From Halobacterium sp. DL1 (lineage in GTDB: Archaea; Halobacteriota; Halobacteria; Halobacteriales; Halobacteriaceae): a stretch of DNA of 64,000 nucleotides. Both the position numbers and the translations under genes were made by a program. Positions 1 to 64,000 of the stretch are shown piece after piece. Each line of letters starts with the position of its first letter. The first letter of the stretch is position 1. Location: assembly GCA_000230955.3 (NCBI GenBank), contig CP007060.1, positions 62,001 through 126,000 on the forward strand, written 5' to 3'. The notes beneath the pieces were generated by a model. That model saw only the letters and a list, made by a program, of their open reading frames with translations, was not told the origin of the DNA and did not search any database.

Positions 1-2
1 AG

Positions 3-992
3 TTCGTCGGCGCCGACGGCCGCGAGGAGATGGTGTTCACGAAGAACACCACGGAGTGCGAGAACCTCGTCGCAGGCGCGTGGGGACTGAACGAACTCGG
101 GCCCGGCGACGAGGTCGTGCTCACGGAGATGGAACACCACGCCTCCCTCGTCACGTGGCAGCAGGTCGCCAAGCGCACGGGCGCCGAGGTGAAGTACATC
201 CCCGTCACCGACGAGGGCTACCTCGACATGGACGCGGCCGCGGAACTCATCACCGACGACACCCAGCTGGTCAACGCCGTCCACGTCTCGAACACCCTCG
301 GGACCGTCAACCCGGTCGCCGACCTCGCGGACCTCGCCCACGACCACGACGCGCTGTTCTTCGTCGACGGCGCGCAGTCCGCTCCCACCCGCCCCGTCGA
401 CGTCAAGGAGATGGACGCGGACTTCTTCGCGTTCTCCGGCCACAAGATGCTCGGCCCGACCGGCATCGGCTGTCTGTACGGCAAGCGCCACCTCCTCGAG
501 GAGATGGAGCCCCACCTCTACGGCGGCAGTATGATCGAACGCGTCACCTTCGAGGACTCGACGTGGGCGGACCTCCCGTGGAAGTTCGAGGCCGGCACGC
601 CCGTCATCGCGCAGGGTATCGCGCTCTCGGCGGCCGTCGACTACCTCGACGACGTCGGCATGGAGCGCATCCAGGCCCACGAGGAGCGCCTGACGGGGTA
701 CGCCTACGACCAGCTGGACGCCCACGACGACGTCGACATCCTCGGCCCGCCGGGCGACGACCGCGGCGCCGTCGTCTCGTTCAACGTCGACGGCATCCAC
801 GCCCACGACCTCTCGACCATCCTCAACGACTACGGCGTCGCCATCCGCGCGGGCGACCACTGTACCCAGCCACTCCACCAGAAACTCGGCATCCCCGCGT
901 CCACCCGTGCGTCGTTCTACCTCTACAACACGAAGTCGGAGGTGGACGCGCTCGTCGAGGGCGTCGACGCAGCCCGCGATATCTTTAACTGA
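3..992 (+). CDS. sufS: SufS-type cysteine desulfurase (5' end outside window)
   Basis: PLP-dependent group II cysteine desulfurase that takes sulfur from cysteine for Fe-S cluster assembly in the cytoplasm. The reading frame is open from base 3, so the N-terminus lies outside the window; the first in-window Met at base 30 is internal. Family motifs are visible: the TEMEHHAS segment, the aspartate of FFVDGAQSAP, the PLP lysine in FSGHKMLGPTG, and the persulfide cysteine in RAGDHCTQP near the C-terminus. It ends directly before a non-coding element and is followed 240 bp later by sufU, its usual sulfur acceptor, on the same strand. Family call is firm; only the missing start is unresolved. Confidence 0.93.
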   Translation, partial: FVGADGREEMVFTKNTTECENLVAGAWGLNELGPGDEVVLTEMEHHASLVTWQQVAKRTGAEVKYIPVTDEGYLDMDAAAELITDDTQLVNAVHVSNTLGTVNPVADLADLAHDHDALFFVDGAQSAPTRPVDVKEMDADFFAFSGHKMLGPTGIGCLYGKRHLLEEMEPHLYGGSMIERVTFEDSTWADLPWKFEAGTPVIAQGIALSAAVDYLDDVGMERIQAHEERLTGYAYDQLDAHDDVDILGPPGDDRGAVVSFNVDGIHAHDLSTILNDYGVAIRAGDHCTQPLHQKLGIPASTRASFYLYNTKSEVDALVEGVDAARDIFN

Positions 993-1170
993 GCACTTTT
1001 TCCAGCGCTCGCGGCCTCCGGCCGCTCGCTTGCAAAAACTTGCGGAAAAACCACTCCTCGCTCCCGTCGCGCCCTCCGGGCGCGCTGGTCACTCGTCGGC
1101 CCGCGCTCACTACGTTCGCGCGGTGAATCTCTTCGCTCGGGCTTTCCAAGCCGCTCGCTCGAGAATGCGA
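993..1170 (+). repeat. 3'-end-associated non-coding element, copy A
   Basis: About 178 bp starting on the base after the sufS stop codon. It opens with a T-rich tract (CACTTTTTCCAGCG), then a GC hairpin (CGGCC-TCC-GGCCG), a core (GCAAAAACTTGCGGAAAAA then CCACTCCTCGCTCCCG), a second hairpin GCGCCC-TCC-GGGCGC at 1069-1083, then a GGTC..CTCGTCGGCCCGCGCTC block. The same order of blocks occurs after the orc1 stop (40375-40538) and after the tatC stop (44564-46178, split by an IS). The T tract can serve as a transcription terminator; the function of the rest is unknown. Confidence 0.75.
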
Positions 1171-1202
1171 GACCAGTGGGCAGTCTCGGCCGCGCGGAAC
1201 GC

Positions 1203-1209
1203 TTTTAGG
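1203..1209 (+). promoter_or_regulatory. Candidate TATA box of sufU
   Basis: TTTTAGG lies about 26-32 bp upstream of the sufU ATG at 1235, the spacing expected for a leaderless haloarchaeal transcript. It suggests sufU has its own promoter despite following sufS. Confidence 0.4.
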
Positions 1210-1234
1210 GCGTTCTACCCTACCAGCAGTCAAG

Positions 1235-1660
1235 ATGAGTATGGGCTCGGACATGTACCGGCAGCAGATTCTGGACCACTACCGCAACCCCCGGAATCAC
1301 GGTGAACTCGGCGACCCGACGTTCAGCCACGAGGGGTACAACCCGTCCTGTGGCGACGAACTGGAGTTCGACGTGGAACTCACCGAGGACGGGGAGACCA
1401 TCGAGCGCGTGGCGTTCCGCGGCGAGGGCTGTGCCATCAGCCAGGCCTCCGCGAGCATGCTCTCCCAGGAACTCCCGGGGATGACGCTCGACGAGGTCGC
1501 CGACCTCGACCGCGACGACGTCCTCGAGATGCTCGGCGTCGAGGTGACGCCGATGCGCATCAAGTGTGCGGTGCTCGCGGAGAAGGTCGTCCAGGACGGC
1601 GCGCGGATCTACGAGGGCGAGGCCGAGGTCGACCAGACGACCACCGAGGACGACGCGTAG
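1235..1660 (+). CDS. sufU: SufU-like Fe-S cluster assembly scaffold / sulfur acceptor
   Basis: A 141-residue SufU/IscU-fold protein that accepts sulfur from the SufS desulfurase. The three ligand cysteines are at residues 39 (NPSCGD), 66 (GEGCAIS) and 111 (RIKCAVL), with the adjacent Asp41 usual for zinc SufU. The N-terminal MYRQQILDHYRNPRNHG segment is typical. ATG at 1235 is chosen for its spacing to a TATA-like box; ATG at 1241 is also possible. The tail after residue 125 is acidic. Its position behind sufS supports a working desulfurase-acceptor pair. Confidence 0.92.
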   Translation: MSMGSDMYRQQILDHYRNPRNHGELGDPTFSHEGYNPSCGDELEFDVELTEDGETIERVAFRGEGCAISQASASMLSQELPGMTLDEVADLDRDDVLEMLGVEVTPMRIKCAVLAEKVVQDGARIYEGEAEVDQTTTEDDA

Positions 1661-1711
1661 CCCGACACCCACCCGAATTCTTTTGTCGAGCGGCTGTGAT
1701 GTAGCACCCGT

Positions 1712-2434
1712 ATGCCCTCCAGACGGCTCGCAGCGGCCCTCGTAGCGATGGTGCTGCTCTCCGGTTGTTCGATGCTTCCCGGTGGCGGCGGTGGTGACGC
1801 GCCCGCGGAACGGACCAGCCCGAACTACCACGAACTCGCGTTCTACTCGCACACGGACGGCGCGCCCTACGACGGCACGCTCACCGTGACGAAGGACGGC
1901 GAACCAGTCCACGAGACCACCCTCGACGGTGACGGAAACGGAACCTACCTAAACGTCACCAGGTTCGACGAACCCGGTCCGTACACTGTTGTCGTGGACA
2001 CGTCGTTACCGGAGGCCGGCGGCGGCACGATGCACGAGGAGTTCACCGTGAACGGCACGCTCGGCAACGCCACCGTGGTCACGATGGACTACCAGACCGC
2101 CGAGGTCACGTCGTACGCGCTCGGCGGCGACGTCGACGGCGCACTCTACCTCGACAAGCGCCACACCGACCCGGTCCCGTACCCGATTCGGGTCGGGTTC
2201 GAGGGTGAGACTATCGTCGACACGACCGTCGAGGAGGAGGGGGCCACGCCGTTCGAGGTGGCGGCGCTCCGCGGGCCCGGCGTCTACCGGGTCGAGGCGC
2301 AGGGACTGAACGAGCGGTGGACGAACGAGACGATCGTCGTGACGGACTCTGGGGCAAAAATCGCGGTTCACGGCTCCACACCGCCCGAACTCGTGGCGTA
2401 CGGTCCCGACGAGCAGGTGGTCGACGACCCGTAG
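1712..2434 (+). CDS. Predicted lipoprotein, paralogue of the gene at 3597
   Basis: A 240-residue secreted protein of unknown function. The N-terminus MPSRRLAA is followed by a hydrophobic stretch and a lipobox LSGC, then a Gly-rich linker, so it is probably an anchored surface lipoprotein. The mature part looks like two beta-sandwich-like repeats: each has a segment of the type EPGPYTVVVDTSLPEAGGGT and a following VYRVEAQGL-like strand. It shares its first 22 coding bases and overall layout with the lipoprotein at 3597, from which it is separated only by radA on the other strand. I do not recognise a named family. Confidence 0.75.
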   Translation: MPSRRLAAALVAMVLLSGCSMLPGGGGGDAPAERTSPNYHELAFYSHTDGAPYDGTLTVTKDGEPVHETTLDGDGNGTYLNVTRFDEPGPYTVVVDTSLPEAGGGTMHEEFTVNGTLGNATVVTMDYQTAEVTSYALGGDVDGALYLDKRHTDPVPYPIRVGFEGETIVDTTVEEEGATPFEVAALRGPGVYRVEAQGLNERWTNETIVVTDSGAKIAVHGSTPPELVAYGPDEQVVDDP

Positions 2435-2449
2435 CGGCGGACTAGCCGC

Positions 2450-3481
2450 TCACTCGGGCTTCAGGCCGCCGTCCTGGACGCGCATGACGGCTTCGCCGTC
2501 CGCCAGGTTCGGCGCGTCGACGAGCTTCACGATGCGCTTGTCGTTCTTGGACTTCCGCAGGTACATGCGGAACGTCGACTTGTGCCCGAGGATGTTCCCC
2601 CCGATGGGCTTCGTCGGGTCGCCGAAGAACGAGTCGGGGTTCGACTGCACCTGGTTCGTGACCACGACGGCGGCGTTGTAGAGGTTGCCGACCTTGTCGA
2701 GGTCGTGGAGGTGCTTGTTGAGCTTCTGCTGGCGGTCCGCGAGTTCGCCACGGCCGACGTACTCCGCGCGGAAGTGGGCGGTCAGCGAGTCGACGCAGAG
2801 CAGGCGGACGGGGTACTCGTCCTCCTCGAACTCGCCGGCGATCTCCTGGGCCTTCTCGGCGAGGAGCATCTGGTGGTTGGAGTTGAACCCCTTCGCGACG
2901 TGGATCTTGTCGAGGAAGCTCTCGACGAGCTCCTCCATCGTCTCCTCGTCGTCGAGGCTCCCCTCGATGCCGCGCTGCTCCATGGCGGCCTCGAGCTGTT
3001 CGTCGGAGAGGCCGCGCACCATGTCGTCGATGCGCTCCGGCCGGAACGTGTCCTCGGAGTCGATGAAGACCGCGCGGCCGTGGAGGCCGCCGTGCTCCTG
3101 GGGGAGCTGAATGTTCACGGAGAGCTGGTGGGTCACCTGGGACTTGCCGGCGCCGAACTTGCCGTACACCTCGGTGATCGACTGGGTCTCGACGCCGCCG
3201 CCAAGCATCTCGTCGATCTCGGGGACGTTCCAGGAGAGCTTCCCGATCTGTTCGCGGCGCTCGAGCACTGTCGCGCCGGTCTCGAAGCCGCCGACGTCGG
3301 CGGCCTCGCGGGCCGCCTGCACGACGTCCGCGGCGGTGCTGTCGCCGACGTCCGCGGCGTTCGCGAGTTCGCCGGACGACGCGACGGCTAGGCTCTGGAA
3401 CGATTCGAATCCGTTCTCTCGGAGTTTCTCCGCGGTCGCGGGTCCGACACCGGGGAGTTCCTCGAGGTCTGCTTCGGGCAT
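2450..3481 (-). CDS. radA: RadA recombinase
   Basis: Archaeal RecA/Rad51 homologue that forms filaments on single-stranded DNA and catalyses strand exchange in repair. The 343-residue protein has the helix-hairpin-helix N-terminal domain ([15 protein letters not shown], residues 6-20), the polymerisation segment [11 protein letters not shown], Walker A GKFGAGKS at 107-114 and Walker [13 protein letters not shown], followed by the L1/L2 loop region and VVTNQVQ. There is no intein. The ATG at 3481 has a TATA box 27-33 bp upstream. The gene sits alone on the minus strand between two paralogous lipoprotein genes. Confidence 0.97.
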
Positions 3482-3507
3482 GTACTCCTGGCTTGGCCCC
3501 TCCACCG

Positions 3508-3514
3508 TATAAAG
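3508..3514 (-). promoter_or_regulatory. TATA box of radA
   Basis: Reads CTTTATA on the minus strand, 27-33 bp upstream of the radA ATG, predicting a transcript with almost no leader. Confidence 0.6.
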
Positions 3515-3596
3515 GCTCGTATACACCGGACTGAAAGTGAAACTGGGGCCTGACGTGGCAGCACACTTATTGTTCCAGTCCGGCTCGAATAGGGCG

Positions 3597-4334
3597 ATGC
3601 CCTCCAGACGGCTCGCAGTGACTCTCGCAGCGATGGTACTGCTCTCCGGTTGCTCGATGCTCCCCGACAGTGGTGGCGGCGACCAGGCGGCCACACCTGA
3701 ACCCCCGGACCACCACGAACTCGTGTTCGCGTCGGATACCGGCGGCCACGCGTACGAGGCGACGGTTAGCGTCGAACGGAACGGCGAGACGGTCTTCTCG
3801 GAGAACGTTACCTCCGACGGGGACGGCCACTACGCGAACCTCACGACGCTCGACGACCCCGGGCCGTACACGATAACGGTAAACACGACACTCCCCGACA
3901 CCGGTGGCGGTACCAAGAGCGTGCGCTTCGAAACAGACGGCGACCCCGGGAACGCGACCGCGGTCCGCCTCAACTACCAGGGGGTCGAGCACGCGACGTT
4001 CGAGCTACCCCGCCGCGACCTCGAACACGAACTCGGGGTCTCCTCAGACCGCACGTCCATCGACGGGCCACAGCCCACGGACCTCCACCTTCGGGTGGCG
4101 TACCGCGGCGAGGTGGTGGCCGACAACACGACGACCGTGCAGGGCAGTGAACTCACGCGCTCGGTCGACCTCGCGCAGACCGGCGTCTACAACGTCGCGG
4201 TGCGCATCGACGGCGAGACGTGGGTGAACGACAGCGTCGTCGTCGCCACGCCCGCCCAGCACGTCGCGGTCACCGTCAACACTCACGGCGACGACGTGAG
4301 CATCGAGGTCCAGCGGCCGTTCCAGTGGAACTGA
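3597..4334 (+). CDS. Predicted lipoprotein, paralogue of the gene at 1712
   Basis: A 245-residue secreted lipoprotein of unknown function. It starts MPSRRLAV with lipobox LSGC and a short low-complexity linker, like its paralogue at 1712. Matching blocks include [27 protein letters not shown] and [21 protein letters not shown]. The frame is open upstream to 3537, but ATG 3597 is preferred because it matches the paralogue's start exactly and has TTATTG 25-30 bp upstream. The pair probably arose by duplication, with divergence mostly in the middle of the proteins. Confidence 0.75.
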
Positions 4335-4394
4335 GGCCGCATCGCCCCGTCCCGTGACGCGTGACTTAACACGCTCGGCGGCCTACGCCGCGGT

Positions 4395-5495
4395 ATGACC
4401 GACGCAGGGACCTCTTTCTGCCCGCGCTGTGGCGACCCCATCGCCGAAGACGGCGAGGGGGCGACCCGCCGCGAGCGCTCGCTCTGTGACGCCTGCTACT
4501 TCTCCGACTTCGACCTCGTGGACGCGCCCGACCGCATCGAGGTCCGGGTGTGCGCGCGCTGTGGCGCCGTCTACCGCGGCAACCGCTGGGTGGACGTCGG
4601 CGCGATGGACTACACCGACGTCGCCATCGAGGAGACCAGCGAGGCCCTCGGCGTCCACGTCGAGGCCGAGGACGTCGAGTGGGAGGTGCGCCCGGAGCAA
4701 CTCGACGAGAACAGCATCCGGATGCACTGCCTGTTCTCGGGTGTCGTCCGGGGCACCGTCCAGACCGAGGAGGTCGTGGTGCCCGTGCGGGTGAGCCGCC
4801 AGACCTGCACGCGCTGTGGCCGCATCGCCGGCGACTACTACGCCTCGACGGTCCAGGTGCGCGCGAACGGCCGCGACCCGAACAGCGAGGAGACCGACCG
4901 GGCGCGAGAACTCGCCCACAGCATCGTCGCCGACATGGAGTCGACGGGCGACCGGAACGCCTTCGTCACGGAGATAACGGACGCCGAGTCAGGCATCGAC
5001 ATCAAGCTCTCGACGAACAAGATCGGGCTGAAGCTCTCCCGGAAACTCGTCGAGGAGTTCGGCGGCGGCTTCGAGGACCACGAGACGCTCGTCACGGAGG
5101 ACGAGGACGGCAACGAGGTGTACCGGGTGACGTACGCGGTCCGCTTCCCCGAGTTCCAGTCCGGCGACGTCATCGACCTCGCGGACGACGACGGCGGCCC
5201 GGTGCTCGTGCGCTCCGTGCGCGGGAACCTGAAGGGCGTCCGGGTTACCACCGGCGACCCCTACGAGGCGAGCTACGAGGACGGCGACAGCCCCGAGGCC
5301 CGGAAACTCGGCGCCCGCGAGGACGCCGCCGACGCCACCGTCGTCACCGTCGAGGACGACAACTCCGTCCAGATTCTCGACCCCGAGACGTACGAGTCGA
5401 AGACCGTTCCGCGGCCGGACTACGTGGACGCTGACGCCAGCACCGTCCGCGCGCTGAAGTCCCGCGCCGGCCTCCACGTCCTCCCCGAAGCGTGA
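4395..5495 (+). CDS. nmd3: NMD3-family 60S-export/ribosome biogenesis protein homologue
   Basis: Archaeal homologue of eukaryotic NMD3, which binds the large ribosomal subunit. The 366-residue protein has the expected zinc-binding N-terminus: CPRC (9-12), CDAC (31-34), CARC (53-56) and CTRC (138-141), followed by the family domain with the DIKLSTNKIG..SRKL segment. A TTAACAC box lies about 25-30 bp upstream of the ATG. It overlaps the following methyltransferase by four bases (GTGA), so the two are translationally coupled. The pairing suggests a translation/RNA-maturation operon. Confidence 0.9.
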   Translation: MTDAGTSFCPRCGDPIAEDGEGATRRERSLCDACYFSDFDLVDAPDRIEVRVCARCGAVYRGNRWVDVGAMDYTDVAIEETSEALGVHVEAEDVEWEVRPEQLDENSIRMHCLFSGVVRGTVQTEEVVVPVRVSRQTCTRCGRIAGDYYASTVQVRANGRDPNSEETDRARELAHSIVADMESTGDRNAFVTEITDAESGIDIKLSTNKIGLKLSRKLVEEFGGGFEDHETLVTEDEDGNEVYRVTYAVRFPEFQSGDVIDLADDDGGPVLVRSVRGNLKGVRVTTGDPYEASYEDGDSPEARKLGAREDAADATVVTVEDDNSVQILDPETYESKTVPRPDYVDADASTVRALKSRAGLHVLPEA

Positions 5496-6535
5496 CTGCG
5501 CCGACCGACCTCGCCGTCGTCGTCCCGAAACCCGACGCCGAGGACCGCATCGCCGCCCTGGAGAGCGAGGGCGTCTACGACGACACCCGGCAGGTCAGAG
5601 AACGCGACGCGGACCACGTCGAACTCCCCGTGACCGAGCGACCCACGGAGACGGCGTTCGACCACACCGTCGAGCAGGCCGACCCCGAACTGCGCTCCCC
5701 GGACCTCGACGCATTGCTCCGCGAGCGCGGGTGGACCGACGAAGAAATTGCGCGAGCGCCGTCCTCGTGGGCGGTAATCGGGACAGTCGTCCTCGCGTCG
5801 TTCGGTGACTGCCCGCGTCCGGAGGAAGTGGGCGAGGCGCTGCTCGAACTCCACGGCGAGGCCGACACGGTGCTCGACCGCCGCGGGGTCAGCGGGGAGC
5901 ACCGCGAACCGGACGTGGCATTCGTCGCGGGCGCGGGCGACACCGAGACCATCCACACCGAGGACGGCACGCGGTACGCGATGGACCTCGCCCGCGTGAT
6001 GTTCGCGCCCGGCAACGAGGCCGAGCGTGTGCGGATGGGAGGAGTGGTCGAGGCCGACGAGCGCGTCCTGGACATGTTCGCGGGCATCGGCTACTTCGCG
6101 CTCCCGATGGCGAGGGCGGGCGCCGACGTCACCGCCGTCGAGGCGAACCCCGAGGCGTTCCGCTTCCTCGCGGAGAACGCCCAGCTGAACGATGTCGCCG
6201 ACCGCCTCAGTTGCGTGCTCGGTGACTGCCGGGACGTCGAGACGACGGCCGACCGCGTCGTGATGGGCTACTACGACGCGCTCGGCGGCGGCCCGGTCCA
6301 CGGCGAGGGCGACGACCCGCGCTACCTCGCGGCGGCCCTCGACAACCTCGTCCCCGGCGGCACCCTCCACGTCCACGCGGTCGCACCGGAGGCTGAACTC
6401 CCAGACCGACCGGAGGCGGCGCTCCGGGAGGGCTGCGAGCGCGCGGGCCGCGACGTCGACATCGAGGCTGTGCGCCGCGTGAAGTCCCACAGCGAGGGCG
6501 TCTACCACGTCGTCCTCGACGCCCGCGTCGACTGA
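5492..6535 (+). CDS. Trm5/Tyw2-family SAM-dependent transferase (probably wyosine-pathway Taw2 type)
   Basis: A 347-residue class I SAM-binding protein of the Trm5/Tyw2 family acting on G37 of tRNA(Phe). The SAM motif is VLDMFAGIGYFALP at residues 192-204, followed by VEANPEAFRFL. The later active-site motif reads DRVVMGYYDA. Trm5 enzymes usually have NLP at this place, whereas Tyw2/Taw2 aminocarboxypropyl transferases have MGY, so I favour Taw2. The GTG start overlaps the nmd3 stop. The residual uncertainty is substrate (methyl versus aminocarboxypropyl), not family. Confidence 0.8.
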   Translation: MTAPTDLAVVVPKPDAEDRIAALESEGVYDDTRQVRERDADHVELPVTERPTETAFDHTVEQADPELRSPDLDALLRERGWTDEEIARAPSSWAVIGTVVLASFGDCPRPEEVGEALLELHGEADTVLDRRGVSGEHREPDVAFVAGAGDTETIHTEDGTRYAMDLARVMFAPGNEAERVRMGGVVEADERVLDMFAGIGYFALPMARAGADVTAVEANPEAFRFLAENAQLNDVADRLSCVLGDCRDVETTADRVVMGYYDALGGGPVHGEGDDPRYLAAALDNLVPGGTLHVHAVAPEAELPDRPEAALREGCERAGRDVDIEAVRRVKSHSEGVYHVVLDARVD

Positions 6536-6613
6536 CGACTTCGGGGCAGTCGCTCTCGACGCGCGCGTGGACTGACCAGCAGGTCTTTGGGCGGACAGTT
6601 CTACGTGCCGGGT

Positions 6614-6697
6614 ATGACCCGGAAGCAGTTGCTGGCCATCTTCCTCGTGGTGCTGATGCTCGGCTCGTCGGTCGTGTACGGCCTCTCGTTCATCTAG
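6614..6697 (+). CDS. 27-residue predicted single-span membrane microprotein
   Basis: A short frame encoding MTRKQLLAIFLVVLMLGSS and then VVYGLSFI. It is a positively charged N-terminus followed by one hydrophobic helix ending near the C-terminus. It begins with ATG about 80 bp after the preceding methyltransferase and ends 6 bp before the convergent helicase stop, filling the gap neatly. Similar tiny MTRKQ-hydrophobic proteins are, from memory, found in other haloarchaea, but I cannot check this. Function unknown. Confidence 0.55.
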   Translation: MTRKQLLAIFLVVLMLGSSVVYGLSFI

Positions 6698-6703
6698 GCC
6701 ACC

Positions 6704-8512
6704 CTATTCGGTGTTCCAGACGTCCGCCATCGGGCCGGAGACCGACGGCTGGTCGTTCTTCTCGTCGTCACCGTCGCCGCTCTCTGCCGACGCGCCAGTC
6801 GCCGCTCTGCCGCCGCTCCCGGTCGCGTTGCCGCCCGAGGAAGACGGCGCCTCCACCTGGTCGACGCCACCGGTCGTGTCGCCGAGCGCGGCGTCCGCGT
6901 CCACCTCGGGCAGGTCGGGGACGCTCATTCGGTCGACCTGCTCGCGGAACCACGGCGGCATGTCGGTGCGGGCGCGCTCGAAGAGGTCGAGGATGCTCGT
7001 GTCCGCGACGTAGGTCGCGCCGCGGTCGTCGGGCGCGCGGACGACCCGACCGCAGGCCTGGATGACGGTCCGCAGGGCGGTCCGGTAGTACCACGCCCAC
7101 TGGCCGTCGGCGAGGCGGGCGGCGACCCGGGAGTCGTTGGTGTTGAGGAACGGCGCCTTGCAGAGCACCTGCCAGCGCCCGAGGTCGTAGGCCAGGTCGA
7201 GAGCCTCCTCCATCTTCACGGCGATAAACACCTCGGGGTCGTCGCTGGCCTTCCAGCGCTCCAGTTCCGCGTCCCGGGTGTCGCTGTCGTGGGTGCGCAC
7301 GCGGTCGCCGACGCCGAACTTCCGGAGGTGGCCCGCGAGATTCTCCGCGATGTCGTAGGAGTGGGCGTGGATGATGCCCTTCTCGTCGGGGTGGTTCGCC
7401 ATCACGCGCACCACCGTCTCCGCGACCTTCGGGAGCGTCTCGTCGCGGTGCTCGTAGGTCATCTTCCCCTGGGTGACGTCGTACAGCGGCCGGTTCTCCA
7501 CGGGGAACGTGTGCTCGACGTCGACGAGCGCGACGTTCGACGGGTCGAGGCCGACGCTCCGGCAGAACGCCTCCTTGTTGAGGATGGTCGCCGAGAGCAG
7601 CGCGTGCCTGTTCGCGCGGTCCCACACCGTGTGCTTGAGGTAGCGCTCGGGGTCCATCGGCTTCACCGTCACTCCCCTGTCGTCGGCGTCGACCACCCAC
7701 GTCGTCGCGGACTCCGGGTCGTTGTAGTCCTCGACGAACCAGTTCAGCTCCGAGATGAGTTCCTGCAGGCGGTCGCGCTCCCCGGCCTCCTCGGCGGTGA
7801 GTTCGTCCTGGCCGAGCAACTCGTCCTTGGCGGCCTCGCAGACCCGCGTGAGGTGTTCGGCGAAGTTCACCGCGGCGTCAACGTCGCCGTCGAGGTCGGG
7901 CACCCGCACCTCTTCCCAGACGGGGACGGTGCGCTCGTTCAGGTCGATTGTGGCGTACATCTCTGCCCACTCCGCGAGGCCGTGGGCCTCGTCGATGACG
8001 CAGACGTCGCGGGTTCGGAACACCTCCGAGCCCGCCGTCCGCATGAAGTACGCTAGCGTCATCGCGGCGTAGTCCCGCGAGGAGGCGATGGCGCGGTCCG
8101 AGAAGTACGGGCAGCGGTGCTTGACCGCGCAGTCGTAGCCCCGCTCGCGGGCGCAGGGCGCGCGGTCGACTGGCGTCGTCTCCTCGTTCGGGAGGATGCA
8201 GCTGTAGTTCGACTTCCCGCGGATGAGTTTCAGGTCGTCCAGCAGGTCGTCCTCGGCCACGTCGTCTAGCTGGCTCACCTGCGGCGTGGTGTAGTAGGCG
8301 CCGGTGGCGTCCGTCGGGTCGGCCTCCTCGACGGTGCGGGCACAGCCCATGATGGCGCGGGCGACGAGGCTCTTCCCGCTGCCCGTCGGCGCGCGCACCA
8401 GCACCACGTCGTTGCCGTCCTCGAAGGCCGCGCGCACGTCCCGGAGCGCCTGTTCCTGCGCGCCGCGGAACTCCGGCGCGGGGAACTCCCCGACGATGCG
8501 ACCTGGTTTCAC
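6704..8512 (-). CDS. XPD/Rad3-like (DinG-type) superfamily 2 Fe-S DNA helicase
   Basis: A 602-residue ATP-dependent DNA helicase. Walker A is APTGSGKS at residues 41-48 and the DEAH box is VIDEAHGLAEW. Between them lie four cysteines (NYSC, APCAR, YDCAV, HRCPY) in the position of the XPD/DinG 4Fe-4S cluster. Motif VI reads QACGRVVRAPDDRG. The C-terminal 65 residues are low-complexity, rich in Gly, Ser and acidic residues. The frame is open far upstream, but GTG 8512 (KPGRIVGEFPAPEFRGAQ) marks where helicase homology begins and leaves room for a divergent promoter. A role in DNA repair is likely. Confidence 0.88.
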   Translation of the reverse strand: MKPGRIVGEFPAPEFRGAQEQALRDVRAAFEDGNDVVLVRAPTGSGKSLVARAIMGCARTVEEADPTDATGAYYTTPQVSQLDDVAEDDLLDDLKLIRGKSNYSCILPNEETTPVDRAPCARERGYDCAVKHRCPYFSDRAIASSRDYAAMTLAYFMRTAGSEVFRTRDVCVIDEAHGLAEWAEMYATIDLNERTVPVWEEVRVPDLDGDVDAAVNFAEHLTRVCEAAKDELLGQDELTAEEAGERDRLQELISELNWFVEDYNDPESATTWVVDADDRGVTVKPMDPERYLKHTVWDRANRHALLSATILNKEAFCRSVGLDPSNVALVDVEHTFPVENRPLYDVTQGKMTYEHRDETLPKVAETVVRVMANHPDEKGIIHAHSYDIAENLAGHLRKFGVGDRVRTHDSDTRDAELERWKASDDPEVFIAVKMEEALDLAYDLGRWQVLCKAPFLNTNDSRVAARLADGQWAWYYRTALRTVIQACGRVVRAPDDRGATYVADTSILDLFERARTDMPPWFREQVDRMSVPDLPEVDADAALGDTTGGVDQVEAPSSSGGNATGSGGRAATGASAESGDGDDEKNDQPSVSGPMADVWNTE

Positions 8513-8632
8513 TGTCCGACGGCACGCGGGCCGTCGGGTTAACCTCACCGCTCGACGGTGGCCGACCCACTCCGGATTGACCACCGAAGCCTGCCACAGT
8601 TTAACACGTTCGCGACCGTTGGTGGTGGTGGT

Positions 8633-9145
8633 ATGTCCGAGGACGACTTCGAATCCGAACTGACGGGCAGTCGCGAGGAGATCGCAGCGGCACTGAGCGG
8701 CGTGACGGACGGGATTCTCGCCGGCTCGGTCCGGCTGGGCGAGGACGCGGACGCCGTCACCGTCGACGTGCCCGAGGAGGTTACACTGGAGGTCGAACTG
8801 GAGCACGAGGACGGCGAGTTGAGCCTCGAACTCGAGGTGGAGTGGGACGCGCCCGAGGGCGACTCGGGGGCGGCGCCCGTCGACGAACCGCCGGAAGCGG
8901 AGGAGACGGAGATACCCGGCGGTGAGGACGTCGCCGTCCCGGTGGCCGCGGCCGACGCCTCGCAGTCGCTGGCGCGCTTCGAGGTGTTCCGCGACCGGGC
9001 CAGCGAGTGGCGCTGGCGGCTCCGCCACCGCAACGGCAACGTCATCGCGACCAGCGGCGAGGGGTACACGCGCAAGCACAACGCCTGGAAGGGACTTCAG
9101 AGCGTGATGCAGAACGCGCCCGAGGCGGAGGTCCAGGAGGACTGA
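8633..9145 (+). CDS. Amphi-Trp plus HVO_2922/DUF1508-type two-domain protein
   Basis: A 170-residue acidic cytoplasmic protein. Residues 1-75 (DDFESELTGSREEIAAAL through LEVEWD) match the small amphi-Trp beta domain. After an acidic linker, residues 110-165 (RFEVFRDRASEWRWRLRHRNGNVIATSGEGYTRKHNAWKGLQ, split here by position) match the YegP/DUF1508 fold known from HVO_2922. GTTTAACACG lies about 30 bp upstream of the ATG. The gene is divergent from the helicase. No enzymatic function is known for either domain. Confidence 0.75.
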   Translation: MSEDDFESELTGSREEIAAALSGVTDGILAGSVRLGEDADAVTVDVPEEVTLEVELEHEDGELSLELEVEWDAPEGDSGAAPVDEPPEAEETEIPGGEDVAVPVAAADASQSLARFEVFRDRASEWRWRLRHRNGNVIATSGEGYTRKHNAWKGLQSVMQNAPEAEVQED

Positions 9146-9231
9146 CGCGGAGCGGGCCCTGCTTCCGGACCTGCAGGGGGTCGAACTGCGTCTAGCCGAA
9201 CCGTTTTCCCCCGGACTCCCCCAGTCGGGAC

Positions 9232-10260
9232 ATGGACCTCTCTGTCGTCGACCTCTCTCCCGTCCCCGAGGGCGGCACTGCGGCCGACGCCTACGCGAAC
9301 ACGGTGGAGGCGGCCCAGCAGGCCGAGCGTCTCGGCTACTCGCGGTTCTGGGTCGCCGAACACCACGGGATGGCCGAGCGCATCGCGGGCACGACGCCCG
9401 AAGTCCTCCTCGGCCACCTCGCCGCCGAGACCGACTCGATGCGCCTCGGCTCGGGAGCGGTGTTGCTCAACCACTACAGCCCGTTCAAGGTCGCCGAGCA
9501 GTTCGGCGCGCTGGACGGCCTCGCGCCAGGGCGAATCGACGCTGGACTCGGACGAGCGAACGCGTCGCCGGCCAGCGACCGCGCGCTCGGCACGGAACGC
9601 CACGTCCAGAACCCCGACGAGGACCACGCCGAGAAGGTCGAGGCCGTCGTCAACCATCTCTACGACACCTACCCGGACGACCACCCCTACGCCGACCTGA
9701 CGATTCCGCACTCCGGCGCCGAGACGCCGGTTCCGTGGGTGCTCGGGTCGAGTCCCTCCAGCGCGAAGATCGCGGCCGACCTCGGCCTGCGCTACTGCTT
9801 CGCGGCGTTCATCCGGCCCCAGTTCGCCGTCCACACGTTCGAGGAGTACCGCGAGCGGTTCCAGTCCTCGCGGCTCGCCGGTGGCACCGACGAGCCCGAC
9901 GCGATGGTCGCGGTGAACGCGGTCTGCGCGGAGACGGACGAGCAAGCCGCGCGGCTGCGAGCGGTCGCAGAGGCGTCCTACAGGCGGATGAAACGCGGGG
10001 AGGTCGGAACCACGCCGTCGGTCGAGGAGGCCATCGACGAACTCGGCGGCGTCCCGGAGCCGACACCCGCCACCCTCGACGACGAGGAGTGGCCGCGCGC
10101 GATTTCGGGGAGTCCGGAGACGCTCGCCGGGCTGCTCGACCAGCTCGCCGACCGCGTCGGCGTCGACGAGGTGATGATACAGCACGTCGTCGCCGACCAC
10201 GAGGACGCGCTCCGCTCCCACGAACTGCTGGCGGAAGGCGTCGGACTCGACTCTCGGTAA
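9232..10260 (+). CDS. LLM-class flavin-dependent oxidoreductase (luciferase-like)
   Basis: A 342-residue TIM-barrel protein of the bacterial luciferase-like monooxygenase family. Typical blocks are LSVVDLSPVPEGG at the N-terminus, FWVAEHHGM, the RLGSGAVLLNHYSPFKVAEQF segment (shown in parts) and LAPGRIDAGLGRA. It resembles the subfamily that includes E. coli YhbW, which often uses reduced FMN. Substrate is unknown. It ends 3 bp before the convergent small zinc protein. Confidence 0.88.
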   Translation: MDLSVVDLSPVPEGGTAADAYANTVEAAQQAERLGYSRFWVAEHHGMAERIAGTTPEVLLGHLAAETDSMRLGSGAVLLNHYSPFKVAEQFGALDGLAPGRIDAGLGRANASPASDRALGTERHVQNPDEDHAEKVEAVVNHLYDTYPDDHPYADLTIPHSGAETPVPWVLGSSPSSAKIAADLGLRYCFAAFIRPQFAVHTFEEYRERFQSSRLAGGTDEPDAMVAVNAVCAETDEQAARLRAVAEASYRRMKRGEVGTTPSVEEAIDELGGVPEPTPATLDDEEWPRAISGSPETLAGLLDQLADRVGVDEVMIQHVVADHEDALRSHELLAEGVGLDSR

Positions 10261-10263
10261 CGG

Positions 10264-10464
10264 TCAGTCGCGGAGCGCCGCCACGTCGCTCGCTCCGGGG
10301 TCGTCCGGCAGCGCGTCGATGCAGTCGAAACAGAGGAAGAACTCGGTGTCGTCCGTGAACTCCAGGGTCATCCCGCCGGTGCGGGTCTGCTCGCTCGCCC
10401 AGATGCCCGCGATGCCGCCCGCGAGTCGGACCTCCCCGGCACACCCCTCGCACTGTTCGGCCAT
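10264..10464 (-). CDS. Small CxxC zinc-ribbon-like protein
   Basis: A 66-residue protein with two CxxC pairs, CEGC near the N-terminus (residues 5-8) and CFDC around residue 45, which would bind one zinc ion. It resembles the small haloarchaeal zinc-finger proteins annotated only as DUFs. The ATG at 10464 is the only good start. It lies tail to tail with the LLM oxidoreductase. Function unknown. Confidence 0.7.
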   Translation of the reverse strand: MAEQCEGCAGEVRLAGGIAGIWASEQTRTGGMTLEFTDDTEFFLCFDCIDALPDDPGASDVAALRD

Positions 10465-10549
10465 GGTTCTGGTACGTACGTCTCGCCCATACAGTTTCGG
10501 CTCTAGGCGGAGGTCCTGCCGGTTCGGACTGCAACGTGAACCCGACCTC

Positions 10550-10650
10550 GAAAGCCCCGGGTGGCTCGACTCGGGAGCCTCGCTGCGGTCCTCGGCCTAC
10601 GGCCTGCGGTCCTTTCGTTGGCTGCCTTCGCCCCCAGTCTCGGGGCTTTC
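10550..10650. repeat. Intergenic long-loop hairpin element, copy 1
   Basis: Inverted repeat with arms GAAAGCCCCG (10550-10559) and CGGGGCTTTC (10641-10650) and an 81-nt loop. The loop contains two direct copies of CTGCGGTCC and a small GGCC-TAC-GGCC hairpin. A second element with the same outer GAAAGCCC/GGGCTTTCAA ends lies at 44348-44454. It occupies most of the 270-bp gap upstream of the cysteine-cluster gene; the rest of that gap shows only a TTAACTT box at about 10687. Confidence 0.65.
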
Positions 10651-10735
10651 AAGGAGGAGTTACAGCGTGAGGCCCGCTTCTGACGATACTTAACTTGGCG
10701 CTACAAACAAATCCACGCGTCACGAACCACCGAAC

Positions 10736-11608
10736 ATGAAGGTGGACTGCGAGAACTGCGCCGGTTGCTGCGTGGACTGGCGTGCGCTCGCGGACGTCCC
10801 CGACCACGAGCGCCGCGGCCCGCAGGAACCGCTCGACGACACGTACAACCTCGTGCCGCTCACCCGCGAGGACGTGCGGGCGTTCCTCGACGCAGGGCTG
10901 GGGGACGCGATGACGCCGCGGCTCTGGCGCGCTCGCGACGGGCCGAGCGTCGATGTGGACGGCTACGAGGTCGCGGCGGTCGCGGGCAAGCCCGCGTTCT
11001 TCGTCGGCCTCCGGACGGTTCCGAAACCGGTCGGCCCGTTCGACACCGACCCGCGGTGGCTGCCGACCTGTGCGTTCCTCGACCCGGAGACGCTCCAGTG
11101 TCGTATCCACGACACCCCCGAGTACCCCACCGAGTGCGCGACCTACCCCGGCCACCACCTCGCGCTCGACGTCGAGACGGAGTGCGAGCGCGTCGAGGAA
11201 CACGTCGGCGGCGACCGCCTGCTCGACGACGCGCCGCCCGAGGTGACGGATAGCCTGCTTTTTGGCCCGGAGGCGGTCGGCCAAACGGTGTTCGTCTACC
11301 CGGACCCCGACGACATCGAGGACGGCCTCCTCGACCGCCTCGTCGCGGGAACTCTGACCGACGCGGACCGCGCGCGGTTCGTCGCCGTCGCCGCAGCGAG
11401 CGCTCCCGGCACCACCGCGGTCGAACCGACGAAACGCGAGCGAGCGTACGAGGCGGCCGTCGAGGCGGACTCCTGGGTCGGGCGCGCGGCGGCGGACTGG
11501 GTGACTCGCGCCGAGAGCGAGGCCCCCGACCCGGCGCTGGGCGAGCGCGTAGAGGAAGCGAGAGGAGCGCCAGAGACGCCCGGGTGGGACGCGCTGCGCT
11601 CGGAGTGA
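10736..11608 (+). CDS. YkgJ-family cysteine-cluster protein
   Basis: A 290-residue protein whose first 150 residues carry the YkgJ cysteine cluster: CENCAGCC at residues 5-12, then LPTCAFLD, LQCRIHD and PTECATYPG. These residues are thought to bind zinc or an Fe-S cluster. The C-terminal half is an Asp/Ala-rich helical region without recognisable motifs. It is convergent with phoU, 6 bp between stops. Precise function is unknown. Confidence 0.8.
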   Translation: MKVDCENCAGCCVDWRALADVPDHERRGPQEPLDDTYNLVPLTREDVRAFLDAGLGDAMTPRLWRARDGPSVDVDGYEVAAVAGKPAFFVGLRTVPKPVGPFDTDPRWLPTCAFLDPETLQCRIHDTPEYPTECATYPGHHLALDVETECERVEEHVGGDRLLDDAPPEVTDSLLFGPEAVGQTVFVYPDPDDIEDGLLDRLVAGTLTDADRARFVAVAAASAPGTTAVEPTKRERAYEAAVEADSWVGRAAADWVTRAESEAPDPALGERVEEARGAPETPGWDALRSE

Positions 11609-11614
11609 GCGCCG

Positions 11615-12292
11615 TCAGTAGACCAGCGCCGCGTCGTTCTCCACGAGGTAGAGCGTGCGGGCAGCGACGTTGACCCCGTGGTCGGCCACGCGCTCGAGGT
11701 CGCGTATCGTGAGCAACAGCGTGGAGACGTCGTCGAGCACTTCCTCGGCGCTCCACGGGCCGTCGCCCGCCGCCTCACGCTCGATGAGGTCGCGGACGAC
11801 GCGTTCGCTCGCGCGCTGGCAGAGCGCGTCGATGTCGTCGTCCCGTTCGGCGATTTCGTGGCACGCGGCGGCGTCCCCGGTCGCGTACGCGTCGAGGGCG
11901 TCTGCGACCAGTGCGCGGGCGTCGACTCCGATGTCGTGGACGTCCACGTCCCAGACGCGCCGGCCGTCCGCCGCGAGCGCGTAGCGCACGAGGTTCGCCG
12001 CGAGGTCGCCGACCCGTTCGAGGTCGGTGAGAATCTTGAACGACGCCGCGACGAACCGGAGGTCGCTCGCGACCGGCTGCTGGAGCGCGAACAGGTCGAT
12101 GCAGTCCGCCTCGAGGTCGAGGTAAAGTCGGTTGACCGCGTCGTCGCCGTCGACGACCTGCTGTGCGACGGCTTCGTCGTCGTGTTCGAGCGCGTACAGC
12201 CCGCGGTCGAGGCGTTCCAGGACGAGGTCGCCCAGCTGCTGGACGTTTGCGCGGAGTTCGTCGAGGGAGGCCTGGTACTCGTTTCGTGGCAT
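11615..12292 (-). CDS. phoU: PhoU-type phosphate uptake regulator
   Basis: A 225-residue all-helical protein with two PhoU repeats. Each repeat has the family pattern: YLDLEADCIDLFALQQPVAS..RFVAASFKILTDLERVGDLA in the first and the LLTIRDLERVADHGVNVA segment in the second (quoted in parts). PhoU damps the Pst transporter and phosphate signalling when phosphate is plentiful. It is the last gene of the pst operon, 4 bp after pstB. Confidence 0.95.
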   Translation of the reverse strand: MPRNEYQASLDELRANVQQLGDLVLERLDRGLYALEHDDEAVAQQVVDGDDAVNRLYLDLEADCIDLFALQQPVASDLRFVAASFKILTDLERVGDLAANLVRYALAADGRRVWDVDVHDIGVDARALVADALDAYATGDAAACHEIAERDDDIDALCQRASERVVRDLIEREAAGDGPWSAEEVLDDVSTLLLTIRDLERVADHGVNVAARTLYLVENDAALVY

Positions 12293-12296
12293 ACTG

Positions 12297-13202
12297 TCAC
12301 CCGAACTTGCCGGTGATGTAGTCCTCGACCCGCTGGCTCTGCGGGTGCTCGAATATCTGGTCGGTCTCGCCGTACTCGACGAGTTCGCCGCCCGTGAGGA
12401 AGACGGCGGTCTGGTCGCTGATTCGCGCGGCCTGCTGCATGTTGTGGGTGACGATGACGACGGTGTACTCCTCGGCGAGTTCCTCGATGAGGTCCTCGAT
12501 CTTCGCGGTCGCGATGGGGTCGAGCGCGGAGGCGGGTTCGTCCATCAGGATGACCTCGGGGTCGACCGCGAGACAGCGCGCGATGCAGAGTCGCTGCTGC
12601 TGGCCGCCGGAGAGGCCGAGCGCGTTGTCGCCGAGGCGGTCGCTCACCTCCGCCCAGAGCGCGGCCTGCCGGAGCGAGCGCTCGACGAGTTCGGCCTCCG
12701 CGTCGCTGTCGTCGCGCCCGAGCAGGCGGGCGACGAGGCCAGTGTCCATGTCGCCGTGCTTGCGCGGGCCGTAGGCGATGTTGTCTCGGATGGACTTCGG
12801 GAACGGGTTGGGCGCCTGGAACACCATCCCGACGCGCTTGCGCAACTCGACGAGGTTCACGTCGCTGTCGTACAGTTCCTGGCCGTCGAGTTCGACCGAC
12901 CCCTCGACGCGGGCGCTGTCGATGCGGTCGTTCATCCGGTTGAGACAGCGGAGAAACGTCGACTTCCCGCAGCCAGAGGGACCGATGAGCGCCGTCACGC
13001 TCTCCTCGGGGACGTCGATGGCGATGTCCCGAAGCGCGTGGTCGTCGCCGTAGTGGACGTTCAGGTCCTCGACGGAGAGTTTGGCGTCGCCCTCGAAGCC
13101 GTACTCCGTCCACTCCTCGCGGACGTCCTCTGCGGTCTCGCCGCTGGTCGTCGATGGCTGTGCGTGCTGAGTGGGGCCGTGGTTCGTCTGGGTGTTACTC
13201 AT
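12297..13202 (-). CDS. pstB: Phosphate ABC transporter ATP-binding protein PstB
   Basis: A 301-residue ATPase subunit that powers phosphate import at the inner face of the membrane. Walker A GPSGCGKS is at residues 74-81, signature LSGGQ at 197-201 and Walker [13 protein letters not shown] from 218. The QAPNPFP Q-loop is the PstB-specific form. It has a polar 40-residue N-terminal extension rich in Thr, Gln and Glu. The start ATG overlaps the pstA stop by four bases (ATGA). Confidence 0.96.
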
Positions 13203-14800
13203 TGGTGTAATCTCCGCCGGAAGTAGAGGCGGCTGGCGACGCCGACGGCGTAGAGGCCGACGACGACGAGCAGGAGGACGAGCGCGGTCCCCCAGCCGAA
13301 CTCGGCGTTGGTGAAGACGTCCTTCGGGAAGACGCCCGCCGTGATGGTCGAGTAGAGCTGGTAGGGGAGCGCGCTGGCGGGCGACAGCAGGACGTCGTTC
13401 GTGACGAACGGGGGCTGCGCGCTGAACTCGAAGGCGCCGATGACGTCGGGCGTGCTGTTCGGGTACGGGGCGCCGCCGAAGACGAGCAGCAGCGGCGCCG
13501 TCTCGCCGGCGATGCGGCCGACGCCGAGGATGACGCCCGTGATGGTGCCCGGCATCGCGGCCGGGACAACGACGCTGCGGATGGTCTCCCACTTCGTGAC
13601 GCCGAGCGCGGCGCTGGCGCCGCGGTGGTCGTCCGGGACCGCGAGGATGGCCTCCCGGCTCGTGATGAGCACCAGCGGGAGCAGCATGAATCCGAGGACG
13701 AGCTGGCCGACGAAGATGGAGTTCCCGCCGCTGATACGGGGCACGAGGAACGCCAGACCGAACAGCCCGAAGACGATGCTCGGGGTGCTCCAGAGGCCGT
13801 TGGTCGCCACCTCGACGATCTGCGTGACCCGCTCGCGTTCGGCGTACTCCGTGAGGAAGACGGCCGTGCCGACGCCGAGCGGGACGGCGAAGAGGACCGC
13901 GCCGAACACCAGCCAGAGCGTCCCCACCACCGCGGGGAGGACGCCCGGAATCTCGACGAACAGCCCGCCCGTGTCGTTCAGGAGGAACGGGAACTCGACC
14001 CAGGGGAGCGTCACGCCGACCACGGGGACCGCGAGATGGCCGCCGAGGCCGGCGCCGGTGAGCATCGTGTCGACGCCGTTCACGACGATGAACCCGACGA
14101 GCAGCGCGAGCACGCCGAGCATCCCGAACACCATCGTGCGGACGAGGTAGAACGCGCCCGCCTGACGCCCCGTCGCGCCGAAGCCCGCCCTGGCTTTCGC
14201 CGCGCTCCACGCCCCGAGCAGCGACCCGAAGACGACGAGCAGGGGGACGAGTTCGCTGCCGGGGAACACCGCGGAGGACCACGCGGGCGCCCACGTCCAG
14301 CCGGCGTCGAGGCCGCCCACTCCGATGGCCGCGCCGAGCAGCCCCAGGACGACCGCGACGGGGACGGTGGAGCCGACGTCCTCGCGTGGCAACACCGACG
14401 CGAGCAGCCCGAGACCACCGAACACGACCGCCACCGGGAGCCACGCGAGCACGGCGTTCCCGAGCACGAGCGTGCCGAGGACGCCGCCGAGGACGGCCCA
14501 CAGCAGTCCGAAGACGACGCCGACCGTCGCGCCGGCCGTCGCCGACGGCGTCGTGTCGACGTAGCCGAGCCGCGACCCGACGCCGACGCCCGCGACGCCG
14601 ACGCCGAGGACGACGAGCACGCCGCCCAGCAGGTCCAGGACGCGAATGCCGACGTAGACCGCCGTCTCGTCGACCCACTGGAAGATGAGCAGCCACGACG
14701 CGACGAACGCGAGGAACGCGGCGCCGAGCACCGCCGTGGCGACCAGTTCGCCGGTGGCCGACGTGGCGGTGGACAGTTCGGAGCGTCGGACGTTGCTCAC
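13199..14800 (-). CDS. pstA: Phosphate ABC transporter permease PstA with long membrane N-terminal extension
   Basis: A 533-residue permease subunit. The C-terminal half is canonical PstA, with the ABC permease loop reading [21 protein letters not shown] (given in two parts: [21 protein letters not shown]) and [12 protein letters not shown]. The first 260 or so residues add roughly six further hydrophobic segments before the usual domain, so the protein is much longer than the approximately 290 residues of typical PstA. Overlaps pstC and pstB by four bases each, implying coupled translation. The role of the extension is unknown. Confidence 0.93.
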
Positions 14801-15936
14801 TGCTGGTCACCCCCGAGCTTGCGGTGCATCCGCCACTCGACGTACTGGGAGGCGACGCTCAACACCATCACCATCCCGAACAGCACGACGCCGCCCGCGA
14901 ACAGCGCGCTCATGTGGATGCCGCTGGCGTTGCCACCCTCGAACGCGATGACGGTCGTGAGCGTCTCCCCGTAGTTGCTGAACACGTCGAAGACGGGCGA
15001 CGGGAACCCCTTGGTGTGCGAGAGCATCACCGTCGCCGCCATCGTCTCGCCCATCGCGCGGCCGACGCCGAGCAGGACGCCCGCGGAGACCCCCGAGAGG
15101 CCCGCGGGGAGGGTGACGCTCTTGGTCGTCTGCCACTGCGTCGACCCCATCGCGAGCGACCCGCTCTTGATGGACTCGGGCACCGTGGACAGCGCGTCCT
15201 CGGCGACGGTGACGACCGTCGGCAGCGCCATCAGCCCGATGACCACGCCGGCCGAGAAGTACATCCCGATGGTCGGCGTCCGGAACTCGGCGTAGAAGTA
15301 CTGGTTGATGATGGTGAGTCCGATGAACCCGTACGTGATCGAGGGGATGCCGGCCATCAACTCGATGCCGGGCTTGACGACCTCGCGGACGCGGTCGGAG
15401 GCGATTTCGCTGACGTAGACGGCGCCCGCGACGCCCAGCGGTGCGGCGATTGCGGTGGCGATGACCGTCGTCAGCGCGGTGCCGACCATCATCGGTGCGA
15501 GCGAGTAGACGCCGCCCTCGTTCGACGTCCACAGCGGCGCTTCGGTGCGCGTCAGCAGGTCGAGGCCCATGTGGCGCACGATGGGCTCCGAGCGGAACAG
15601 GAGGAAGGCGACGATCAGTGTGAGTATCGAAACGGTCGCGACGGTCGTGAGGAACGTCAGCGCCTTCGCGGCCTCCGCCTGGTGGCGGAGCCAGCCGACG
15701 GTCAGCGTCGCGAGGAATCCCAGGACGGGGACGACAGTCCACTGCGATCCGTCCAGGAACAGCGCGAACGTCGCGACGACGCAGACCGTGACGAGGGCGT
15801 GCATCGCGATGGCGCCGTCGGCAGTCCGCGACCGGTAGTCGCTGGCCCCCTGGGTCAGCCGCTCGCCGGAGTCCGCGACGCGTCCGCGGAGACGCCCCGG
15901 GAGTCCCTCCACTCGCCGCCGTAGTTGTCGAATCAT
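14797..15936 (-). CDS. pstC: Phosphate ABC transporter permease PstC
   Basis: A 379-residue permease subunit that forms the phosphate channel with PstA. The permease loop is seen at [20 protein letters not shown] followed by [14 protein letters not shown], and SITYGFIGL is typical of the family. About six to eight transmembrane helices. The N-terminus is Arg-rich and cytoplasmic. It overlaps pstA by ATGA and lies 52 bp after pstS. Confidence 0.95.
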
Positions 15937-15988
15937 GGTCGATTTGTGGTGGCCGAAAGTGTCGCGTCAGTCCGTGGCCCGGTCGAAC

Positions 15989-17152
15989 TCACTCGTAGTT
16001 CGACGCGGCGACCTTCTCGCGCTGGGTCGCGAGGCGGTCGGCCGGGAGCTGGAAGTAGTTGTTCCCGGAGACGAACACCTCCTGGCCGAAGTCGCTCAGC
16101 AGGAAGTTGGTGAAGGCGGCCTCCTTCCGGGAGGTGCCCTCCCACGTGTACGCGTGGAGGTCCCGGGAGAGCGGGTAGTCCTGTGCGCCGAGGTTCTTCC
16201 CGTACTCGTAGCGGGTGCCGTCGATTTCGAGGCCGATGGGCGGCGTGGCGCCGTCGGCCTCGACGAACGCCAGCGCGATGTACGCGATGGCGTTGTCGGC
16301 CTGCCCGATGGCCTGCTGGAGCTGCTGGTTCTGGCCGAAGCGCTGCTCGGGGCTGATGGGCGCGTTCGGGTCGCCGAAGACGTTGTTGCGGAACGCGGTA
16401 TCGGTGCCCGACCCCTCGGCGCGGCCGAGCGCGAGGATGTCACGGTCGGGTCCGCCGACTTCCGACCAGTTCGTGATCTCCTGGCGGTAGATGGCGCGCA
16501 GTTCCTCGATGGTGATGCTCTCGACGCCGGCGTCGGTGATTTCACGGCTGACGACGATGGGCTGGCCGTCGACGCCGACGACGTGGTCGGTGAACTTGTC
16601 GAGGGTCGCCTGGGAGACGTCGCTGCCGGCGAGTTCGGCCTCGGCTGGCGCACTGGAGTCGCCGATGTCGACGCGGCCCTCCATGACGCCCTCGACGCCC
16701 GTCCCGGAGTGGCTGAGCGCGATGCTCGCGCGGAACGGCGGGTTCGAGCGCTCGCCGGTCGGCTCGTAGCCGTACTGGCTCGCGAAGTAGTCCGCGAGGC
16801 GCATGTCGGTGCCGTACTCCTCGGCCCACTCGGTCGGCCAGTAGTCGCCGTCGCCGGCCTCCGGATTGGAGTTCCAGTAGCTCCCGCCGGTGTTCGTGAT
16901 GGGGAACACCGTCGAGGAGCCGTCGGCCGTCAGGACGCTGGTGTCCATCTGGTTCGACTGCTCGCCCGCCGTCGTCTCCTGGTCGCTCCCGGAGTCGGTG
17001 GTCTGTGTGTCCGCGTCGCCGGACTCTTCGGTGGTGTCGTCGCCACCGCCGCTCGAACAGCCCGCGACTGCCGCAACCCCCGAGGCCCCCACCGTCGCGA
17101 TGAATTTCCGCCGTGATACCAGGTCGGACAGACGCTCTGAGTCAGGCGTCAT
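15989..17152 (-). CDS. pstS: Phosphate-binding Tat lipoprotein PstS
   Basis: A 387-residue substrate-binding protein anchored outside the cell. The signal is a Tat motif (SRRKFIATVG) with lipobox VAGC, followed by a 40-residue acidic Ser/Thr linker typical of haloarchaeal lipoproteins. Phosphate-binding-fold motifs are ADGSSTVFPIT, SHSGTGVEGVMEGRVDIGDS (parts) and GRAEGSGTDTAFRN. First gene of the pst operon, preceded by a TATA box and an inverted repeat, so it is probably induced by phosphate limitation. Confidence 0.95.
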   Translation of the reverse strand: MTPDSERLSDLVSRRKFIATVGASGVAAVAGCSSGGGDDTTEESGDADTQTTDSGSDQETTAGEQSNQMDTSVLTADGSSTVFPITNTGGSYWNSNPEAGDGDYWPTEWAEEYGTDMRLADYFASQYGYEPTGERSNPPFRASIALSHSGTGVEGVMEGRVDIGDSSAPAEAELAGSDVSQATLDKFTDHVVGVDGQPIVVSREITDAGVESITIEELRAIYRQEITNWSEVGGPDRDILALGRAEGSGTDTAFRNNVFGDPNAPISPEQRFGQNQQLQQAIGQADNAIAYIALAFVEADGATPPIGLEIDGTRYEYGKNLGAQDYPLSRDLHAYTWEGTSRKEAAFTNFLLSDFGQEVFVSGNNYFQLPADRLATQREKVAASNYE

Positions 17153-17185
17153 CGCCTGGAGAGGGGTGGTGAACTACTAAACTCG

Positions 17186-17253
17186 TTTATAATAGGGGTA
17201 CGGTCGGCTCTGACGGCTACTGACCGTACCTTGGGGTTCAGAACGGTACCCGT
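17186..17253. promoter_or_regulatory. pst promoter region with inverted repeat
   Basis: On the minus strand a TATA box CCTATTATAAA (17186-17196) lies about 34-44 bp before the pstS ATG. Just upstream is a perfect 9-bp inverted repeat GGTACGGTC (17197-17205) and GACCGTACC (17222-17230) with a 16-bp spacer, and a further ACGGTACCCGT at 17243-17253. These repeated GGTAC sites are good candidates for a phosphate-responsive regulator. A plus-strand TATA-like CTATATAG at 17265-17272 could serve the divergent epimerase gene. Confidence 0.55.
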
Positions 17254-17340
17254 CCAGCAGTACCTCTATATAGCACACACTCGCCGAGCGTCCCGACGCG
17301 AGGCCCGAGACTTAACCCCGCGTCGCCCGATGCGACGAGC

Positions 17341-18243
17341 GTGCACGTACTCGTCACGGGCGCGACGGGCTTCGTCGGCGGCCGTCTCGTCCCGGAACTC
17401 GTCGCGGCCGGCCACGACGTCCGGGCGCTCGTCCGCGACCCCTCGCGGTACGACCCGCCCGAGGGCGTGGAGGTCGTCCGGGGTGACCTGCTGGATTCGG
17501 CGTCGCTGGCCGGCGCTTTCGAGGGAGTCGACGCCGCCTACTACCTCGTCCACTCGATGGGCACCGGCGGGGACTTCGCCGAACGGGACCGCCGCGCCGC
17601 CCGGAACTTCGTCGACGCCGCGGACGGCACCGGAGTCGACCGTGTCGTCTACCTCGGCGGTCTCGGCGAGGATCGGGACGACCTCTCCCCGCACCTCCGC
17701 TCGCGCCGCGAAGTCGAGGCCGTCCTCGCCGACGCGGCGTTCGACCTGACGACGCTGCGCGCCGCGGTCATCGTCGGCGCCGGCAGCGCGAGCTTCGACC
17801 TGGTGATCCAGCTCATCGACCGCCTCCCCGTGATGGTGGCGCCGAAGTGGGTGCGAACGCCCTGTCAGCCGATAGCAGTGCGGGACGTGGTCGCCTACCT
17901 GGTCGGCGTCCTCGACGCGCCCGAGAGCGCCGGCGAGACGTACGAGGTCGGCGGCCCCGAGGTACTCTCCTACCAGGTGATGCTGGAGCGCACGGCGAAG
18001 CTAGCGGGCAGACGCCTCTTCGTCGTCCCGGTCCCCGTGCTCTCCCCGACGCTCTCGACGTACTGGGTCGACCTCGTCACGGACGTGCCCCGGAGCGTCG
18101 CCCACCCGCTCATCCACGGTCTGAAGAACCCTGTCGTCGTCTCCGACGACAGCATCCGGGACGTCGTCGACGTGGAGTTGACGCCGTTCGACGAGGCCGC
18201 GCGCGCAGCGCTCGACGGCTACGGGGTACCTGTCGATGACTGA
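17341..18243 (+). CDS. NAD(P)-binding epimerase/dehydratase-like protein (atypical SDR)
   Basis: A 300-residue Rossmann-fold protein of the NmrA/atypical-SDR type. The N-terminal nucleotide motif is TGATGFVGGRL, followed by RGDLLD and a YYLVHSMG segment. It resembles proteins annotated as NAD-dependent epimerases or quinone/ubiquinone-complex assembly-like reductases. The start is GTG 17341. The last 8 bp overlap the next membrane protein gene, so the two are likely co-expressed. Substrate unknown. Confidence 0.85.
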   Translation: MHVLVTGATGFVGGRLVPELVAAGHDVRALVRDPSRYDPPEGVEVVRGDLLDSASLAGAFEGVDAAYYLVHSMGTGGDFAERDRRAARNFVDAADGTGVDRVVYLGGLGEDRDDLSPHLRSRREVEAVLADAAFDLTTLRAAVIVGAGSASFDLVIQLIDRLPVMVAPKWVRTPCQPIAVRDVVAYLVGVLDAPESAGETYEVGGPEVLSYQVMLERTAKLAGRRLFVVPVPVLSPTLSTYWVDLVTDVPRSVAHPLIHGLKNPVVVSDDSIRDVVDVELTPFDEAARAALDGYGVPVDD

Positions 18244-18970
18244 GGCGGACGCCGGGCCGGCAGCGACCGCGTCCACGGGCGCTACGGTGTACGGCGAGGC
18301 GTGGGTGTACGAGAGCATCGTCGGCGCGGTTCCGGGCGTCGACGTCTCGGACCGGACGGCCGTCCTCCTGCAGTTCCTCGTCTTCGAGGTGGGCGTCCTC
18401 GCGCTCGCGGCCGTCTACGACCTCCCCGGTGCAGTGTTGCCGGGGACGGCCGCGGTGGTCGTGGCGGCCGCGGGGAGCGCGTTCATGCTCGACATCGGGG
18501 CCCGCGCCCGCGAGCCAGGCGTCCCCGAGCAGTATCGCCGTCTGCTGTTCTCCTCGAGCATCGAGGTGGTGCTCGGCGTCGTCTCCTACGTCGCGCTCCT
18601 CACCTACCTGTTCGTCTGGGACCCGCGGGACGGCGCGACGCTGTTCGTGGCGCTGCTCGGCGAGCGACCGCCGGTGTTGCCCGCGGCGCTCGCGCTGCTC
18701 GTGCTCTGGGACGTCTGTTACCGCATCGGCACGGGGTGGTGGGCGGCCATCGTCGCGCTCTGGCGGTCGGTCGTCGGCGACATCGACGAGGCGGCGGCCG
18801 CGTCGCTGGCGACGGTCGACCGCCGAACGCGGCAGTTCGGCCTGCTTCAGGCGGTGCTGGTACCGTTCGTCTGGGGACACGACCTGCTGGTCGTCGCCGT
18901 CGCGGGTCACGTAGTGGCGGTGGTTGTCGTCACTACCGCGTCGCAGTACGCGCTAAAACAGCCGGACTAG
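18236..18970 (+). CDS. Multi-spanning membrane protein of unknown function
   Basis: A 244-residue protein with five or six hydrophobic segments (for example AVLLQFLVFEVGVLALAAVY, in a family I associate with haloarchaeal DUF7530). Conserved-looking charged residues include DPRDGA and the WDVCYRIGTGWWA stretch. The start overlaps the epimerase gene by 8 bp. Its stop codon shares the tetranucleotide CTAG with the stop of the small gene on the opposite strand. No function can be assigned. Confidence 0.7.
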   Translation: MTEADAGPAATASTGATVYGEAWVYESIVGAVPGVDVSDRTAVLLQFLVFEVGVLALAAVYDLPGAVLPGTAAVVVAAAGSAFMLDIGARAREPGVPEQYRRLLFSSSIEVVLGVVSYVALLTYLFVWDPRDGATLFVALLGERPPVLPAALALLVLWDVCYRIGTGWWAAIVALWRSVVGDIDEAAAASLATVDRRTRQFGLLQAVLVPFVWGHDLLVVAVAGHVVAVVVVTTASQYALKQPD

Positions 18971-19137
18971 TTCTTCATCTGCTGGAACTTGTCGAGGAGT
19001 TCGTCCGCGGAGTCGCCGGAGTCGAACTCGACGGAGCCCTCGTAGGTCGTCCGGGTGTCGTCGTCGGCGACTTCGACGTTGTTGTTCTTCGCCTCGCGGC
19101 GTTCGTGCTCGTCATCATCATAGGCACCCATTGACAT
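18967..19137 (-). CDS. Small acidic haloarchaeal protein (DUF5786 type)
   Basis: A 56-residue protein MSMGAYDDDEHERREAKNNN followed by an acidic middle and the ending DELLDKFQQMKN. The GAYDDDEHERRE-NNN start is the hallmark of a small conserved haloarchaeal family annotated as DUF5786. ATG 19137 or 19131 may be the start. Convergent and overlapping by CTAG with the membrane protein gene. Function unknown. Confidence 0.72.
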   Translation of the reverse strand: MSMGAYDDDEHERREAKNNNVEVADDDTRTTYEGSVEFDSGDSADELLDKFQQMKN

Positions 19138-19201
19138 GGTACTTACCCACACGTTTGTAGCTGGTAACCATGAATGTAACGGACGTTCACACCCTGGCTG
19201 G

Positions 19202-19489
19202 TCAGAACGAGACCTGGTCGGGGCCGTCGACGCCCATCGGCGTGGGGTCGCGGTCGCTGTAGCCGACGCGCCCGACGGCGTCCTGGCCGACGGCGCCGTA
19301 GACGGCGAACGTCGCGTCGAGGGCGCTGTCGAACTCCCGGTCGCCGCTTCGCTCGATGACGTCGCGTAGCGTCTCGCCGCCGTCGGCCTCGTCGAGTTCG
19401 TGGTCGCCGCAGGCCGCGACGAGTTCGCTGGCAGTCAGCGGGTACGACTGGGAGGCGAGCAGGTCGGTGGTGTCTCTGAGCGTCATCAT
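19202..19489 (-). CDS. DUF5789-type small haloarchaeal protein
   Basis: A 95-residue protein with the pattern LRDTTDLLASQSYPLTASEL (residues 4-23), GDHELDEADGGETLRDVIER and a Tyr/Asp-rich ending. This fits the small family annotated as DUF5789 in haloarchaea, which has an HTH-like predicted fold. Starts at ATG 19489 or the adjacent ATG 19486. Located 64 bp upstream of the DUF5786-type gene on the same strand, so the two may share a transcript. Confidence 0.68.
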   Translation of the reverse strand: MMTLRDTTDLLASQSYPLTASELVAACGDHELDEADGGETLRDVIERSGDREFDSALDATFAVYGAVGQDAVGRVGYSDRDPTPMGVDGPDQVSF

Positions 19490-19606
19490 CCGTGCTGTGG
19501 GTGACGCCACACAAGTAGATTCTGGATGAACAATAATGAATGTTCTAGGGGCCTTAGTTCCGGGCCGGACCGGGCGGTTTAGGTGTCGCCGCGCCGCCAA
19601 CCCGGT

Positions 19607-20410
19607 ATGGTCTACGCGGACCTCCACGTCCACACCGACAACTCGGACGGCACGCTGGCGCTCGCGGAGGTACCAGCCGCCGCCCGCGAGGCCGGCGTCG
19701 AGGCAGTCGCCATCACCGACCACGACCGCCTCCACCCCGACCTCGACGACCCCGTTACCGAGCGCGACGGCGTCGAACTCGTCAACGGCATCGAGCTCCG
19801 CGTGGACGCCGGCGACCAGCGCCTCGACCTGCTGGGCTACGGCGTCACCGCGACCGACGCGCTCGCCGCCGAGACCGAACGCATCCAGCGCGACCGCGTC
19901 GAGCGCGGCCGCCGCATCATCGAGAACGTCGAGGCCGAACTCGGCGTCACCCTCGACGTCGAACCCCGGGAGGGACTCGGCCGCCCGCACGTCGCCCGCA
20001 GCGTCGTCGCCCACCCCGACACGGAGTACGACGAGATTGGCTCCGTCTTCGACGACCTCATCGGCGACGACGGCCCCTGCTTCGTCGCCCGCGACGTCCC
20101 CGACTTCGAGACGGGCGTCGACCTGCTCTCCGAGGCCTGCGGCCTCGTCGGCCTCGCACACCCCCTGCGCTACCCGGACCCGGAGGCCGCGCTCGCGCGC
20201 TGTGGCGTCCTCGACGCGGTCGAACTCCACTACCCCTACGACCGGCCGGTCGGGGGCGACCCCGCGGACGACGGCGCCGCGCTCGTCCGCGACGCCATCG
20301 AGGAACACGACCTGCTCGCCACCGGCGGCAGCGACGCCCACGAGCGCACGCTCGGCACGGCCGGCCTCGACCGCGAGGCGTACCGGGCAGTGCGGCGCCG
20401 CCTCCCGTGA
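19607..20410 (+). CDS. PHP-domain phosphoesterase
   Basis: A 267-residue metal-dependent phosphoesterase of the PHP family (YciV/RnaAM-like). The metal ligands are visible in DLHVHTDNSDG at the N-terminus, AITDHDRLHPD, GIELRV, GRPHVARS, LAHPLRY and the closing GSDAHE. It probably hydrolyses a nucleotide or short oligonucleotide phosphate. ATG 19607 is chosen as it places the first metal motif at residue 6; the frame also opens a little upstream. Confidence 0.85.
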   Translation: MVYADLHVHTDNSDGTLALAEVPAAAREAGVEAVAITDHDRLHPDLDDPVTERDGVELVNGIELRVDAGDQRLDLLGYGVTATDALAAETERIQRDRVERGRRIIENVEAELGVTLDVEPREGLGRPHVARSVVAHPDTEYDEIGSVFDDLIGDDGPCFVARDVPDFETGVDLLSEACGLVGLAHPLRYPDPEAALARCGVLDAVELHYPYDRPVGGDPADDGAALVRDAIEEHDLLATGGSDAHERTLGTAGLDREAYRAVRRRLP

Positions 20411-20457
20411 GTTCCGCTGCCGTGAGGGTCATGTAGCCCGAGCCCCAACGACGCTGT

Positions 20458-20619
20458 ATGCAGTGTCACTACTGCGACGGGAGTGCGGACGTCACTGTCG
20501 ACAAGGACGGCGTGAAAGTCGGTGTCTGCGAGGACCACTTCCAGGACCGGCTCGACGAGCTGTCGGACAGTGAGACCCTCCAGCGACTCCGGGAGCAACT
20601 CGAGATAGAGCGGTCGTAA
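20458..20619 (+). CDS. 53-residue Cys-His small protein (DUF6757 type)
   Basis: A short frame that begins MQCHYCDGSADVTVDKDG and ends ETLQRLREQLEIERS. The CHYC pair with the later VCEDHF suggests one zinc site; the C-terminus is a charged helix. The pattern matches the haloarchaeal family I know as DUF6757. Starts 48 bp after the PHP gene on the same strand. Confidence 0.65.
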   Translation: MQCHYCDGSADVTVDKDGVKVGVCEDHFQDRLDELSDSETLQRLREQLEIERS

Positions 20620-20670
20620 CCGCACGTACAGCACGAATCAGTTCTTCTCGCGTCCGCTCGCGACCAGTCG

Positions 20671-21929
<1,259 letters not shown>

Positions 21930-21936
21930 CTGTCGC

Positions 21937-22818
21937 CTACGTGGGCTCGAAGATACTCAGCGTGAACACGGTGTCCACGGCGAGGATGTACCTCGCGGTC
22001 TGGATGTACTCGCTCACGGGGCCGATGCCGTCGAGCGTCGCCGACCCGGACTCGGCGGCCGTCGTGAGCGCCTCGGCGACCTGGGCGGACGGCGCGCGGT
22101 CGTAGACGCTGACGACCTGGTCCTCGGAGCCGGGGCTCCCCTCCTCGAGGTCCAGCATGTGGTGGGCCGAGTGGTCGCTGACGGTCTGTTGGATGCGGTA
22201 CGTCGTCCCGTCTGCCCGGAGGTAGCTCCCGGCCTCGAACGTCTCGGCGGCGGCCGGGAGCTCCTCGTGGTGGCCGACGCTGTAGGACCCGCTCTCGAGC
22301 ATCTCGTCGGCGATGGCGCGCTCGCTGTCGGTGAGGCTCGCGTAGTCGAGGACGTCGCCGTCGCCGTCGCTCACCTCCTCGAGGCTGTACTGGTAGCTCG
22401 CCTCCCCCGCGAAGCTGGCGAACGACGCGGTCGCCTCGTACCTCGATATCTGGAACCTGACGTAGTCGAACTGGCCGAGTGCGAGCGTCGTCTCCGAATC
22501 GGCCGGACCCTCCGTGACCAGGTCGACGGGTCCGTCCGTCTCGGTGGCCTCGACGACTAGCTGGTGGAGTTCCGGCGAAGCGACGGCGACTCTGGCGCCG
22601 TCGGGGAGTTCGGTCGGGTCGACTCGCCTGGCCTCGATGTACGGCTTGCGTTCGTCGGTCGTGGTGGTGCCTCCGCTGGTGTTGTCCGTCGTGGAGCTGT
22701 CCGCCCCGGTCCGTTCAGTCGTCGACTCGTCGCCCGAACCGTCGCCACTCGTGCAGCCAGCGACGGCCGCGAGCAGCGTAGCACCACCGGCCCGGAGGAC
22801 GTTCCTGCGAGAAGTCAC
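21937..22818 (-). CDS. Tat-exported lipoprotein of unknown function
   Basis: A 293-residue predicted surface lipoprotein. The GTG start gives SRRNVLRAGG (Tat motif) and lipobox AVAGC, followed by a 40-residue Ser/Thr/Gly/Asp linker. The mature domain (ARRVDPTELP onwards) has no motif I recognise; it is soluble alpha/beta-looking with a conserved-looking QTVSDHSAHHM segment. It is convergent with the DCC gene. Start choice rests on the Tat signal. Confidence 0.7.
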   Translation of the reverse strand: MTSRRNVLRAGGATLLAAVAGCTSGDGSGDESTTERTGADSSTTDNTSGGTTTTDERKPYIEARRVDPTELPDGARVAVASPELHQLVVEATETDGPVDLVTEGPADSETTLALGQFDYVRFQISRYEATASFASFAGEASYQYSLEEVSDGDGDVLDYASLTDSERAIADEMLESGSYSVGHHEELPAAAETFEAGSYLRADGTTYRIQQTVSDHSAHHMLDLEEGSPGSEDQVVSVYDRAPSAQVAEALTTAAESGSATLDGIGPVSEYIQTARYILAVDTVFTLSIFEPT

Positions 22819-22930
22819 ACCCAACGGTTCCGGTCCGGCGGTAAGTGCTTTGCCTGATGCGGTTTCACCGTCCCGGCCTGTTCTCCCTTTAGCGTGCGGG
22901 GAACTCCGCGACGAGCGTCCACGAGTGCTG

Positions 22931-22939
22931 GAAAAAGCG
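22931..22939 (-). terminator. T-tract after the acyl-CoA dehydrogenase stop
   Basis: Immediately after the stop codon the minus strand reads CGCTTTTTCCAGC. The same CTTTTTCCAGC follows the sufS stop, and ACGTTTTCCAGC follows the orc1 stop, so this appears to be a recurrent termination motif of this genome. The longer repeat element does not follow here. Confidence 0.5.
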
Positions 22940-24112
22940 CTACTCGTAGGCCGGGATGCCGGTGAGGTCCTCGCCGAGGATGAGGGTGTGGATGTCGTGG
23001 GTGCCCTCGTACGTGTAGACGGTCTCCATGTTCGCCATGTGGCGCATCGGCGGGTAGTCCGTGGTGATGCCGTTGCCGCCGAGCATCTCGCGGGCGACGC
23101 GGGCCTGGTCGCGGGCCATCCGGACGTTGTTGCGCTTGGCCATCGAGACGTGCTGCGGGCGGAGGTCGCCGCGCTCCTTGAGGTCCGCGAGGCGGTGGGC
23201 GAGCAGCTGGCTCGTCGTAATCTGGGTCGCCATCTCGGCGAGCTTCTGCTGTTGCATCTGGAAGCCGCCGATGGGCTTGCCGAACTGCTCGCGGTCGGTG
23301 GCGTACTGGCGCGCAGTCTCGAAGCAGTCACGGGCGGCGCCGACGGCGCCCCAGGCGATACCGTAGCGGGCCTGCGTGAGACAGGACAGCGGTCCCTTCA
23401 TCCCCTCGACGCCCGGCAGACGGTTCTCCTGGGGGACGCGAACGTTCTGGAGGCTGATCTCGCCCGTGATGGAGGCCCGGAGGCTGAGCTTGTCGTCGAT
23501 CTTGTTCGTCGTGACGCCGTCGCGGTCGGTCTCCACGAGGAAGCCCCGGACGGTGCCGTCCTCGGAGGCGTCCTTCGCCCAGACCACCGCGACGTCCGAG
23601 ATGGGGGAGTTCGTAATCCACGTCTTCGAGCCGTTCAGGACGTACTCGTCGCCTGCGTGCCCACCGGCACGTTCGGCGCGGGTCTCCATCGCGGAGGGGT
23701 TCGAGCCGTGTTCGGGTTCGGTGAGGCCGAAGCAGCCGACGGCTTCGCCGGCGCCGAGGGCCGGCAGCCAGCGCTCCTTCTGCTCCTCGCTGCCGAAGGC
23801 GTGGATGGGGTACATGACGAGGGCGCCCTGCACGCTCGCCATCGAGCGCAGCCCCGAGTCGCAGGCTTCCAGTTCCTGCATCAGGAGGCCGTAGGCCTTC
23901 TCGCCGACGCCGGGCAGCCCGTAGCCGTCGAGGTTCGGCGCGTAGAAGCCGAGTTCGCCCATCTCGGGGATGAGTTCGGTCGGGAACGTCCCCTCGACGA
24001 AATGTTCGCCGACGTCCGGCTGAACGTTCTCCGCCACGAACTCGCGGGCGGTGTCGCGGATGAGCCGCTCTTCGGCGGTCAGGTCTGCCTCCAGACCCAC
24101 GTAGTCGAGCAT
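22940..24112 (-). CDS. Acyl-CoA dehydrogenase, glutaryl-CoA-dehydrogenase-like
   Basis: A 390-residue FAD enzyme that oxidises an acyl-CoA. Family motifs include CFGLTEPEHGSNP (FAD/substrate contact), WITNSPISDVAVVWAK, and REMLGGNGITTDYPPMRHMAN near the C-terminus. The active-site glutamate is in VYTYEGTHDIHTLILG, the arrangement used by glutaryl-CoA dehydrogenases. I favour that subfamily but substrate cannot be fixed from sequence alone. ATG 24112 is the first Met that fits the family N-terminus (MLDYVGLEADLTAEE). Confidence 0.88.
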   Translation of the reverse strand: MLDYVGLEADLTAEERLIRDTAREFVAENVQPDVGEHFVEGTFPTELIPEMGELGFYAPNLDGYGLPGVGEKAYGLLMQELEACDSGLRSMASVQGALVMYPIHAFGSEEQKERWLPALGAGEAVGCFGLTEPEHGSNPSAMETRAERAGGHAGDEYVLNGSKTWITNSPISDVAVVWAKDASEDGTVRGFLVETDRDGVTTNKIDDKLSLRASITGEISLQNVRVPQENRLPGVEGMKGPLSCLTQARYGIAWGAVGAARDCFETARQYATDREQFGKPIGGFQMQQQKLAEMATQITTSQLLAHRLADLKERGDLRPQHVSMAKRNNVRMARDQARVAREMLGGNGITTDYPPMRHMANMETVYTYEGTHDIHTLILGEDLTGIPAYE

Positions 24113-24188
24113 GTGGGCTAGTCGGCGAGCGGCGGGCAAAAAGCCTGCTAGTCGTTCTCGAACGCTCCGAGAATCGGCGGCGCCCGGG

Positions 24189-24878
24189 TCAGTCGGCCGC
24201 CTGCGGGCCGGTGACGTCGCGCGTGAAGTTCTCGAACAGCTGTTTGGCCTCGCAGGACGCTGCGTAGTTCTCCTCGTCGATGCCCGTGAGCACCTCGTCG
24301 ATGCGCTCGTCGCTCAACTCGCTCTTCCGCCGGGTCACCCTCTCTGCGGTCTCGGTGTCGTACTCCGGGTGGAACTGGACGCCGACCGAGTCGCCGACGC
24401 GGAACGCGTGGACGCCGTAGTCGTTCTCCGCGAGCAGCTGCGCGCCGGGCGGGAGTTCTGCGACCGTGTCAGAGTGAGTCGTGAAGACGGTGAACGAGTC
24501 GCCGACGCCGTCGAACAGCGGGTCGTCCGTGGTCACCTCGACCTCGCGGTAGCCGATCTCGTACTCGCCCATCGTCGCCACGTCGCCACCCAGCGCGGCG
24601 GCGATGACCTGGTGGCCGAAGCAGACGCCCAGCAGGGGGACGCCGGCGTCGTGGACGTCAGCCACGTAGTCGACGAGCGGGTCGATCCACGCCTCGTCGT
24701 AGTAGACCGAGGCGCGGGAGCCCGACACCACGACGCCGTCGTAGTCCGTGTCCTCGGGGAGCTCCTCCGAGACGGCGTGGAACTCGACGAGTTCGGCGTC
24801 GAGCTCCCGGCGGAAGTTCCGGGTGGTGTGCGTGGAGTCGTGGGCGGCGTTCAGCAACGCGACGCGGGGCCGGGTCAT
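24189..24878 (-). CDS. Class I glutamine amidotransferase-like protein
   Basis: A 229-residue stand-alone GATase1 domain. The catalytic triad is present: Cys86 in LLGVCFGHQ, His170 and Glu172 in VQFHPEYD. It resembles GMP synthase subunit A-like or gamma-glutamyl amide hydrolase-like proteins but lacks a partner domain. TTTAAG on the minus strand 25-30 bp before the ATG is a likely TATA box. Confidence 0.85.
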   Translation of the reverse strand: MTRPRVALLNAAHDSTHTTRNFRRELDAELVEFHAVSEELPEDTDYDGVVVSGSRASVYYDEAWIDPLVDYVADVHDAGVPLLGVCFGHQVIAAALGGDVATMGEYEIGYREVEVTTDDPLFDGVGDSFTVFTTHSDTVAELPPGAQLLAENDYGVHAFRVGDSVGVQFHPEYDTETAERVTRRKSELSDERIDEVLTGIDEENYAASCEAKQLFENFTRDVTGPQAAD

Positions 24879-24961
24879 TCAGACACGAGTAGTAGCTGCA
24901 GCTTAAAGGTCGTTTCGCCGGCGGGCGGTGGGTTCCGGGTCGCTGGGGTGGGGGTGAGAAC

Positions 24962-24982
24962 CCGGTAATCCGCCCTTACCGG
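24962..24982. promoter_or_regulatory. Palindrome between divergent genes
   Basis: CCGGTAA and TTACCGG form perfect 7-bp arms around a 7-nt spacer; a related GTAACCGG follows at 24986. It sits between the divergent amidotransferase and HD-phosphohydrolase genes and is a candidate operator. The rest of the 188-bp gap shows nothing else clear. Confidence 0.4.
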
Positions 24983-25066
24983 CGCGTAACCGGGGCGTAC
25001 GGGCCCAACCGCTGGTCGCGGTGCGCTCCGAATCACCTTTGACGGAACGCCGTCACGTCCGAACGA

Positions 25067-26248
25067 ATGCGCGCCATCAAGGACAGCGTCCACGACTACA
25101 TCGAGGTCGCGGGCGTCGCCGAAGCGCTGCTGGACGCGCCCGCCGTCCAGCGGCTCCGGCACATCAAACAGCTGAGCACGATCCGGCTGGTCTACCCGTC
25201 GGCGAACCACACGCGCTTCGAGCACTCCCTGGGCGTCTACCACCTCGCCGACCGCGCGCTCGACCACCTCGACGTCACCGGCGCCCGCGCCGACACGGTG
25301 CGCGCCGCCGCGCTCCTCCACGACGTCGGGCACGGGCCGTACGGCCACCAGACGGAGGGCATCATCCAGCGCCGCCTCGGTCGCCACCACGACGAGGTCG
25401 GGGAGTTGCTCACCGGGGGCCGGGTCGGCGAGACGCTGCGCGACCACGGCCTCGACCCGGACCGCGTCGCCGCCACGGTGCGCGGCGACGGCAAACTCGG
25501 CCAGCTCGTCGCGGGCGAACTCGACGTCGACCGGATGGACTACCTCGTGCGGGACGCCCACCACACCGGCGTCCCCTACGGCACCATCGACCACGGGCGC
25601 CTGCTGCGCGCGCTCACGTTCCGCGACGGCGACCTCGTGCTCGCGGAGGGGAACGTCGCCACCGCCGAGAGCGTGCTCGTCGGCCGCGCGCTGATGAACG
25701 CCACCGTCTACCGCCACCACGTCTCCCGCATCGCGGGCACGATGCTGGAGCGCGCCAGCGAGCGCTTGCTCGACGGAACCGACCTCGACCCGGCGACGTT
25801 CGCGCGGATGACCGACGCCGAGTTGCTGGGCGCGCTCCGCGACCGCGACGCAACCGCGGACGCCGCGCGCCGCATCCACGACCGCGACCTGTTCAAGCGC
25901 GCGGTGTGGACCGAGCGCGCCGACGTTCCAGACGACGTGGTCGCGGCGGACTACCACGACGTCCGCGAGTTCGAACGGGACATCGCCGACGCCGCCGACG
26001 TCCCCGAGCGGTCCGTCGTCGTCGACAACCCCGGATCGCCGTCGATGCCGGAGTCCTCCGTGCGGGTCGCTGTCGGCGGCGACGTCCGCCCGCTCCACGA
26101 GCAGTCGCCGCTCGTCCGTGGGATGCAGGAGTCCCAGCGCGTGCAGTGGCGGTTCGGCGTCTACGCGCCCGAGGAGCAGACCGCCGAGGTCGCGGCGGCC
26201 GCCGAGCGGGTACTCGGACTCGGCGGCGTCGGCGACCCGACGGAGTAG
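25067..26248 (+). CDS. HD-superfamily phosphohydrolase (dNTPase-like)
   Basis: A 393-residue metal-dependent phosphohydrolase related to the dGTPase/SAMHD1-like family. The metal-binding set is seen as TRFEHSLGVYHLA (H), LLHDVGHGPYGHQTEG (HD) and DRMDYLVRDAHHTGV (D). The N-terminal IKDSVHDYIEV is characteristic of this archaeal group. It may act on dNTPs, but biochemical substrate is inferred. The C-terminal 120 residues are a helical region without known motif. Confidence 0.87.
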   Translation: MRAIKDSVHDYIEVAGVAEALLDAPAVQRLRHIKQLSTIRLVYPSANHTRFEHSLGVYHLADRALDHLDVTGARADTVRAAALLHDVGHGPYGHQTEGIIQRRLGRHHDEVGELLTGGRVGETLRDHGLDPDRVAATVRGDGKLGQLVAGELDVDRMDYLVRDAHHTGVPYGTIDHGRLLRALTFRDGDLVLAEGNVATAESVLVGRALMNATVYRHHVSRIAGTMLERASERLLDGTDLDPATFARMTDAELLGALRDRDATADAARRIHDRDLFKRAVWTERADVPDDVVAADYHDVREFERDIADAADVPERSVVVDNPGSPSMPESSVRVAVGGDVRPLHEQSPLVRGMQESQRVQWRFGVYAPEEQTAEVAAAAERVLGLGGVGDPTE

Positions 26249-26357
26249 GGAGCGAGACTGGCCGTCCCGTGGTCGGCGAAGACGTGCGCTCGACGCTAGC
26301 GTGCCACTTCTGCCGAAAGTTCTATGAGTACCCCCCGCCTATACCACACGAAAGATA

Positions 26358-26741
26358 ATGACGTACGCTGGTGGTCGTCCGGGGGACTCCGGGCCCGACG
26401 CCGCGTCCGCCCCGGCGGACAGCCAGCCGTCGGTGGAGACGCTGCTGGCAGTACTCACGAACGCCCACCGCCGATATCTCCTCGCGTTCCTGCGCGAGCA
26501 GTCGGACGGGGCGTGCTCCTTCGACGCGGCGACGGACCACGTCGTCGCGGAAGCCCGGCGGAAGCGTGACGAGCGACTCGACCCCGACGCGGTCGAACTC
26601 GGACTCTGCCACCGCCACCTCCCTATGCTGGCGGACGCCGGTCTCGTGGAGCACGACGCCCGCAGCGAGACGATTCGCTACCGCTCGGACGCGCGCCTGG
26701 AGGCCCTCGCCGACCGACTACGGGAACTCGAGACGCAGTAG
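26358..26741 (+). CDS. Winged-HTH-like regulatory protein (DUF7344 type)
   Basis: A 127-residue protein. Residues 25-120 (ETLLAVLTNAHRRYLLAFLR, ELGLCHRHLPMLADAGLVEHD, IRYRSDARLEALADRLREL) match the haloarchaeal winged helix domain often called DUF7344: short helices, then a leu-rich recognition region and a beta hairpin. The N-terminal 24 residues are a low-complexity Pro/Ala/Asp tail. Likely a transcription regulator; targets unknown. Lies 109 bp after the HD gene and ends 21 bp before the alaS stop. Confidence 0.75.
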   Translation: MTYAGGRPGDSGPDAASAPADSQPSVETLLAVLTNAHRRYLLAFLREQSDGACSFDAATDHVVAEARRKRDERLDPDAVELGLCHRHLPMLADAGLVEHDARSETIRYRSDARLEALADRLRELETQ

Positions 26742-26762
26742 AACAGTCTGTTCTTGCCGCGG

Positions 26763-29540
26763 TCAGGCGCTCGCGACTTCGCGCAGCACGTCGGGCGCCG
26801 CGTCCAGCGCCGCCTCGAGTTTCGAGCCGTCGGGGCCGCCGCCCTGCGCGAAGTCCGCGGGGCCGCCACCGCCACCGCCGACCATCCCGGCGAGTTCGCC
26901 GACGACGTCGCCCGCGTTCACGGGCACGCCGTCCGGCACCGCGACGACGAACTGCGCGCCGTCCGCGCCGGAGCCGACGACCGCTATCTTGCCGTACTGG
27001 ACGAGCGCGTTCGCCGTCGCGCGCAGTTCGCCCATGTCCGAGTCGATGCGCTGGACGACCGCCGTCGTCCCCGCGACGTCGACCTCCTCGCCGTCGGCGC
27101 CGCCAGAGGCGCGGGCCGCCGCGAGCTGCTCTTTCAGGTCCTCGATGGTCTTCGCGCGGTCCTTCCACTCCGTGAAGAACCGCTCGGCAGTCTCGGGCAC
27201 CTCGTTGGGGGAGACGTCGAACGTCTCGGCGGCCGCGAGCAGGTCGTCCTCCGTCGACTGGACGTGCTCGATGGCAGCCGCGCCCGCGGCGAACGTCAGG
27301 CGCTCGACGCCGTCCTGGACGCGCTCGGCGTTCAGAATCTTGATGGTCCCGATTTCGCCGGTGCGGGCCACGTGCGTGCCACCGCAGGCCTGGACGTCCT
27401 CACCGACGTGGACGAGGCGGATGTTCTCCCCCGTCGGCACGCCGCCCTGGTAGAGGTCGAAGCCGTACTTCTCTTCGGCCTCGTGGCGGTGGGGCCACTC
27501 GCGCTGGACGGACGTGTTCTCGCGGACGACATCGTTGGCGACGCGCTCGATCTCCTTCACCGTCTCCCGGTCGAGGCGCTCGAAGTGCTGGACGTCGAGG
27601 CGGGAGCTGTCCGTCCCCTTCTGGGCGCCGGCCTGCCGGATGTGCTCGCCGAGCACCTGCCGGGCCGCGTAGCCGACGACGTGGGTCGCGGTGTGGTGGG
27701 TCATCAGGCGCTCGCGGCGCTCCATGTCGATCTGGCCGCGCACGAACCCGCCCTTCCCCGGATTCTTCTCCGTCCGATGGAGGACGACGTCGCCCTGCTT
27801 CTGGACGTCCACCACGTCGGCCGTGATGTCGTCCGTCGACAGCGTGCCGTGGTCGGCCGGCTGGCCGCCGCCCTCCGGGTAGAACATCGTCTGGTCGAGC
27901 ACGACGTCGTAGGTGGTCTCGCCGTCGACCTCTCGCTCGAACACGTCGAGGACGACCGCCTCGAACTCCGAGCGGTAGGCGTCGTCGTGGTAGAGCGCCT
28001 CCGTCTCCGGGAGGTCGGCGAGGCGGTCGTCGCCCGCGTCGTCGCCCGCGACGGCGCCGTCGGTGTCGTGGCGCTCGGCGACCAGCGAGTAGAAGTTGTC
28101 CGGCGTCTCCACCTCGGCGCCGACGTCCTCGGCGATGTCCGCGACCATGTCGGGCTGGATGCCGTGGGAGTCGTACAGCTCGATCAGCTCCGACGTCGGG
28201 ACGGCTTCGCCGCGCTCGGCGTACTCCTCGGCCAGCTGGCGCACCTTCCGGCCACCCCGGTCGAGCGTCTCGGCGTACTTCTCGAGTTCGCTGCGCACGA
28301 CGCTCCGGATGGTGTCGCGGTTCTGGTAGCCGAGTCGCTCGGCCGCCATGTCGACGAGTTCGTCGAGCGGGACGTCCGCGCCGACGCTGTCGACGAGGCG
28401 CTTGGTGCGCCGCAGCACCATCCGCGCGAGGTAGCCCGTACCGACGTTCGAGGGGACGATGCCATCGCCGAACATGTACGCGAGCACTCGGGAGTGGTCC
28501 GCGATGGCGTAGATCTCCTCGAGCGGTTCGACGAGTTCGCTGAGGCGGGCCGTCTCCACGCCGAGTTTGTCGGCGATGTTGTCGCGGGCCGCCTGCACGT
28601 CCTCGACCTCGTCGATGTCGAGGTTCCCCGAGAGCTTCGCCGCGCGGTGGACGAGCTGCTCCTCCTCCTCGGAGTAGTCGAGCCCGGCCTGCTCCTTGAG
28701 GAACTCGATCATCTCGGGGTAGACCGCCTCGTAGACGGTCGGCGTCCCCTGACTCATCCACGTCCAGCGCTCGACGCCGTAGCCGGTGTCGACGACCCGG
28801 CGGTCCATCCGCGAGTAGCGGTTCCCGTCCTTCATCTTGTACTCCCCATCGGGGTCCTGTTCGAGGGACATGAAGACGAGCGTCGCCAGCTCCAGGCCGC
28901 GGTAGATGACCTCGAAGGCGGGCCCGGCGTTGCCGCCGCCGACCCACGGGTCCTCGATGAACGTCACGTCCTCGAGGGGGACGCCGACCGATTCGAGGAG
29001 TCCCTCGCAGTACTCGACGGTCTGGTCCTTCCAGTACACCTCGCCCTCGTAGGCGTAGTCGGTGTCCGGGTCGGCGTTGAACGCGTGGTGGCCGAGCATC
29101 TCGAAGGCCATCGTGTGCCGCCCCGTCTTCCCGACGTTGTCGATGTCCTGCATCCGGATGCAGGGCTGGGAGACGACCAGCGGGTTCGCGGGTGGCGGCG
29201 ACGCCCCCGAGGTGACGTGGGGCTGGAAGTCGTAGATGGACGCCTGCGTGAGCAGCACGTCGTCGCGCCACCGGTTGGCCGCCACGGGGTACGGGTCGAT
29301 TCGCTCGTGGCCCTCCGACTCGAAGTACGAGAGGATGTGCTCGCGCATCTCCGTCAGCGAGTACGACTCGTCGAAGCCGGGGTCGTCGATGAACTGGTAG
29401 TCCTCGCAGGGCGGTTCGCCGCAGGTCTCTCGGTCGTGGTCGCGGGTCCAGAAGTACACGCCACACTCCGTGCACTCCTTCCGCTCGAAGTCCTCCTCCT
29501 CGAAGTAGTCGAGGCGGTACTCCGACTCAAGCTCGCTCAT
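26763..29540 (-). CDS. alaS: Alanyl-tRNA synthetase
   Basis: A 925-residue class II aminoacyl-tRNA synthetase that charges tRNA(Ala). The archaeal N-terminal zinc-like segment ([20 protein letters not shown], in parts) is followed by the catalytic core with [14 protein letters not shown]. The editing domain has [11 protein letters not shown] and [13 protein letters not shown] zinc/active residues, and the C-terminal domain ends with the glycine-rich [18 protein letters not shown]. Start ATG 29540 is fixed by the family N-terminus [13 protein letters not shown]; the frame is open upstream. Confidence 0.97.
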
Positions 29541-29676
29541 TGCCAGTAGGTGGCCGACCGACGAGTAAAACAGTTCCGGGAGCGCGAGACGCCTGCTAGC
29601 ACCGTTAACGCGGCATCTCGGGCCACGTGAGCGGTGAGCGACAGCCTTACGCCACGTCCATCCTAACCGTCCGGCC

Positions 29677-30957
29677 ATGACACGACGCCGTCTCTCGCGG
29701 CGCGCCCTCCTCGCTGCGCTCGGTTCGACGGCGGCTGCCACCGCCGGCTGTACCGCACCCTCGCGGTCCCAGCGGACGACGGAGCGACCGTCTTCCGACA
29801 GCGAGGGCACGGACGACCCCGAAATCTCGCTCTCGGGCGACGACGCCTGGACCACCTACGGATACGACCCCGGCCACAGCGGCCACAACCCGAATGCCGC
29901 CGGTCCCGACGCGGACCCGACGCAGGTGTGGGGGTCGTACGTCGAGGGCATCTACACGCTCCGGGAACCCGCCGTCGCGGACGGCCGCGTCTACGTGGGC
30001 AGCGAGCAGTCGATGTGGGCGTTCGACGCCACGAACGGCGACCAGGCCTGGAAGACCGACCTCGGCTCGATGCCCCACCAGTACCCGCCGACGTACGCAG
30101 ACGACACGCTCTACGTCGTCTCCAAGGAGTCCGGCGGCGTGAACAACACTGCCCCGGGCTACGTGCGGGCGCTAGACCCCGAGGACGGCGGGATACGGTG
30201 GTCCACGGGGCTCCCGGTCACGTCGACGGTGGCCCACGACGGCGAGACGCTCTACGTCGCCGCGAAGGAGTCCGGGACCGGTTACGTGCGTGCGCTCGAC
30301 GCCGAGACCGGCGACCCCGGCTGGCGATTCGACGTCCCCGACGCCTCGCGGAGCTACGTCACGGGGACGCCCACGTACGCCGACGGCACGCTGTTCGTCG
30401 CCGCCACGCACGTCGCGGACGACGGCTCGAAGACCGGCGCGCTGTACGCCCTCGACCCCGAAGACGGCAGTGTGAACTGGTCGCGGGACGCCGACAGCGC
30501 GCTCCCCGTCGCGCCTGTCGTCGCGAACGACCGCGTCCACCTCGCCGCCCGCGGCGGCACCGTCCGCGCGTTCTCCCTCGACGGCGAGGCGGCGTGGACG
30601 GCGGACACGGGCGCGAGGGTGTACACCCGGCCGACGTACGCGGACGGGCGGCTGTTCGTGCTCACCACCTCGGACATCGTCGCCTACGACGACGCGGGCG
30701 ATGAACTGTGGCGCGCCGGCAGCGAGCGGACCCAGATGACGGGGATGACCGTCGCGGAGGAGACGCTGTACGTCGGCGGCGAACCGCTGTTCGCCCTCGA
30801 CGTGACCGACGGCTCCGTCACCTTCGACCTCGAGGTGGGCGTCTTCCACGGCTCCTTCGGCGCCCCCGTCGTCGTCGACGACGTGCTGTACGCGGGCATC
30901 TGCATCAAGGAGGCCGCCGGCGGGCAGTACGACAACTACGTCCGGGCGTACGTGTAG
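29677..30957 (+). CDS. PQQ-like beta-propeller Tat lipoprotein
   Basis: A 426-residue surface protein. The signal reads [16 protein letters not shown] with lipobox TAGC. The mature part is an eight-bladed propeller of PQQ-like repeats, each with the pattern YALDPEDG..W (for example [41 protein letters not shown]). These proteins are BamB-like or quinoprotein-like; no quinone-binding active site can be seen, so a structural or binding role is more likely. It diverges from alaS. Confidence 0.85.
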
Positions 30958-31052
30958 CGGGGGCTGCTCCCGCCCGCGTGCTCGTCCGCCACGACGGGGC
31001 GAGTGGGTCCGCCTCCCGCAGCGATAAACCGCGCGAACTCCTTGTTCGACGC

Positions 31053-32102
31053 ATGGGACGCATGGTCGACGGCGAGTGGCGAACCGAGGAAGAACAGATC
31101 GACCACGACGACGAGGGTGAGTTCGAGCGCGACACCACCAGCTTCCGCGACTGGGTCGGCGAGGACTACCCCGCAGAGTCCGGCCGCTACCACCTCTACG
31201 TCTCCTACGCCTGCCCGTGGGCCCACCGCACGCTGCTCGTGCGGGCCCTGAAGGGCCTCGAGGACGCCATCTCCGTGAGCGTCGTCGACCCCGTGCGCTA
31301 CGACCAGGGCTGGGAGTTCGACGCGGACGTACCAGGCGCCACTCCTGACCACCTGTTCGACTCGGAGTACCTTCGCGAGGTGTACGCCCGGGCCGACGAG
31401 AACTACACGGGCCGGGTGACGGTTCCAGTCCTCTACGACACCGAGGCGGACACCATCGTGAACAACGAGAGCGAGGAGATCATGCGGATGTTCGACGGCG
31501 CCTTCGACGAGCTCGCGACCCGGGACGTCGACCTCTACCCGGAGGGCTACCAGGACGAGATCGACTCTCGCATCGAGGATATCTACACCCCCATCAACAA
31601 CGGCGTCTACCGCGCGGGCTTCGCGGGCGGCCAGCGCGCCTACACGAAGGCCGTCGAGGAGCTGTTCGCGGCGCTCGACGAGTACGACGACCTGCTCGCC
31701 GACCAGCGCTACCTCGCCGGCGACCGCCTCACGCTCGCGGACGTGGCGATGTTCACCACGCTGTACCGTTTCGACGAGGTCTACCACACGCACTTCAAGT
31801 GCAACCACAAGCAGATCGCGGACTACGACAACCTCTGGCCGTACCTCCGCGAACTCTGCCAGTTGGGCGCCGCCGAACGGAGTGAGGGGACGCCGAACAA
31901 ACGAACGGGGAGCGAAGCGACTCGCGAGTCGACGGGCGTCGAGGACACTCTCCACATGGACCACGTGAAGAACCACTACTACCGGAGCCACGCCCAGTTG
32001 AACCCCAAGCGCATCGTGCCCGTCGGGCCGGACCCCGACTTCTTCGCTCCCCACGACCGCGACGAACTCCCCGGCGGCCCGCCCGAGGCGCTGGGGCAGT
32101 GA
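31053..32102 (+). CDS. Xi-class glutathione S-transferase-like reductase with in-frame insertion
   Basis: A 349-residue glutathionyl-hydroquinone-reductase-family protein. The thioredoxin-like domain has the catalytic cysteine in SYACPWAHR (Cys54), then VTVPVLYD and NNESEEIMRMF. The helical domain has RYLAGDRLTLADVAMFTTLYRFD and DHVKNHYYRSHAQLNPKRIVPVGP (parts), which are diagnostic. Residues about 272-295 (GAAERSEGTPNKRTGSEATR onward) are an extra Arg/Glu/Thr-rich stretch not expected in the family and resemble intergenic repeat DNA (see findings). The electron donor in haloarchaea would be gamma-glutamylcysteine. Confidence 0.88.
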   Translation: MGRMVDGEWRTEEEQIDHDDEGEFERDTTSFRDWVGEDYPAESGRYHLYVSYACPWAHRTLLVRALKGLEDAISVSVVDPVRYDQGWEFDADVPGATPDHLFDSEYLREVYARADENYTGRVTVPVLYDTEADTIVNNESEEIMRMFDGAFDELATRDVDLYPEGYQDEIDSRIEDIYTPINNGVYRAGFAGGQRAYTKAVEELFAALDEYDDLLADQRYLAGDRLTLADVAMFTTLYRFDEVYHTHFKCNHKQIADYDNLWPYLRELCQLGAAERSEGTPNKRTGSEATRESTGVEDTLHMDHVKNHYYRSHAQLNPKRIVPVGPDPDFFAPHDRDELPGGPPEALGQ

Positions 32103-32134
32103 ACTAATTTACGGCGGGCCGTCGTCGTCCCCGT

Positions 32135-32614
32135 ATGGACCTCTCACGCGACGACCTCCCCGGTCTCGTCGTCGCCATCGTCATCTGCGAGGTGGTCGGC
32201 GCCGCGCCCGCGCTCGTCACCGCGACCGGCTCGGGGACGTGGTACGACACGCTCTTGCGGCCCGCGCTCGCCCCGCCGAACTGGGTGTTCGGACCGGTCT
32301 GGACGACGCTGTTCGCGCTGCTCGGCGTCGCCGTCTACCTCGTGTTGCGTGACGCCAGCGGCCGCCAGCGAGCGGTCGCGTTCGGTCTGTTCGTCGCGCA
32401 GTACGTGCTCAACGTCTCGTGGACGCTCGTCTTCTTCGGGGGCCAGGACATCGGCGGCGGTCTCGCCGTCATCGCCGCGCTCTGGGCGCTCATCGTCGCG
32501 ACGCTCGCGGCGTTCTGGCGGGTGCGGCCCGCAGCGGGCGCGCTGCTCGTGCCCTATCTCGCCTGGGTCACGTTCGCCGCCTACCTCAACTACGCGTTCT
32601 GGGCGCTGAACTGA
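32135..32614 (+). CDS. tspO: TspO/MBR family membrane protein
   Basis: A 159-residue five-helix membrane protein. The family signature is WYDTLLRPALAPPNWVFGPVW (parts), with NVSWTLVFFGGQ and the closing PYLAWVTFAAYLNYAFWALN. TspO proteins bind porphyrins and modulate stress or tetrapyrrole metabolism. TAATTTA lies 24-30 bp upstream of the ATG, just after the GST stop codon, so it has its own promoter. Confidence 0.92.
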   Translation: MDLSRDDLPGLVVAIVICEVVGAAPALVTATGSGTWYDTLLRPALAPPNWVFGPVWTTLFALLGVAVYLVLRDASGRQRAVAFGLFVAQYVLNVSWTLVFFGGQDIGGGLAVIAALWALIVATLAAFWRVRPAAGALLVPYLAWVTFAAYLNYAFWALN

Positions 32615-32617
32615 CGG

Positions 32618-32935
32618 TCAGGCGTCCTCGTCGTCGCTCTCGGTGCTGTCGCGGTGTTCGGCGTTCACGCCGATTCCCTGCTGGTCCCACTCGCGGAGCT
32701 GGTCGTCGATGGAGCGCAGGATGTCGTTCGTGTCGGTGTCCATCCCGTCGGCAATCTGCATGACGTAGCCGGCGATGAGGCTGACGTGCGGCGAGAAGTC
32801 GCTCCGGTCGCGGGGGTCGTTCTGGATGAACAGCTCCGGCCCGGTGGGCGCGTGGTAGAGCACCGCCATCGGTATCTCGTCGAGTTCCGTGACTGCCTCG
32901 ATGGTCTTCTGCTGGAATTCGTTGAGGTCTGCCAT
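32618..32935 (-). CDS. Conserved-looking hypothetical protein
   Basis: A 105-residue soluble acidic protein starting MADLNEFQQKTIEAVTELDEIPMAVL (parts) with an amphipathic helix, a beta stretch FIQNDPRDRSDFSPHVSLIAG, a second helix ending IDDQLREW and an acidic tail. I do not recognise the family. It ends 3 bp from the tspO stop codon and starts 68 bp downstream of rfcS on the same strand, so it may be co-transcribed with rfcS. Confidence 0.6.
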   Translation of the reverse strand: MADLNEFQQKTIEAVTELDEIPMAVLYHAPTGPELFIQNDPRDRSDFSPHVSLIAGYVMQIADGMDTDTNDILRSIDDQLREWDQQGIGVNAEHRDSTESDDEDA

Positions 32936-33003
32936 ACCTCCACGGTGCCGACGCGCCGGGAAGAATCCTGCTGTTCGACGGGTCGCGCCAGAGCGACCGT
33001 CTG

Positions 33004-33975
33004 TCAGTCCTGCGCTCGGAGCGCGACCGACGCCAGCAGTGCCTCTAGCTGGACGCGCTCGTTGGCGCCCTCCGCGATGCGGAAGTCGGCCTCGCCGAGG
33101 CGGTCGAGCAGGCGGACCGCGGCCTCCTCCTCGACATCGAACGACCAGACCGAGCGGTGGATCTGGTCGATGATGTCGCCGCCCGCGAGGCCGCGGTTCG
33201 TCAGCAGGTCGTCGAGCGTCGAGCGAGCGGCCGTGAAGTCGCCGTCCAGCGCCTCGGTCACCATCCCCTCGATCTCCTCGGGGCGGGCGGTCGCGGTGAT
33301 GGCGTAGACGACCTCCTCGTCGACGGCGTCGCCGGTCGCGGAGGCCGCCTGCAGGGCGTTGATGGCGCGGCGCATGTCGCCGTCGGCGGCGTAGACGAGC
33401 GCGTCGATGCCGGCCTCCGTGTACTCCAGGTCCTCGCGGCCCGCGATGTCCCGGAGGTGGGCGGCGACCGCGTCGTCGTCGATCTGGGAGAACCGGAAGA
33501 CGGCACAGCGGGACTGGATGGGGTCGATGATCTTCGAGGAGTAGTTGCAGGAGAGGATGAACCGCGTGTTGTTCGAGAACTGCTCCATCGTGCGGCGGAG
33601 CGCGGACTGGGCGTCGTCGGTGAGCGCGTCGGCCTCGTCGAGGAAGATGACGCGGTAGTCGTAGCCGCCGAAGGAGGCCCGCGCGAAGTTCTTGATGCGG
33701 TCCCGGACCACGTCGATGCCGCGCTGGTCGCTGGCGTTCAACTCGAGGAAGTTCTCCTGCCAGTCGTCGCCGTATATCTCCTTGGCGATAGAGACGGCGG
33801 ATGCGGTCTTCCCGGTGCCGGCGGGGCCCGCGAACAGCAGGTGCGGGAGGTCGTCCCGGTCGACGTAGCTCTGGAGGCGCTCCGTGATGTCGGGGTGGCC
33901 GACGACGTCCTCGAGTCGCTCCGGCCGGTACTTCTCGACCCAGATTTCCTGCCGTCCGCCGGCGGCGTCTGCCAT
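33004..33975 (-). CDS. rfcS: Replication factor C small subunit
   Basis: A 323-residue AAA+ clamp-loader subunit that opens the PCNA ring at primer ends. It has [20 protein letters not shown], Walker [13 protein letters not shown], Walker [21 protein letters not shown] (parts), the SRC motif [14 protein letters not shown]. No intein is present. It lies 2.4 kb from samp2, a neighbourhood I recall from other haloarchaea. Confidence 0.96.
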
Positions 33976-34045
33976 GTGGTCTGCGTGGCACTACCCGGAC
34001 TTAAACTCCGCGAGACGGGCGGCGGCCACGCGGACGAACGAAGTA

Positions 34046-34147
34046 AGGCCGCGGTTTGAACGAGCGGCGACTACGGAGCCGCAAGCCGCGCGGTCGACCA
34101 ACGGGAGGCCGCGGTTCGAACGAGCGGTGAGCGAAGCGACCCGCGAG
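34046..34147. repeat. 60-bp-period direct repeat in intergenic region
   Basis: AGGCCGCGGTT(T/C)GAACGAGCGG occurs at 34046-34067 and again at 34106-34127, exactly 60 bp apart. The second copy runs into GAGCGAAGCGACCCGCGAG (34129-34147), which recurs with one difference inside the GST gene at 31910-31928. It fills the gap between rfcS and the bactofilin-like gene; no small gene is seen there. Confidence 0.55.
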
Positions 34148-34209
34148 GCACGCGGACGCGGCCCCACGCTGCGGATACGCTTATGTGCATCACTGTTGAT
34201 AGGTTCGCC

Positions 34210-35295
34210 ATGGACACGTCCTCAACTGGACCCCGGAGAGCGCTCGCCCTCGCAGTCCTCGTCGTGCTCTCGATGCCCCTGCTCGCGGGCGTCGCGGCGG
34301 CCGACGAGCGGGCGGGCGGCACCATCGTCGTCGAGGAGGGCGAGACGGTCACCGGCGGACTGCAGGCGACGGGTGGCACCGTGGTCGTGCGCGGCACCGT
34401 GGAGGGCGACCTCCAGGCGTTCGCCGGTAACGTCGAGATAGCCGAGACCGGCACCGTCACCGGCGACCTCCAGGGTGCGGCCGGGTCGGTGCGCATCGCG
34501 GGCACCGTCGAAGAGGACGTGGAGGTCGCGGCCGGGAGCTTCACCATCGCCCAGTCCGGCACCGTCGGCGGTGACGTGGAGGCCGCCGCCGGGTCGTTCC
34601 TGCTGGACGGCACTGTCGAGGGGTCAGTGCAGGTCGGCGCCGGCAGCATCACGCTCGCCGACGGCGCGGTCGTCGGGGGCGACTTCGTCTACGACGGCGA
34701 ACTCACCCGCGCGGGCGGCGCGACCGTCGACGGGGAACTCCGAGAGGACCCCGACCTCGCCCTCGACGTCTTCCCGGGGATTCCGGCCTTCGTCGGCTGG
34801 CTGGCGACGCTGTTCAGCATCCTGCTGACGCTGGTCGTCGGCGCGCTGCTGCTCGCCGTGTTCCCCGGCACCTCCGCGGCCATCGCGGAGCGCGCCATCT
34901 CCTCGACGCTGCGCACGCTCGGAGTCGGCTTCCTCGCGCTGCTCGCCGGCCCGCTGCTGTTCGTCCTGCTGCTGGTGACGATCGTCGGCATCCCGCTGGC
35001 GGTCCTCTGGTTGCTCCTGTACGTCGTGGTGCTGTTGCTGTCGTTCGTCTGGGGCGAGTACGCGGTGGGCGCGGCGCTGCTCTCGTTGGGGGACTACGAC
35101 AACCGCTGGGCCGCGCTCGTGGTCGGCGTGCTCGTGGTGTTCGTGCTCGGCCGCGTGCCCATCCTCGGCGGTATCGTTGAGTTCGTCGTCCTCCTGCTCG
35201 GTCTCGGGGGGCTCTCGCTCTCCCTCGTCGGCTGGGGGCGTCGCCGACGCCGGCGCCGAGACACCGAGGCGACGATGCGCACCGACGAGTCCTGA
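34210..35295 (+). CDS. Exported bactofilin-like beta-helix with membrane C-terminus
   Basis: A 361-residue protein. A signal peptide (RRALALAVLVVLSMPLLAGVAAA in parts) is followed by about 150 residues of right-handed beta-helix repeats of the type GTVEGDLQAFAG, GTVTGDLQGAAG, GTVGGDVEAAAG, as in bactofilins/polymer-forming proteins. Residues 200-340 then form four or five transmembrane helices and the end is Arg-rich. The repeats would lie outside the cell, unlike cytoplasmic bactofilins. ATG 34210 is chosen: it follows TTATGTG by about 25 bp and starts the signal peptide. Confidence 0.75.
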   Translation: MDTSSTGPRRALALAVLVVLSMPLLAGVAAADERAGGTIVVEEGETVTGGLQATGGTVVVRGTVEGDLQAFAGNVEIAETGTVTGDLQGAAGSVRIAGTVEEDVEVAAGSFTIAQSGTVGGDVEAAAGSFLLDGTVEGSVQVGAGSITLADGAVVGGDFVYDGELTRAGGATVDGELREDPDLALDVFPGIPAFVGWLATLFSILLTLVVGALLLAVFPGTSAAIAERAISSTLRTLGVGFLALLAGPLLFVLLLVTIVGIPLAVLWLLLYVVVLLLSFVWGEYAVGAALLSLGDYDNRWAALVVGVLVVFVLGRVPILGGIVEFVVLLLGLGGLSLSLVGWGRRRRRRRDTEATMRTDES

Positions 35296-35333
35296 CCGCA
35301 CGGCTGAAGGTTGCCCGCCGGCTACCCCGGTGC

Positions 35334-35531
35334 ATGCAGGTGACCGTCGAGGTGGTCGGCGAGGACACCCACGAGTTCGACGTGACCGACGAGACGTACG
35401 CCGACCTCCTCGAAGCAGTCGAGTTGAGTCCGCACGAGGTCTCCGTGATGGTCGACGGCCGCCCCGTCCCGGAGGACCAGCCGGTCGAGGCCGACCACGT
35501 GCGGGTGCTGCGACTCATCCGTGGCGGGTAG
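35334..35531 (+). CDS. samp2: Small archaeal modifier protein 2 (ubiquitin-like)
   Basis: A 65-residue beta-grasp protein that ends in Gly-Gly (LRLIRGG), the hallmark of ubiquitin-like modifiers. The core VTVEVVGED, YADLLEAVELSPHEVSVMVDGRP (parts) and EDQPVEADHVRVLRL closely follows Haloferax SAMP2. SAMP2 is attached to lysines of proteins and also donates sulfur for tRNA thiolation. It is directly followed, overlapping by at most 11 bp, by a GNAT acetyltransferase. Confidence 0.92.
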   Translation: MQVTVEVVGEDTHEFDVTDETYADLLEAVELSPHEVSVMVDGRPVPEDQPVEADHVRVLRLIRGG

Positions 35532-35532
35532 C

Positions 35533-35904
35533 GTGCAGGTTCGAGATGCGTCGACCCGCGACCACCTCGGCGTGATGCGGGTGCTCGACGGCGCGAACCT
35601 CGAACTCTCCGCGGCGACGGCCGAGAACCGCATCGAGGCCGGCACCGTCCTCGTCGCGGACGACGACAACCGCATCGTCGGCGCGCTCGTGGCAATGCTC
35701 AGGGACGAGGGCGCCCACGTCGAGGCCGTCGCGGTCCGCCGAAAGCGCCGCGCGAGCGGTATCGGTTCCGCGCTCGTCGAGGCCGCGGCCGACCGGTGGA
35801 CGCCGCTCACCGCGGACTTCGACCCGCCAGTCAAACCGTTCTACGACGCGCTCGGCTTCGACTGCGAGAGAAGAGGCGACCGCTACCGCGGCGTCCGCGA
35901 CTGA
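35533..35904 (+). CDS. GNAT-family N-acetyltransferase
   Basis: A 123-residue acyltransferase fold. The acetyl-CoA binding loop is VAVRRKRRASGIGSALVEAA, preceded by the beta strand EAVAVRR and followed by FYDALGFD. The GTG at 35533 gives VQVRDASTRDHLGVMRVL, the usual domain start; a GTG at 35521, inside the samp2 gene, would add four residues. Tight linkage to samp2 suggests co-translation; whether it acts on proteins or a metabolite is unknown. Confidence 0.8.
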   Translation: MQVRDASTRDHLGVMRVLDGANLELSAATAENRIEAGTVLVADDDNRIVGALVAMLRDEGAHVEAVAVRRKRRASGIGSALVEAAADRWTPLTADFDPPVKPFYDALGFDCERRGDRYRGVRD

Positions 35905-35907
35905 GCC

Positions 35908-37278
35908 TCAGACGAGCGGTTCGACGAGGTCGACGCCCGCGTCGAGCAGTTCGTCGACTCGGTCGCCGCTGTCGCCCTCCGCGTAGACACGCATCTTCGG
36001 CTCCGTGCCGGAAGGTCGCACGAGCAGCCACGTGCCGTCCGCGAGCAGGATCTTGAACCCGTCCGTGTCGTTGACGCGCTCGACGGCGACACCCGCCACC
36101 TCCTCTGGCAGCCGGCTCTCCAGGTCCGCGAGCACCGCGGCCTTCCGGTCGTCGGGGCAGTCGACGCTGCGCTTGTCCTGGTGGATCTCGCCGTGCTCGG
36201 CCGCGATGGCGTCGAGGCGGTCGTCGAGGTCACGCTCGCTGGCGGCGGCGCTCGCGACGAGCGCCATCAGCACGCCGTCCTTCTCGCGGACGTGGCCGCG
36301 CATCGTGTAGCCGCCGGACTCCTCGCCGCCGAACAGCGCGTCGTGTTCGCCCATCGCCGCCGCGACCCACTTGAAGCCGACCGGCGTCTCGACGACGTCG
36401 CAGCCGTGGGCCTCCGCGATGCGGTCGACGAGGAACGTCGTGGAGACGGTGCGGATGGCCGCCCCGGTGTCCGATTCGAGGAGGTAGTCGTAGACGAGCG
36501 CGAAGAAGCGGTTGCCGTCGAGGACGCCGCGCTCGGGCGTGACGACGGCGACGCGGTCGGCGTCCCCGTCGTTGGCGACACCGAAGTCTGCGTCGTGCTC
36601 CCCGACGGCGTCCGCGAGTCCCGCCAGGTTCTCCGCGTCGGGTTCCGGTGGGGTGCCACCGAACTCGGGGTCGCGCTCGCAGCGCCGGCGGACGACATCC
36701 GCGCCAGCCCGCTCCAGCAGCGCGTCGGTGACGTCCCGGCCGCTCCCGTGCATCGCGTCGTAGACGACCGTGAGCCCCGAGAGGTCCGCATCCACGAGGT
36801 CCAGACAGTGCTCGGCGTGCGAGGAGACTAAGTCGACGTCCCGCACCTCGCCCGTGCGCTCGCCGGTCTCGGGTTCGCGGAGGTTCGCTTCGATGGCCTC
36901 CGTCACCTCGGGGAGCGCGGGCACGCCGTCCTCCGGGAGGAACTTCACGCCGTTGTACTCCGGCGGGTTGTGCGAGGCGGTGACCACGAGCGCGCCAGCC
37001 AGGTCGCGCTCGACGATGGCGTGGGAGACCAGCGGCGTCGGGCAGTCCCGCTCGGGCAGCAGGACGTCGAAGCCGTTCGTCGCCAGCACGTCCGCGATGT
37101 CCTCGGCGAACCCGCGCGACGTCTCGCGGGCGTCGTAGCCGACGGCGACCGTCCCGCCCGCGTGGCCCTCGCTCTCGAGGTAGTCCGCTGTGGCCTGCGC
37201 GACCACACGGACGCGCTCGCTGGTGAACACGTCCAGCGTGGCGCGCCAGCCGTCCGTGCCGAAGGAGATGGCGTCCAT
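35908..37278 (-). CDS. Phosphoglucomutase/phosphomannomutase family protein
   Basis: A 456-residue alpha-D-phosphohexomutase. The active-site phosphoserine loop is TASHNP at residues 100-105 (Ser102), the metal loop DGDADR at 237-242, the sugar-binding loop FGGEESGG and the phosphate-binding loop RPSGTEPK near the C-terminus. It supplies sugar phosphates for glycan or nucleotide-sugar synthesis. Convergent with the GNAT gene, 3 bp apart. Confidence 0.93.
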   Translation of the reverse strand: MDAISFGTDGWRATLDVFTSERVRVVAQATADYLESEGHAGGTVAVGYDARETSRGFAEDIADVLATNGFDVLLPERDCPTPLVSHAIVERDLAGALVVTASHNPPEYNGVKFLPEDGVPALPEVTEAIEANLREPETGERTGEVRDVDLVSSHAEHCLDLVDADLSGLTVVYDAMHGSGRDVTDALLERAGADVVRRRCERDPEFGGTPPEPDAENLAGLADAVGEHDADFGVANDGDADRVAVVTPERGVLDGNRFFALVYDYLLESDTGAAIRTVSTTFLVDRIAEAHGCDVVETPVGFKWVAAAMGEHDALFGGEESGGYTMRGHVREKDGVLMALVASAAASERDLDDRLDAIAAEHGEIHQDKRSVDCPDDRKAAVLADLESRLPEEVAGVAVERVNDTDGFKILLADGTWLLVRPSGTEPKMRVYAEGDSGDRVDELLDAGVDLVEPLV

Positions 37279-37413
37279 GGTCCCAACGTCGCTGTGTCGC
37301 GTGAAAATCCCTGCGGTCGGCCGGACGTATCAGCGCACGTACGGAAATCGACTTCCGGTGATTTCCCACAGTGACCGCCGCGGGTTTAACCGGCAATCCC
37401 CAACGGTACGGTA

Positions 37414-38001
37414 ATGACTGGGCCCCCACTCGTCGTCGGCGTCTCCGGGAGCCGCCGCGCCGGCAGTTACACGCGACAGGCCATCGAACACGCGCTCGCA
37501 GTCGCCGAGCGGGCGGGCGCGGAGACTGACCACATCGACCTCGGGGCCGTCGACCTGCCGCTCTACCACCCCGACCGGTCCGTCGAGGAGTCGGGGGAGG
37601 CCGCGGACCTGCTCGCTCGCGTCCGGCGGGCCGACGCCGTCATCATCGGCTCCCCGAACTACCACGGGAGCTACTCCTCGACGTTCCGGAACTTCCACGA
37701 CTACTGCGGCTGGGACGAGTACGAGGACACCGTCGTCGGCCTGCTCGTGGTTGCCGGCGGCGGCACCATCGCGTCCCCGCTGGACCACATGCGGGTGACG
37801 ATGCGGGGCGTCCACGCCGACGTCGTGCCCGAGCAGGTCGGCATCCTCGACGCCTCCTCGAAGTTCGAGGACGGCGTGCTCGTCGACGACGCCATCGCCG
37901 ACCGCATCGAGGACATGGTGGACGGAGTTCTCGCGGCCACATGCCGCCGGTTGCTCGCGGGCGAACGGGCCGCGGAACTGGAGACCGAGGCCGACGACTG
38001 A
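37414..38001 (+). CDS. NAD(P)H-dependent FMN reductase-like flavoprotein
   Basis: A 195-residue flavodoxin-like protein. The FMN phosphate loop is GVSGSRRAGSYTRQ, and IIGSPNYHGSYSSTFRNFHDYC (parts) is the second flavin contact. It resembles SsuE/azoreductase-type reductases. TTTAACC lies 25-30 bp upstream of the ATG. Physiological electron acceptor unknown. Confidence 0.9.
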   Translation: MTGPPLVVGVSGSRRAGSYTRQAIEHALAVAERAGAETDHIDLGAVDLPLYHPDRSVEESGEAADLLARVRRADAVIIGSPNYHGSYSSTFRNFHDYCGWDEYEDTVVGLLVVAGGGTIASPLDHMRVTMRGVHADVVPEQVGILDASSKFEDGVLVDDAIADRIEDMVDGVLAATCRRLLAGERAAELETEADD

Positions 38002-38024
38002 GAGGCTGAACGCGACGGTGACCG

Positions 38025-38258
38025 CTACAACAACTGCTCCTTCTCGGGCCGCGAGAGCTGTTTGATCTCGTACTCGCGGCTCATGGCCGCCGCTCTCGTC
38101 TCGTAGGACTCGACGTGCCGGAGTTCCACCGGCGTCCGGCCACGGGTGTACTTCGCGCCCTCGCCGGCGTCGTGTTCGTCGACGCGGCGGTCCACGTCGG
38201 TCGTGTAGCCCGTGTAGTACGTGCCGTCGCTACACTCGAGGACGTAGACGTAGTGCAC
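38025..38258 (-). CDS. GIY-YIG nuclease superfamily protein
   Basis: A 77-residue stand-alone GIY-YIG domain. The signature appears as YVYVLECSDGTYYTGYT with the catalytic Arg in DVDRRVDEHDAG and the usual KYTRGRTPVEL, then RAAAMSREYEIKQLSRPEK. Members of this UPF0213/YhbQ-like group are thought to act on DNA, but function is unsettled. Convergent with the flavin reductase gene. Confidence 0.9.
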   Translation of the reverse strand: MHYVYVLECSDGTYYTGYTTDVDRRVDEHDAGEGAKYTRGRTPVELRHVESYETRAAAMSREYEIKQLSRPEKEQLL

Positions 38259-38296
38259 GGCAGAAGCGTTGCAGTGGGGCGTAACCTGTGTTTCGG

Positions 38297-38446
38297 TCAG
38301 GCCTTTCGCCCCCGGTCGCGGGACACTTCGGCGATTCCGACGTTCGCCGAGCAGTTCGGGCAGGCCATGAGCCGTCCGTCTTCGTCCGCGAACACGCGGG
38401 CGAAGTCCTCGGACACGTGGCTCTCACAGTGGTCACAGCGGGGCAT
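38297..38446 (-). CDS. Small double-CxxC zinc protein (DUF7563 type)
   Basis: A 49-residue protein MPRCDHCESHVSEDFARVF with CDHC (residues 4-7) and a second pair ACPNCSANVG, forming a one-zinc ribbon. It matches a widespread haloarchaeal family annotated DUF7563. ATG 38446 is chosen; the frame runs upstream to 38491 but that part lacks the family pattern. Confidence 0.7.
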   Translation of the reverse strand: MPRCDHCESHVSEDFARVFADEDGRLMACPNCSANVGIAEVSRDRGRKA

Positions 38447-38725
38447 AGGGGGGTGTGCCGACGGGTCGCCGGCACTGTGTGAATACGCCACACGCGATTA
38501 AAGGAGTTTTCCCAAATTGGAACATAATTTCCCCCAACCCGAACTTCGGTTCGTGTGTGCCGGCACGTCGGTCGAGGGCCGATGGAGTGGCTGTCGCGGG
38601 CGAGTGGTCGACCCCGACAGCGGCCCCAGAGACAGTTCCTTCCAGAGGGCACCCCCGTTGGTCCTTCCCGATATCGGTGTGAACAGGGCCCAATGGAGGG
38701 ATGAGGCCGCCGATTATGGGAAGCC
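38447..38725. other. Intergenic region without a supported gene
   Basis: About 280 bp of lower-GC sequence between the divergent zinc-protein and histone-fold genes. It contains an A/T-rich block (GATTAAAGGAGTTTTCCC and AACATAATTTCCC) near 38498-38532, likely the promoter region of the minus-strand zinc protein, and no convincing small gene on either strand. Confidence 0.5.
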
Positions 38726-38732
38726 TTATAAG
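38726..38732 (+). promoter_or_regulatory. TATA box of the histone-fold gene
   Basis: TTATAAG lies 25-31 bp upstream of the ATG at 38757, in an otherwise GC-rich context, predicting a strong leaderless promoter. Confidence 0.65.
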
Positions 38733-38756
38733 GAGGGCAGGAAAAAACCCGATTGT

Positions 38757-38924
38757 ATGGCAGACCTCATCGTCAAGGCCGCTGTGAAGGAAGAACTCAA
38801 CGACAAGAACGTTGCCTCCGACTTCTACCAGGCACTCGACGAGGAAGTTTCGGAACTCCTCGAAGACGCCGCCGACCGCGCGGAATCCAACGGTCGAAAG
38901 ACCGTCCAGCCGCGCGACCTGTAA
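38757..38924 (+). CDS. DUF1931-type histone-fold-like protein
   Basis: A 55-residue protein MADLIVKAAVKEELNDKNVA that continues through YQALDEEVSELLEDAADRA and ends RKTVQPRDL. The helix-helix-helix pattern with a final VQPRDL matches the archaeal DUF1931/histone-like family, which has a histone fold in a single short chain. It may bind DNA, but residues for DNA contacts are not obvious. Strong TATA box upstream and T-tract downstream suggest high expression. Confidence 0.8.
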   Translation: MADLIVKAAVKEELNDKNVASDFYQALDEEVSELLEDAADRAESNGRKTVQPRDL

Positions 38925-38944
38925 CTCGGTTCAATCCTTCTCGA

Positions 38945-38951
38945 TATTTTT
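38945..38951 (+). terminator. T-tract terminator between convergent genes
   Basis: A run of T residues (ATATTTTTGCG) about 20 bp after the histone-fold stop codon fits an archaeal intrinsic terminator. Confidence 0.45.
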
Positions 38952-39000
38952 GCGCCGCGTAGCGCTCGCGCCGTCGACAGCACGGGAGCGAGACCCATAG

Positions 39001-39675
39001 CTACGGTTCCGTGACGCGGACGCCGTCCGCCGTGCCCACGTAGACGGCGTCCGCCATGCCGACGAACAGGCCGTGGTCGAGGACGCCCGGGAGCGCCGAC
39101 AGCGACGCCGCGAGCGCCGCAGGGCTCCCAATCTGTCCGAACGCGCAGTCCAGCACGACGTTGCCGTTGTCCGTCACGACCGGTCCGTCCTTCTGCCCGG
39201 CGTCTCTAAGGTCGGGGTCGCCGCCCAGGTCGCGGACGCGCCCGGCGACCACCGTGTAGGCGTCCGGCAGCACCTCGACGGGAACTGGGTGGTCGAGCAC
39301 GTCGGCCTCCTTGGACGGGTCGGCGACGACGACGAAGCGGTCCGCGCTCGCGTCGACGAGTTTCTCCCGGGCGTGGGCCGCGCCGCCGCCCTTCACGAGG
39401 TGCCCGCCCGCCACCTGGTCGGCGCCGTCGATGGCGATGTCCACGGACGCCTCCTCGAGGGTCGTCAGCGGAATCCCCGCCTCGATGGCGCGCTGCCGGG
39501 ACTGAAAGGAGGTCGGGACACCCTCGATAGCGAGGTCCGCGTCCCCGAGGGCGCGGATGGCGTGCGCCGCCGTGCTCCCCGTCCCGAGGCCGACCACCAT
39601 CCCGTCGGCCACCTCCTCGGCGGCGGCCTCCCCCGCCCGCCGCTTCGCCGCCTCGCTGCCGCCCGTGTTCTTCAT
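39001..39675 (-). CDS. rpiA: Ribose-5-phosphate isomerase A
   Basis: A 224-residue enzyme that interconverts ribose 5-phosphate and ribulose 5-phosphate. Diagnostic segments are VGLGTGSTAAHAIRAL, IDGADQVAGGHLVKGGGAAHAREK (parts) and VVTDNGNVVLD. ATG 39675 is fixed by family alignment (MKNTGGSEAAKRRAG); the frame remains open far upstream but without similarity. Confidence 0.95.
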   Translation of the reverse strand: MKNTGGSEAAKRRAGEAAAEEVADGMVVGLGTGSTAAHAIRALGDADLAIEGVPTSFQSRQRAIEAGIPLTTLEEASVDIAIDGADQVAGGHLVKGGGAAHAREKLVDASADRFVVVADPSKEADVLDHPVPVEVLPDAYTVVAGRVRDLGGDPDLRDAGQKDGPVVTDNGNVVLDCAFGQIGSPAALAASLSALPGVLDHGLFVGMADAVYVGTADGVRVTEP

Positions 39676-39810
39676 GGCGGAGTGTGGCACGCGCCCGACC
39701 AAAAACCCACGCGCTCGACGGATGGCGACCACTCGACGGCCCCGAAACCACTGTCTGAACGGATTTACCAGGTGGTTAACTAAGGTGGTTAGGCGCCGCA
39801 AGACGAACGA

Positions 39811-40338
39811 ATGACACGCGCAACTCGCCCGGGGGAGGCGAGCGAGCGCTCGGACGACGGTGCTCTCGCGTTGCTCTCCACGTCGGGCGTCGAGAACGGC
39901 GAGGGCGCCTGCTGTGCGCGCCTCGCAGACGCGGACGCCGCCTTCGTCGTCGCGCTCCGACAGTCGCCGGGGGGCTGGCTCGACGACCGCCCGGCGGACC
40001 TGCCGCCCACGCGGTTCGTCGCCACCTACCCCCACCCAGACTGCGTCCGCACCGTCTCCGACCCCGGCGACCTGACCGGCATCGCCATCGCCGTCTCCGA
40101 GTTCCTCGACGCGCTCCCGGCGGAGGCCACGCCAGCCGTCTGCCTGGACTCGCTCACCACGCTCCTGCAGTACACTGGGCCGACGCGCGTCTACCGCTTC
40201 CTGAAGGTGTGCGTCGGCCGCGTCCGCGCCGCCGGCGGGACGCTCCACTGCCACGTCGACCCTGGCGCGCACGGCGACGACGTGATGACGACGCTCGAGG
40301 ACGTCTTCGACGTCGTTCTCGAATCCTCGTCGCACTGA
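39811..40338 (+). CDS. Haloarchaeal RecA-like/KaiC-type degenerate ATPase domain protein (DUF7504 type)
   Basis: A 175-residue protein with the beta-strand pattern of the RAD55/KaiC fold (ALALLSTSGVENGEGACCARL, AVCLDSLTTLLQYTGPTRVYRFL in parts, GGTLHCHVDPGAHGDDVM) but no Walker A, so it is unlikely to bind ATP normally. This fits the haloarchaeal families such as DUF7504 found near regulators. Two GGTGGTTA boxes at about 39771 and 39785 precede it. Divergent from rpiA. Confidence 0.6.
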   Translation: MTRATRPGEASERSDDGALALLSTSGVENGEGACCARLADADAAFVVALRQSPGGWLDDRPADLPPTRFVATYPHPDCVRTVSDPGDLTGIAIAVSEFLDALPAEATPAVCLDSLTTLLQYTGPTRVYRFLKVCVGRVRAAGGTLHCHVDPGAHGDDVMTTLEDVFDVVLESSSH

Positions 40339-40374
40339 CTGGCGTTCGAGGACCGTTCGCAAAGTAATTCTCTG

Positions 40375-40538
40375 GCATCCGCGAGTGAGCGGTCGGAGTC
40401 CTCGCGAGCACAGCGAGCGCGGGCCGAGGAGCGACCACCGCCGCCGCCGGAGGCGGCGACGGGAGTGACGCTGTGCTTCTTCCGCAAGTTTCTGCAAAGG
40501 AGGGAGCCGCTGGTGCCCTCTCGCTGGAAAACGTGCGT
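40375..40538 (-). repeat. 3'-end-associated non-coding element, copy B
   Basis: About 164 bp directly after the orc1 stop codon, in the orc1 orientation. It opens ACGTTTTCCAGCG, then carries the core GCAGAAACTTGCGGAAGAA, CTCCCGTC, a hairpin GCCGCC-TCC-GGCGGC (40443-40457, minus-strand loop TCC) and the GGTCGCTCCTCGGCCCGCGCTC-like block, ending CGCGGATGC. Order and spacing match copies A and C. It lies between two convergent genes. Confidence 0.75.
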
Positions 40539-41663
40539 CTAGAGCTGCTCCCTGACTGTCTCGGGGTCGTGGGCGAGTCGGAGCGTCCGCGAGCGGCCGC
40601 GGCCCTCCAGCTGCTCGTACTCGGCCTCGATGAGCCCGAGCTTGTCGAGTTTGTTGACGATCTCCGTGTACCGCGTGTAGCCGAGGTCCGTGCGCTCGCG
40701 GAACTCCTCGTACACCTCGCCGGCCTGCTCGCCGTCGAAGTTCGCGACCGTCTCGACGAGCGCGCGCTCCTGGTCGGAGAGCGCGCGGAGGTTCCGCGAG
40801 AGGTGGATGTGCCGGGCCTGCTCGTAGACCGCGTCGACGTCCTGCGGTTCGACGGTCTTGCTCGCGCGGGACTCGGCGTGGAGGCCCGCGCGCCGGAGCA
40901 CGTCGATGCCGACCCGGAGGTCGCCCGCGTCGTCGGTAAGTTCGCTCACCTTGTCCAGCACCGTCGTCGGCACCGCGCCCTCGCGGAAGCCGACCTCGAT
41001 GCGGTCCCGGAGGATGTCCGTGATCTCGCCGCGGTCGTAGGAGGGGAAGTACGCCTCCTCGGGCCGGAAGACGGACTGCACGCGGCTGTCGAGGTTCTCG
41101 ATGACGTCGAGGTCGAGGTCCGAGGACACGACGATGACGCCGACACGCGCCCCGGAGTGGGTCTCGTGGGCGCGCAGCAGCGAGTACAGCGTGTCGGAGG
41201 CCTCGCCCTCGTAGAACAGGTAGTTCACGTCGTCGAGCGCGACGACGAGCACCTCGTCCTCCTCGGCGATGCGCTCGGCGACCTGCCCGAACAGCTTCTT
41301 GAAGGAGATGCCCGACGAGGGCGGTTCGTACTCGAATATCTCCTCGAAGACGCGGGAGAAGACGGCGTACCGCGTGGAGTCGACCTGGCAGTTGACCCGC
41401 ACCGTCCGCACGCCGCGCTGGCCGCCGAGTTCGCCGAACAGCTTCTGTACGGCGGTCGTCTTCCCGGTGCCCGGCGGGCCGCGGACCATCACGTTCAGCG
41501 GCCGCGACCCCCGGACGGCCGGTCGGAGCGCGTACTGGAGGGTCTGTAGCTGGGATTCGCGGTGGCGGAACACCTCGGGGACGTAGTCTATCTCGAGGAC
41601 GTGTTCGTCCCGGAAGACCGTCTCGTCCCAGCCCAGCATCCCCTCTTCGGGGTCGTCGTCCAT
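40539..41663 (-). CDS. Orc1/Cdc6-type replication initiation protein
   Basis: A 374-residue AAA+ initiator. Walker A GPPGTGKTTA, Walker B LVVALDDVNYLF, sensor-1 region VVSSDLDLD and Arg-rich SRVQSVFRPEEAYFPSY, then a winged-helix C-terminus (GYTRYTEIVNKLDKLGLIE in parts). Haloarchaea carry several such paralogues and only some sit at active origins. I see no clear origin-recognition (ORB) repeats flanking it. ATG 41663 is preferred over GTG 41675. Confidence 0.93.
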   Translation of the reverse strand: MDDDPEEGMLGWDETVFRDEHVLEIDYVPEVFRHRESQLQTLQYALRPAVRGSRPLNVMVRGPPGTGKTTAVQKLFGELGGQRGVRTVRVNCQVDSTRYAVFSRVFEEIFEYEPPSSGISFKKLFGQVAERIAEEDEVLVVALDDVNYLFYEGEASDTLYSLLRAHETHSGARVGVIVVSSDLDLDVIENLDSRVQSVFRPEEAYFPSYDRGEITDILRDRIEVGFREGAVPTTVLDKVSELTDDAGDLRVGIDVLRRAGLHAESRASKTVEPQDVDAVYEQARHIHLSRNLRALSDQERALVETVANFDGEQAGEVYEEFRERTDLGYTRYTEIVNKLDKLGLIEAEYEQLEGRGRSRTLRLAHDPETVREQL

Positions 41664-41804
41664 CACTTTCACCACGCTCTCACAGCTACTTAACGCTTCG
41701 CCACGAGGCCGTAACGAGGGGCGTTACCGCCTGTTCACGGCGATTTCCTCGGGAGGCGTCGCCACTCGCCAGCCGAACTCGAAGCAGTCTCGGCCCCACG
41801 CTAG

Positions 41805-42227
41805 CGCGGGGTCCGTTCGCGCGAGCAGGAACGACCGGTCGTCGAAGCTGCCGTCGAGGACTTCGCGGACTACGAGACGTGGACGAACGGCGTCGGCACC
41901 GACGGCCTCGGGAAGGGCGCGTTCGCCACCTGGCGCTCACAGAACGTCGACACGCCGATTCCGGTCCAGATCGTCCGCAGCACGCGCATCGAGCAGGCCG
42001 CTGGGGGCGACGACGAGGCCGCAGCGTGGCTCGCCGAGAGCACCGCCGAGGGGTTCATGGCGGTGCTGAACAAGTGCACGCACTACTGCTGCACGCCGAA
42101 GTTCAAGTCGCCACAGGGCGTGAAGTTCGACGCCGAAGACGAGGCGTACTGCCCCTGCCACCAGTCCGCTTACGACCCGTTCAGCATCGTGAAGCGCTCG
42201 TTCACCGCGCTCCCGCGACCGGAGTAG
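41805..42227 (+). pseudogene. 5'-truncated relic of a Rieske Fe-S protein gene
   Basis: An open frame without a start codon, bounded upstream by an in-frame TAG at 41802. It reads VEDFADYETWTNGVGTDGLG, then ATWRSQNVDTPIPVQIVRST, WLAESTAEGF, and the complete Rieske cluster motifs KCTHYCC and YCPCHQSAYDPF, ending FTALPRPE and a stop. This is the C-terminal 140 residues of a haloarchaeal Rieske (menaquinol-cytochrome reductase) subunit. The Tat signal, membrane anchor and start are missing. It lies between orc1 and the MutS-like gene, both on the other strand, with no cytochrome partner. Confidence 0.75.
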
Positions 42228-42289
42228 TCGCGTCCGTGGAGCGCCGACGACTCGGGCTGGCGGCCGCGACGGACGCCTCCGCCTGCCGC

Positions 42290-44260
42290 CTAGAACTTCT
42301 CGAGCAGGCGGCCGTAGAAGTCGCTGCCGCCGTTCTCTGCGAGTTTCTCCACGATGAGCTCCGGCGTCGAGCGCGCGAGGTGGTCCTTCACGGGCGAGCG
42401 CTCGACGACGAGTTCGCCGTCCTCCAGTCCCCTCGCGCGGATGCCGTCGACGGTCACGTCGAAGCCGCACTGCTCGGCAATCTCACCCGCGAGGTGGGAG
42501 ACGAAGACGCCGGAAGCGCCCGCCTCGTGGAGTTCCTCGAGGATGCCCGCGACGATCTTCGCCGACGCGCCGGGCTCCGTAATCGATTCGAGTTCGTCGA
42601 CGAGCACGAGTTTCTTCGCTGCGCCCTCCGTGAGTCCCGCGAAGTCCCGGAGCGTCGCCTCGAAGGCGCCCGCGTCCAGGGTCCCCTGGGACTTCGCGTA
42701 GTAGTGGAGTTCCTCCACGTCGGGGACGCGGGCGGACTCCGCGGGCACCGGGAGGCCCATGTGCGCGAGCACGACGACGACCGCTACGAGGTCCAGCGTG
42801 CTCGTCTTCCCGCCGGAGTTCACGCCCGACAGCAGGGAGACGCCGTCGACGCCGTAGTCCACGGGTTCGACTTCCTCGAAGTCGACGTCGAGGATGGGTG
42901 AGCGCCCGCCGTCGATGTCGAAGCCGCGGCCGCCGCGCTCGGCGAGCACGCAGTCGAAGTCGTCGGCGAACCGCGCCACCGCCAGTTCGACGTCCAGTTC
43001 GAGCGCGCGGTCGACGAGCGCTCGCGTCGGCTCCCGGAGGTCCGCGAGGGTCGCTGCGAGGTCCCGTTTGCGCTCGGCGGCGCGCCGGTCCCGGGCCGCG
43101 GTGAGGTCCTCGCGGAGCCGCGTGACGGCCTCCTCGTCGTGGGCCACGGGGAACGTCGGGTCGTCGCCGAACGCCCGACGCGCCACCTCCGCCTCCCCGT
43201 CCCGCAGTTCGAGGGCGTCCACGAGGTTGTCGCGGGCGGCGTCGACGGCCGCGGCGTACTCGTCGGCGAGCTCGCGGGAGAGCAGGCTGTCGACGCCCGC
43301 GCCGCGCTCCACGAGCGAGAGGAGGTCCGCGCCCTCGATGGTCACATCCTGCTCCTGAATCGCCTCCCGGAGTCGGTCGTTCGCCACGGACTCGGAGGTC
43401 GAGACGGCAGCGTCGAGGTCGTCGACGGCCGTCGACAGGCGGTCGAGTTCCTCGTCGCCCGCGACGCTCCCGTCGGATTCGAGCTGTTCGAGCGCCGCGT
43501 CGAGTTCGCCCAGGTCGACGTCCGCCTCCAGCCCCGCGGCCTGGTGGACGGCGACGGCCGCCCGGATGCGGTCGCGGTTCGTCGCGAAGAAGGAGAGCAC
43601 GCGCTCCGGGACGACCTCCTCCGGTCGGTCGAGAGCGTCGGGTTCGACGCGCACGTCGCCGTCCACCTCGACGCCGACGAACGCCTCGTCGAGCGCGACC
43701 ACCGTCGAGTAGCCCCGCGCCAGGTCCGCGAGCCCCCGGGCGTCCTCCACGACTTCGACGGACAGCTCGGGGAACGTCTCGCGGGCCGCGCTATACCGCT
43801 CCGCGTCGGTCGTGGCGAGACAGCGGTCCCGGACCGCGAGGCTGTCCGGCCGCGACAGCGGTTCGACCTCCTGCAGTGCGTCCAGTACCGCGGGGTCCGG
43901 GTCGCGGGCCATCGCGCGCTCGGCGAACTCGTTGGCCTCCGCGATGCGCGAGTCGGCGGCGCTCGGGTAGAACGTCCGGAGGCGCTGGCCCGCGTACGTC
44001 GTCACCGCGCGCTCCTGGAGCAGTTCCAGGACTACCTCGTACACCTCCCGCGCCCGGTCGGTGGCGAGGAAGCCGCTGTCGTCGTCGTGGCGCGCGCGAA
44101 TCGCCCCGCGGACGATGCGCGCGGCCCGCCCCTCGCTGACGCCCGGCGCGGCCGCGACGGCCGCCACGTCACCGCGCTCCAGGGCGTCCTCGGGGTCGTC
44201 TAGCGACCTGAGAGCGTCAGCGGTCTTCGCGCCGACGCCGGGAATCGCCTCCAGTTCCAT
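42290..44260 (-). CDS. MutS-family ATPase (MutS2/MutS5-like) with HhH N-terminus
   Basis: A 656-residue protein. The N-terminus has two helix-hairpin-helix-like motifs (IPGVGAKTADAL, APGVSEGRAARIV). The C-terminal ABC-type ATPase has Walker A GVNSGGKTSTLDL, Walker B KKLVLVDELESITEPG and the dimer motif SHLAGEIA. A long coiled-coil-like clamp (residues 250-430) links them. There is no mismatch-recognition domain and no Smr nuclease, so a role in recombination or collision control is more likely than mismatch repair. Confidence 0.85.
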   Translation of the reverse strand: MELEAIPGVGAKTADALRSLDDPEDALERGDVAAVAAAPGVSEGRAARIVRGAIRARHDDDSGFLATDRAREVYEVVLELLQERAVTTYAGQRLRTFYPSAADSRIAEANEFAERAMARDPDPAVLDALQEVEPLSRPDSLAVRDRCLATTDAERYSAARETFPELSVEVVEDARGLADLARGYSTVVALDEAFVGVEVDGDVRVEPDALDRPEEVVPERVLSFFATNRDRIRAAVAVHQAAGLEADVDLGELDAALEQLESDGSVAGDEELDRLSTAVDDLDAAVSTSESVANDRLREAIQEQDVTIEGADLLSLVERGAGVDSLLSRELADEYAAAVDAARDNLVDALELRDGEAEVARRAFGDDPTFPVAHDEEAVTRLREDLTAARDRRAAERKRDLAATLADLREPTRALVDRALELDVELAVARFADDFDCVLAERGGRGFDIDGGRSPILDVDFEEVEPVDYGVDGVSLLSGVNSGGKTSTLDLVAVVVVLAHMGLPVPAESARVPDVEELHYYAKSQGTLDAGAFEATLRDFAGLTEGAAKKLVLVDELESITEPGASAKIVAGILEELHEAGASGVFVSHLAGEIAEQCGFDVTVDGIRARGLEDGELVVERSPVKDHLARSTPELIVEKLAENGGSDFYGRLLEKF

Positions 44261-44347
44261 CGCCCGGCCCTACGTGCCCCGCGCCAAAGGTCTTACGAGG
44301 GTTCGTGTTAGGAAGCTCTTACTTCGCGGCTGGCAACTACTCGGCTG

Positions 44348-44454
44348 GAAAGCCCTCGGGCGTCTGCACTCCCGCGACTCGCTGCGCCCTTCGTTCGCTG
44401 CGCTCACTCCAGTGCTTGCATCGTCGGGGTTCGTGCAGACGCCCGAGGGCTTTC
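44348..44454. repeat. Intergenic long-loop hairpin element, copy 2
   Basis: A perfect 22-bp inverted repeat: arms 44348-44369 and 44433-44454 (beginning GAAAGCCCTCGGGCG and ending CGAGGGCTTTC) around a 63-nt loop. Outer ends match those of the element at 10550-10650. The loop contains GACTCGCTGCGC and TTCGTTCGCTGCGCTCAC. It lies 87 bp upstream of the MutS-like gene start. The rest of the 416-bp gap is repeat copy C and unannotated sequence. Confidence 0.75.
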
Positions 44455-44668
44455 AATCCACCAGGCTACCGGCTGGTCAATCGTGTTCGGGCGAACTGGA
44501 CGCCTAGTGCCGCTACGAGTTTTGATTTGACTTGTCGTTCAGAAACGAGAGACGCCGATACGAGCATCCGCGAGCGAGCGGTCCAACGGACCCGAGCGAA
44601 GCGGTTCACCGAGCGCGGAGCGCTCGGGCCGACGACCGACCACCGGGAGCGAGGAGTGCTTTTTCCCC

Positions 44669-44676
44669 AAGTTTTT
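44669..44676. repeat. Target-site duplication, left copy
   Basis: AAGTTTTT directly precedes the insertion sequence; the same 8 bases follow its right end at 46122-46129. Confidence 0.85.
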
Positions 44677-46121
44677 GGTCGTGTCGCAAAGCGGTCTAGA
44701 CTTTGCCGCTGGTACTCTCAATTGAGAGGTCACAGTTGATTGCTGTTTTGGTCGAACGCTGGAGCAGTTCGTCGAGGAACGCTTGGTAGTACTCGGGGTC
44801 GGTGTACTTCACCAACCGAAGTTGGAGTATCGCTTCCAATCCCTCTGCTGTCCAGCGCATCCACTGGTTCTTGCACCGCTTGCTGACCTCGCCCATCAGT
44901 CGTTCGACGGGGTTCGAGGTCCACGGAACCTCGAACCCCTCGACAGCGTGCTCGGCGAACGTCACAATCGACGGCAGCCACCGCCGAAGATACCCTGCAG
45001 CCTTCGCTGACCCGAACTGCTCCAGTTGCCACGCTGTCTTCTCCAATCGCTCTCTCGTTCGCGCGATCCGCGAGCGGATCGCCTCGAACTCCTCTTCTGG
45101 ATGGTGTTTCACCACCGAGTTCTTCAGATGGGATACCTCGTCGATCACCTCCGAAACGATCTCCTTCCGGCGGTCCAAGGAGAAGACGCCATCGTCCCAG
45201 AGGGTGTAGCCCAGCGTTCGGCCGACGTGAACGAGATCGAGTTGGTGGTCACGGGCTTCGTCGGTAAAGGCCGTGACGATGCCGCTATCAGCGTCACTGA
45301 CGACCGTCGCGTCGTCAGTGACTGCGCCGATATCATCGAGTTCGGCGGCAGTTTCGTCCCAGTCAGCGTTGACCGACAGATCCAGGAGGGAGCGTGACTC
45401 TTCGGCGGTGTCTTCGCCGAGCGTTGCTTGGACGGAGTGGGACGAGCGGTCGTCGTCTTGGCTGTGGCATTTTGTCCCGTCAGGAATGACGGTGTCAGCG
45501 TCTGTGTCAGCGACACAGTCTGGGAGGAACTGCTTGAGCTTGTGGCCGTATTTCTTGGCACGGCGGTTGATGGTGGTCGGCGACGGCATCGAGACGAAGC
45601 CGTCGCCGTGATCGGCAGCGTCACGATAGCTGAGCGAGGTAGCGAGATCGACGCTTTTGGCGGCGATGTCCTGCTGATAGCGGTTCTGTCCGTCGAAGCT
45701 AAGAACGTCTTCGACGGGGCGGAAATAGCTGGATTCGTCGTTATCAGCGGCTGTATCTTCGATGTAGTGGAGAGAGAACTCGTGTTCCCCGGCGGTTGTG
45801 ACAGCTGTGCGGGTATCGGTGCCGGCGCGTTGGAAGCGTTGGTCACCGTTGCCGTGGGCGTGTTTGTCGCCACAGAGCGCCTCGACGCTGGCGGCGTCGA
45901 GGCTCTCGACCAGCGATTCAAGGAGTACTGCTTCGAGGTTCTGGTCAGTGACGGCCTCGGCAAGCGTGGCGAGCGGTAGCGTTTTGTTGTCGTCGATACT
46001 CAGTTCAAACCGCACGTCGATTGTGGCGTGCATGGGTCACCTCTTGGGTGGATACCAGAGGCGACCCGTTCCTCACGGGAGCCAGTTACTACTGAACTCT
46101 AGAGGACTTTGCGACACGACC
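44677..46121. mobile_element. ISH6-family insertion sequence (1445 bp)
   Basis: A complete insertion sequence. Terminal inverted repeats begin GGTCGTGTCGCAAAG at both ends (15 of 15 identical), then continue with three mismatches to TCTAGA, about 24 bp in all. Eight-base direct repeats AAGTTTTT flank it. Size, 8-bp duplication and transposase agree with the ISH6 family of haloarchaea. The intact duplications and undamaged transposase mean the insertion is recent. Confidence 0.88.
44696..46033 (-). CDS. ISH6-family transposase
   Basis: A 445-residue transposase with no frameshift. It starts MHATIDVRFELSIDDNKT, has the PTTINRRAKKYGHKL helix-turn-helix-like segment, then acidic catalytic-domain stretches IPDGTKCHSQDDD, VVSDADSGIV and the C-terminal PWTSNPVERLMGEVSKR, in keeping with a DDE enzyme. 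Codon use is less GC-biased than neighbouring genes (for example CAGCGTTGACCG-type codons), consistent with recent arrival. The stop codon lies within the left terminal repeat. Confidence 0.85.
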   Translation of the reverse strand: MHATIDVRFELSIDDNKTLPLATLAEAVTDQNLEAVLLESLVESLDAASVEALCGDKHAHGNGDQRFQRAGTDTRTAVTTAGEHEFSLHYIEDTAADNDESSYFRPVEDVLSFDGQNRYQQDIAAKSVDLATSLSYRDAADHGDGFVSMPSPTTINRRAKKYGHKLKQFLPDCVADTDADTVIPDGTKCHSQDDDRSSHSVQATLGEDTAEESRSLLDLSVNADWDETAAELDDIGAVTDDATVVSDADSGIVTAFTDEARDHQLDLVHVGRTLGYTLWDDGVFSLDRRKEIVSEVIDEVSHLKNSVVKHHPEEEFEAIRSRIARTRERLEKTAWQLEQFGSAKAAGYLRRWLPSIVTFAEHAVEGFEVPWTSNPVERLMGEVSKRCKNQWMRWTAEGLEAILQLRLVKYTDPEYYQAFLDELLQRSTKTAINCDLSIESTSGKV

Positions 46122-46129
46122 AAGTTTTT
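46122..46129. repeat. Target-site duplication, right copy
   Basis: AAGTTTTT follows the insertion sequence and matches the left copy at 44669-44676 exactly. Confidence 0.85.
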
Positions 46130-46178
46130 GCCGAACGGGGGCGCCAGCGGCGCCCCCGTGCAGCGCAAAAAGTGGGTT

Positions 46179-47285
46179 CTAGTTACCCGTCCACCGCAAC
46201 ACCGCGAGGGTCCCCTCGAACAGCGCAATCATCGTGATGGCGACGATGATGGGGACGACGCCGGTCGGGTCGATGGCGCCGAACGTGAACGAGATGCCCG
46301 CGAACGCCGCCCAGAACAGCAGGCGGCGCCCCTCCAGCCAGCGCCGCGTGACGACGCCGAGCATGATGGCGAGCATGATGAACAGGGGAATCTGGAAGAC
46401 GACGGCGAGATACCCCATCACCATCAGGATGAGGTTGAACGTGGTGCCGAGCGCGAACGCGACGTCCGCGGTGCCCTGCGTGTACCCCTGGAAGTAGTCC
46501 ATCGTGTACGGGAGCACGAGGAGGTACGCGAACAGGACCCCGAGGACGGCGAGCACGAGGCTCATCGGGACGGACGCGAGGTAGTAGCGGCGCTCGTGCT
46601 TGTACAGCCCCGGGCGCATGAACGCGTAGGACTCGTAGACGAAGACGGGGAGCGCGACGACGAGGCCAGCGAGGCTGGCGACCTTCACCTGCGTGATGAT
46701 GAGTTCCAGGGGATGGTAGACGCGGGGGTCGACGGCCTCACCGCCGGGGAGGACGTAGTTCCAGATGGTCGTGATGAGGTTCTCGGTGAGCGGGAAGACG
46801 ATGACGCTGGCGAGCCCCGCGATGGCGATGACGATGGCGAGGCGCTTGATCATCTCCTCGATGTGGACCGCGAGCGGCTGCTCGGCGTCGGTCTCGGGTG
46901 CGTTCGCCACCAGGCCCTCGTCGCCGGGCGTCTCCTCCGGTTCGATGACGGACGCCTCTGCGTCGTCGGCCTGGTGTTCCTCGTCGGCGAGCAACTGGGG
47001 GTTGGTCGCCGCCGACTCGCCCTCGGTTTCGGGGGTGTGGAAGTCCTCGACGGTCCATTCGTCGTCGCCGCCCGACTGCCGCCGAATCGCTGGCGTGAGG
47101 TCACTCCAGTCGCCGAGTCGGCCGCCTGGCTCGATGGTCCTGACGGCGGGCGTGAGCTCCTCCCAGGCGACACGAACCGGCGGGTCTTCTTCGATTCGAC
47201 GGACCGCTGGCGCGAGGTCGCTCCAGTCGACGCGTGGGGCACGCTCGTCGTGCACGTCGCGCCTGCCATCCGGGTCCTCGGCCAT
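46179..47285 (-). CDS. tatC: Twin-arginine translocase subunit TatC with repeat-bearing N-terminus
   Basis: A 368-residue TatC protein; TatC binds the twin-arginine signal. The membrane domain (six helices) starts at about residue 140 with EEMIKRLAIVIAIAG and contains FVYESYAFMRPGLYKHERRYY and the YFQGYTQGT segment. The first 135 residues are soluble, acidic and unusual, with three tandem units DWSDLAPAVRRIE, AWEELTPAVRTIE and DWSDLTPAIRR (Trp21, 41, 60). ATG 47285 gives MAEDPDGRRD; the frame is open further upstream. Confidence 0.93.
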   Translation of the reverse strand: MAEDPDGRRDVHDERAPRVDWSDLAPAVRRIEEDPPVRVAWEELTPAVRTIEPGGRLGDWSDLTPAIRRQSGGDDEWTVEDFHTPETEGESAATNPQLLADEEHQADDAEASVIEPEETPGDEGLVANAPETDAEQPLAVHIEEMIKRLAIVIAIAGLASVIVFPLTENLITTIWNYVLPGGEAVDPRVYHPLELIITQVKVASLAGLVVALPVFVYESYAFMRPGLYKHERRYYLASVPMSLVLAVLGVLFAYLLVLPYTMDYFQGYTQGTADVAFALGTTFNLILMVMGYLAVVFQIPLFIMLAIMLGVVTRRWLEGRRLLFWAAFAGISFTFGAIDPTGVVPIIVAITMIALFEGTLAVLRWTGN

Positions 47286-47377
47286 TACTGGTCGCCACTT
47301 GGCGGCGGGTCCGTTATAGGCTTTCTTTTGGCGTTCGACGGGAAGATTGATAATTGCGAGCGGGTAAGCCGGTCCCA

Positions 47378-49546
47378 ATGAGTGGCTCCGGCTCGGACAT
47401 CGTGGATCCGGACACGGCGCGCGCCATCGGCTCCGGCCGGGAAACCGTCGGTGTGCTGTTGCGCTCGATGCAAAAGCGCCTCCAGCACGTCTTCATCGCG
47501 TTCGCTCTCGGTCTGGTCGGCGGCATCTTCGCGATGCGGCTCTACGTCTGGCCCGAGCTCCGCGAAGACCTGCTCGTCGAGAGCGCCCAGATTATCGCCC
47601 AGACGCCGTTCGACGTCATCCTGATGCAGGTGAAGATCGGGCTGTTCACCGGCGTCGCGTTCATCATCCCGGTGGTCCTCTACCACGCCCGCGAACCCCT
47701 GCAGGAGCGGGACATGATCCCCGAACTCCGCATCACGAAGTACCACGTGTTCGGCTTCGTCGTGGTCTTCTTCGGGCTGGCGGCCATCGGCATCTCCTAC
47801 GCCTACTTCCTGTTCTTCCCGCTGATGTTCGACTTCCTGGCGGGCAACGCCGTCGGCTCCGGGCTGGCGCCGAAGTACTCCATCGTGAAGTGGACGGAGT
47901 TCATCTTCTTCCTCGCGCTCTCGTTCGCGCTCGCAGCCCAGCTACCCCTGTTGATGTCGGCGCTCTCGTACTCCGGCATCGTCTCCTACGAGACGTTCCG
48001 CGACAAGTGGAAGTACGCCGTGATGGGCATCTTCGCGTTCGGCGCGATGTTCTCCCCGCCGGACCCGTTCACGCAACTGCTGTGGGCGACGCCCCTGGTG
48101 TTGCTGTACGGGCTGTCGCTGTACCTCTCGAAGATCGTCGTCACGATGAAACGCGGCCGCGAACACGTCGACGTCGGGGGCGTGTTCCGCGAGCGCTGGA
48201 ACCGCATCCTCGGCGTCGCCGTCCTCGGCTTCGGCGCGGGGTACGCGTTCGGCAACTTCGGCGGCGTCGCCGGAATCAACGACGCGCTCGCGTTCGTCGG
48301 GTCGTCCTACCGCCTGATGACCGCGGCGGCGGCGTTCGGCGTCCCGGTCGAGACCAGCTACCTGCTGCTGGGCGCCATCTTCGCCGCGGTCGCGCTGCTC
48401 GCGACGCTGTTCTACTACGTCTACGTCGCCGTCGAGCGCGCCGCGCAGGCGGTCGCCGCGGCGGGTGGCGGTCGACCCACCGACATCGACCTCGACGTCG
48501 TCGACGCGCAGGGCGTCCGCGCCGCACCCCAGGAGAAGTTCGCGTCGATGAGCGAGGACGAGGCGATGGCGACCGCCCAGCGCGCCCTCGACGACGGCGA
48601 CGACGAGAAGGCCCAGGCCATCGTCGACCGCTTCGACCAGGTCCAGGCCGACCTCGAAGAACAGGCTGAAGCGGAGGAGGACGACGACTCGAATACCGTC
48701 CAGAGCACGGCCGCGGGGATGATGGACGCGTTCACCGAGGAGGAGACCACGGAGGACGACATCGGCGGCTACTACTACGACATCCGGTTCATCGTCGGCA
48801 GCCTGCGCTCGCGGGCGTTCCGCATCGTCGGCACGTTCATGGCGCTGCTGGTCACCATCTTCGGCTGGCTCTACTACGGCGGGTTCGCGGAGACTCGGGA
48901 CGACTTCATCGCGCGCATCCCCCAGGACGTCCAGCCGGCGGGCGACGTGGCGTGGCCCATCACCCTCCACCCGGTCGAGGCGCTCGTCTTCCAGGTGAAG
49001 ATCTCGACCGTGCTGGCGGCCATCGGCGTCCTCCCACTCCTCGTCTACTACATGTGGCCGGCGCTCGCGGACCGCGGCCTCGTCACGGGGGACCGGCGCA
49101 CCATCGGCGTGTGGGGCGGCGGCATCGTCGGCGGCCTCGCGCTCGGCAGCTACGTCGGCTACTCGTTCGTGGCGCCGGAGCTCATCTCCTTCCTCGTCTA
49201 CGACGCGCTCCAGTCGGACATGGTCATCAGCTACACCGTCAGCAACTTCGCGTGGATGGTGTTCCTGCTGACGGTGGGTATCGGCCTGCTGGCAGACATC
49301 CCGGTGACGATGGTGCTGTTCCACATCGGCGGCATCGTCTCCTACCGGACGATGCGCGAGCGCTGGCGGGTCCCCGTGCTCTCCATCTTCGCGTTCAGTT
49401 CGCTCGTCACGCCGGACAGCCTCTACACGATGTTCCTCATCGCGCTCCCGATGATACTGATGTACTTCCTCGGGCTCGGCATGCTGTTCGTCGTCACGCT
49501 CGGCGGGCGGCGCGGCGGGCCGCCGACGCCGGCCTCAGAGGCGTAA
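47378..49546 (+). CDS. tatC2: Double-domain TatC (TatCt type)
   Basis: A 722-residue fusion of two TatC domains, known in haloarchaea as TatCt. Domain 1 (residues about 20-250) has LLRSMQKRLQHVFIAFALG and FSPPDPFTQLL. Extra helices and an acidic cytoplasmic linker (DGDDEKAQAIVDRF, EEDDDSNTVQ) follow. Domain 2 (about 480-710) repeats the FVAPELISFLVYDAL and VTPDSLYTMFL elements. It is divergent from tatC with only 92 bp between starts, so the two Tat subunits probably share a promoter region. This matters here because many proteins in the window carry Tat signals. Confidence 0.95.
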   Translation: MSGSGSDIVDPDTARAIGSGRETVGVLLRSMQKRLQHVFIAFALGLVGGIFAMRLYVWPELREDLLVESAQIIAQTPFDVILMQVKIGLFTGVAFIIPVVLYHAREPLQERDMIPELRITKYHVFGFVVVFFGLAAIGISYAYFLFFPLMFDFLAGNAVGSGLAPKYSIVKWTEFIFFLALSFALAAQLPLLMSALSYSGIVSYETFRDKWKYAVMGIFAFGAMFSPPDPFTQLLWATPLVLLYGLSLYLSKIVVTMKRGREHVDVGGVFRERWNRILGVAVLGFGAGYAFGNFGGVAGINDALAFVGSSYRLMTAAAAFGVPVETSYLLLGAIFAAVALLATLFYYVYVAVERAAQAVAAAGGGRPTDIDLDVVDAQGVRAAPQEKFASMSEDEAMATAQRALDDGDDEKAQAIVDRFDQVQADLEEQAEAEEDDDSNTVQSTAAGMMDAFTEEETTEDDIGGYYYDIRFIVGSLRSRAFRIVGTFMALLVTIFGWLYYGGFAETRDDFIARIPQDVQPAGDVAWPITLHPVEALVFQVKISTVLAAIGVLPLLVYYMWPALADRGLVTGDRRTIGVWGGGIVGGLALGSYVGYSFVAPELISFLVYDALQSDMVISYTVSNFAWMVFLLTVGIGLLADIPVTMVLFHIGGIVSYRTMRERWRVPVLSIFAFSSLVTPDSLYTMFLIALPMILMYFLGLGMLFVVTLGGRRGGPPTPASEA

Positions 49547-51085
49547 CTCGCCGGCCGCCGCGTCGAGCGCGAGGCGCACCCCGGCGTCGCTCGTGCGGCC
49601 GTACGCCTCGAAGCGCTCGGGCGTGAGTTCGACGTCGGTCTCGAACACGGTGCCGTCCTGGCCTGGCTGGAAGACGTGGTGGCGGTAGGAGACGCGGAAT
49701 TCGAGGCCGGTCTCCGGGAGGTCGCTCAGTAACACGTCGCGTGGCCCGTTGGCCGACTGCGCGGACGGCACGCCGATGACCTGTGCGCCGAGTTTCGAGA
49801 GGAGGATTCCGGGCTCGACGCCCGCCGAGAACGTCTCCGCGTCGGTCACGACGACGACGTTCTCCGGGCAGTAGCGGCCCGCGTCGTCCCCGCGCGCCAG
49901 CTCCCGGGCGAACGTCTCGCTCAGCTCCGTCAGCTCCTCGAGTACGGACGCGCCCTTCTCCCCAGTGGCCGTGAAGTAGGAGTCGAAGTCGAAGCCGGCG
50001 GCGTTCTCGGTGTCCGCGACCGGACCGTCGTCCCCGTAGTTCTCGCGGTAGAGCGCGGAGTCCTTCGAGACACTGTACTGGTCGCCGGCGGCTGTCGCGA
50101 CGCCCTCGCGGCCGTGGAGGACGTAGGTGAGCGCGTACGCGGCGACGGAACTCCCGCCACCGTTCCCGCGCGTGTCCACGACCAGCGTCTCCGTGTCCCG
50201 CGACGCCATCTCCTCGGCGAGAGCCACGAATATCTCGGTGGCCGCGGGGATGCCCGCGAGCACCGCCGCGTCGTCCTCGGGCACCGGTTCGCCGGCGGTC
50301 CGTCGGTAGGTCTCCCGGAGGTCGTAGAGGTCCGGCACCTCCTCGTACATCGCCAGCGCGGCCTCCAGGGGTTCGCGGTGCGTCTGACAGTCCGGAATCC
50401 TGAGAAGCGCCGCGTCGTCGAGGAACCGGTAGGCGGGTTCGCCGCTCGTCTCGGGGTGGTCGAGCGCAGCGTCGAGCGTCGCCACGGGGTCGGCTGCGTC
50501 GGTGCGTGCGAGCGTCCGTTCCTGGTGCTCGCCGTCGGTCGTCTCGACGGTGACCGTGGGAGTGGTCGCGTCCCCGACGAGCGCGTCCAGCGAGGCGGGG
50601 TCCGGTCCGAGCGCGTCACAGAGCGACTTCCGGTCGCCGTACGCGTTGTCGCTGCTCTCCGTGCGCGCCACTCGCTCCCGCAACGCCGGGACCGGGACGT
50701 CCTCGACGGCCAGCAGTCGGCCGCCGAGCAGGTCGGTGTGCGCGTCGTCGTACACCGCCTCCACGTAGAGGGCGTCGCCGACGACGCGCCAGCCGAGCGG
50801 AAGGCGGCCGTCGGCGTCGGCCGACGCGTCGTCCGGGACGACGACCTTCGTGTGGCCGTCGCGGACGCGGGCGGCGAACTGCTGGAGTCGCCGGGCGAAC
50901 GCGGGCGCTGACTGACCGCCGTCGGGAATCTCGCGGACCAGTTCTTCGAGGTGCCGGTGGAACGCGACCCGCCCGCCGTGGCCGGCGTACGGGTCGGGGT
51001 GGGCGTCTTCGAGGGTCGCCGCGAACTCGCGGGCGTCGGAAACGAGCGCGTCTCGGCCGTGGGTCCGTGAACCGTCTGTCGTCAC
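49535..51085 (-). CDS. S41-type (C-terminal-processing-like) peptidase
   Basis: A 516-residue protein without signal peptide. The crotonase-like protease core carries TLVVDTRGNGGGSSVAAYAL (parts), the nucleophile region VVVVTDAETFSAGVEPG with a serine where S41 proteases have it, and PSAQSANG. No PDZ domain is clear. It resembles S41-fold proteins in halophiles of unproven activity. Its last 12 bases overlap the end of the convergent TatC gene. Confidence 0.75.
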   Translation of the reverse strand: MTTDGSRTHGRDALVSDAREFAATLEDAHPDPYAGHGGRVAFHRHLEELVREIPDGGQSAPAFARRLQQFAARVRDGHTKVVVPDDASADADGRLPLGWRVVGDALYVEAVYDDAHTDLLGGRLLAVEDVPVPALRERVARTESSDNAYGDRKSLCDALGPDPASLDALVGDATTPTVTVETTDGEHQERTLARTDAADPVATLDAALDHPETSGEPAYRFLDDAALLRIPDCQTHREPLEAALAMYEEVPDLYDLRETYRRTAGEPVPEDDAAVLAGIPAATEIFVALAEEMASRDTETLVVDTRGNGGGSSVAAYALTYVLHGREGVATAAGDQYSVSKDSALYRENYGDDGPVADTENAAGFDFDSYFTATGEKGASVLEELTELSETFARELARGDDAGRYCPENVVVVTDAETFSAGVEPGILLSKLGAQVIGVPSAQSANGPRDVLLSDLPETGLEFRVSYRHHVFQPGQDGTVFETDVELTPERFEAYGRTSDAGVRLALDAAAGELRL

Positions 51086-51175
51086 GGACGACAGAACGCT
51101 GGACTGACAGTTAACGGCTCGCAGAACAGCTTTTCTGTCGGCGAACGGGAACGTCTGGGTCGGTCCGCGACCCCG

Positions 51176-51940
51176 CTACTCTCCGTGCTCGTCGAACGCC
51201 GGGTGTCCCTCGATCCGGTCGGCGGTCTGGTTCCCGGTACCCCAGCTACTGATGGTCTCGGTCTCCACGTCGACGTTCGGGTGAACGAACGTAGTGTCGA
51301 ACGCCGGGAAGTAGACGGCCACGACTCCCGGTTGGCCCCGGACCTGGGGCTGTAGTTTCTTCGCCGTGTCGAAGTCGTCGAGTTCGTGGCGTTCGAACCC
51401 GCCGTCGCTCGCGTTCGTCCAGTAGACGATGTTCGTCTCCGAGACGCCGGTGCTATCGACCTCGAAGTTCCCCTTGCCGTTGAACGTCGCGCCGTCGAGG
51501 CTCGCACACGAGAGTTCGAACTCCCGCGTCGCCCCGGAGATGGATGCGGTCACGCCACTCCCCTCCAGGGTGACGGACACCTCGACGGTCTCGGTCTCAC
51601 CCGGTGTGCAGTCGACGGTTCCGCTGACGACCGCCGTCGTCCCCGGCGATAGCGTGGGCTCGGAGAGGTCCTTGATGGCGAAGGAGTCCGCGTCCACGGT
51701 GACGTCCGTCACCGCGACGTCGCCGGGCAGTCGGTTCGTGACCGTGACGAGGTCCACACGCTGGCCCTCGGGTGCGAGTCGGTCGCTGGCCTGGTAGCCG
51801 ACCATCGCGTTCTCGTCGTCCACCACGGCGACGGAGACGCCGCGCTCGGCGGAGGCGGCGCTGAAGCCGAACGTGCCCAGCAGCAGGCCGGTGCCCGCGA
51901 GGACTGCGAGCGCGATGCTGAGTCCTTTGAGGCTACTCAT
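51176..51940 (-). CDS. Exported protein with SipW-like signal, unknown function
   Basis: A 254-residue predicted secreted protein. The signal peptide (LSIALAVLAGTGLLLGTFGFSAASA in parts) followed by ERGVSVAVVDDENAMVGYQ closely follows the pattern of haloarchaeal SipW-processed proteins. The mature part has beta strands such as VDLVTVTNRLPGDVAVTDV and GTVDCTPGETETVEVSVTL and two cysteines that could form a disulfide. It overlaps the upstream regulator gene by 8 bp. It may be a fibre or adhesion subunit. Confidence 0.65.
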   Translation of the reverse strand: MSSLKGLSIALAVLAGTGLLLGTFGFSAASAERGVSVAVVDDENAMVGYQASDRLAPEGQRVDLVTVTNRLPGDVAVTDVTVDADSFAIKDLSEPTLSPGTTAVVSGTVDCTPGETETVEVSVTLEGSGVTASISGATREFELSCASLDGATFNGKGNFEVDSTGVSETNIVYWTNASDGGFERHELDDFDTAKKLQPQVRGQPGVVAVYFPAFDTTFVHPNVDVETETISSWGTGNQTADRIEGHPAFDEHGE

Positions 51941-52511
51941 GGTCCACTTCGACTGGCTGCTCGCCGCTGCCGAGTTCGCTCTGCCGGGCGTAGTAGCGGT
52001 GGGCGACCGCCGAGACGGCGAACCCGGCGACCGTGGCGACCCCCCACGCGAGGTCCGGGAGCATCGTGAACGGCCACACGTTCACCGCGACGGCGAGCAT
52101 CAGCGTCGCGGCGACGGCCGAGAGCCCCAGGTAGTAGGTGCTCCAGGGGATCTCGTTGCCCTTCACGACGTCCATGTACACCTCTACGTCCTCGAGCGCG
52201 GGCGTCGGTTCGACGAGCCCGCGGTTCTTGTCGAACTGTACGACGTTCGCGTCGTCCATCTTCGGGAGGTGGGACTGCTGGAGCGCCGTGTAGACGCGCT
52301 TGCGCTCGTCGTAGGACACCTTCGCCACCTCGGTGTCGTACTCCCACGCGGCGACCTGCTCGGCGACGTCACCGATCTCGACCGGCGACTCCGTCCCCTT
52401 GAGCACGTGCAGCGCGTACCGGCGTCGTCTGCTCGAGAGCACCTCGAACAGTTCGTCTTCAGTTGGCCCCGAAGACGTATCCGCTCCCCCACTATGTGAT
52501 ACCGATGCCAC
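51933..52511 (-). CDS. Membrane-anchored winged-HTH regulator (DUF7344 type)
   Basis: A 192-residue protein. Residues 15-110 (EDELFEVLSSRRRRYALHVLK, VAAWEYDTEVAKVSYDERKRVYTALQQSHLPKMDDANV, in parts) are a DUF7344-type winged helix. Two transmembrane helices follow (YYLGLSAVAATLMLAVAVNV, LAWGVATVAGFAVSAVA). Such membrane-bound HTH proteins often control neighbouring surface genes. GTG 52511 is preferred to the longer TTG start; TATA-like TTATGATT lies about 30 bp upstream. It overlaps the exported-protein gene at 51933-51940 (ATGAGTAG). Confidence 0.75.
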   Translation of the reverse strand: MASVSHSGGADTSSGPTEDELFEVLSSRRRRYALHVLKGTESPVEIGDVAEQVAAWEYDTEVAKVSYDERKRVYTALQQSHLPKMDDANVVQFDKNRGLVEPTPALEDVEVYMDVVKGNEIPWSTYYLGLSAVAATLMLAVAVNVWPFTMLPDLAWGVATVAGFAVSAVAHRYYARQSELGSGEQPVEVDHE

Positions 52512-52694
52512 AACAACACATGCAATGCGCCCAACCAATCATAAGTGTTGGGGTTCTTTTATTTCTGGCCTGTATGCCCGCTGTCAGACGCTGGGTTTAG
52601 CGAGGGTTTGAACTCCTCTAACGGTATTTTACGGCAATCGGCGAGTTCGGCGCCTGCCTGTAGTTCTCGTGAGGCAGTCGTCGTTAGGCCACTG

Positions 52695-52832
52695 CTATCG
52701 GTCGCACGGGACTGAGTTATGGCCCGGGTGACCAGTTCTCAGGCCCACCCATACGGCCGACTTGCCGTTCTCAGACCCGACCATCCGGTGCTGGCTGACG
52801 GCGCTGGCACAGCCTTCGCATCTGGCCGCCAT
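52695..52832 (-). CDS. Possible 45-residue CxxC microprotein
   Basis: MAARCEGCASAVSQHRMVG and a further 26 residues ending CDR. The start resembles the CEGC zinc protein at 10264, but the second CxxC pair is replaced by a single cysteine, so it is either a divergent member or a decayed copy. It lies inside a 444-bp gap that otherwise contains only promoter-like sequence. Weak evidence. Confidence 0.25.
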   Translation of the reverse strand: MAARCEGCASAVSQHRMVGSENGKSAVWVGLRTGHPGHNSVPCDR

Positions 52833-52844
52833 TTCACGTCCACG

Positions 52845-52859
52845 CTGAACCACGTTCAG
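52845..52859. promoter_or_regulatory. Palindrome upstream of the exported-fibre gene
   Basis: CTGAAC and GTTCAG flank a CAC spacer, a perfect 6-bp inverted repeat about 100 bp before the SipW-type gene at 52956. Candidate operator for the 52.9-58.7 kb genes. Confidence 0.35.
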
Positions 52860-52955
52860 TCGTGTCAATACTACGGGGAAAAGGCTCCTGGGTGTGAGTG
52901 AGCGCTCTCGGGGCGTGCGGTGCCCGCGGGAGTGCACGAACGAGGTAATACGACA

Positions 52956-53486
52956 ATGCAACGACGCAAGTTCATCGCGGGACTCGGATCGCTCGCCGCC
53001 GCTAGCGCGGCTGCAGTTGGTACAGGTGCGTTCAACTTCGCGAACGTCGAACGCAGCGCAAACATGCAAGTTGTTGGCGACAAGAAGGCCTTCCTCGCGC
53101 TCAATGACACGAGCGACTACGCCGTCGGGGGGAACAACGGAACACTCCAGTTAGCTTTCGGTAAGAGTGCCGACGTCACGGGCTCGGGTATCAATCAGGA
53201 ATCGGACTACTCCTTCACCGGCGTCTTCAGCATCACCAACCAGGGGTCGCAGCCTGTTGGCGTCTGGATAGAGGACAACGATGGTGACGACGCTGTGAAC
53301 TGGTACGGCACCGAGTCGGACGACAACTCCGACTTCAGCACCTCGATAGAAGGACCTGGAAACGCGTACCAACTCGACGTCGGGGAGCAGGTTTTCGTCA
53401 ACGTCACGATCCTGACTCGTGGGAAGCCGAAATGGGACGATCTCCCAGATACGGTGAACATCAAGGCCGACGCATCACAGGGCTAG
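52956..53486 (+). CDS. SipW-type exported protein, DUF1102/TasA-like candidate fibre subunit
   Basis: A 176-residue secreted protein. The signal MQRRKFIAGLGSLAAASAAA followed by VGTGAF and ANVER is the pattern of SipW-cleaved substrates in haloarchaea, and the mature part (VGDKKAFLALNDTSDYAVGG, FTGVFSITNQGSQPVGVWIED, GEQVFVNVTILT) is a beta-sandwich typical of DUF1102/TasA-camelysin-like proteins. TasA-type proteins polymerise into extracellular fibres. A dedicated SipW peptidase is encoded 3.3 kb downstream. Confidence 0.72.
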   Translation: MQRRKFIAGLGSLAAASAAAVGTGAFNFANVERSANMQVVGDKKAFLALNDTSDYAVGGNNGTLQLAFGKSADVTGSGINQESDYSFTGVFSITNQGSQPVGVWIEDNDGDDAVNWYGTESDDNSDFSTSIEGPGNAYQLDVGEQVFVNVTILTRGKPKWDDLPDTVNIKADASQG

Positions 53487-53648
53487 CGCCTCCAGACGGA
53501 CCACGAGACGGCTATCTTTTTCCTCGGCCTCGGCGGTGTCGCAGGCGCTGGTACTCCCGATAGCGGAGCCGTCACCATCGCGAACGTCGAGCGGGAAGTC
53601 GGGGTCGTCGGGACAGACGTGAGCGAGGTCGACGGTAACTCCATCTAA
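53487..53648 (+). pseudogene. In-frame open stretch after the fibre-gene stop; possible relic
   Basis: Directly after the TAG of the preceding gene the same frame stays open for 54 codons, reading AIFFLGLGGVAGAGT and GAVTIANVEREVGVVGTDV before TAA. ANVERE recalls the mature start ANVERS of the fibre gene. It has no start codon of its own. It could be a remnant of a duplicated paralogue or part of a longer ancestral gene. Weak. Confidence 0.3.
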
Positions 53649-53822
53649 CCAGGGTCGTCCCAACGGTTCCTAATCCGCTTACGAACATCATTTTCGCGCT
53701 CACTCGCACCGTCTCGGGGCGTACTCAGACACGACTTGACTTCCTTCAGGCACCCCAATACTACCCCTTAGTCTTGTATTGTCCCGAGCAACTGGATGGA
53801 GTTCTTCCGGTAGAGGGCACGC

Positions 53823-55262
53823 GTGATCAGTCGACGCACACTCGCACTCGCTGCGGCGCTCGCGCTCGCGGGGACGCTGGCGTTCCCGTCGGCAGCAGCG
53901 CCGCTGCTCGACGGGCCGAGCGACGACGTGTCGGGAGGCGTGGAGCTGTTACCGGCCGCTGACAGCGAATACGCGACCATCGGGCCGGACGGCAAGCTAG
54001 CGCTGGATCTCACCCCGGGAGAGACCGGGTTAAATCCTGACTCGGTGACGGTGTTCGGGGACGTGTTCTACTTGCGGTACACGGGCGACCGGTACGCAGA
54101 AGTCTGGGTGACGGCGGACTCGGACGAAGTCACCTTCGAGGTAGCTGGACAGCCGGTTGACTCGCGGGCGGAGGGCGTGCGTCTTGGTACCGACGAGGCC
54201 GTACCGGTGAGCGTGCGTGTGAATACCACGGAGGGCGACTTGGATGTCGACGACATCACGGTGCACTCGCGGGTCGCGGAGCCCGAGACGGCCGACGCGA
54301 TGACGGTCGACGACAAGGTCGGGCCGAACGTGCGGACGGTCGCGGCGTCCGAGGGCTCCCGACAGTTCACCGTGTTGCACGCGTCTGCGGGGGAGCCGGT
54401 GGCGCTGGACACGTCGGGGATGAGCGTCGTCGAGACAAACGTGACGCTCGAGGAGCTGTCGGTGACGCGCGCGACCGACGGCGCGCTGTCGGTCGGCGTG
54501 CGACGCGTGGGGGCCTCGTCGGCGGGGCCGCTGCCCGCGTCAGGAGCCGACGCACTCGGCGCCGTCGAGGTGACGACCAAGAGCAGCGAGCGGGAGATTC
54601 GACGCGCGACGTTCCGGTTCAGCGTCGCCGAGGACTACCTCGACGCGGTCGACACGGACGCCGGGGACCTGACGCTGTACCGGCACAGCGACGGCGAGTG
54701 GAGCGAAGTCGACGCGACGGTGGTTGGGGAGCGCGCCGGTCGCCTGTTCGTCGCGGCGGAGGCGGACGGCTTCTCGACGTTCGTGCTCGCGGCGGAGCGG
54801 CCCGCGATCGGCGTCCAGTCCGCGTCCGTCGACCCCGCGACGGCGGCCGCCGACGAACCGGTCACCGTGACCGGCGAGGTCGAGAACGCGGGCGGCGCGG
54901 CGGGCGAACGGACTGTCGCGCTCACGCTCGACGGTCGCGTGGTGGCCGAACAGGCGGTCGCCCTCGACGCGGGCGAATCGACGACAGTGACGTTCACGAC
55001 CACACCGTCTCCGGGCGAGTACGACGTCGCTGTGGGGGGGACGGACGCGGGCAGCCTCGTGGTCGAAGCTGGGAGTGGGGACGGGACCACCGCCGCCAGT
55101 GGGTCTGGGGACGAGTCTGACGCGGCCGCGACCGACGGTGCCGACGAGACGCCGGTGGCGGAGCCGGCGGGCATCGACCTCCAGGCGGTCGCGGGCGTCT
55201 CGGTGATGCTCGCGCTCGTCGTCGCCACGCTCGCGCTGGTGCGGCGGCTCCCGCGGGAGTGA
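53823..55262 (+). CDS. Cell-surface protein with PGF-pre-PGF and CARDB-like domains
   Basis: A 479-residue surface protein. GTG start, then a signal peptide (ISRRTLALAAALALAGTLAF). After a region resembling the DUF1102 exported type (LDLTPGETGLNPDSVTVFGDVFYL in parts), residues about 250-320 (FRFSVAEDYLDAV, LTLYRHSDGEWSEV, FVAAEADGFSTFVLA) form a PGF-pre-PGF domain, and 330-430 a CARDB-like beta domain (ASVDPATAAADEPVTVTGEV). A low-complexity linker and a single C-terminal transmembrane helix with Arg stop anchor it. Confidence 0.75.
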   Translation: MISRRTLALAAALALAGTLAFPSAAAPLLDGPSDDVSGGVELLPAADSEYATIGPDGKLALDLTPGETGLNPDSVTVFGDVFYLRYTGDRYAEVWVTADSDEVTFEVAGQPVDSRAEGVRLGTDEAVPVSVRVNTTEGDLDVDDITVHSRVAEPETADAMTVDDKVGPNVRTVAASEGSRQFTVLHASAGEPVALDTSGMSVVETNVTLEELSVTRATDGALSVGVRRVGASSAGPLPASGADALGAVEVTTKSSEREIRRATFRFSVAEDYLDAVDTDAGDLTLYRHSDGEWSEVDATVVGERAGRLFVAAEADGFSTFVLAAERPAIGVQSASVDPATAAADEPVTVTGEVENAGGAAGERTVALTLDGRVVAEQAVALDAGESTTVTFTTTPSPGEYDVAVGGTDAGSLVVEAGSGDGTTAASGSGDESDAAATDGADETPVAEPAGIDLQAVAGVSVMLALVVATLALVRRLPRE

Positions 55263-55308
55263 CGTGACAGTGGGGTGGACTTTTGGCGGCGGGACGACCA
55301 CTCCGCCC

Positions 55309-56172
55309 ATGGACAGCGAGTCGGGCCGTCGACCGCCGTTCCGGGCGGCCCTGCGACGCGCCGTGCGATTGCGGGACGTCGCGCTCCTGCTGCTCGTGCC
55401 CGGGGTGCTGGTCGGCGTCTTCGCGCTCCCGCTGGACGTGCGACGGTCGCTGGCGTTCCGGTACACGGACCCGACGCTCGCGACGGCGTACACCGCGCAC
55501 TTCGTCCACCTGGAGAGCTCACACCTGCTTGCGAACGTCCTGGCGTTCCTCTTGCTCGCGGGCGTCGGCTATCTGCTCGCGACTCTCGCGGGCCGCCGCC
55601 AGCTGTTCGGCACGGCGACCGCCACCTACCTGCTCGCGGTGCCGTTCGCGCTGTCGGGACTCAACCTCGCGGTGCCGCGGAACGCCGTCGGCTACGGGTT
55701 CTCGGGGGTGAACCTCGCGTTCGCGGGACTGCTTCCGCTGTTGCTCGTCGCCTACGCGCGGCGGAGACTCGACGCCCGCGTCCGTCTGCGACACGCGCCC
55801 GGCCTGTTCTTCGCCGCGCTCGCCGTCGTCGCGGTGGTGGCACTCCCCTGGTCGCCGGTGAGTGTGGGCGTTGCCGGGGTGGCCGCAGTCGCGGCGGTGG
55901 CGTACGCCGTGCCGCTCGTCCGGAGCGACGCGCCGCGGGCGTCGACCGGCGCGTCGACGGCGGGGTGGCTCGACCTGCTCGTCGTCGGTCTGGTGTTGTA
56001 CCTGGCGACGCCGTTCGTCGCGTTTCCAGCGTCGCCTGGCGTCGAGGGGGGCGTGTTGAACCTGTACGCCCACCTGCTCGGGTTCTGTCTCGCGTTCGTC
56101 GCGCCGTACGTCGCTCTGGAACTCGGTCTGTTCGAAGCGACGCCGGCGCGCGCGGTGGACGCCGCGGACTGA
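55309..56172 (+). CDS. Rhomboid-family intramembrane serine protease
   Basis: A 287-residue protein with six or more transmembrane helices. The rhomboid active-site set is present: HLLAN at His72-Asn76 (oxyanion), GFSG with Ser132 as nucleophile, and AHLLG with His255 as base. It would cleave other membrane proteins within the bilayer. It lies between the PGF-pre-PGF surface protein and the signal peptidase, so surface proteins of this locus are natural candidate substrates. ATG 55309 is preferred to an earlier GTG. Confidence 0.8.
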   Translation: MDSESGRRPPFRAALRRAVRLRDVALLLLVPGVLVGVFALPLDVRRSLAFRYTDPTLATAYTAHFVHLESSHLLANVLAFLLLAGVGYLLATLAGRRQLFGTATATYLLAVPFALSGLNLAVPRNAVGYGFSGVNLAFAGLLPLLLVAYARRRLDARVRLRHAPGLFFAALAVVAVVALPWSPVSVGVAGVAAVAAVAYAVPLVRSDAPRASTGASTAGWLDLLVVGLVLYLATPFVAFPASPGVEGGVLNLYAHLLGFCLAFVAPYVALELGLFEATPARAVDAAD

Positions 56173-56223
56173 CGCCGTCCAAGGATTTATGCCTCGCTGA
56201 TACGTTCACCCGTCCGACACTCG

Positions 56224-57384
56224 ATGGATTCGCGGCGCATCCTCACGCTCGCCGGCGAGGCGCTCCTCGTCGGGATGGTGCTCGCACTCGTCGCCGGACA
56301 GGTGCTGGGCTACCCGGTGTTGCTCGGCTACGTCGAGACCGGGAGCATGTCGCCGACGATGGAGCCGGGCGACGGCTTCGTCGCCGTCCCCACCGCTGTC
56401 GACGGCGACATCGAGGAGGGCGACGTCGTGGTGTTCCGCGCCAAGGAGCTCCACGGCGGCGGCCTGACCACCCACCGGGTCGTGGGGGAGACGGAACGGG
56501 GATTCGTCACGCGGGGGGACGCGAACCCGTTCACCGACCAGGACGGCGACGAGCCACCGGTGAAGCGCGCGCAGGTCGTCGCGAAGGCGCTGGCGGTGAA
56601 CGGCGAGGTGGTCGTGATTCCGAACCTCGGTACCGCCGTGATGGGCGTCCAGAACGCGGTGACCGAGACGCAGCGCACTCTCGCGAGTCTCACCGGCACG
56701 CGCTCGCTGATGGGCACCCAGGGGCTCACGTACCTCCTGTTCGCGCTGTCGGCCCTGCTCTACGTCGTCGACTTGCTCGTGAGCAGCGGCCGGGAGCGCG
56801 ACAGAGAACGCTCGCGCTCTCGCGACCAGGGTATCTCACCGGGCGTCGTCGTCGCCGTGCTCGCGGGCCTGCTCGTCGTCTCCGCGACCGCGGCGATGGT
56901 CGTGCCGGCCGGCACCGAGGAGTACGGCGTCGTCAGCGCAGAGTTCGACTCCGAGAGCCCGACCACCATTCGGGCGGGCGAGTCCTCGACGTTCACGTAC
57001 CGCCTCCCCAACGACGGCCTGGTGCCGGTCGTGACCTACCTCGAACCCGCCAGCGGCGGCGTCGCTGTCGAACCGGCGCGGCAGTACGTCGGCGGGCGGT
57101 CCTCGGGGAGCGCCCAGGTGACGCTGTCGGCGCCGCCCGAGACCGGCTACTATCGGCGGTACGTGGCCGAACATCGCTACCTGGCAGTGCTCCCGACGTC
57201 GCTGCTCGACGGGCTCTACCGGCTCCACCCGTGGCTCCCCATCGTCGCCATCGACGCGGTGCTCGCGGGCGGCATCGCGCTCCTCGGCCTGGGGGTGTTG
57301 CGCGGGCGCCGCGTCAGGCTCCGGCGCCGGCAGTCCAGACACGACCGGTCGCTGCTGGGCCGCATCCGTCGCCGGTTCCGGTGA
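56224..57384 (+). CDS. SipW-type signal peptidase I with C-terminal beta domain
   Basis: A 386-residue membrane protease. Residues 1-175 are an archaeal S26B signal peptidase with catalytic Ser41 (GSMSPTMEPGD), His84 (THRVVGE) and Asp99 (RGDAN), the Ser-His form of SipW/Sec11. After a second transmembrane region (GISPGVVVAVLAGLLVV) comes an extracellular beta domain (SAEFDSESPTTIRAGE, SGSAQVTLSAPPETGYYRRY) and a third helix with an Arg-rich tail. The extra domain is unusual and may recruit the local SipW-type substrates. Confidence 0.88.
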   Translation: MDSRRILTLAGEALLVGMVLALVAGQVLGYPVLLGYVETGSMSPTMEPGDGFVAVPTAVDGDIEEGDVVVFRAKELHGGGLTTHRVVGETERGFVTRGDANPFTDQDGDEPPVKRAQVVAKALAVNGEVVVIPNLGTAVMGVQNAVTETQRTLASLTGTRSLMGTQGLTYLLFALSALLYVVDLLVSSGRERDRERSRSRDQGISPGVVVAVLAGLLVVSATAAMVVPAGTEEYGVVSAEFDSESPTTIRAGESSTFTYRLPNDGLVPVVTYLEPASGGVAVEPARQYVGGRSSGSAQVTLSAPPETGYYRRYVAEHRYLAVLPTSLLDGLYRLHPWLPIVAIDAVLAGGIALLGLGVLRGRRVRLRRRQSRHDRSLLGRIRRRFR

Positions 57385-57433
57385 CCCGACCACCGGCAGT
57401 CGGTTCAGGTCACCAACAGTTCTTTGGGCCCGG

Positions 57434-58711
57434 ATGACACAGGCGTTGGGCATGGCAGGGGACAGTCGCTGGCTGGGGATTCGGTCGTTCGCCGCGTCGT
57501 GGCTCCCGGTTCTCGTGGTCGCGCTGGCCGTCTGCGCGATGGCCGGCGGCTACGCCACGGCCACCGCCTACGCCGCGCCCGGGACCACCGAGGAGCGCCA
57601 GACGGTGACGAACTGGGCGGTCACCGCCGACTACAGCCACTCGGCGACCGTCGTGGCCGAGAACCCCGTCTTCGAGGAGGGGACCGAACTCCGGGGGCGC
57701 TCGACGTACTTCACCACCGTCACGCCGGTGCTCGACGGGACGTTCGCGGCGACCTACCGCGACACGGACGCCGACTCCGGGTCGCTGTCCGTCTCGATGA
57801 ACGCCACGCTCGTCGCGCGCTCGGTGGGCGAGGAGGGCGCGGTGTTCTGGACCGAGCGCACGCCGCTGGCCGCGAACGAGACCACGCTCGACAGGGGCGA
57901 GACCGCGACCGTGGACTTCGCCGTGAACGCCAGCCGAGTGAACGACCGCGTCGCAGCGATACAGGAGTCGCTGGGCGAGACGCCGGGCAAGATAGAGACG
58001 GCGGTCGTGGTGGCCGTGAACGCCAGCGCGGCCGGCGGTGGTCCGGGCAAGTCGCTCACGCACAGCCTCCCGCTGTCCATCGGTAGCACGAGTTACACGG
58101 TGGGTCAGGCGGAGTCGACCCAGGCGGCCGCGACTACCACCCAGGTCGTCGCGGTGCCGCGGACGTACGGACCGCTGTGGACGGTCGGCGGACCGCTGCT
58201 ACTCCTCGCCGGGGTAGTCGGCCTGGCGGCGCTCGCCCTCACCCACCGCCGCGCCGCGCTCGAACTGACCGACGTCGAGCGGGAGTACCTCGCGTACCGC
58301 GACGACCGTGCCGAGTTCGACGAGTGGGTCGTCCGCGCGCGCCTCCCCGAGTCAGTGCTCGACCGGGAGCGGACGGAGGCAGAGTCCCTGGCCGACGTCG
58401 TCGACTTCGCCATCGACTCCGACGTCGGCGTCGTCGAGGACACCCGGACCGGGTCGTTCTTCGCGGTCACCCCGGACCTGCTCCTCAGCTTCGACCCGCC
58501 CGAACTCGTCGACGACCCGTCACCGCTCCCGGCCGACGCCGCGGCCGAGTTCGACCTGCGGGGGGTACTCGGTCTGGCCGAGACGGCCGGAGGAACCGGA
58601 GAGGACGCTCCAACCGCGGATGCCGGCGACGACGCGGGCGGCGTCGACGGTTCGAGCGCCGACGCGAGCGAGGCAGCGGAGCGCGCCGGCGTGGTCGAAC
58701 CCGAGGACTGA
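57434..58711 (+). CDS. DUF5305-type membrane protein
   Basis: A 425-residue protein: N-terminal signal-anchor helix (VLVVALAVCAMAGGYATATAYA in parts), an extracellular beta-rich domain (ERQTVTNWAVTADYSHSATVV; GRSTYFTTVTPVLDGTFAATYR), a transmembrane helix (LWTVGGPLLLLAGVVGLAALAL) and a cytoplasmic alpha/beta domain. This layout is typical of haloarchaeal DUF5305 proteins, which commonly accompany a SipW signal peptidase. A short acidic tail ends the protein. Function unknown; probably part of the export system. Confidence 0.78.
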   Translation: MTQALGMAGDSRWLGIRSFAASWLPVLVVALAVCAMAGGYATATAYAAPGTTEERQTVTNWAVTADYSHSATVVAENPVFEEGTELRGRSTYFTTVTPVLDGTFAATYRDTDADSGSLSVSMNATLVARSVGEEGAVFWTERTPLAANETTLDRGETATVDFAVNASRVNDRVAAIQESLGETPGKIETAVVVAVNASAAGGGPGKSLTHSLPLSIGSTSYTVGQAESTQAAATTTQVVAVPRTYGPLWTVGGPLLLLAGVVGLAALALTHRRAALELTDVEREYLAYRDDRAEFDEWVVRARLPESVLDRERTEAESLADVVDFAIDSDVGVVEDTRTGSFFAVTPDLLLSFDPPELVDDPSPLPADAAAEFDLRGVLGLAETAGGTGEDAPTADAGDDAGGVDGSSADASEAAERAGVVEPED

Positions 58712-58759
58712 CCGGCCCCGAACGCGGCGCTTATATTCTCCGGGTATTACTGCAGTCAT

Positions 58760-58936
58760 ATGCCAAAGATAAGCGTGGAGGTGCCCGAGGAACTCCTCGC
58801 GGACCTCGACGAGCACGTCGGGGACGACGGCAAGTTCGTGAACCGCAGCGACGCCATCCGGGCGTCCATCCGGAAGACCCTCGACGTCCTCGACGACATC
58901 GACGACCGCCACGGGAGGCTCGACGATGACGAGTGA
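58760..58936 (+). CDS. Short ribbon-helix-helix regulator
   Basis: A 58-residue CopG/RHH DNA-binding protein: beta strand KISVEVPEELLADLDEHV, then NRSDAIRASIRKTLDVLDD. It lacks the effector domain of longer family members. It overlaps the downstream transporter gene by 11 bp, so it probably controls or accompanies that transporter. Confidence 0.85.
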   Translation: MPKISVEVPEELLADLDEHVGDDGKFVNRSDAIRASIRKTLDVLDDIDDRHGRLDDDE

Positions 58937-59645
58937 GGAGCGCCTGGCGACTGGGCGCATCGTCCTCGTCGCCCTGTTCGTCACCGCGCTGGTGACCGCC
59001 CAGCTCACCGCCTCGAAACTCCTCATGTTCGAGTTGCCGTTCGGTCTCACGCTCCCGGTCACGGGCAGCGCGCTCGTGATGCCGGGCGCGGCGCTGGCCT
59101 ACGCGCTGACGTTCTTCGCGTCGGACTGCTACTCCGAACTGTACGGCCGCCGGGCCGCCCAGGTGATGGTGAACGTCGGCTTCGCGATGACGCTCGTGAT
59201 GCTCGCGCTCGTCTACACCACCATCGAGGCCCCCATCGCGCCGTTCTCCGGCGTCGGTCAGGCCGAATTCTCCCGCGTGCTCTGGTCGAGCGCGAACATC
59301 GTCGTCGGGAGCCTGCTCGCGTACGTCGTGAGCCAGAACTGGGACGTCCTCGCGTTCCACGCCATCCGCGAGCGCACCGGCGAGGACCTTCTCTGGGTGC
59401 GGAACATCGCCTCGACGGCGACCAGCCAGGCCCTCGACACGGTCATCTTCGTCACCGTCGCGTTCGCCGTCGCGCCCGCCGTCCTCGGCGTCGGCTCCGT
59501 CTACCCGACGGACCAGATTCTCTCGCTCATCGTCGGCCAGTACGTCCTCAAACTCGCCATCGCCGTCCTCGACACGCCGTTCGTCTACGCCGTGGTCGGC
59601 GCGTTCCGCGGCCGCGGCCTCGGGGCCACGCCCACTGCGGAGTAG
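58926..59645 (+). CDS. VUT-family queuosine/archaeosine precursor transporter
   Basis: A 239-residue membrane protein of the YhhQ/COG1738 family, with six or seven helices. Markers are VTAQLTASKLLMFELPFG, FFASDCYSELYGRRAAQ, and RNIASTATSQALDTVIFVTVAFA (parts). Bacterial members take up preQ0/preQ1; in archaea the product would feed archaeosine (G+15) of tRNA. Start ATG 58926 lies inside the RHH gene. Confidence 0.85.
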   Translation: MTSEERLATGRIVLVALFVTALVTAQLTASKLLMFELPFGLTLPVTGSALVMPGAALAYALTFFASDCYSELYGRRAAQVMVNVGFAMTLVMLALVYTTIEAPIAPFSGVGQAEFSRVLWSSANIVVGSLLAYVVSQNWDVLAFHAIRERTGEDLLWVRNIASTATSQALDTVIFVTVAFAVAPAVLGVGSVYPTDQILSLIVGQYVLKLAIAVLDTPFVYAVVGAFRGRGLGATPTAE

Positions 59646-59702
59646 CCTCTTCTCACGGGAGCGTCGCCCGGTTTTATCACCACGTACCGCGGAGCGCGGT
59701 AC

Positions 59703-60872
59703 GTGACAGCAACCAGGGCACTCGCGGTCTGTACGCTGGTCGTCCTCGCCGGGTGTAGCGGCGCGCTCGGCCCGCTCGGTGGTGGGGACGGCGCCCCGTC
59801 GCCACCGCCGGGCGTCGAGGGAGGCCAGGTGAACGCCACCGTCCTCCTCGACGCGCACGTCGCGTCCCTCGACAACGAGTCGTTCACCGCGGCGCTCCCC
59901 GACGGACCGGCGGGTCAGGGCAACGCGGCCACCGCCCGCGTGAGCACGAACGGCACCGCGCGCGTCGAACAGGAGACGGCGTTCGGCGGGACGGCGAACG
60001 TCTTCGTCGCCGACGGTCGGTCGTACTGGCCGGCCGACGAGGCGGGAGCGAAGTACGTCGTCTCGAACTGGTCGGCGCGCTACGACCACTCCCCGCGGGG
60101 GCAGTACGTCGCACCGCCCGCGCTCCGTCGCGCGCTCGGTGTGGCCGACGGCCGCCCAGCACCCGCACTCTCACGGGACGGCACCGTCGAACGCGACGGC
60201 CGCACCCGCTGGCGACTCACCGTCAGCGGGTCGAACCAGACGGAGGCCGCCGGGCTGACGAACGTCCGGGGCGAGGTGCTCGCCACCGCTGAGGGCCGCG
60301 TCGTCGAGGCGTCCTACCGCTACGACCGCGGCGGAACGCCCGTCTCGCTGACCTACGAACTCTCGGCAGTCGGTGACACGCACGTCGAGCGCCCGGCCTG
60401 GGTTGACGACGCGCGCCGCCACGGCGACTACCGCGGCTTCGGCGGCGACCAGCGCCGCCTCACGGCCGACGTCCCCGTCGGCTTCTCCGGGGACTCACGC
60501 GGCCTCGTGACGCTCGTCGGCGTCCCCGAGCACGCCGACCACGGCGACGTCAGGGTGCGACCCATCGGCGTCACGGAGGACCCGCTGAGCGACGCCGTGG
60601 TCGCCTGGTACGCCCACGTGGAGGCGACGGCGTCCCACGACCACGCGTTCCTCACCTTCGAGTACAACGAGTCCCGCCTCCCGGCGAACGGCTCGGAGTC
60701 GGAACTCGAGGTCTATCGGTACTCGAAGGGGGTCGAGGAGTTCGTCGCGCTCGACGCGTCGATCGACGCCGACGAGAACGAGGCTTCGGTCCGGGTCGAC
60801 GACGCCAACGGACTGTACGTCGTCTTCCACGCGCCGACGTTCGAACGCCTCCGCGAGAACCTCCGGGACTAG
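59703..60872 (+). CDS. Haloarchaeal lipoprotein (DUF7537 type)
   Basis: A 389-residue predicted lipoprotein. GTG start, signal TRALAVCTLVVLAGC with lipobox LAGC, Gly/Pro-rich linker, then a lipoprotein domain with ARVSTNGTARVEQE, WRLTVSGSNQTEA and ASYRYDRGG that resembles haloarchaeal DUF7537 outer-surface proteins. Its stop shares CTAG with the rlmE stop on the other strand (60869-60872). Function unknown. Confidence 0.7.
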   Translation: MTATRALAVCTLVVLAGCSGALGPLGGGDGAPSPPPGVEGGQVNATVLLDAHVASLDNESFTAALPDGPAGQGNAATARVSTNGTARVEQETAFGGTANVFVADGRSYWPADEAGAKYVVSNWSARYDHSPRGQYVAPPALRRALGVADGRPAPALSRDGTVERDGRTRWRLTVSGSNQTEAAGLTNVRGEVLATAEGRVVEASYRYDRGGTPVSLTYELSAVGDTHVERPAWVDDARRHGDYRGFGGDQRRLTADVPVGFSGDSRGLVTLVGVPEHADHGDVRVRPIGVTEDPLSDAVVAWYAHVEATASHDHAFLTFEYNESRLPANGSESELEVYRYSKGVEEFVALDASIDADENEASVRVDDANGLYVVFHAPTFERLRENLRD

Positions 60873-61642
60873 CGCCGTTCGGCGAACCCGAAGTTCGGCT
60901 TCACGTCAGTCACTTCGACCTCGACGGTCTCTCCCTCGTCGGCGTCGGGCACGAAGATGGTGTAGCCGTCGACCTTCGCCACGCCGTCGCCCTCGTCGCC
61001 CTCGCCGACGATGTCGACCTCGAGGCTGTCGCCCTCCTCGACGGGCGCGTCCACGCGGTTCTTCGCCACGACGTACAGTTCCGAAGAGGAGTCACGGGAG
61101 GCGTCCGGCGTGTACGTCCGGGTGAACGCGAACTCCTCCTCGACGTCCGCGAGGAACTCCTTGAAGTCCTGGCCGTCGAAGACCTTCACCGCGAAGTGGC
61201 CGCCGTCCACGAGGACCTCGCGGGCGGTGTCGAGGGCCTGCCGCGCGAGGTGGACCGAGCGCGCGTGGTCGAGGTTGTACTCTCCGGTCATGTTCGGCGC
61301 CATGTCCGAGAGGACGACGTCGACGCCGCTCGAACCCGCAGCCTGCCGAATCTGCTCGCGGGTGTCTTCTTCGGTCATGTCGCCGCGGATGGTCTGGAAG
61401 CCGGCCTCGGTGTCGATGTCGTCGATGCGCTGGAAGTCGACACCGATGACCCGTCCGCGTGCTCCGGCCTCCTCGGCGGCGACCTGCAGCCACCCGCCGG
61501 GCGCCGCGCCGAGGTCCACGACCGTCGCGCCGCCGAACAGCAGGCCGAACTCGTCGTCGATCTGCTGCAGTTTGTAGGCGGCCCGGGTCCGGTAGCCCTC
61601 CTGTTTCGACTTGTTGTAGTAGTGGTCCTTGCCGTTCCCCAT
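60869..61642 (-). CDS. rlmE: 23S rRNA 2'-O-ribose methyltransferase RlmE (FtsJ) with TRAM domain
   Basis: A 257-residue SAM-dependent 2'-O-methyltransferase. SAM motif VVDLGAAPGGWLQVA, active residues in GKDHYYNKSKQEGYRTRAAYKL (parts), LSDMAPNMTGEYNLDH, VKVFDGQD. A C-terminal TRAM domain (EGDSLEVDIVGEGDEGDG) is added, as in other archaeal homologues, for RNA binding. ATG 61642 gives MGNGKDHYYNKS. Confidence 0.94.
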   Translation of the reverse strand: MGNGKDHYYNKSKQEGYRTRAAYKLQQIDDEFGLLFGGATVVDLGAAPGGWLQVAAEEAGARGRVIGVDFQRIDDIDTEAGFQTIRGDMTEEDTREQIRQAAGSSGVDVVLSDMAPNMTGEYNLDHARSVHLARQALDTAREVLVDGGHFAVKVFDGQDFKEFLADVEEEFAFTRTYTPDASRDSSSELYVVAKNRVDAPVEEGDSLEVDIVGEGDEGDGVAKVDGYTIFVPDADEGETVEVEVTDVKPNFGFAERR

Positions 61643-61968
61643 GGTCAGTTCACCGCTCCGTTCCGCCCGTCTACCGCCGGCGACGCCGCGTTCATACGCA
61701 AAGGGACGCCGCCGACCCGGAAAGGCGCATCGGATGGGTCGCGCGCAGCCGACCGGCCACGAGAGGGCGTGATGTGTGAGATCCCGTCTCTCCGCGCCCA
61801 TCGTCGGTTCGTCCACGAATCACTCGCGGCACCCACCGCGACGACGCCTCCCGCAACCACGAGCATTCTGGCGAATCTCGGAGCGTGTATTCCCCCGGTT
61901 GCGCTCACCACCGTGGCCTTGTGTAGCAATCCCAAACGGTTATCCTCCCCATCTGATACACTGTACCT
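61643..61968. other. Intergenic region without a supported gene
   Basis: 326 bp between divergent rlmE and the histidine kinase. An AT-richer block (AGCAATCCCAAACGGTTATCCTCC in parts, ATCTGATACACTGTACCT) occurs just before the kinase ATG and contains a TTATCC TATA-like box near 61939. No gene on either strand is convincing. Confidence 0.45.
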
Positions 61969-63483
61969 ATGTCGGCAGACCCCGACCGCATCTCTATTCT
62001 CTGCGTCGACGACAATCTCGACCTCGTCGACCTGACGGCCACCAACCTCGAACGCCACGACTCGCGGTTCTCGGTCACCACCGCAACGAGCGCCCGAGAT
62101 GCACTCGAGCGGGTAGAGTCGATGGAAGTCGACTGCATCGTGAGCGACTACGAGATGCCGGAGACGAACGGCCTCGAACTGCTCGACGCCGTCCGCGATG
62201 GCACTCCCGACCTCCCGTTCATCGTCTTCACGGGGAAGGGCAGCGAGGAGATCGCCAGCGACGCCATCACCCGCGGTGCCACCGACTACCTCCAGAAAGG
62301 GGGCGGCACCGAGCAGTACGAGATTCTCGCCAACCGCGTCACGAACAGCGTCGCGAAGTACCGGCTCACGAAACAGGAACGGGCGGCCGAGAAGCGGTAC
62401 CGGTCGCTGTTCGAGAACAGCCCCCTCGTCATCTGGGAGGAGGACTACTCGGCGAGCATGCAGGAGCTGGACGCGCTCACCGAGGATGTCGACGACCTCG
62501 CCGCCTACCTCGACGACCACCCCGACGTCGTTCGGCGACTGATGGCGAATATCGAGGTCATCGACGTGAACGAGAACGCCCTCGACTACTACGGGGCACC
62601 GTCGAAGGAGGTACTAATCGACAACCTGGAGCAGGTGTTCACCGACGACGCGTTCGAGACGATGCGGGACATGTGGGTGGCCCTCGCGGCCGGCGAGCGG
62701 AACTTTCGGTGGGAGACGGTCGGCCAGACCCTGGGGGGCGACCGCAAACACGAACTCATCGAAGTCCACGTCCCCGACGAGTACAGCGACGACCTCTCGC
62801 GGGTCTACGTCACGTCGATGGACATCTCCGACCGGAAAGAACAGGAGCGCGAACTCCAGGAACGGACGTCGCGGCTCGAGGAGTTCGCGAGCGTCGTCTC
62901 CCACGACCTCCGGAATCCGTTGAACGTCGCCGGGGGGCGACTCGAGATGGCGCGGAGCGAGTGCGAGAGCGAGCATCTCGGTGCCGTCGCGGAGTCACTC
63001 GACCAGATGGAGACCCTCATCGAGGAGCTGCTGGCGCTCGCGCGGAACGACGAGGCGGTGGTCGCTCCGGAACCGGTGGCGCTCCGAGCGCTGGCCGAGG
63101 AGTGCTGGCAGCACACGGAGACGGCAGACGCCACCCTCGCCCTCGAGACCGACCGCACGATTCGCGCCGACAGGCGCCGCACCCAACAGCTGCTGGAGAA
63201 TCTCGTGCGGAACGCGGTCGAACACGGTGGCGAGGACGTGACCGTCACCATTGGCGACTGCGAGGACGGGTTCTACGTCGCGGACGACGGCGCCGGGATT
63301 CCGGACGGTGACGCCGAGCGAGTGCTGGTGCGTGGCTTCTCGACAGCGGCAGACGGGACGGGGCTCGGCCTGTACATCGTCACCGAGATCGTCGACAGTC
63401 ACGGCTGGGACATCGCGGTGCGCGACGGCCGTGCTGGCGGGGCTCGATTCGAGATCAGTGGCGTGGACACGACCGACCCGTAA
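61969..63483 (+). CDS. Hybrid REC-PAS-histidine kinase
   Basis: A 504-residue cytoplasmic sensory protein. Residues 1-120 are a receiver domain with phospho-acceptor Asp60 (CIVSDYEMPETNG) and VFTGKGS. Residues about 135-280 form a PAS domain (LFENSPLVIWEEDYSASMQE, VNENALDYYGAPSKEV). The HisKA motif is VVSHDLRNPLNVAGGR, followed by an ATPase domain with LVRNAVEHGG (N box), ADDGAGIPD and GTGLGLYIVTEIV. No transmembrane helix. Such soluble hybrid kinases are common in haloarchaea. Confidence 0.93.
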   Translation: MSADPDRISILCVDDNLDLVDLTATNLERHDSRFSVTTATSARDALERVESMEVDCIVSDYEMPETNGLELLDAVRDGTPDLPFIVFTGKGSEEIASDAITRGATDYLQKGGGTEQYEILANRVTNSVAKYRLTKQERAAEKRYRSLFENSPLVIWEEDYSASMQELDALTEDVDDLAAYLDDHPDVVRRLMANIEVIDVNENALDYYGAPSKEVLIDNLEQVFTDDAFETMRDMWVALAAGERNFRWETVGQTLGGDRKHELIEVHVPDEYSDDLSRVYVTSMDISDRKEQERELQERTSRLEEFASVVSHDLRNPLNVAGGRLEMARSECESEHLGAVAESLDQMETLIEELLALARNDEAVVAPEPVALRALAEECWQHTETADATLALETDRTIRADRRRTQQLLENLVRNAVEHGGEDVTVTIGDCEDGFYVADDGAGIPDGDAERVLVRGFSTAADGTGLGLYIVTEIVDSHGWDIAVRDGRAGGARFEISGVDTTDP

Positions 63484-63625
63484 CCGACTGACCGAACGAC
63501 GGGCGGGTCGAGGCGGGGGTGAGGGCACGCAACGCTGCTGGGGCCCCCTCCCCGCAGCCCCTATTCTATCCTCGGCAGATGCAAGCCGGGAGCGTATGCT
63601 GGCGGAAGCCCGAGTACGACGCACT

Positions 63626-63979
63626 ATGTCACTGGCCGAGACGGTGTCCAAGATAGACCGGCTGTCCGAGGAGGAGCGGGACTGCATCGAGATCTGCAAC
63701 GAGGCCGCGGAGGTCTCGGAGTGGTGCGCCGACGAGTGTCTCGGGAGCGAGGAGATGGAGCAGTGTGCCCGTCTCTGCCGGGACATCGCGGACATCACCT
63801 CGATGCACGCCCGGTTCATGGCCCGGGGCTCGGAGTACAGCGGCCACTTCGCCGAGGCGTGCGTCGAGGCGTGTGAGGCCTGCGCGGACGAGTGCGAGAG
63901 CCACGACGCCGAGCACTGCCAGGTCACCGCGGAGGTGCTCCGGGAGTGCGCCGAGAGCTGCCGGAACATGGCGTCGTAA
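63626..63979 (+). CDS. Cys-rich four-helix copper-storage-type (Csp/DUF326) protein
   Basis: A 117-residue all-helical protein with 13 cysteines, spaced on helix faces as in Csp copper-storage proteins (CIEICNEAAEVSEWCADEC; CARLCRD; CVEACEACADEC; CAESC). In characterised Csp proteins the cysteines line the inside of a four-helix bundle and bind many Cu(I) ions. There is no signal peptide, so it would be cytosolic. ATG 63626 follows a CCCCTATTCTATCC segment by about 60 bp. Confidence 0.85.
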   Translation: MSLAETVSKIDRLSEEERDCIEICNEAAEVSEWCADECLGSEEMEQCARLCRDIADITSMHARFMARGSEYSGHFAEACVEACEACADECESHDAEHCQVTAEVLRECAESCRNMAS

Positions 63980-64000
63980 CCGCCCCACTCGCGCTCCCCG

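Follow-up and report, generated by a model that had tools for sequence, protein, structure and literature searches.

A dispersed family of non-coding hairpins in haloarchaea, with turnover of hairpin sequence at shared intergenic sites

Introduction

Two hairpins with long loops lie in the window, the 64,000-nucleotide stretch of the Halobacterium sp. DL1 genome analyzed here, and the original prediction, made from its letters, placed them in one family with shared outer arms (GAAAGCCC/GGGCTTTC) that could be MITE-like, an RNA element or binding sites of a nucleoid protein. The longer-armed of the two, copy 2, raises the question of whether such a family exists and, if so, whether it is best understood as mobile DNA, as RNA or as a host element.

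Hairpins in the window

An inverted-repeat check of the window confirmed the coordinates, arms and loops of both hairpins: copy 2 had exact 22-bp arms around a 63-nt loop (Table 1), and copy 1 had 10-bp arms (10550-10559 and 10641-10650) around an 81-nt loop. Their placement in non-coding gaps also held, with no called gene in either gap. Copy 1 was flanked by divergent genes, and copy 2 by the start of a reverse-strand MutS2-like gene on one side and an ORF for an ISH6-family transposase on the other (44696-46033, minus strand; NCBIfam 387 bits, cut-off 240). The arms of copy 2 are far beyond chance: no other inverted repeat of this kind in the window had arms of more than 14 bp, and the longest arm in each of 20 first-order random windows measured 11-15 bp. 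Folded as RNA, copy 2 with its tail had a z-score of -7.07. The 10-bp arms of copy 1, taken alone, are unremarkable against chance (inverted repeats of at least 10 bp numbered 77 in the window against a mean of 46 in random windows; fold z-score -1.35, with 19 of 200 shuffles equally good), and its membership of the family rests on a sequence model, R1, that was built without it and matched it at 35.6 bits (E 1.6e-6). As copy 2 was among the 23 full-length copies from which R1 was built, its own match (44348-44472, 138 bits, the top match in the genome) is by construction; BLAST matches in related genomes, which are independent of R1, extended into its tail.

Beside copy 2, positions 44560-44690 held a second repeat-like non-coding sequence (GCATCCGCGAGC...GGTTCAC...GGCCGACG...GAGGAGTGCTTTTT...AAGTTTTT), and several relatives (L344, L345, L347-L349, L351) had a similar sequence upstream of their MutS2-like gene.

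Table 1. Parts and surroundings of the two hairpin copies, in window coordinates.
Feature	Position	Strand	Basis
Copy 2, complete: hairpin with its right-hand tail AATCCACCAGGCTACCGGCTGGTCA	44348..44479	+	Model R1, BLAST
Copy 2, left arm: GAAAGCCCTCGG end and a stem that varies within the family (GCGTCTGCAC)	44348..44369	+	Arm check, alignment
Copy 2, conserved loop box CTCGCTGCGC	44378..44387	+	Sequence, conserved alignment columns
Copy 2, conserved loop box GTGCTTGCATCGTCGGGG	44412..44429	+	Sequence, conserved alignment columns
Copy 2, right arm: fully complementary (GAGGGCTTTC), usual form in the family CTCGCCCTTTC	44433..44454	+	Arm check, end count
Copy 2, tail: the side where paired copies carry a second, inverted unit	44455..44479	+	Sequence, paired copies
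Spacer from GAAAG end of copy 2 to start codon of reverse-strand MutS2-like gene, near the usual distance	44261..44347	.	
Copy 1, degenerate single unit	10550..10661	+	Arms and model R1
Spacer from GAAAG end of copy 1 to start codon of reverse-strand gene 10264-10464	10465..10549	.	

Distribution of the family

A dispersed family that includes both hairpins was strongly supported. BLAST with copy 2 gave matches in 12 of 13 Halobacterium genomes, 23 of them in this genome, and R1 raised this to 49 matches in this genome alone and 383 across the same fraction of the genus (12/13, with 150 candidates scored per genome). One genome of 2.4 Mb (G006) was the only Halobacterium genome without a model match, the other 12 having 6 to 61. 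At the level of the class, with 24 candidates scored in each genome, R1 found matches in 127 of the 145 haloarchaeal genomes sampled, representing 51 of the 58 genera in the sample, and in a draw from the phylum the 30 of 196 genomes that matched were all labelled as the same order or nearer. A pattern scan of the genome collection returned at least 120 stretches, and all 80 listed bear haloarchaeal names. Matches were found in 91 plasmid records and in none of 50,697 phage records, and neither the window nor five loci matched Rfam at gathering score.

In this genome the outer pattern GAAAGCCC...GGGCTTTC occurred at only three places, and at none when read backwards. From its exact form, present in 6 of 59 genomes including this one, the family had at first appeared to be rare and nearly limited to the genus, which was wrong: that rarity is misleading because the GGGCTTTC end is a minority form. 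A CRISPR-repeat origin, considered because the end GGATTGAAAG resembles the ends of CRISPR repeats, was dropped as the copies are dispersed.

Anatomy of the unit

The unit was an imperfect hairpin of ~105-115 bp with conserved ends, a two-box loop and a tail. In the alignment its parts ran in the order GAAAGCCC[T/C]CGG, a stem of 9-12 bp, CTCCCGCGRCTCGCTGCGC, a low-complexity loop, GTGCTTRCGTCGYCGGGGTTC, the stem complement and a right end, typically C[T]CGCCC[C]TTTC followed by ARTCCRCC and a short palindromic tail; most fetched copies shared the consensus GAAAGCCC[T/C]CGG–stem–loop–stem'–CGCCC(C)TTTCARTCC. A conserved mismatch sat between the outer 5 bp (the GAAAG/CTTTC pair) and the stem, which was the most variable part of the inverted repeat, and a weak extension, ACACCTC, preceded GAAAG. 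Loci from the BLAST search and the genus model scan overlapped those fetched later, and ends were counted on distinct sequences (193 from 228 rows). Right ends were asymmetric in 166 of these, GGGCTTTC in 10, several of which had been fetched because of that pattern, of another form in 7, unrecognized in 7 and short in 3. The originally predicted shared arms are a minority variant.

Further statistics were taken from 103 elements, comprising 99 loci and the two window copies; the loci were picked from listed, high-scoring model matches, and the figures lean towards well-preserved copies. Among these elements 41 were tail-to-tail pairs, the two units being on opposite strands and, in the pairs displayed, unlike in their stems. 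Additional small hairpins (e.g., GAAAGACGGCGCAGCCGTCTTTC, GGAAGACTCGCTTCGCTCGTCTTCC) were present in some loops or pair linkers (L018, L030, L097, L104, L105, L257) and may be another, nested repeat.

In H. noricense (G011), a second Halobacterium genome (G009) and a Halorhabdus plasmid, the hairpin lay inside a larger inverted repeat, GTGTTCAGATAAG...CTTATCTGAACAC (L026, L028, L037, L038, L112, L113, L261, L262, L264, L266-L270), apparently a separate MITE that carries the hairpin and has multiplied in G011.

Arm complementarity was maintained while arm sequence varied. Across 113 copies (110 distinct), 94.5% of cells were paired against 65.0% after shuffling, in an alignment (A3) that was fitted to the structure of the model and leans towards pairing. 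The covariation score was 0.657 against 0.164 for shuffled data, none of 500 shuffles reached it, and six slid controls all scored far lower.

Turnover at shared sites

Presence at a given gene was variable: the element stood upstream of pdxS in 1 of 13 Halobacterium genomes and upstream of gpmI in 5 of 13. Inspected by eye, the gene beside copy 1 had an element in 3 of 9 genomes (this one, G002 and G007), and the MutS2-like gene beside copy 2 had one in 2 of the 12 genomes that bear the gene (this one and G010), with different stems. Where an element was present in two species, the hairpin often differed at the shared site. In 77 cross-species pairs with both flanks homologous, which are not independent as they come from 22 addresses common to at least two genomes, the best unit identity was at least 0.8 in 34 and below 0.8 in 43, where random units had a median identity of 0.73 (95th percentile 0.81, 99th 0.88). 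The clearest case was L279, whose flanks were 95-96% identical to those of L304 and whose unit was only 0.67 identical; as L294, from a more distant genome, carried the L304 hairpin at 0.95, one hairpin has been replaced. Among 40 of 84 candidates scored in the genome of L279 itself, no near-identical donor was seen, other matches reaching at most 79% over most of the hairpin and 90% over 52 bases, so it may have arrived by horizontal transfer and not have moved within the genome. Similar stems recurred at several addresses in single-linkage clusters, and in L318 the interior of the second hairpin was inverted relative to L093.

No clean empty site with exact junctions was found at pdxS, gpmI, the MutS2-like gene, a convergent acyl-CoA dehydrogenase gap or the gene beside copy 1; divergence of the spacers is too rapid for that. 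Across 23 selected pairs of loci from different species the spacers were often equal in length and conserved in their GAAAG-proximal bases though the hairpins differed; an exception was copy 2 against G010, where the spacer differed as well. Two ideas were dropped: that the ~50-bp outer spacers are swapped along with the hairpin, on the evidence of the chosen pairs, and that these spacers are long target duplications, after the flanks were inspected by eye.

A conserved plasmid member

A divergent copy (53-63 bits with R1) was present on pNG600, pHME132, pBOL4-2 and pJ7-1, each time upstream of one kind of gene, at ~440 bp in L108, L110 and L111 and at ~540 bp in L109. This gene was annotated as replication factor A, as a DNA-binding protein or as hypothetical, and it scored below the cut-off of the NCBIfam model for replication factor A; relatives of it were found in 188 plasmid records. 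A 571-bp stretch covering the hairpin and the gap to the gene matched 165 plasmid records, and in 82 the match spanned 80% or more of the stretch. Within the non-coding region of ~450-570 bp conserved between L110:3990-4560 (a plasmid of Halobacterium sp. BOL4-2), L108, L109, L111 and L378-L387, an alignment of 14 plasmids showed several near-invariant blocks, and the region includes a perfect 19-bp hairpin. Plasmid PHS3 of strain R1 of Halobacterium salinarum, a laboratory species, has the same gene and region, with a hairpin that appeared degenerate by eye. None of five plasmid loci matched Rfam at E 0.1. Candidate roles for the region are a transfer origin, a single-strand initiation site or a regulator of the gene.

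Comparison with known hairpin elements

The closest known elements are the small mobile repeats (SMR-A) of Haloquadratum walsbyi, which measure ~110 bp, have prominent inverted ends, make no target duplication, reach up to 54 copies and encode no transposase, their mobilization being termed enigmatic (PMC3119063). According to the same account, identity within one type of SMR-A commonly exceeds 95% and the copies favour IS605/PATE palindromes; it also lists "SwitchRepeats", sites occupied by different repeats or by one repeat in either orientation (PMC3119063). Like SMR-A as there described, our units were hairpins of ~110 bp with inverted ends and no target duplication; unlike them, they were highly diverse, intergenic, often paired and class-wide, a separation from SMR-A (HqIRS42/43/55) drawn on description. 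The neighbours of the copies in this genome were mostly ordinary genes. PATE and the ends of IS200-IS605 elements are likewise haloarchaeal palindromes without target duplication, and PATE palindromes are near-terminal in a longer element (PMC3119063), whereas here the hairpin is the whole element.

In bacteria, the REP, BIME and REPIN sequences associated with TnpA-REP (RAYT) are non-autonomous palindromic hairpins present in many copies and in inverted pairs, with REPs of 20-40 bp that bear GTAG or CGTC tags (PMC3116915, PMC2817692, PMC8266576, PMC3733652). The haloarchaeal units resembled these in being palindromic, intergenic, numerous and often in inverted pairs, and differed in their length, long loops, covarying stems and GAAAG / CTTTCARTCC ends. 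To our knowledge they have no RAYT partner. The attC sites of integrons are imperfect hairpins with conserved outer boxes, an unpaired spacer, a stem of variable sequence and a variable terminal loop. In our family, too, covariation indicated a conserved structure with a free stem sequence, but no gene cassettes were seen and the units lacked the attC core motif.

A proposed mobile hairpin and its alternatives

Our preferred reading, in which we place about as much belief as doubt, is that the family consists of non-coding DNA hairpins, spread throughout the haloarchaea, that are mobile but non-autonomous and are probably exchanged while folded as single strands. It fits the wide range and common anatomy of the family, the strong covariation with Watson-Crick pairing and no wobble preference in the outer stem, the absence of target duplication, the asymmetric end kept by most copies, the almost wholly intergenic placement at set distances from genes and the turnover at shared sites, including the inverted interior of L318. 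A recombinase or transposase acting in trans would recognize and exchange the unit in this folded state, on a working principle comparable to that of REP/RAYT or attC hairpins, and mutated arms might be restored through self-templated copying inside the hairpin. Copies with perfect arms, such as copy 2, would be over-corrected products in which the asymmetric end has been lost. We know of no mobilizing enzyme or autonomous relative for this family.

An unlikely alternative that still deserves weight is that the hairpins are host regulatory or boundary elements (terminators, insulators or protein-binding sites) under selection at set intergenic places, where only the folded shape or its presence counts and sequence turnover is neutral. 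Almost all elements were intergenic, with 3 of 103 overlapping a called ORF, and they stood at set distances from genes: the median distance of the GAAAG end was 53 bp (IQR 47-58, n=45) to a stop codon and 101 bp (IQR 95-117, n=93) to a start codon, where elements placed at random in background gaps, no nearer to a gene than the observed minima, would have medians of 134 (IQR 74-233) and 190 (IQR 125-294). In the 23 chosen pairs, identity was high to ~50 bp upstream of the start codon and fell beyond. A host role also fits addresses that are common to species though their hairpins change, and the divergent copy within the strongly conserved plasmid region. The distances, however, depend on a crude, composition-based gene finder by which single values may be off, and a host role sits poorly with elements that are not conserved at a given gene (pdxS, gpmI), with one Halobacterium genome that has no match, and with an occurrence in all three kinds of gap, whether divergent (42), tandem (43) or convergent (14). 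The median gap minus the element was 118.5 in convergent, 155 in tandem and 223.5 in divergent gaps, against a background of 6, 64 and 140.

It is quite unlikely, if conceivable, that the family represents a structure-recognizing system of single-stranded DNA recombination on the attC principle without cassettes, in which hairpins would be swapped at fixed intergenic docking addresses and the plasmid member next to the RPA/SSB-like gene would mark exposure of single-stranded DNA during transfer or replication.

To the classical view, of MITE-type relics of insertion sequences with terminal inverted repeats recognized by a DDE transposase, we give little credence. The elements are interspersed, non-coding and bounded by inverted-repeat ends with the weak ACACCTC extension, and some genomes carry the hairpin inside the larger inverted repeat; the first two of these properties are what remains of the predicted "MITE-like" character. 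None of 31 paired elements had direct repeats of at least 4 bp at its ends (0.66 with shuffled partners), whereas target duplication is often, if not always, present in MITEs, and, within the inverted repeat, variation is greatest in the stem; single-unit ends are asymmetric.

A structured RNA, either an sRNA or an mRNA element, is also very improbable, and the earlier suggestion of one is disfavoured. Strong covariation speaks for such an RNA, and selection on RNA should leave more G-U than A-C among the intermediates. The 17 pairs of the covarying outer stem (1805 cells) comprised 1650 Watson-Crick, 37 G-T and 48 A-C combinations; with G·T not exceeding A·C, pairing there looks like a property of DNA. 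In the inner loop, eight pairs (833 cells) had 128 G-T against 12 A-C, an excess of the kind expected from RNA that stands against a pure DNA reading, though it came mostly from one column pair (G-T in 100 rows) and another with 20 U-G; that these two are true pairs is doubted, because each has at most one double change. The units of a pair lie on opposite strands, and the lack of Rfam matches in the window and five loci also speaks against RNA.

Equally hard to credit are passive quasi-palindromes, that is, intergenic repeats spread by recombination and matched in their arms by replication template switching with no dedicated enzyme: such correction alone could preserve pairing, with no role for folded DNA, and would suit both the Watson-Crick-only correction and the perfect-arm variants, as recombination between arms would suit the inverted interior, but the outer mismatch (CCC/CCC or CCCTC/TCGCC) persists in 166 of 193 copies, although correction of this blind kind would tend to remove it, and one architecture is spread across the class.

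Conclusions

The family is read here as REPIN/SMR-like. Although present in 51 of the 58 haloarchaeal genera drawn, it had neither an Rfam match nor, in the literature searched, which took in few subscription papers, a description. Its covariation carries a caution, as perfect covariation is not proof of RNA and a wobble test helps to tell DNA from RNA. The conserved plasmid copy offers a defined region of ~570 bp in which a function in transfer or replication can be tested. If the hairpins do move as folded single-stranded DNA, they would extend mobility of the REP/attC type to archaea, and the hairpin found at each address in each strain would provide a ready natural assay of that movement.

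Follow-up and report, generated by a model that had tools for sequence, protein, structure and literature searches.

Tafi are Tat-dependent thin appendages of haloarchaea (Galeva et al. 2025 iScience 28:111793, as described in the citing paper PMC12687288). Four curated NCBIfam models, TafA, TafC, TafE and TafF, were used here, and a solved structure, PDB 9p0a, carries the title 'Structure of Natrinema sp. J7-2 Tafi pilus'; our use of the name tafi rests on these models, on that title and on what PMC12687288 says of the system. Known members of the TasA and bundling-pili group form donor-strand fibres (PMC9674648), and in bacteria too, dedicated pairs of a rhombosortase and its target are encoded side by side (PMC3237569). 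For the haloarchaeal gene cluster examined below we put a probability of roughly 0.6 on the reading as a whole, in which a tafi-like fibre is held by a base anchor whose C-terminal tail is cut by a rhomboid protease.

The window, that is, the whole stretch of DNA analysed, comprises 64,000 nucleotides from Halobacterium sp. DL1. Within it, an original prediction had grouped seven neighbouring genes between 51176 and 58711 into a SipW-dependent surface-fibre locus. All seven are intact open reading frames, two on the minus strand and five on the plus strand, and their families were confirmed by Pfam, by NCBIfam or by conserved residues. The minus strand encodes a TafC-like exported protein of 254 amino acids (51176-51940) with a Sec-type signal and a GFSAASAERGVSV processing region; its N-terminus scores 53.8 bits against NCBIfam TafC (cut-off 410), and its N-domain is akin to fimbrial subunits (hhalign, probability 93.8). 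Beside it lies a DUF7344 helix-turn-helix regulator (51933-52538, minus strand; Pfam 107.7 bits, cut-off 27.8) with a C-terminal segment that is hydrophobic by hydropathy, and this gene is the conserved divergent partner of the cluster in relatives. On the plus strand follow a candidate major fimbrial subunit (52956-53486), a TafF-like membrane-anchored subunit (53823-55262), a rhomboid intramembrane protease (55264-56172), a SipW-type signal peptidase (SIP, 56224-57384) and a DUF5305 membrane protein (57434-58711). Spacing between the last four genes is 1, 51 and 49 nt, and they therefore look like one operon. The gene order of the cluster recurs in tens of haloarchaeal genomes, indicating that the grouping did not arise by chance; the prediction had staked itself on conserved co-occurrence of these families and on TasA-like folds, and the families do co-occur widely in haloarchaeal genomes.

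We examined the candidate subunit by sequence and by fold. Its true start is the ATG at 52956 (MQRRKFIAG...) and not the GTG at 52920, giving a protein of 176 amino acids that opens with the Tat signal MQRRKFIAGLG. It matches Pfam DUF1102 with 31.4 bits, above the gathering cut-off of 22.2, aligns with NCBIfam TafE over almost its whole length (58.8 bits, cut-off 155) and scores 26.9 bits against TafA (cut-off 190). A profile of 31 subunits searched against solved structures returned one good match, PDB 9p0a (E 2.8e-32), and the window subunit as a single sequence also finds 9p0a (E 6.9e-10). The AlphaFold2 model of the subunit, which is confident over most of the mature domain (blocks of 79-96 from residue 81 on, weak at 71-80, below 50 in the signal region), was compared by Foldseek; 9p0a again ranked first, with the Sulfolobus thread filament 7pnb next and the Pyrobaculum bundling pili 7ueg at rank 5. 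Foldseek E-values were modest (best 4.6e-3), so the modelled fold backs the sequence evidence and does not stand alone. The original prediction had proposed an extracellular fibre of the TasA and bundling-pili type, and both the sequence and the fold comparison agree with it on this point.

The subunits carry a twin-arginine signature, with R3 and R4 invariant in 31/31 sequences. The signal peptide of the window subunit is weakly hydrophobic by hydropathy, as expected for Tat substrates, and the signature thus points to export of the subunits via the Tat pathway. The prediction of a SipW-dependent exported subunit made no mention of this route. The SipW-type peptidase of the cluster scores 56.6 bits against TIGR02228, the archaeal type (cut-off 51.85), and 28.5 bits against the Bacillus SipW equivalog, under its cut-off of 190. 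The residues Ser41, His84 and Asp99, present in 70/70 sequences, form a Ser-His-Asp arrangement instead of Ser-Lys, and two extra transmembrane (TM) segments flank an extracytoplasmic stretch of ~110 residues. Neither this extra domain nor the DUF5305 ectodomain showed homology to the subunits; the extra peptidase domain has just a weak resemblance to CARDB (probability 49). The DUF5305 protein has two TM segments, an extracytoplasmic domain and a cytoplasmic C-terminal domain; it scores 153.3 bits in Pfam (cut-off 29) and shares 45-54% identity with 12 of 13 aligned family relatives and 34% with the remaining one.

How close the cluster stands to tafi can be judged from the curated models. 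No window protein reaches the NCBIfam cut-offs for TafA, TafC, TafE or TafF, and the anchor gave no TafF match at E 5. TafA above cut-off is found in 24/392 haloarchaeal genomes and is absent from the window's own genome. Clusters around TafA, in Haloarcula-type genomes, hold TafE, TafC, TafF and the same SIP, and in most cases DUF5305 and DUF7344. DUF5305 itself is found in 320/392 haloarchaeal genomes; among 26 family genomes it is present in 16/16 with a TafE-like gene vs 2/10 without one. For the comparison of loci, subunits, TafC and anchor were each given their own HMM, and hhalign was run without signal peptides, since shared signal peptides otherwise blur the three families. Together the data make it very probable that the window locus is a tafi-like fibre cluster, and by profile comparison it appears to be a divergent relative of tafi outside the curated core. 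The predicted fibre system thus stands as a fibre and falls as a novelty, its type being already known as tafi, with NCBIfam models and a solved pilus. The tafi-like reading also accounts for the puzzling mix of domains within one operon.

The protein encoded at 53823-55262 had been predicted as a PGF-pre-PGF/CARDB surface protein. Both domains are there (38.1 bits, cut-off 28, and 38.2 bits, cut-off 22.7, respectively); the prediction overlooked a fimbrial N-domain and a membrane anchor. Behind its signal peptide lies a TafA/E-like domain at about residues 29-156, and the mature N-domain aligns with the subunits (hhalign probability 99.0, E 3e-18, signal peptide removed) and with the TafF N-domain (probability 99.1), so that the protein reads as a fimbrial subunit to which two more domains and a helix at the C-terminus have been added. 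The PGF-pre-PGF and CARDB domains match the subunits weakly at most. Its AlphaFold2 model has a pLDDT of 85, and Foldseek with the whole model returned only generic beta-sandwich/FnIII and CARDB folds. NCBIfam TafF matches the related anchors L192 and L034 in part (79-87 bits). We consider it likely that the protein is the membrane anchor, or base, of the fibre. Homologous anchors end in three ways: in a single helix preceded by E-x-small-small-F/I, in a PGF-CTERM (TIGR04126; L034 above cut-off with 28.4 bits, L179 just below), or in several helices, as in Haloarcula-type TafF. One anchor family thus seems to carry interchangeable C-termini. The window anchor ends in EPAGID, a TM helix and RRLPRE, in line with a tail of three parts: E-x-small-small-F/I (in general form also E-x-small-G-F/I), a transmembrane helix and RR.

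The rhomboid gene begins 1 nt after the anchor gene. The protein lies below the Pfam cut-off (17.9 vs 22.6 bits), and its catalytic residues are conserved: among 23 aligned sequences H82 and H87 in TM2, S147 (GxSG) and H270 in TM6 are invariant and N91, also in TM2, is nearly so. Membership of the rhombosortases was considered and rejected, as TIGR03902 gives 22.2 bits against a cut-off of 84 and the signature His is missing; the motif is SGVNL and not the rhombosortase SGMLH, and the position four residues past the catalytic Ser holds Leu/Met, not His.

The original prediction listed the rhomboid next to the PGF-pre-PGF/CARDB surface protein and suggested that it trims membrane-anchored members. 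It is indeed there, and is not merely embedded in the locus, for its gene tracks the anchor and the C-terminal tail. A rhomboid gene is present in the cluster in 10/16 family genomes with TafE-like genes, and across 56 named loci it directly follows the anchor gene wherever both are complete, with the exception of L055 (inverted, duplicated anchor). The tail motif occurs in 14/18 rhomboid-followed anchors vs 1/15 others (Fisher 6e-5; all loci, anchors clustered at 50% identity) and, under a looser test, in 22/28 vs 6/16 (p 0.0099; rhomboid within 7 kb, 60% clusters), p values that are indicative only, since the motif expression was written after the tails had been seen and the loci share ancestry. 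Several formal exceptions have close variants of the motif (EAGGFG, ELAGF), and its frequency in shuffled or other segments is 6-8%. A tail HMM (A2) searched over 26 whole genomes gave 13 matches at E<1e-3, 12 of them in tafi-like anchors (two in G023, where the anchor is duplicated); the HMM was built partly from these loci, and the matches in G008, G016, G011, G009, G012 and G002 are independent of it. The thirteenth match, G019:C1:167556, is a non-fimbrial PGF-pre-PGF protein that adjoins a rhomboid. Its tail was inside the HMM, so that the match is not independent; the rhomboid adjacency is, and this is the strongest hint that enzyme and tail are a real pair. Against such a pairing, EPAGF is retained in L041 and L043, two anchors from the same genus whose clusters have no rhomboid, and several Haloarcula-type TafF proteins have an EPSGF-like motif before a multi-helix C-terminus, some of them without a nearby rhomboid. 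A strict rule that the rhomboid occurs only with single-helix tails was dropped, as rhomboids lie near multi-helix TafF clusters, some with the same motif.

The latter rhomboids, with DUF5305 in between, also fit another reading, in which the cluster is tafi-like and the rhomboid acts elsewhere, on orphan subunits as quality control, on DUF5305, on the signal peptidase or on glycosylation enzymes, the last as proposed for Haloferax volcanii RhoII, and adjacency reflects shared operon descent. Proposed RhoII substrates are PibD and Agl15 (PMC9263693). Linked genes move together, and on the tree the taf-linked rhomboids group strongly; with 4 label changes, the tree does not show them to be one clade. 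We regard this reading as unlikely, if the most serious of the alternatives, for clusters that have no such anchor (named loci of Haloarcula salina, Halorussus, Halomicroarcula and Halomarina), or one that ends in PGF-CTERM (L034, L179), lack the rhomboid, though SIP and DUF5305 stay, and the non-fimbrial G019 protein with the same tail has a rhomboid beside it. We lean slightly towards cleavage of the anchor by the rhomboid. The gene-anchor-tail tracking thus makes the earlier suggestion more specific, with the anchor as the putative substrate.

Building on the observed gene content, homology, conservation and gene pairing, we propose the following course of events. The folded subunit would leave through the Tat pore and the SipW-type peptidase would take off its signal peptide. 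The subunits would then assemble into a polymer, probably through the donor-strand exchange known from related pili. At the proximal end of the fibre the 53823 protein would form the base, where its N-terminal fimbrial domain would take up or give a strand; the one helix at its C-terminus would keep the fibre in the membrane. The rhomboid may recognise the juxtamembrane motif, EPAGI here, and cut the helix, upon which the fibre might be released, or the base might be moved to another anchor as in sortase-like systems. DUF7344 may regulate the cluster through sites near a shared upstream box.

This box, the 9-mer CAATACTAC, has two copies in the 64-kb window and none in 100 shuffles. The first (52866-52874, plus strand) precedes the subunit ATG by 90 nt, and the second (53756-53764, plus strand) precedes the anchor-rhomboid-peptidase operon by 67 nt, a placement that links the rhomboid operon with the fibre subunit. 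Across nine related clusters, almost every copy stands upstream of a subunit or anchor gene, frequently behind a TGAAC...TTCAG-like element; the box is not exclusive to the cluster, with a few more copies elsewhere in the genome. Scans for bacterial promoters and terminators yielded no useful result.

Between the subunit gene and the second box, the segment 53520-53649 (plus strand; FFLGLGGVAGAG...VTIANVEREVGVVGTD) is probably what is left of a second, decayed subunit gene; an HMM matches it weakly (7.9 bits, E 0.0022 among 13 fragments), and relatives keep a TafE-like gene at this place. The window's genome has one DUF1102 gene and one small subunit, vs two to five in most relatives. The lone subunit could then be the vestige of a degraded fimbria cluster, whose products would make up a coat or an adhesive layer on the cell and not a fibre. 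We hold this to be improbable, since the remaining frames are all intact, their residues are conserved and two conserved boxes stand upstream, and other clusters (L064, L080) also have one plus-strand subunit. Less probable still is that the anchor tail is a variant PGF-CTERM processed by archaeosortase A (ArtA) and the rhomboid unrelated: ArtA is encoded in the host genome, the anchor has a PGF-pre-PGF domain and its homologues L034 and L179 end in PGF-CTERM, yet no TIGR04126 match was found at E 5 in the window anchor or the other rhomboid-adjacent anchors tested, and the window tail is without PGF, a motif whose permutation stops ArtA from processing the S-layer protein of Haloferax (Abdul-Halim et al., as cited in PMC11985538).

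If the rhomboid does cut the base anchor of a tafi-like fibre, the tafi model gains a membrane base and a processing enzyme. Moreover, an archaeal rhomboid would have a possible natural substrate and a recognition motif, and fibre anchoring would serve as the readout. We know of no proven natural substrate of an archaeal rhomboid. Earlier candidates came from proteomics (PMC9263693), and a 2025 study names the finding of Haloferax rhomboid substrates as future work (PMC11985538). More tentatively, and with odds we would put somewhat below even, haloarchaea may have a further C-terminal processing besides archaeosortase, in which a rhombosortase-like rhomboid outside that family reads E-x-x-G-F/I tails, is dedicated to the base of Tat fimbriae (in some genomes to other surface proteins) and controls release or re-anchoring.

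The locus shares features with four known systems. With tafi it has in common the gene families, the divergent layout, Tat signals, a subunit homologous to a solved pilus, a TafF-like anchor and the SIP, DUF5305 and DUF7344 partners. In contrast to tafi, its proteins all stay under the NCBIfam Taf cut-offs, it has one subunit in place of TafA and TafE, its anchor carries PGF-pre-PGF and CARDB and has one helix in its tail where the C-terminus in tafi has several, and a rhomboid belongs to the operon. TasA/TapA/SipW of Bacillus subtilis and the archaeal bundling pili likewise have beta-sandwich subunits with a short N-terminal signal and a Ser-His-Asp peptidase; the window locus encodes nothing that closely matches TasA or camelysin in sequence, and differs from that group in its Tat export signature, its dedicated membrane anchor and its rhomboid. 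As in the PGF-CTERM/archaeosortase A system, a PGF-pre-PGF domain and a tripartite tail are present and some homologous anchors have PGF-CTERM, whereas the window anchor lacks a PGF-CTERM match and has a rhomboid, not ArtA, as its neighbour. As in the rhombosortase/GlyGly-CTERM system (PMC3237569), a rhomboid gene adjoins a single target with a motif, a helix and a basic tail, and the two differ in that the motif here is E-x-x-G-F/I, not GlyGly, and Leu/Met stands for the signature His.

In nine related clusters, we found a conserved CAATACTAC box ahead of most of the genes that encode subunits or anchors, often with a TGAAC...TTCAG-like element before it. In the window, one such box lies upstream of the subunit gene (52866-52874) and a second upstream of the anchor operon (53756-53764); these boxes are candidates for a promoter or for an operator of the DUF7344 HTH protein. 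The segment at 53520-53649 is probably what is left of a second, decayed fimbrial subunit gene; relatives retain a TafE-like gene at the matching site.

At L197, a rhomboid directly follows a non-fimbrial PGF-pre-PGF protein (L197:11982-14549) with an EQSGF-helix-RR tail, and the fimbrial anchor of that genome carries PGF-CTERM. In Halospeciosus flavus (L044 / L055), the anchor is duplicated and part of the cluster appears to be inverted: the full-length anchor is now oriented away from the rhomboid, which is still adjoined by an anchor fragment bearing the same tail.

A gene for a TatC-TatC fusion (Tat translocase; window 47354-49546) is separated from the cluster by 1.6 kb. Genomes G009 (L043) and G012 (L041) have the cluster flanked by these neighbours too, TatC and Vut_1; in other relatives, the cluster is located elsewhere.

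A class-wide search recovered DUF5305 relatives, often multicopy, in 320 of 392 haloarchaeal genomes, a far wider range across the class than that of clusters with a curated TafA.
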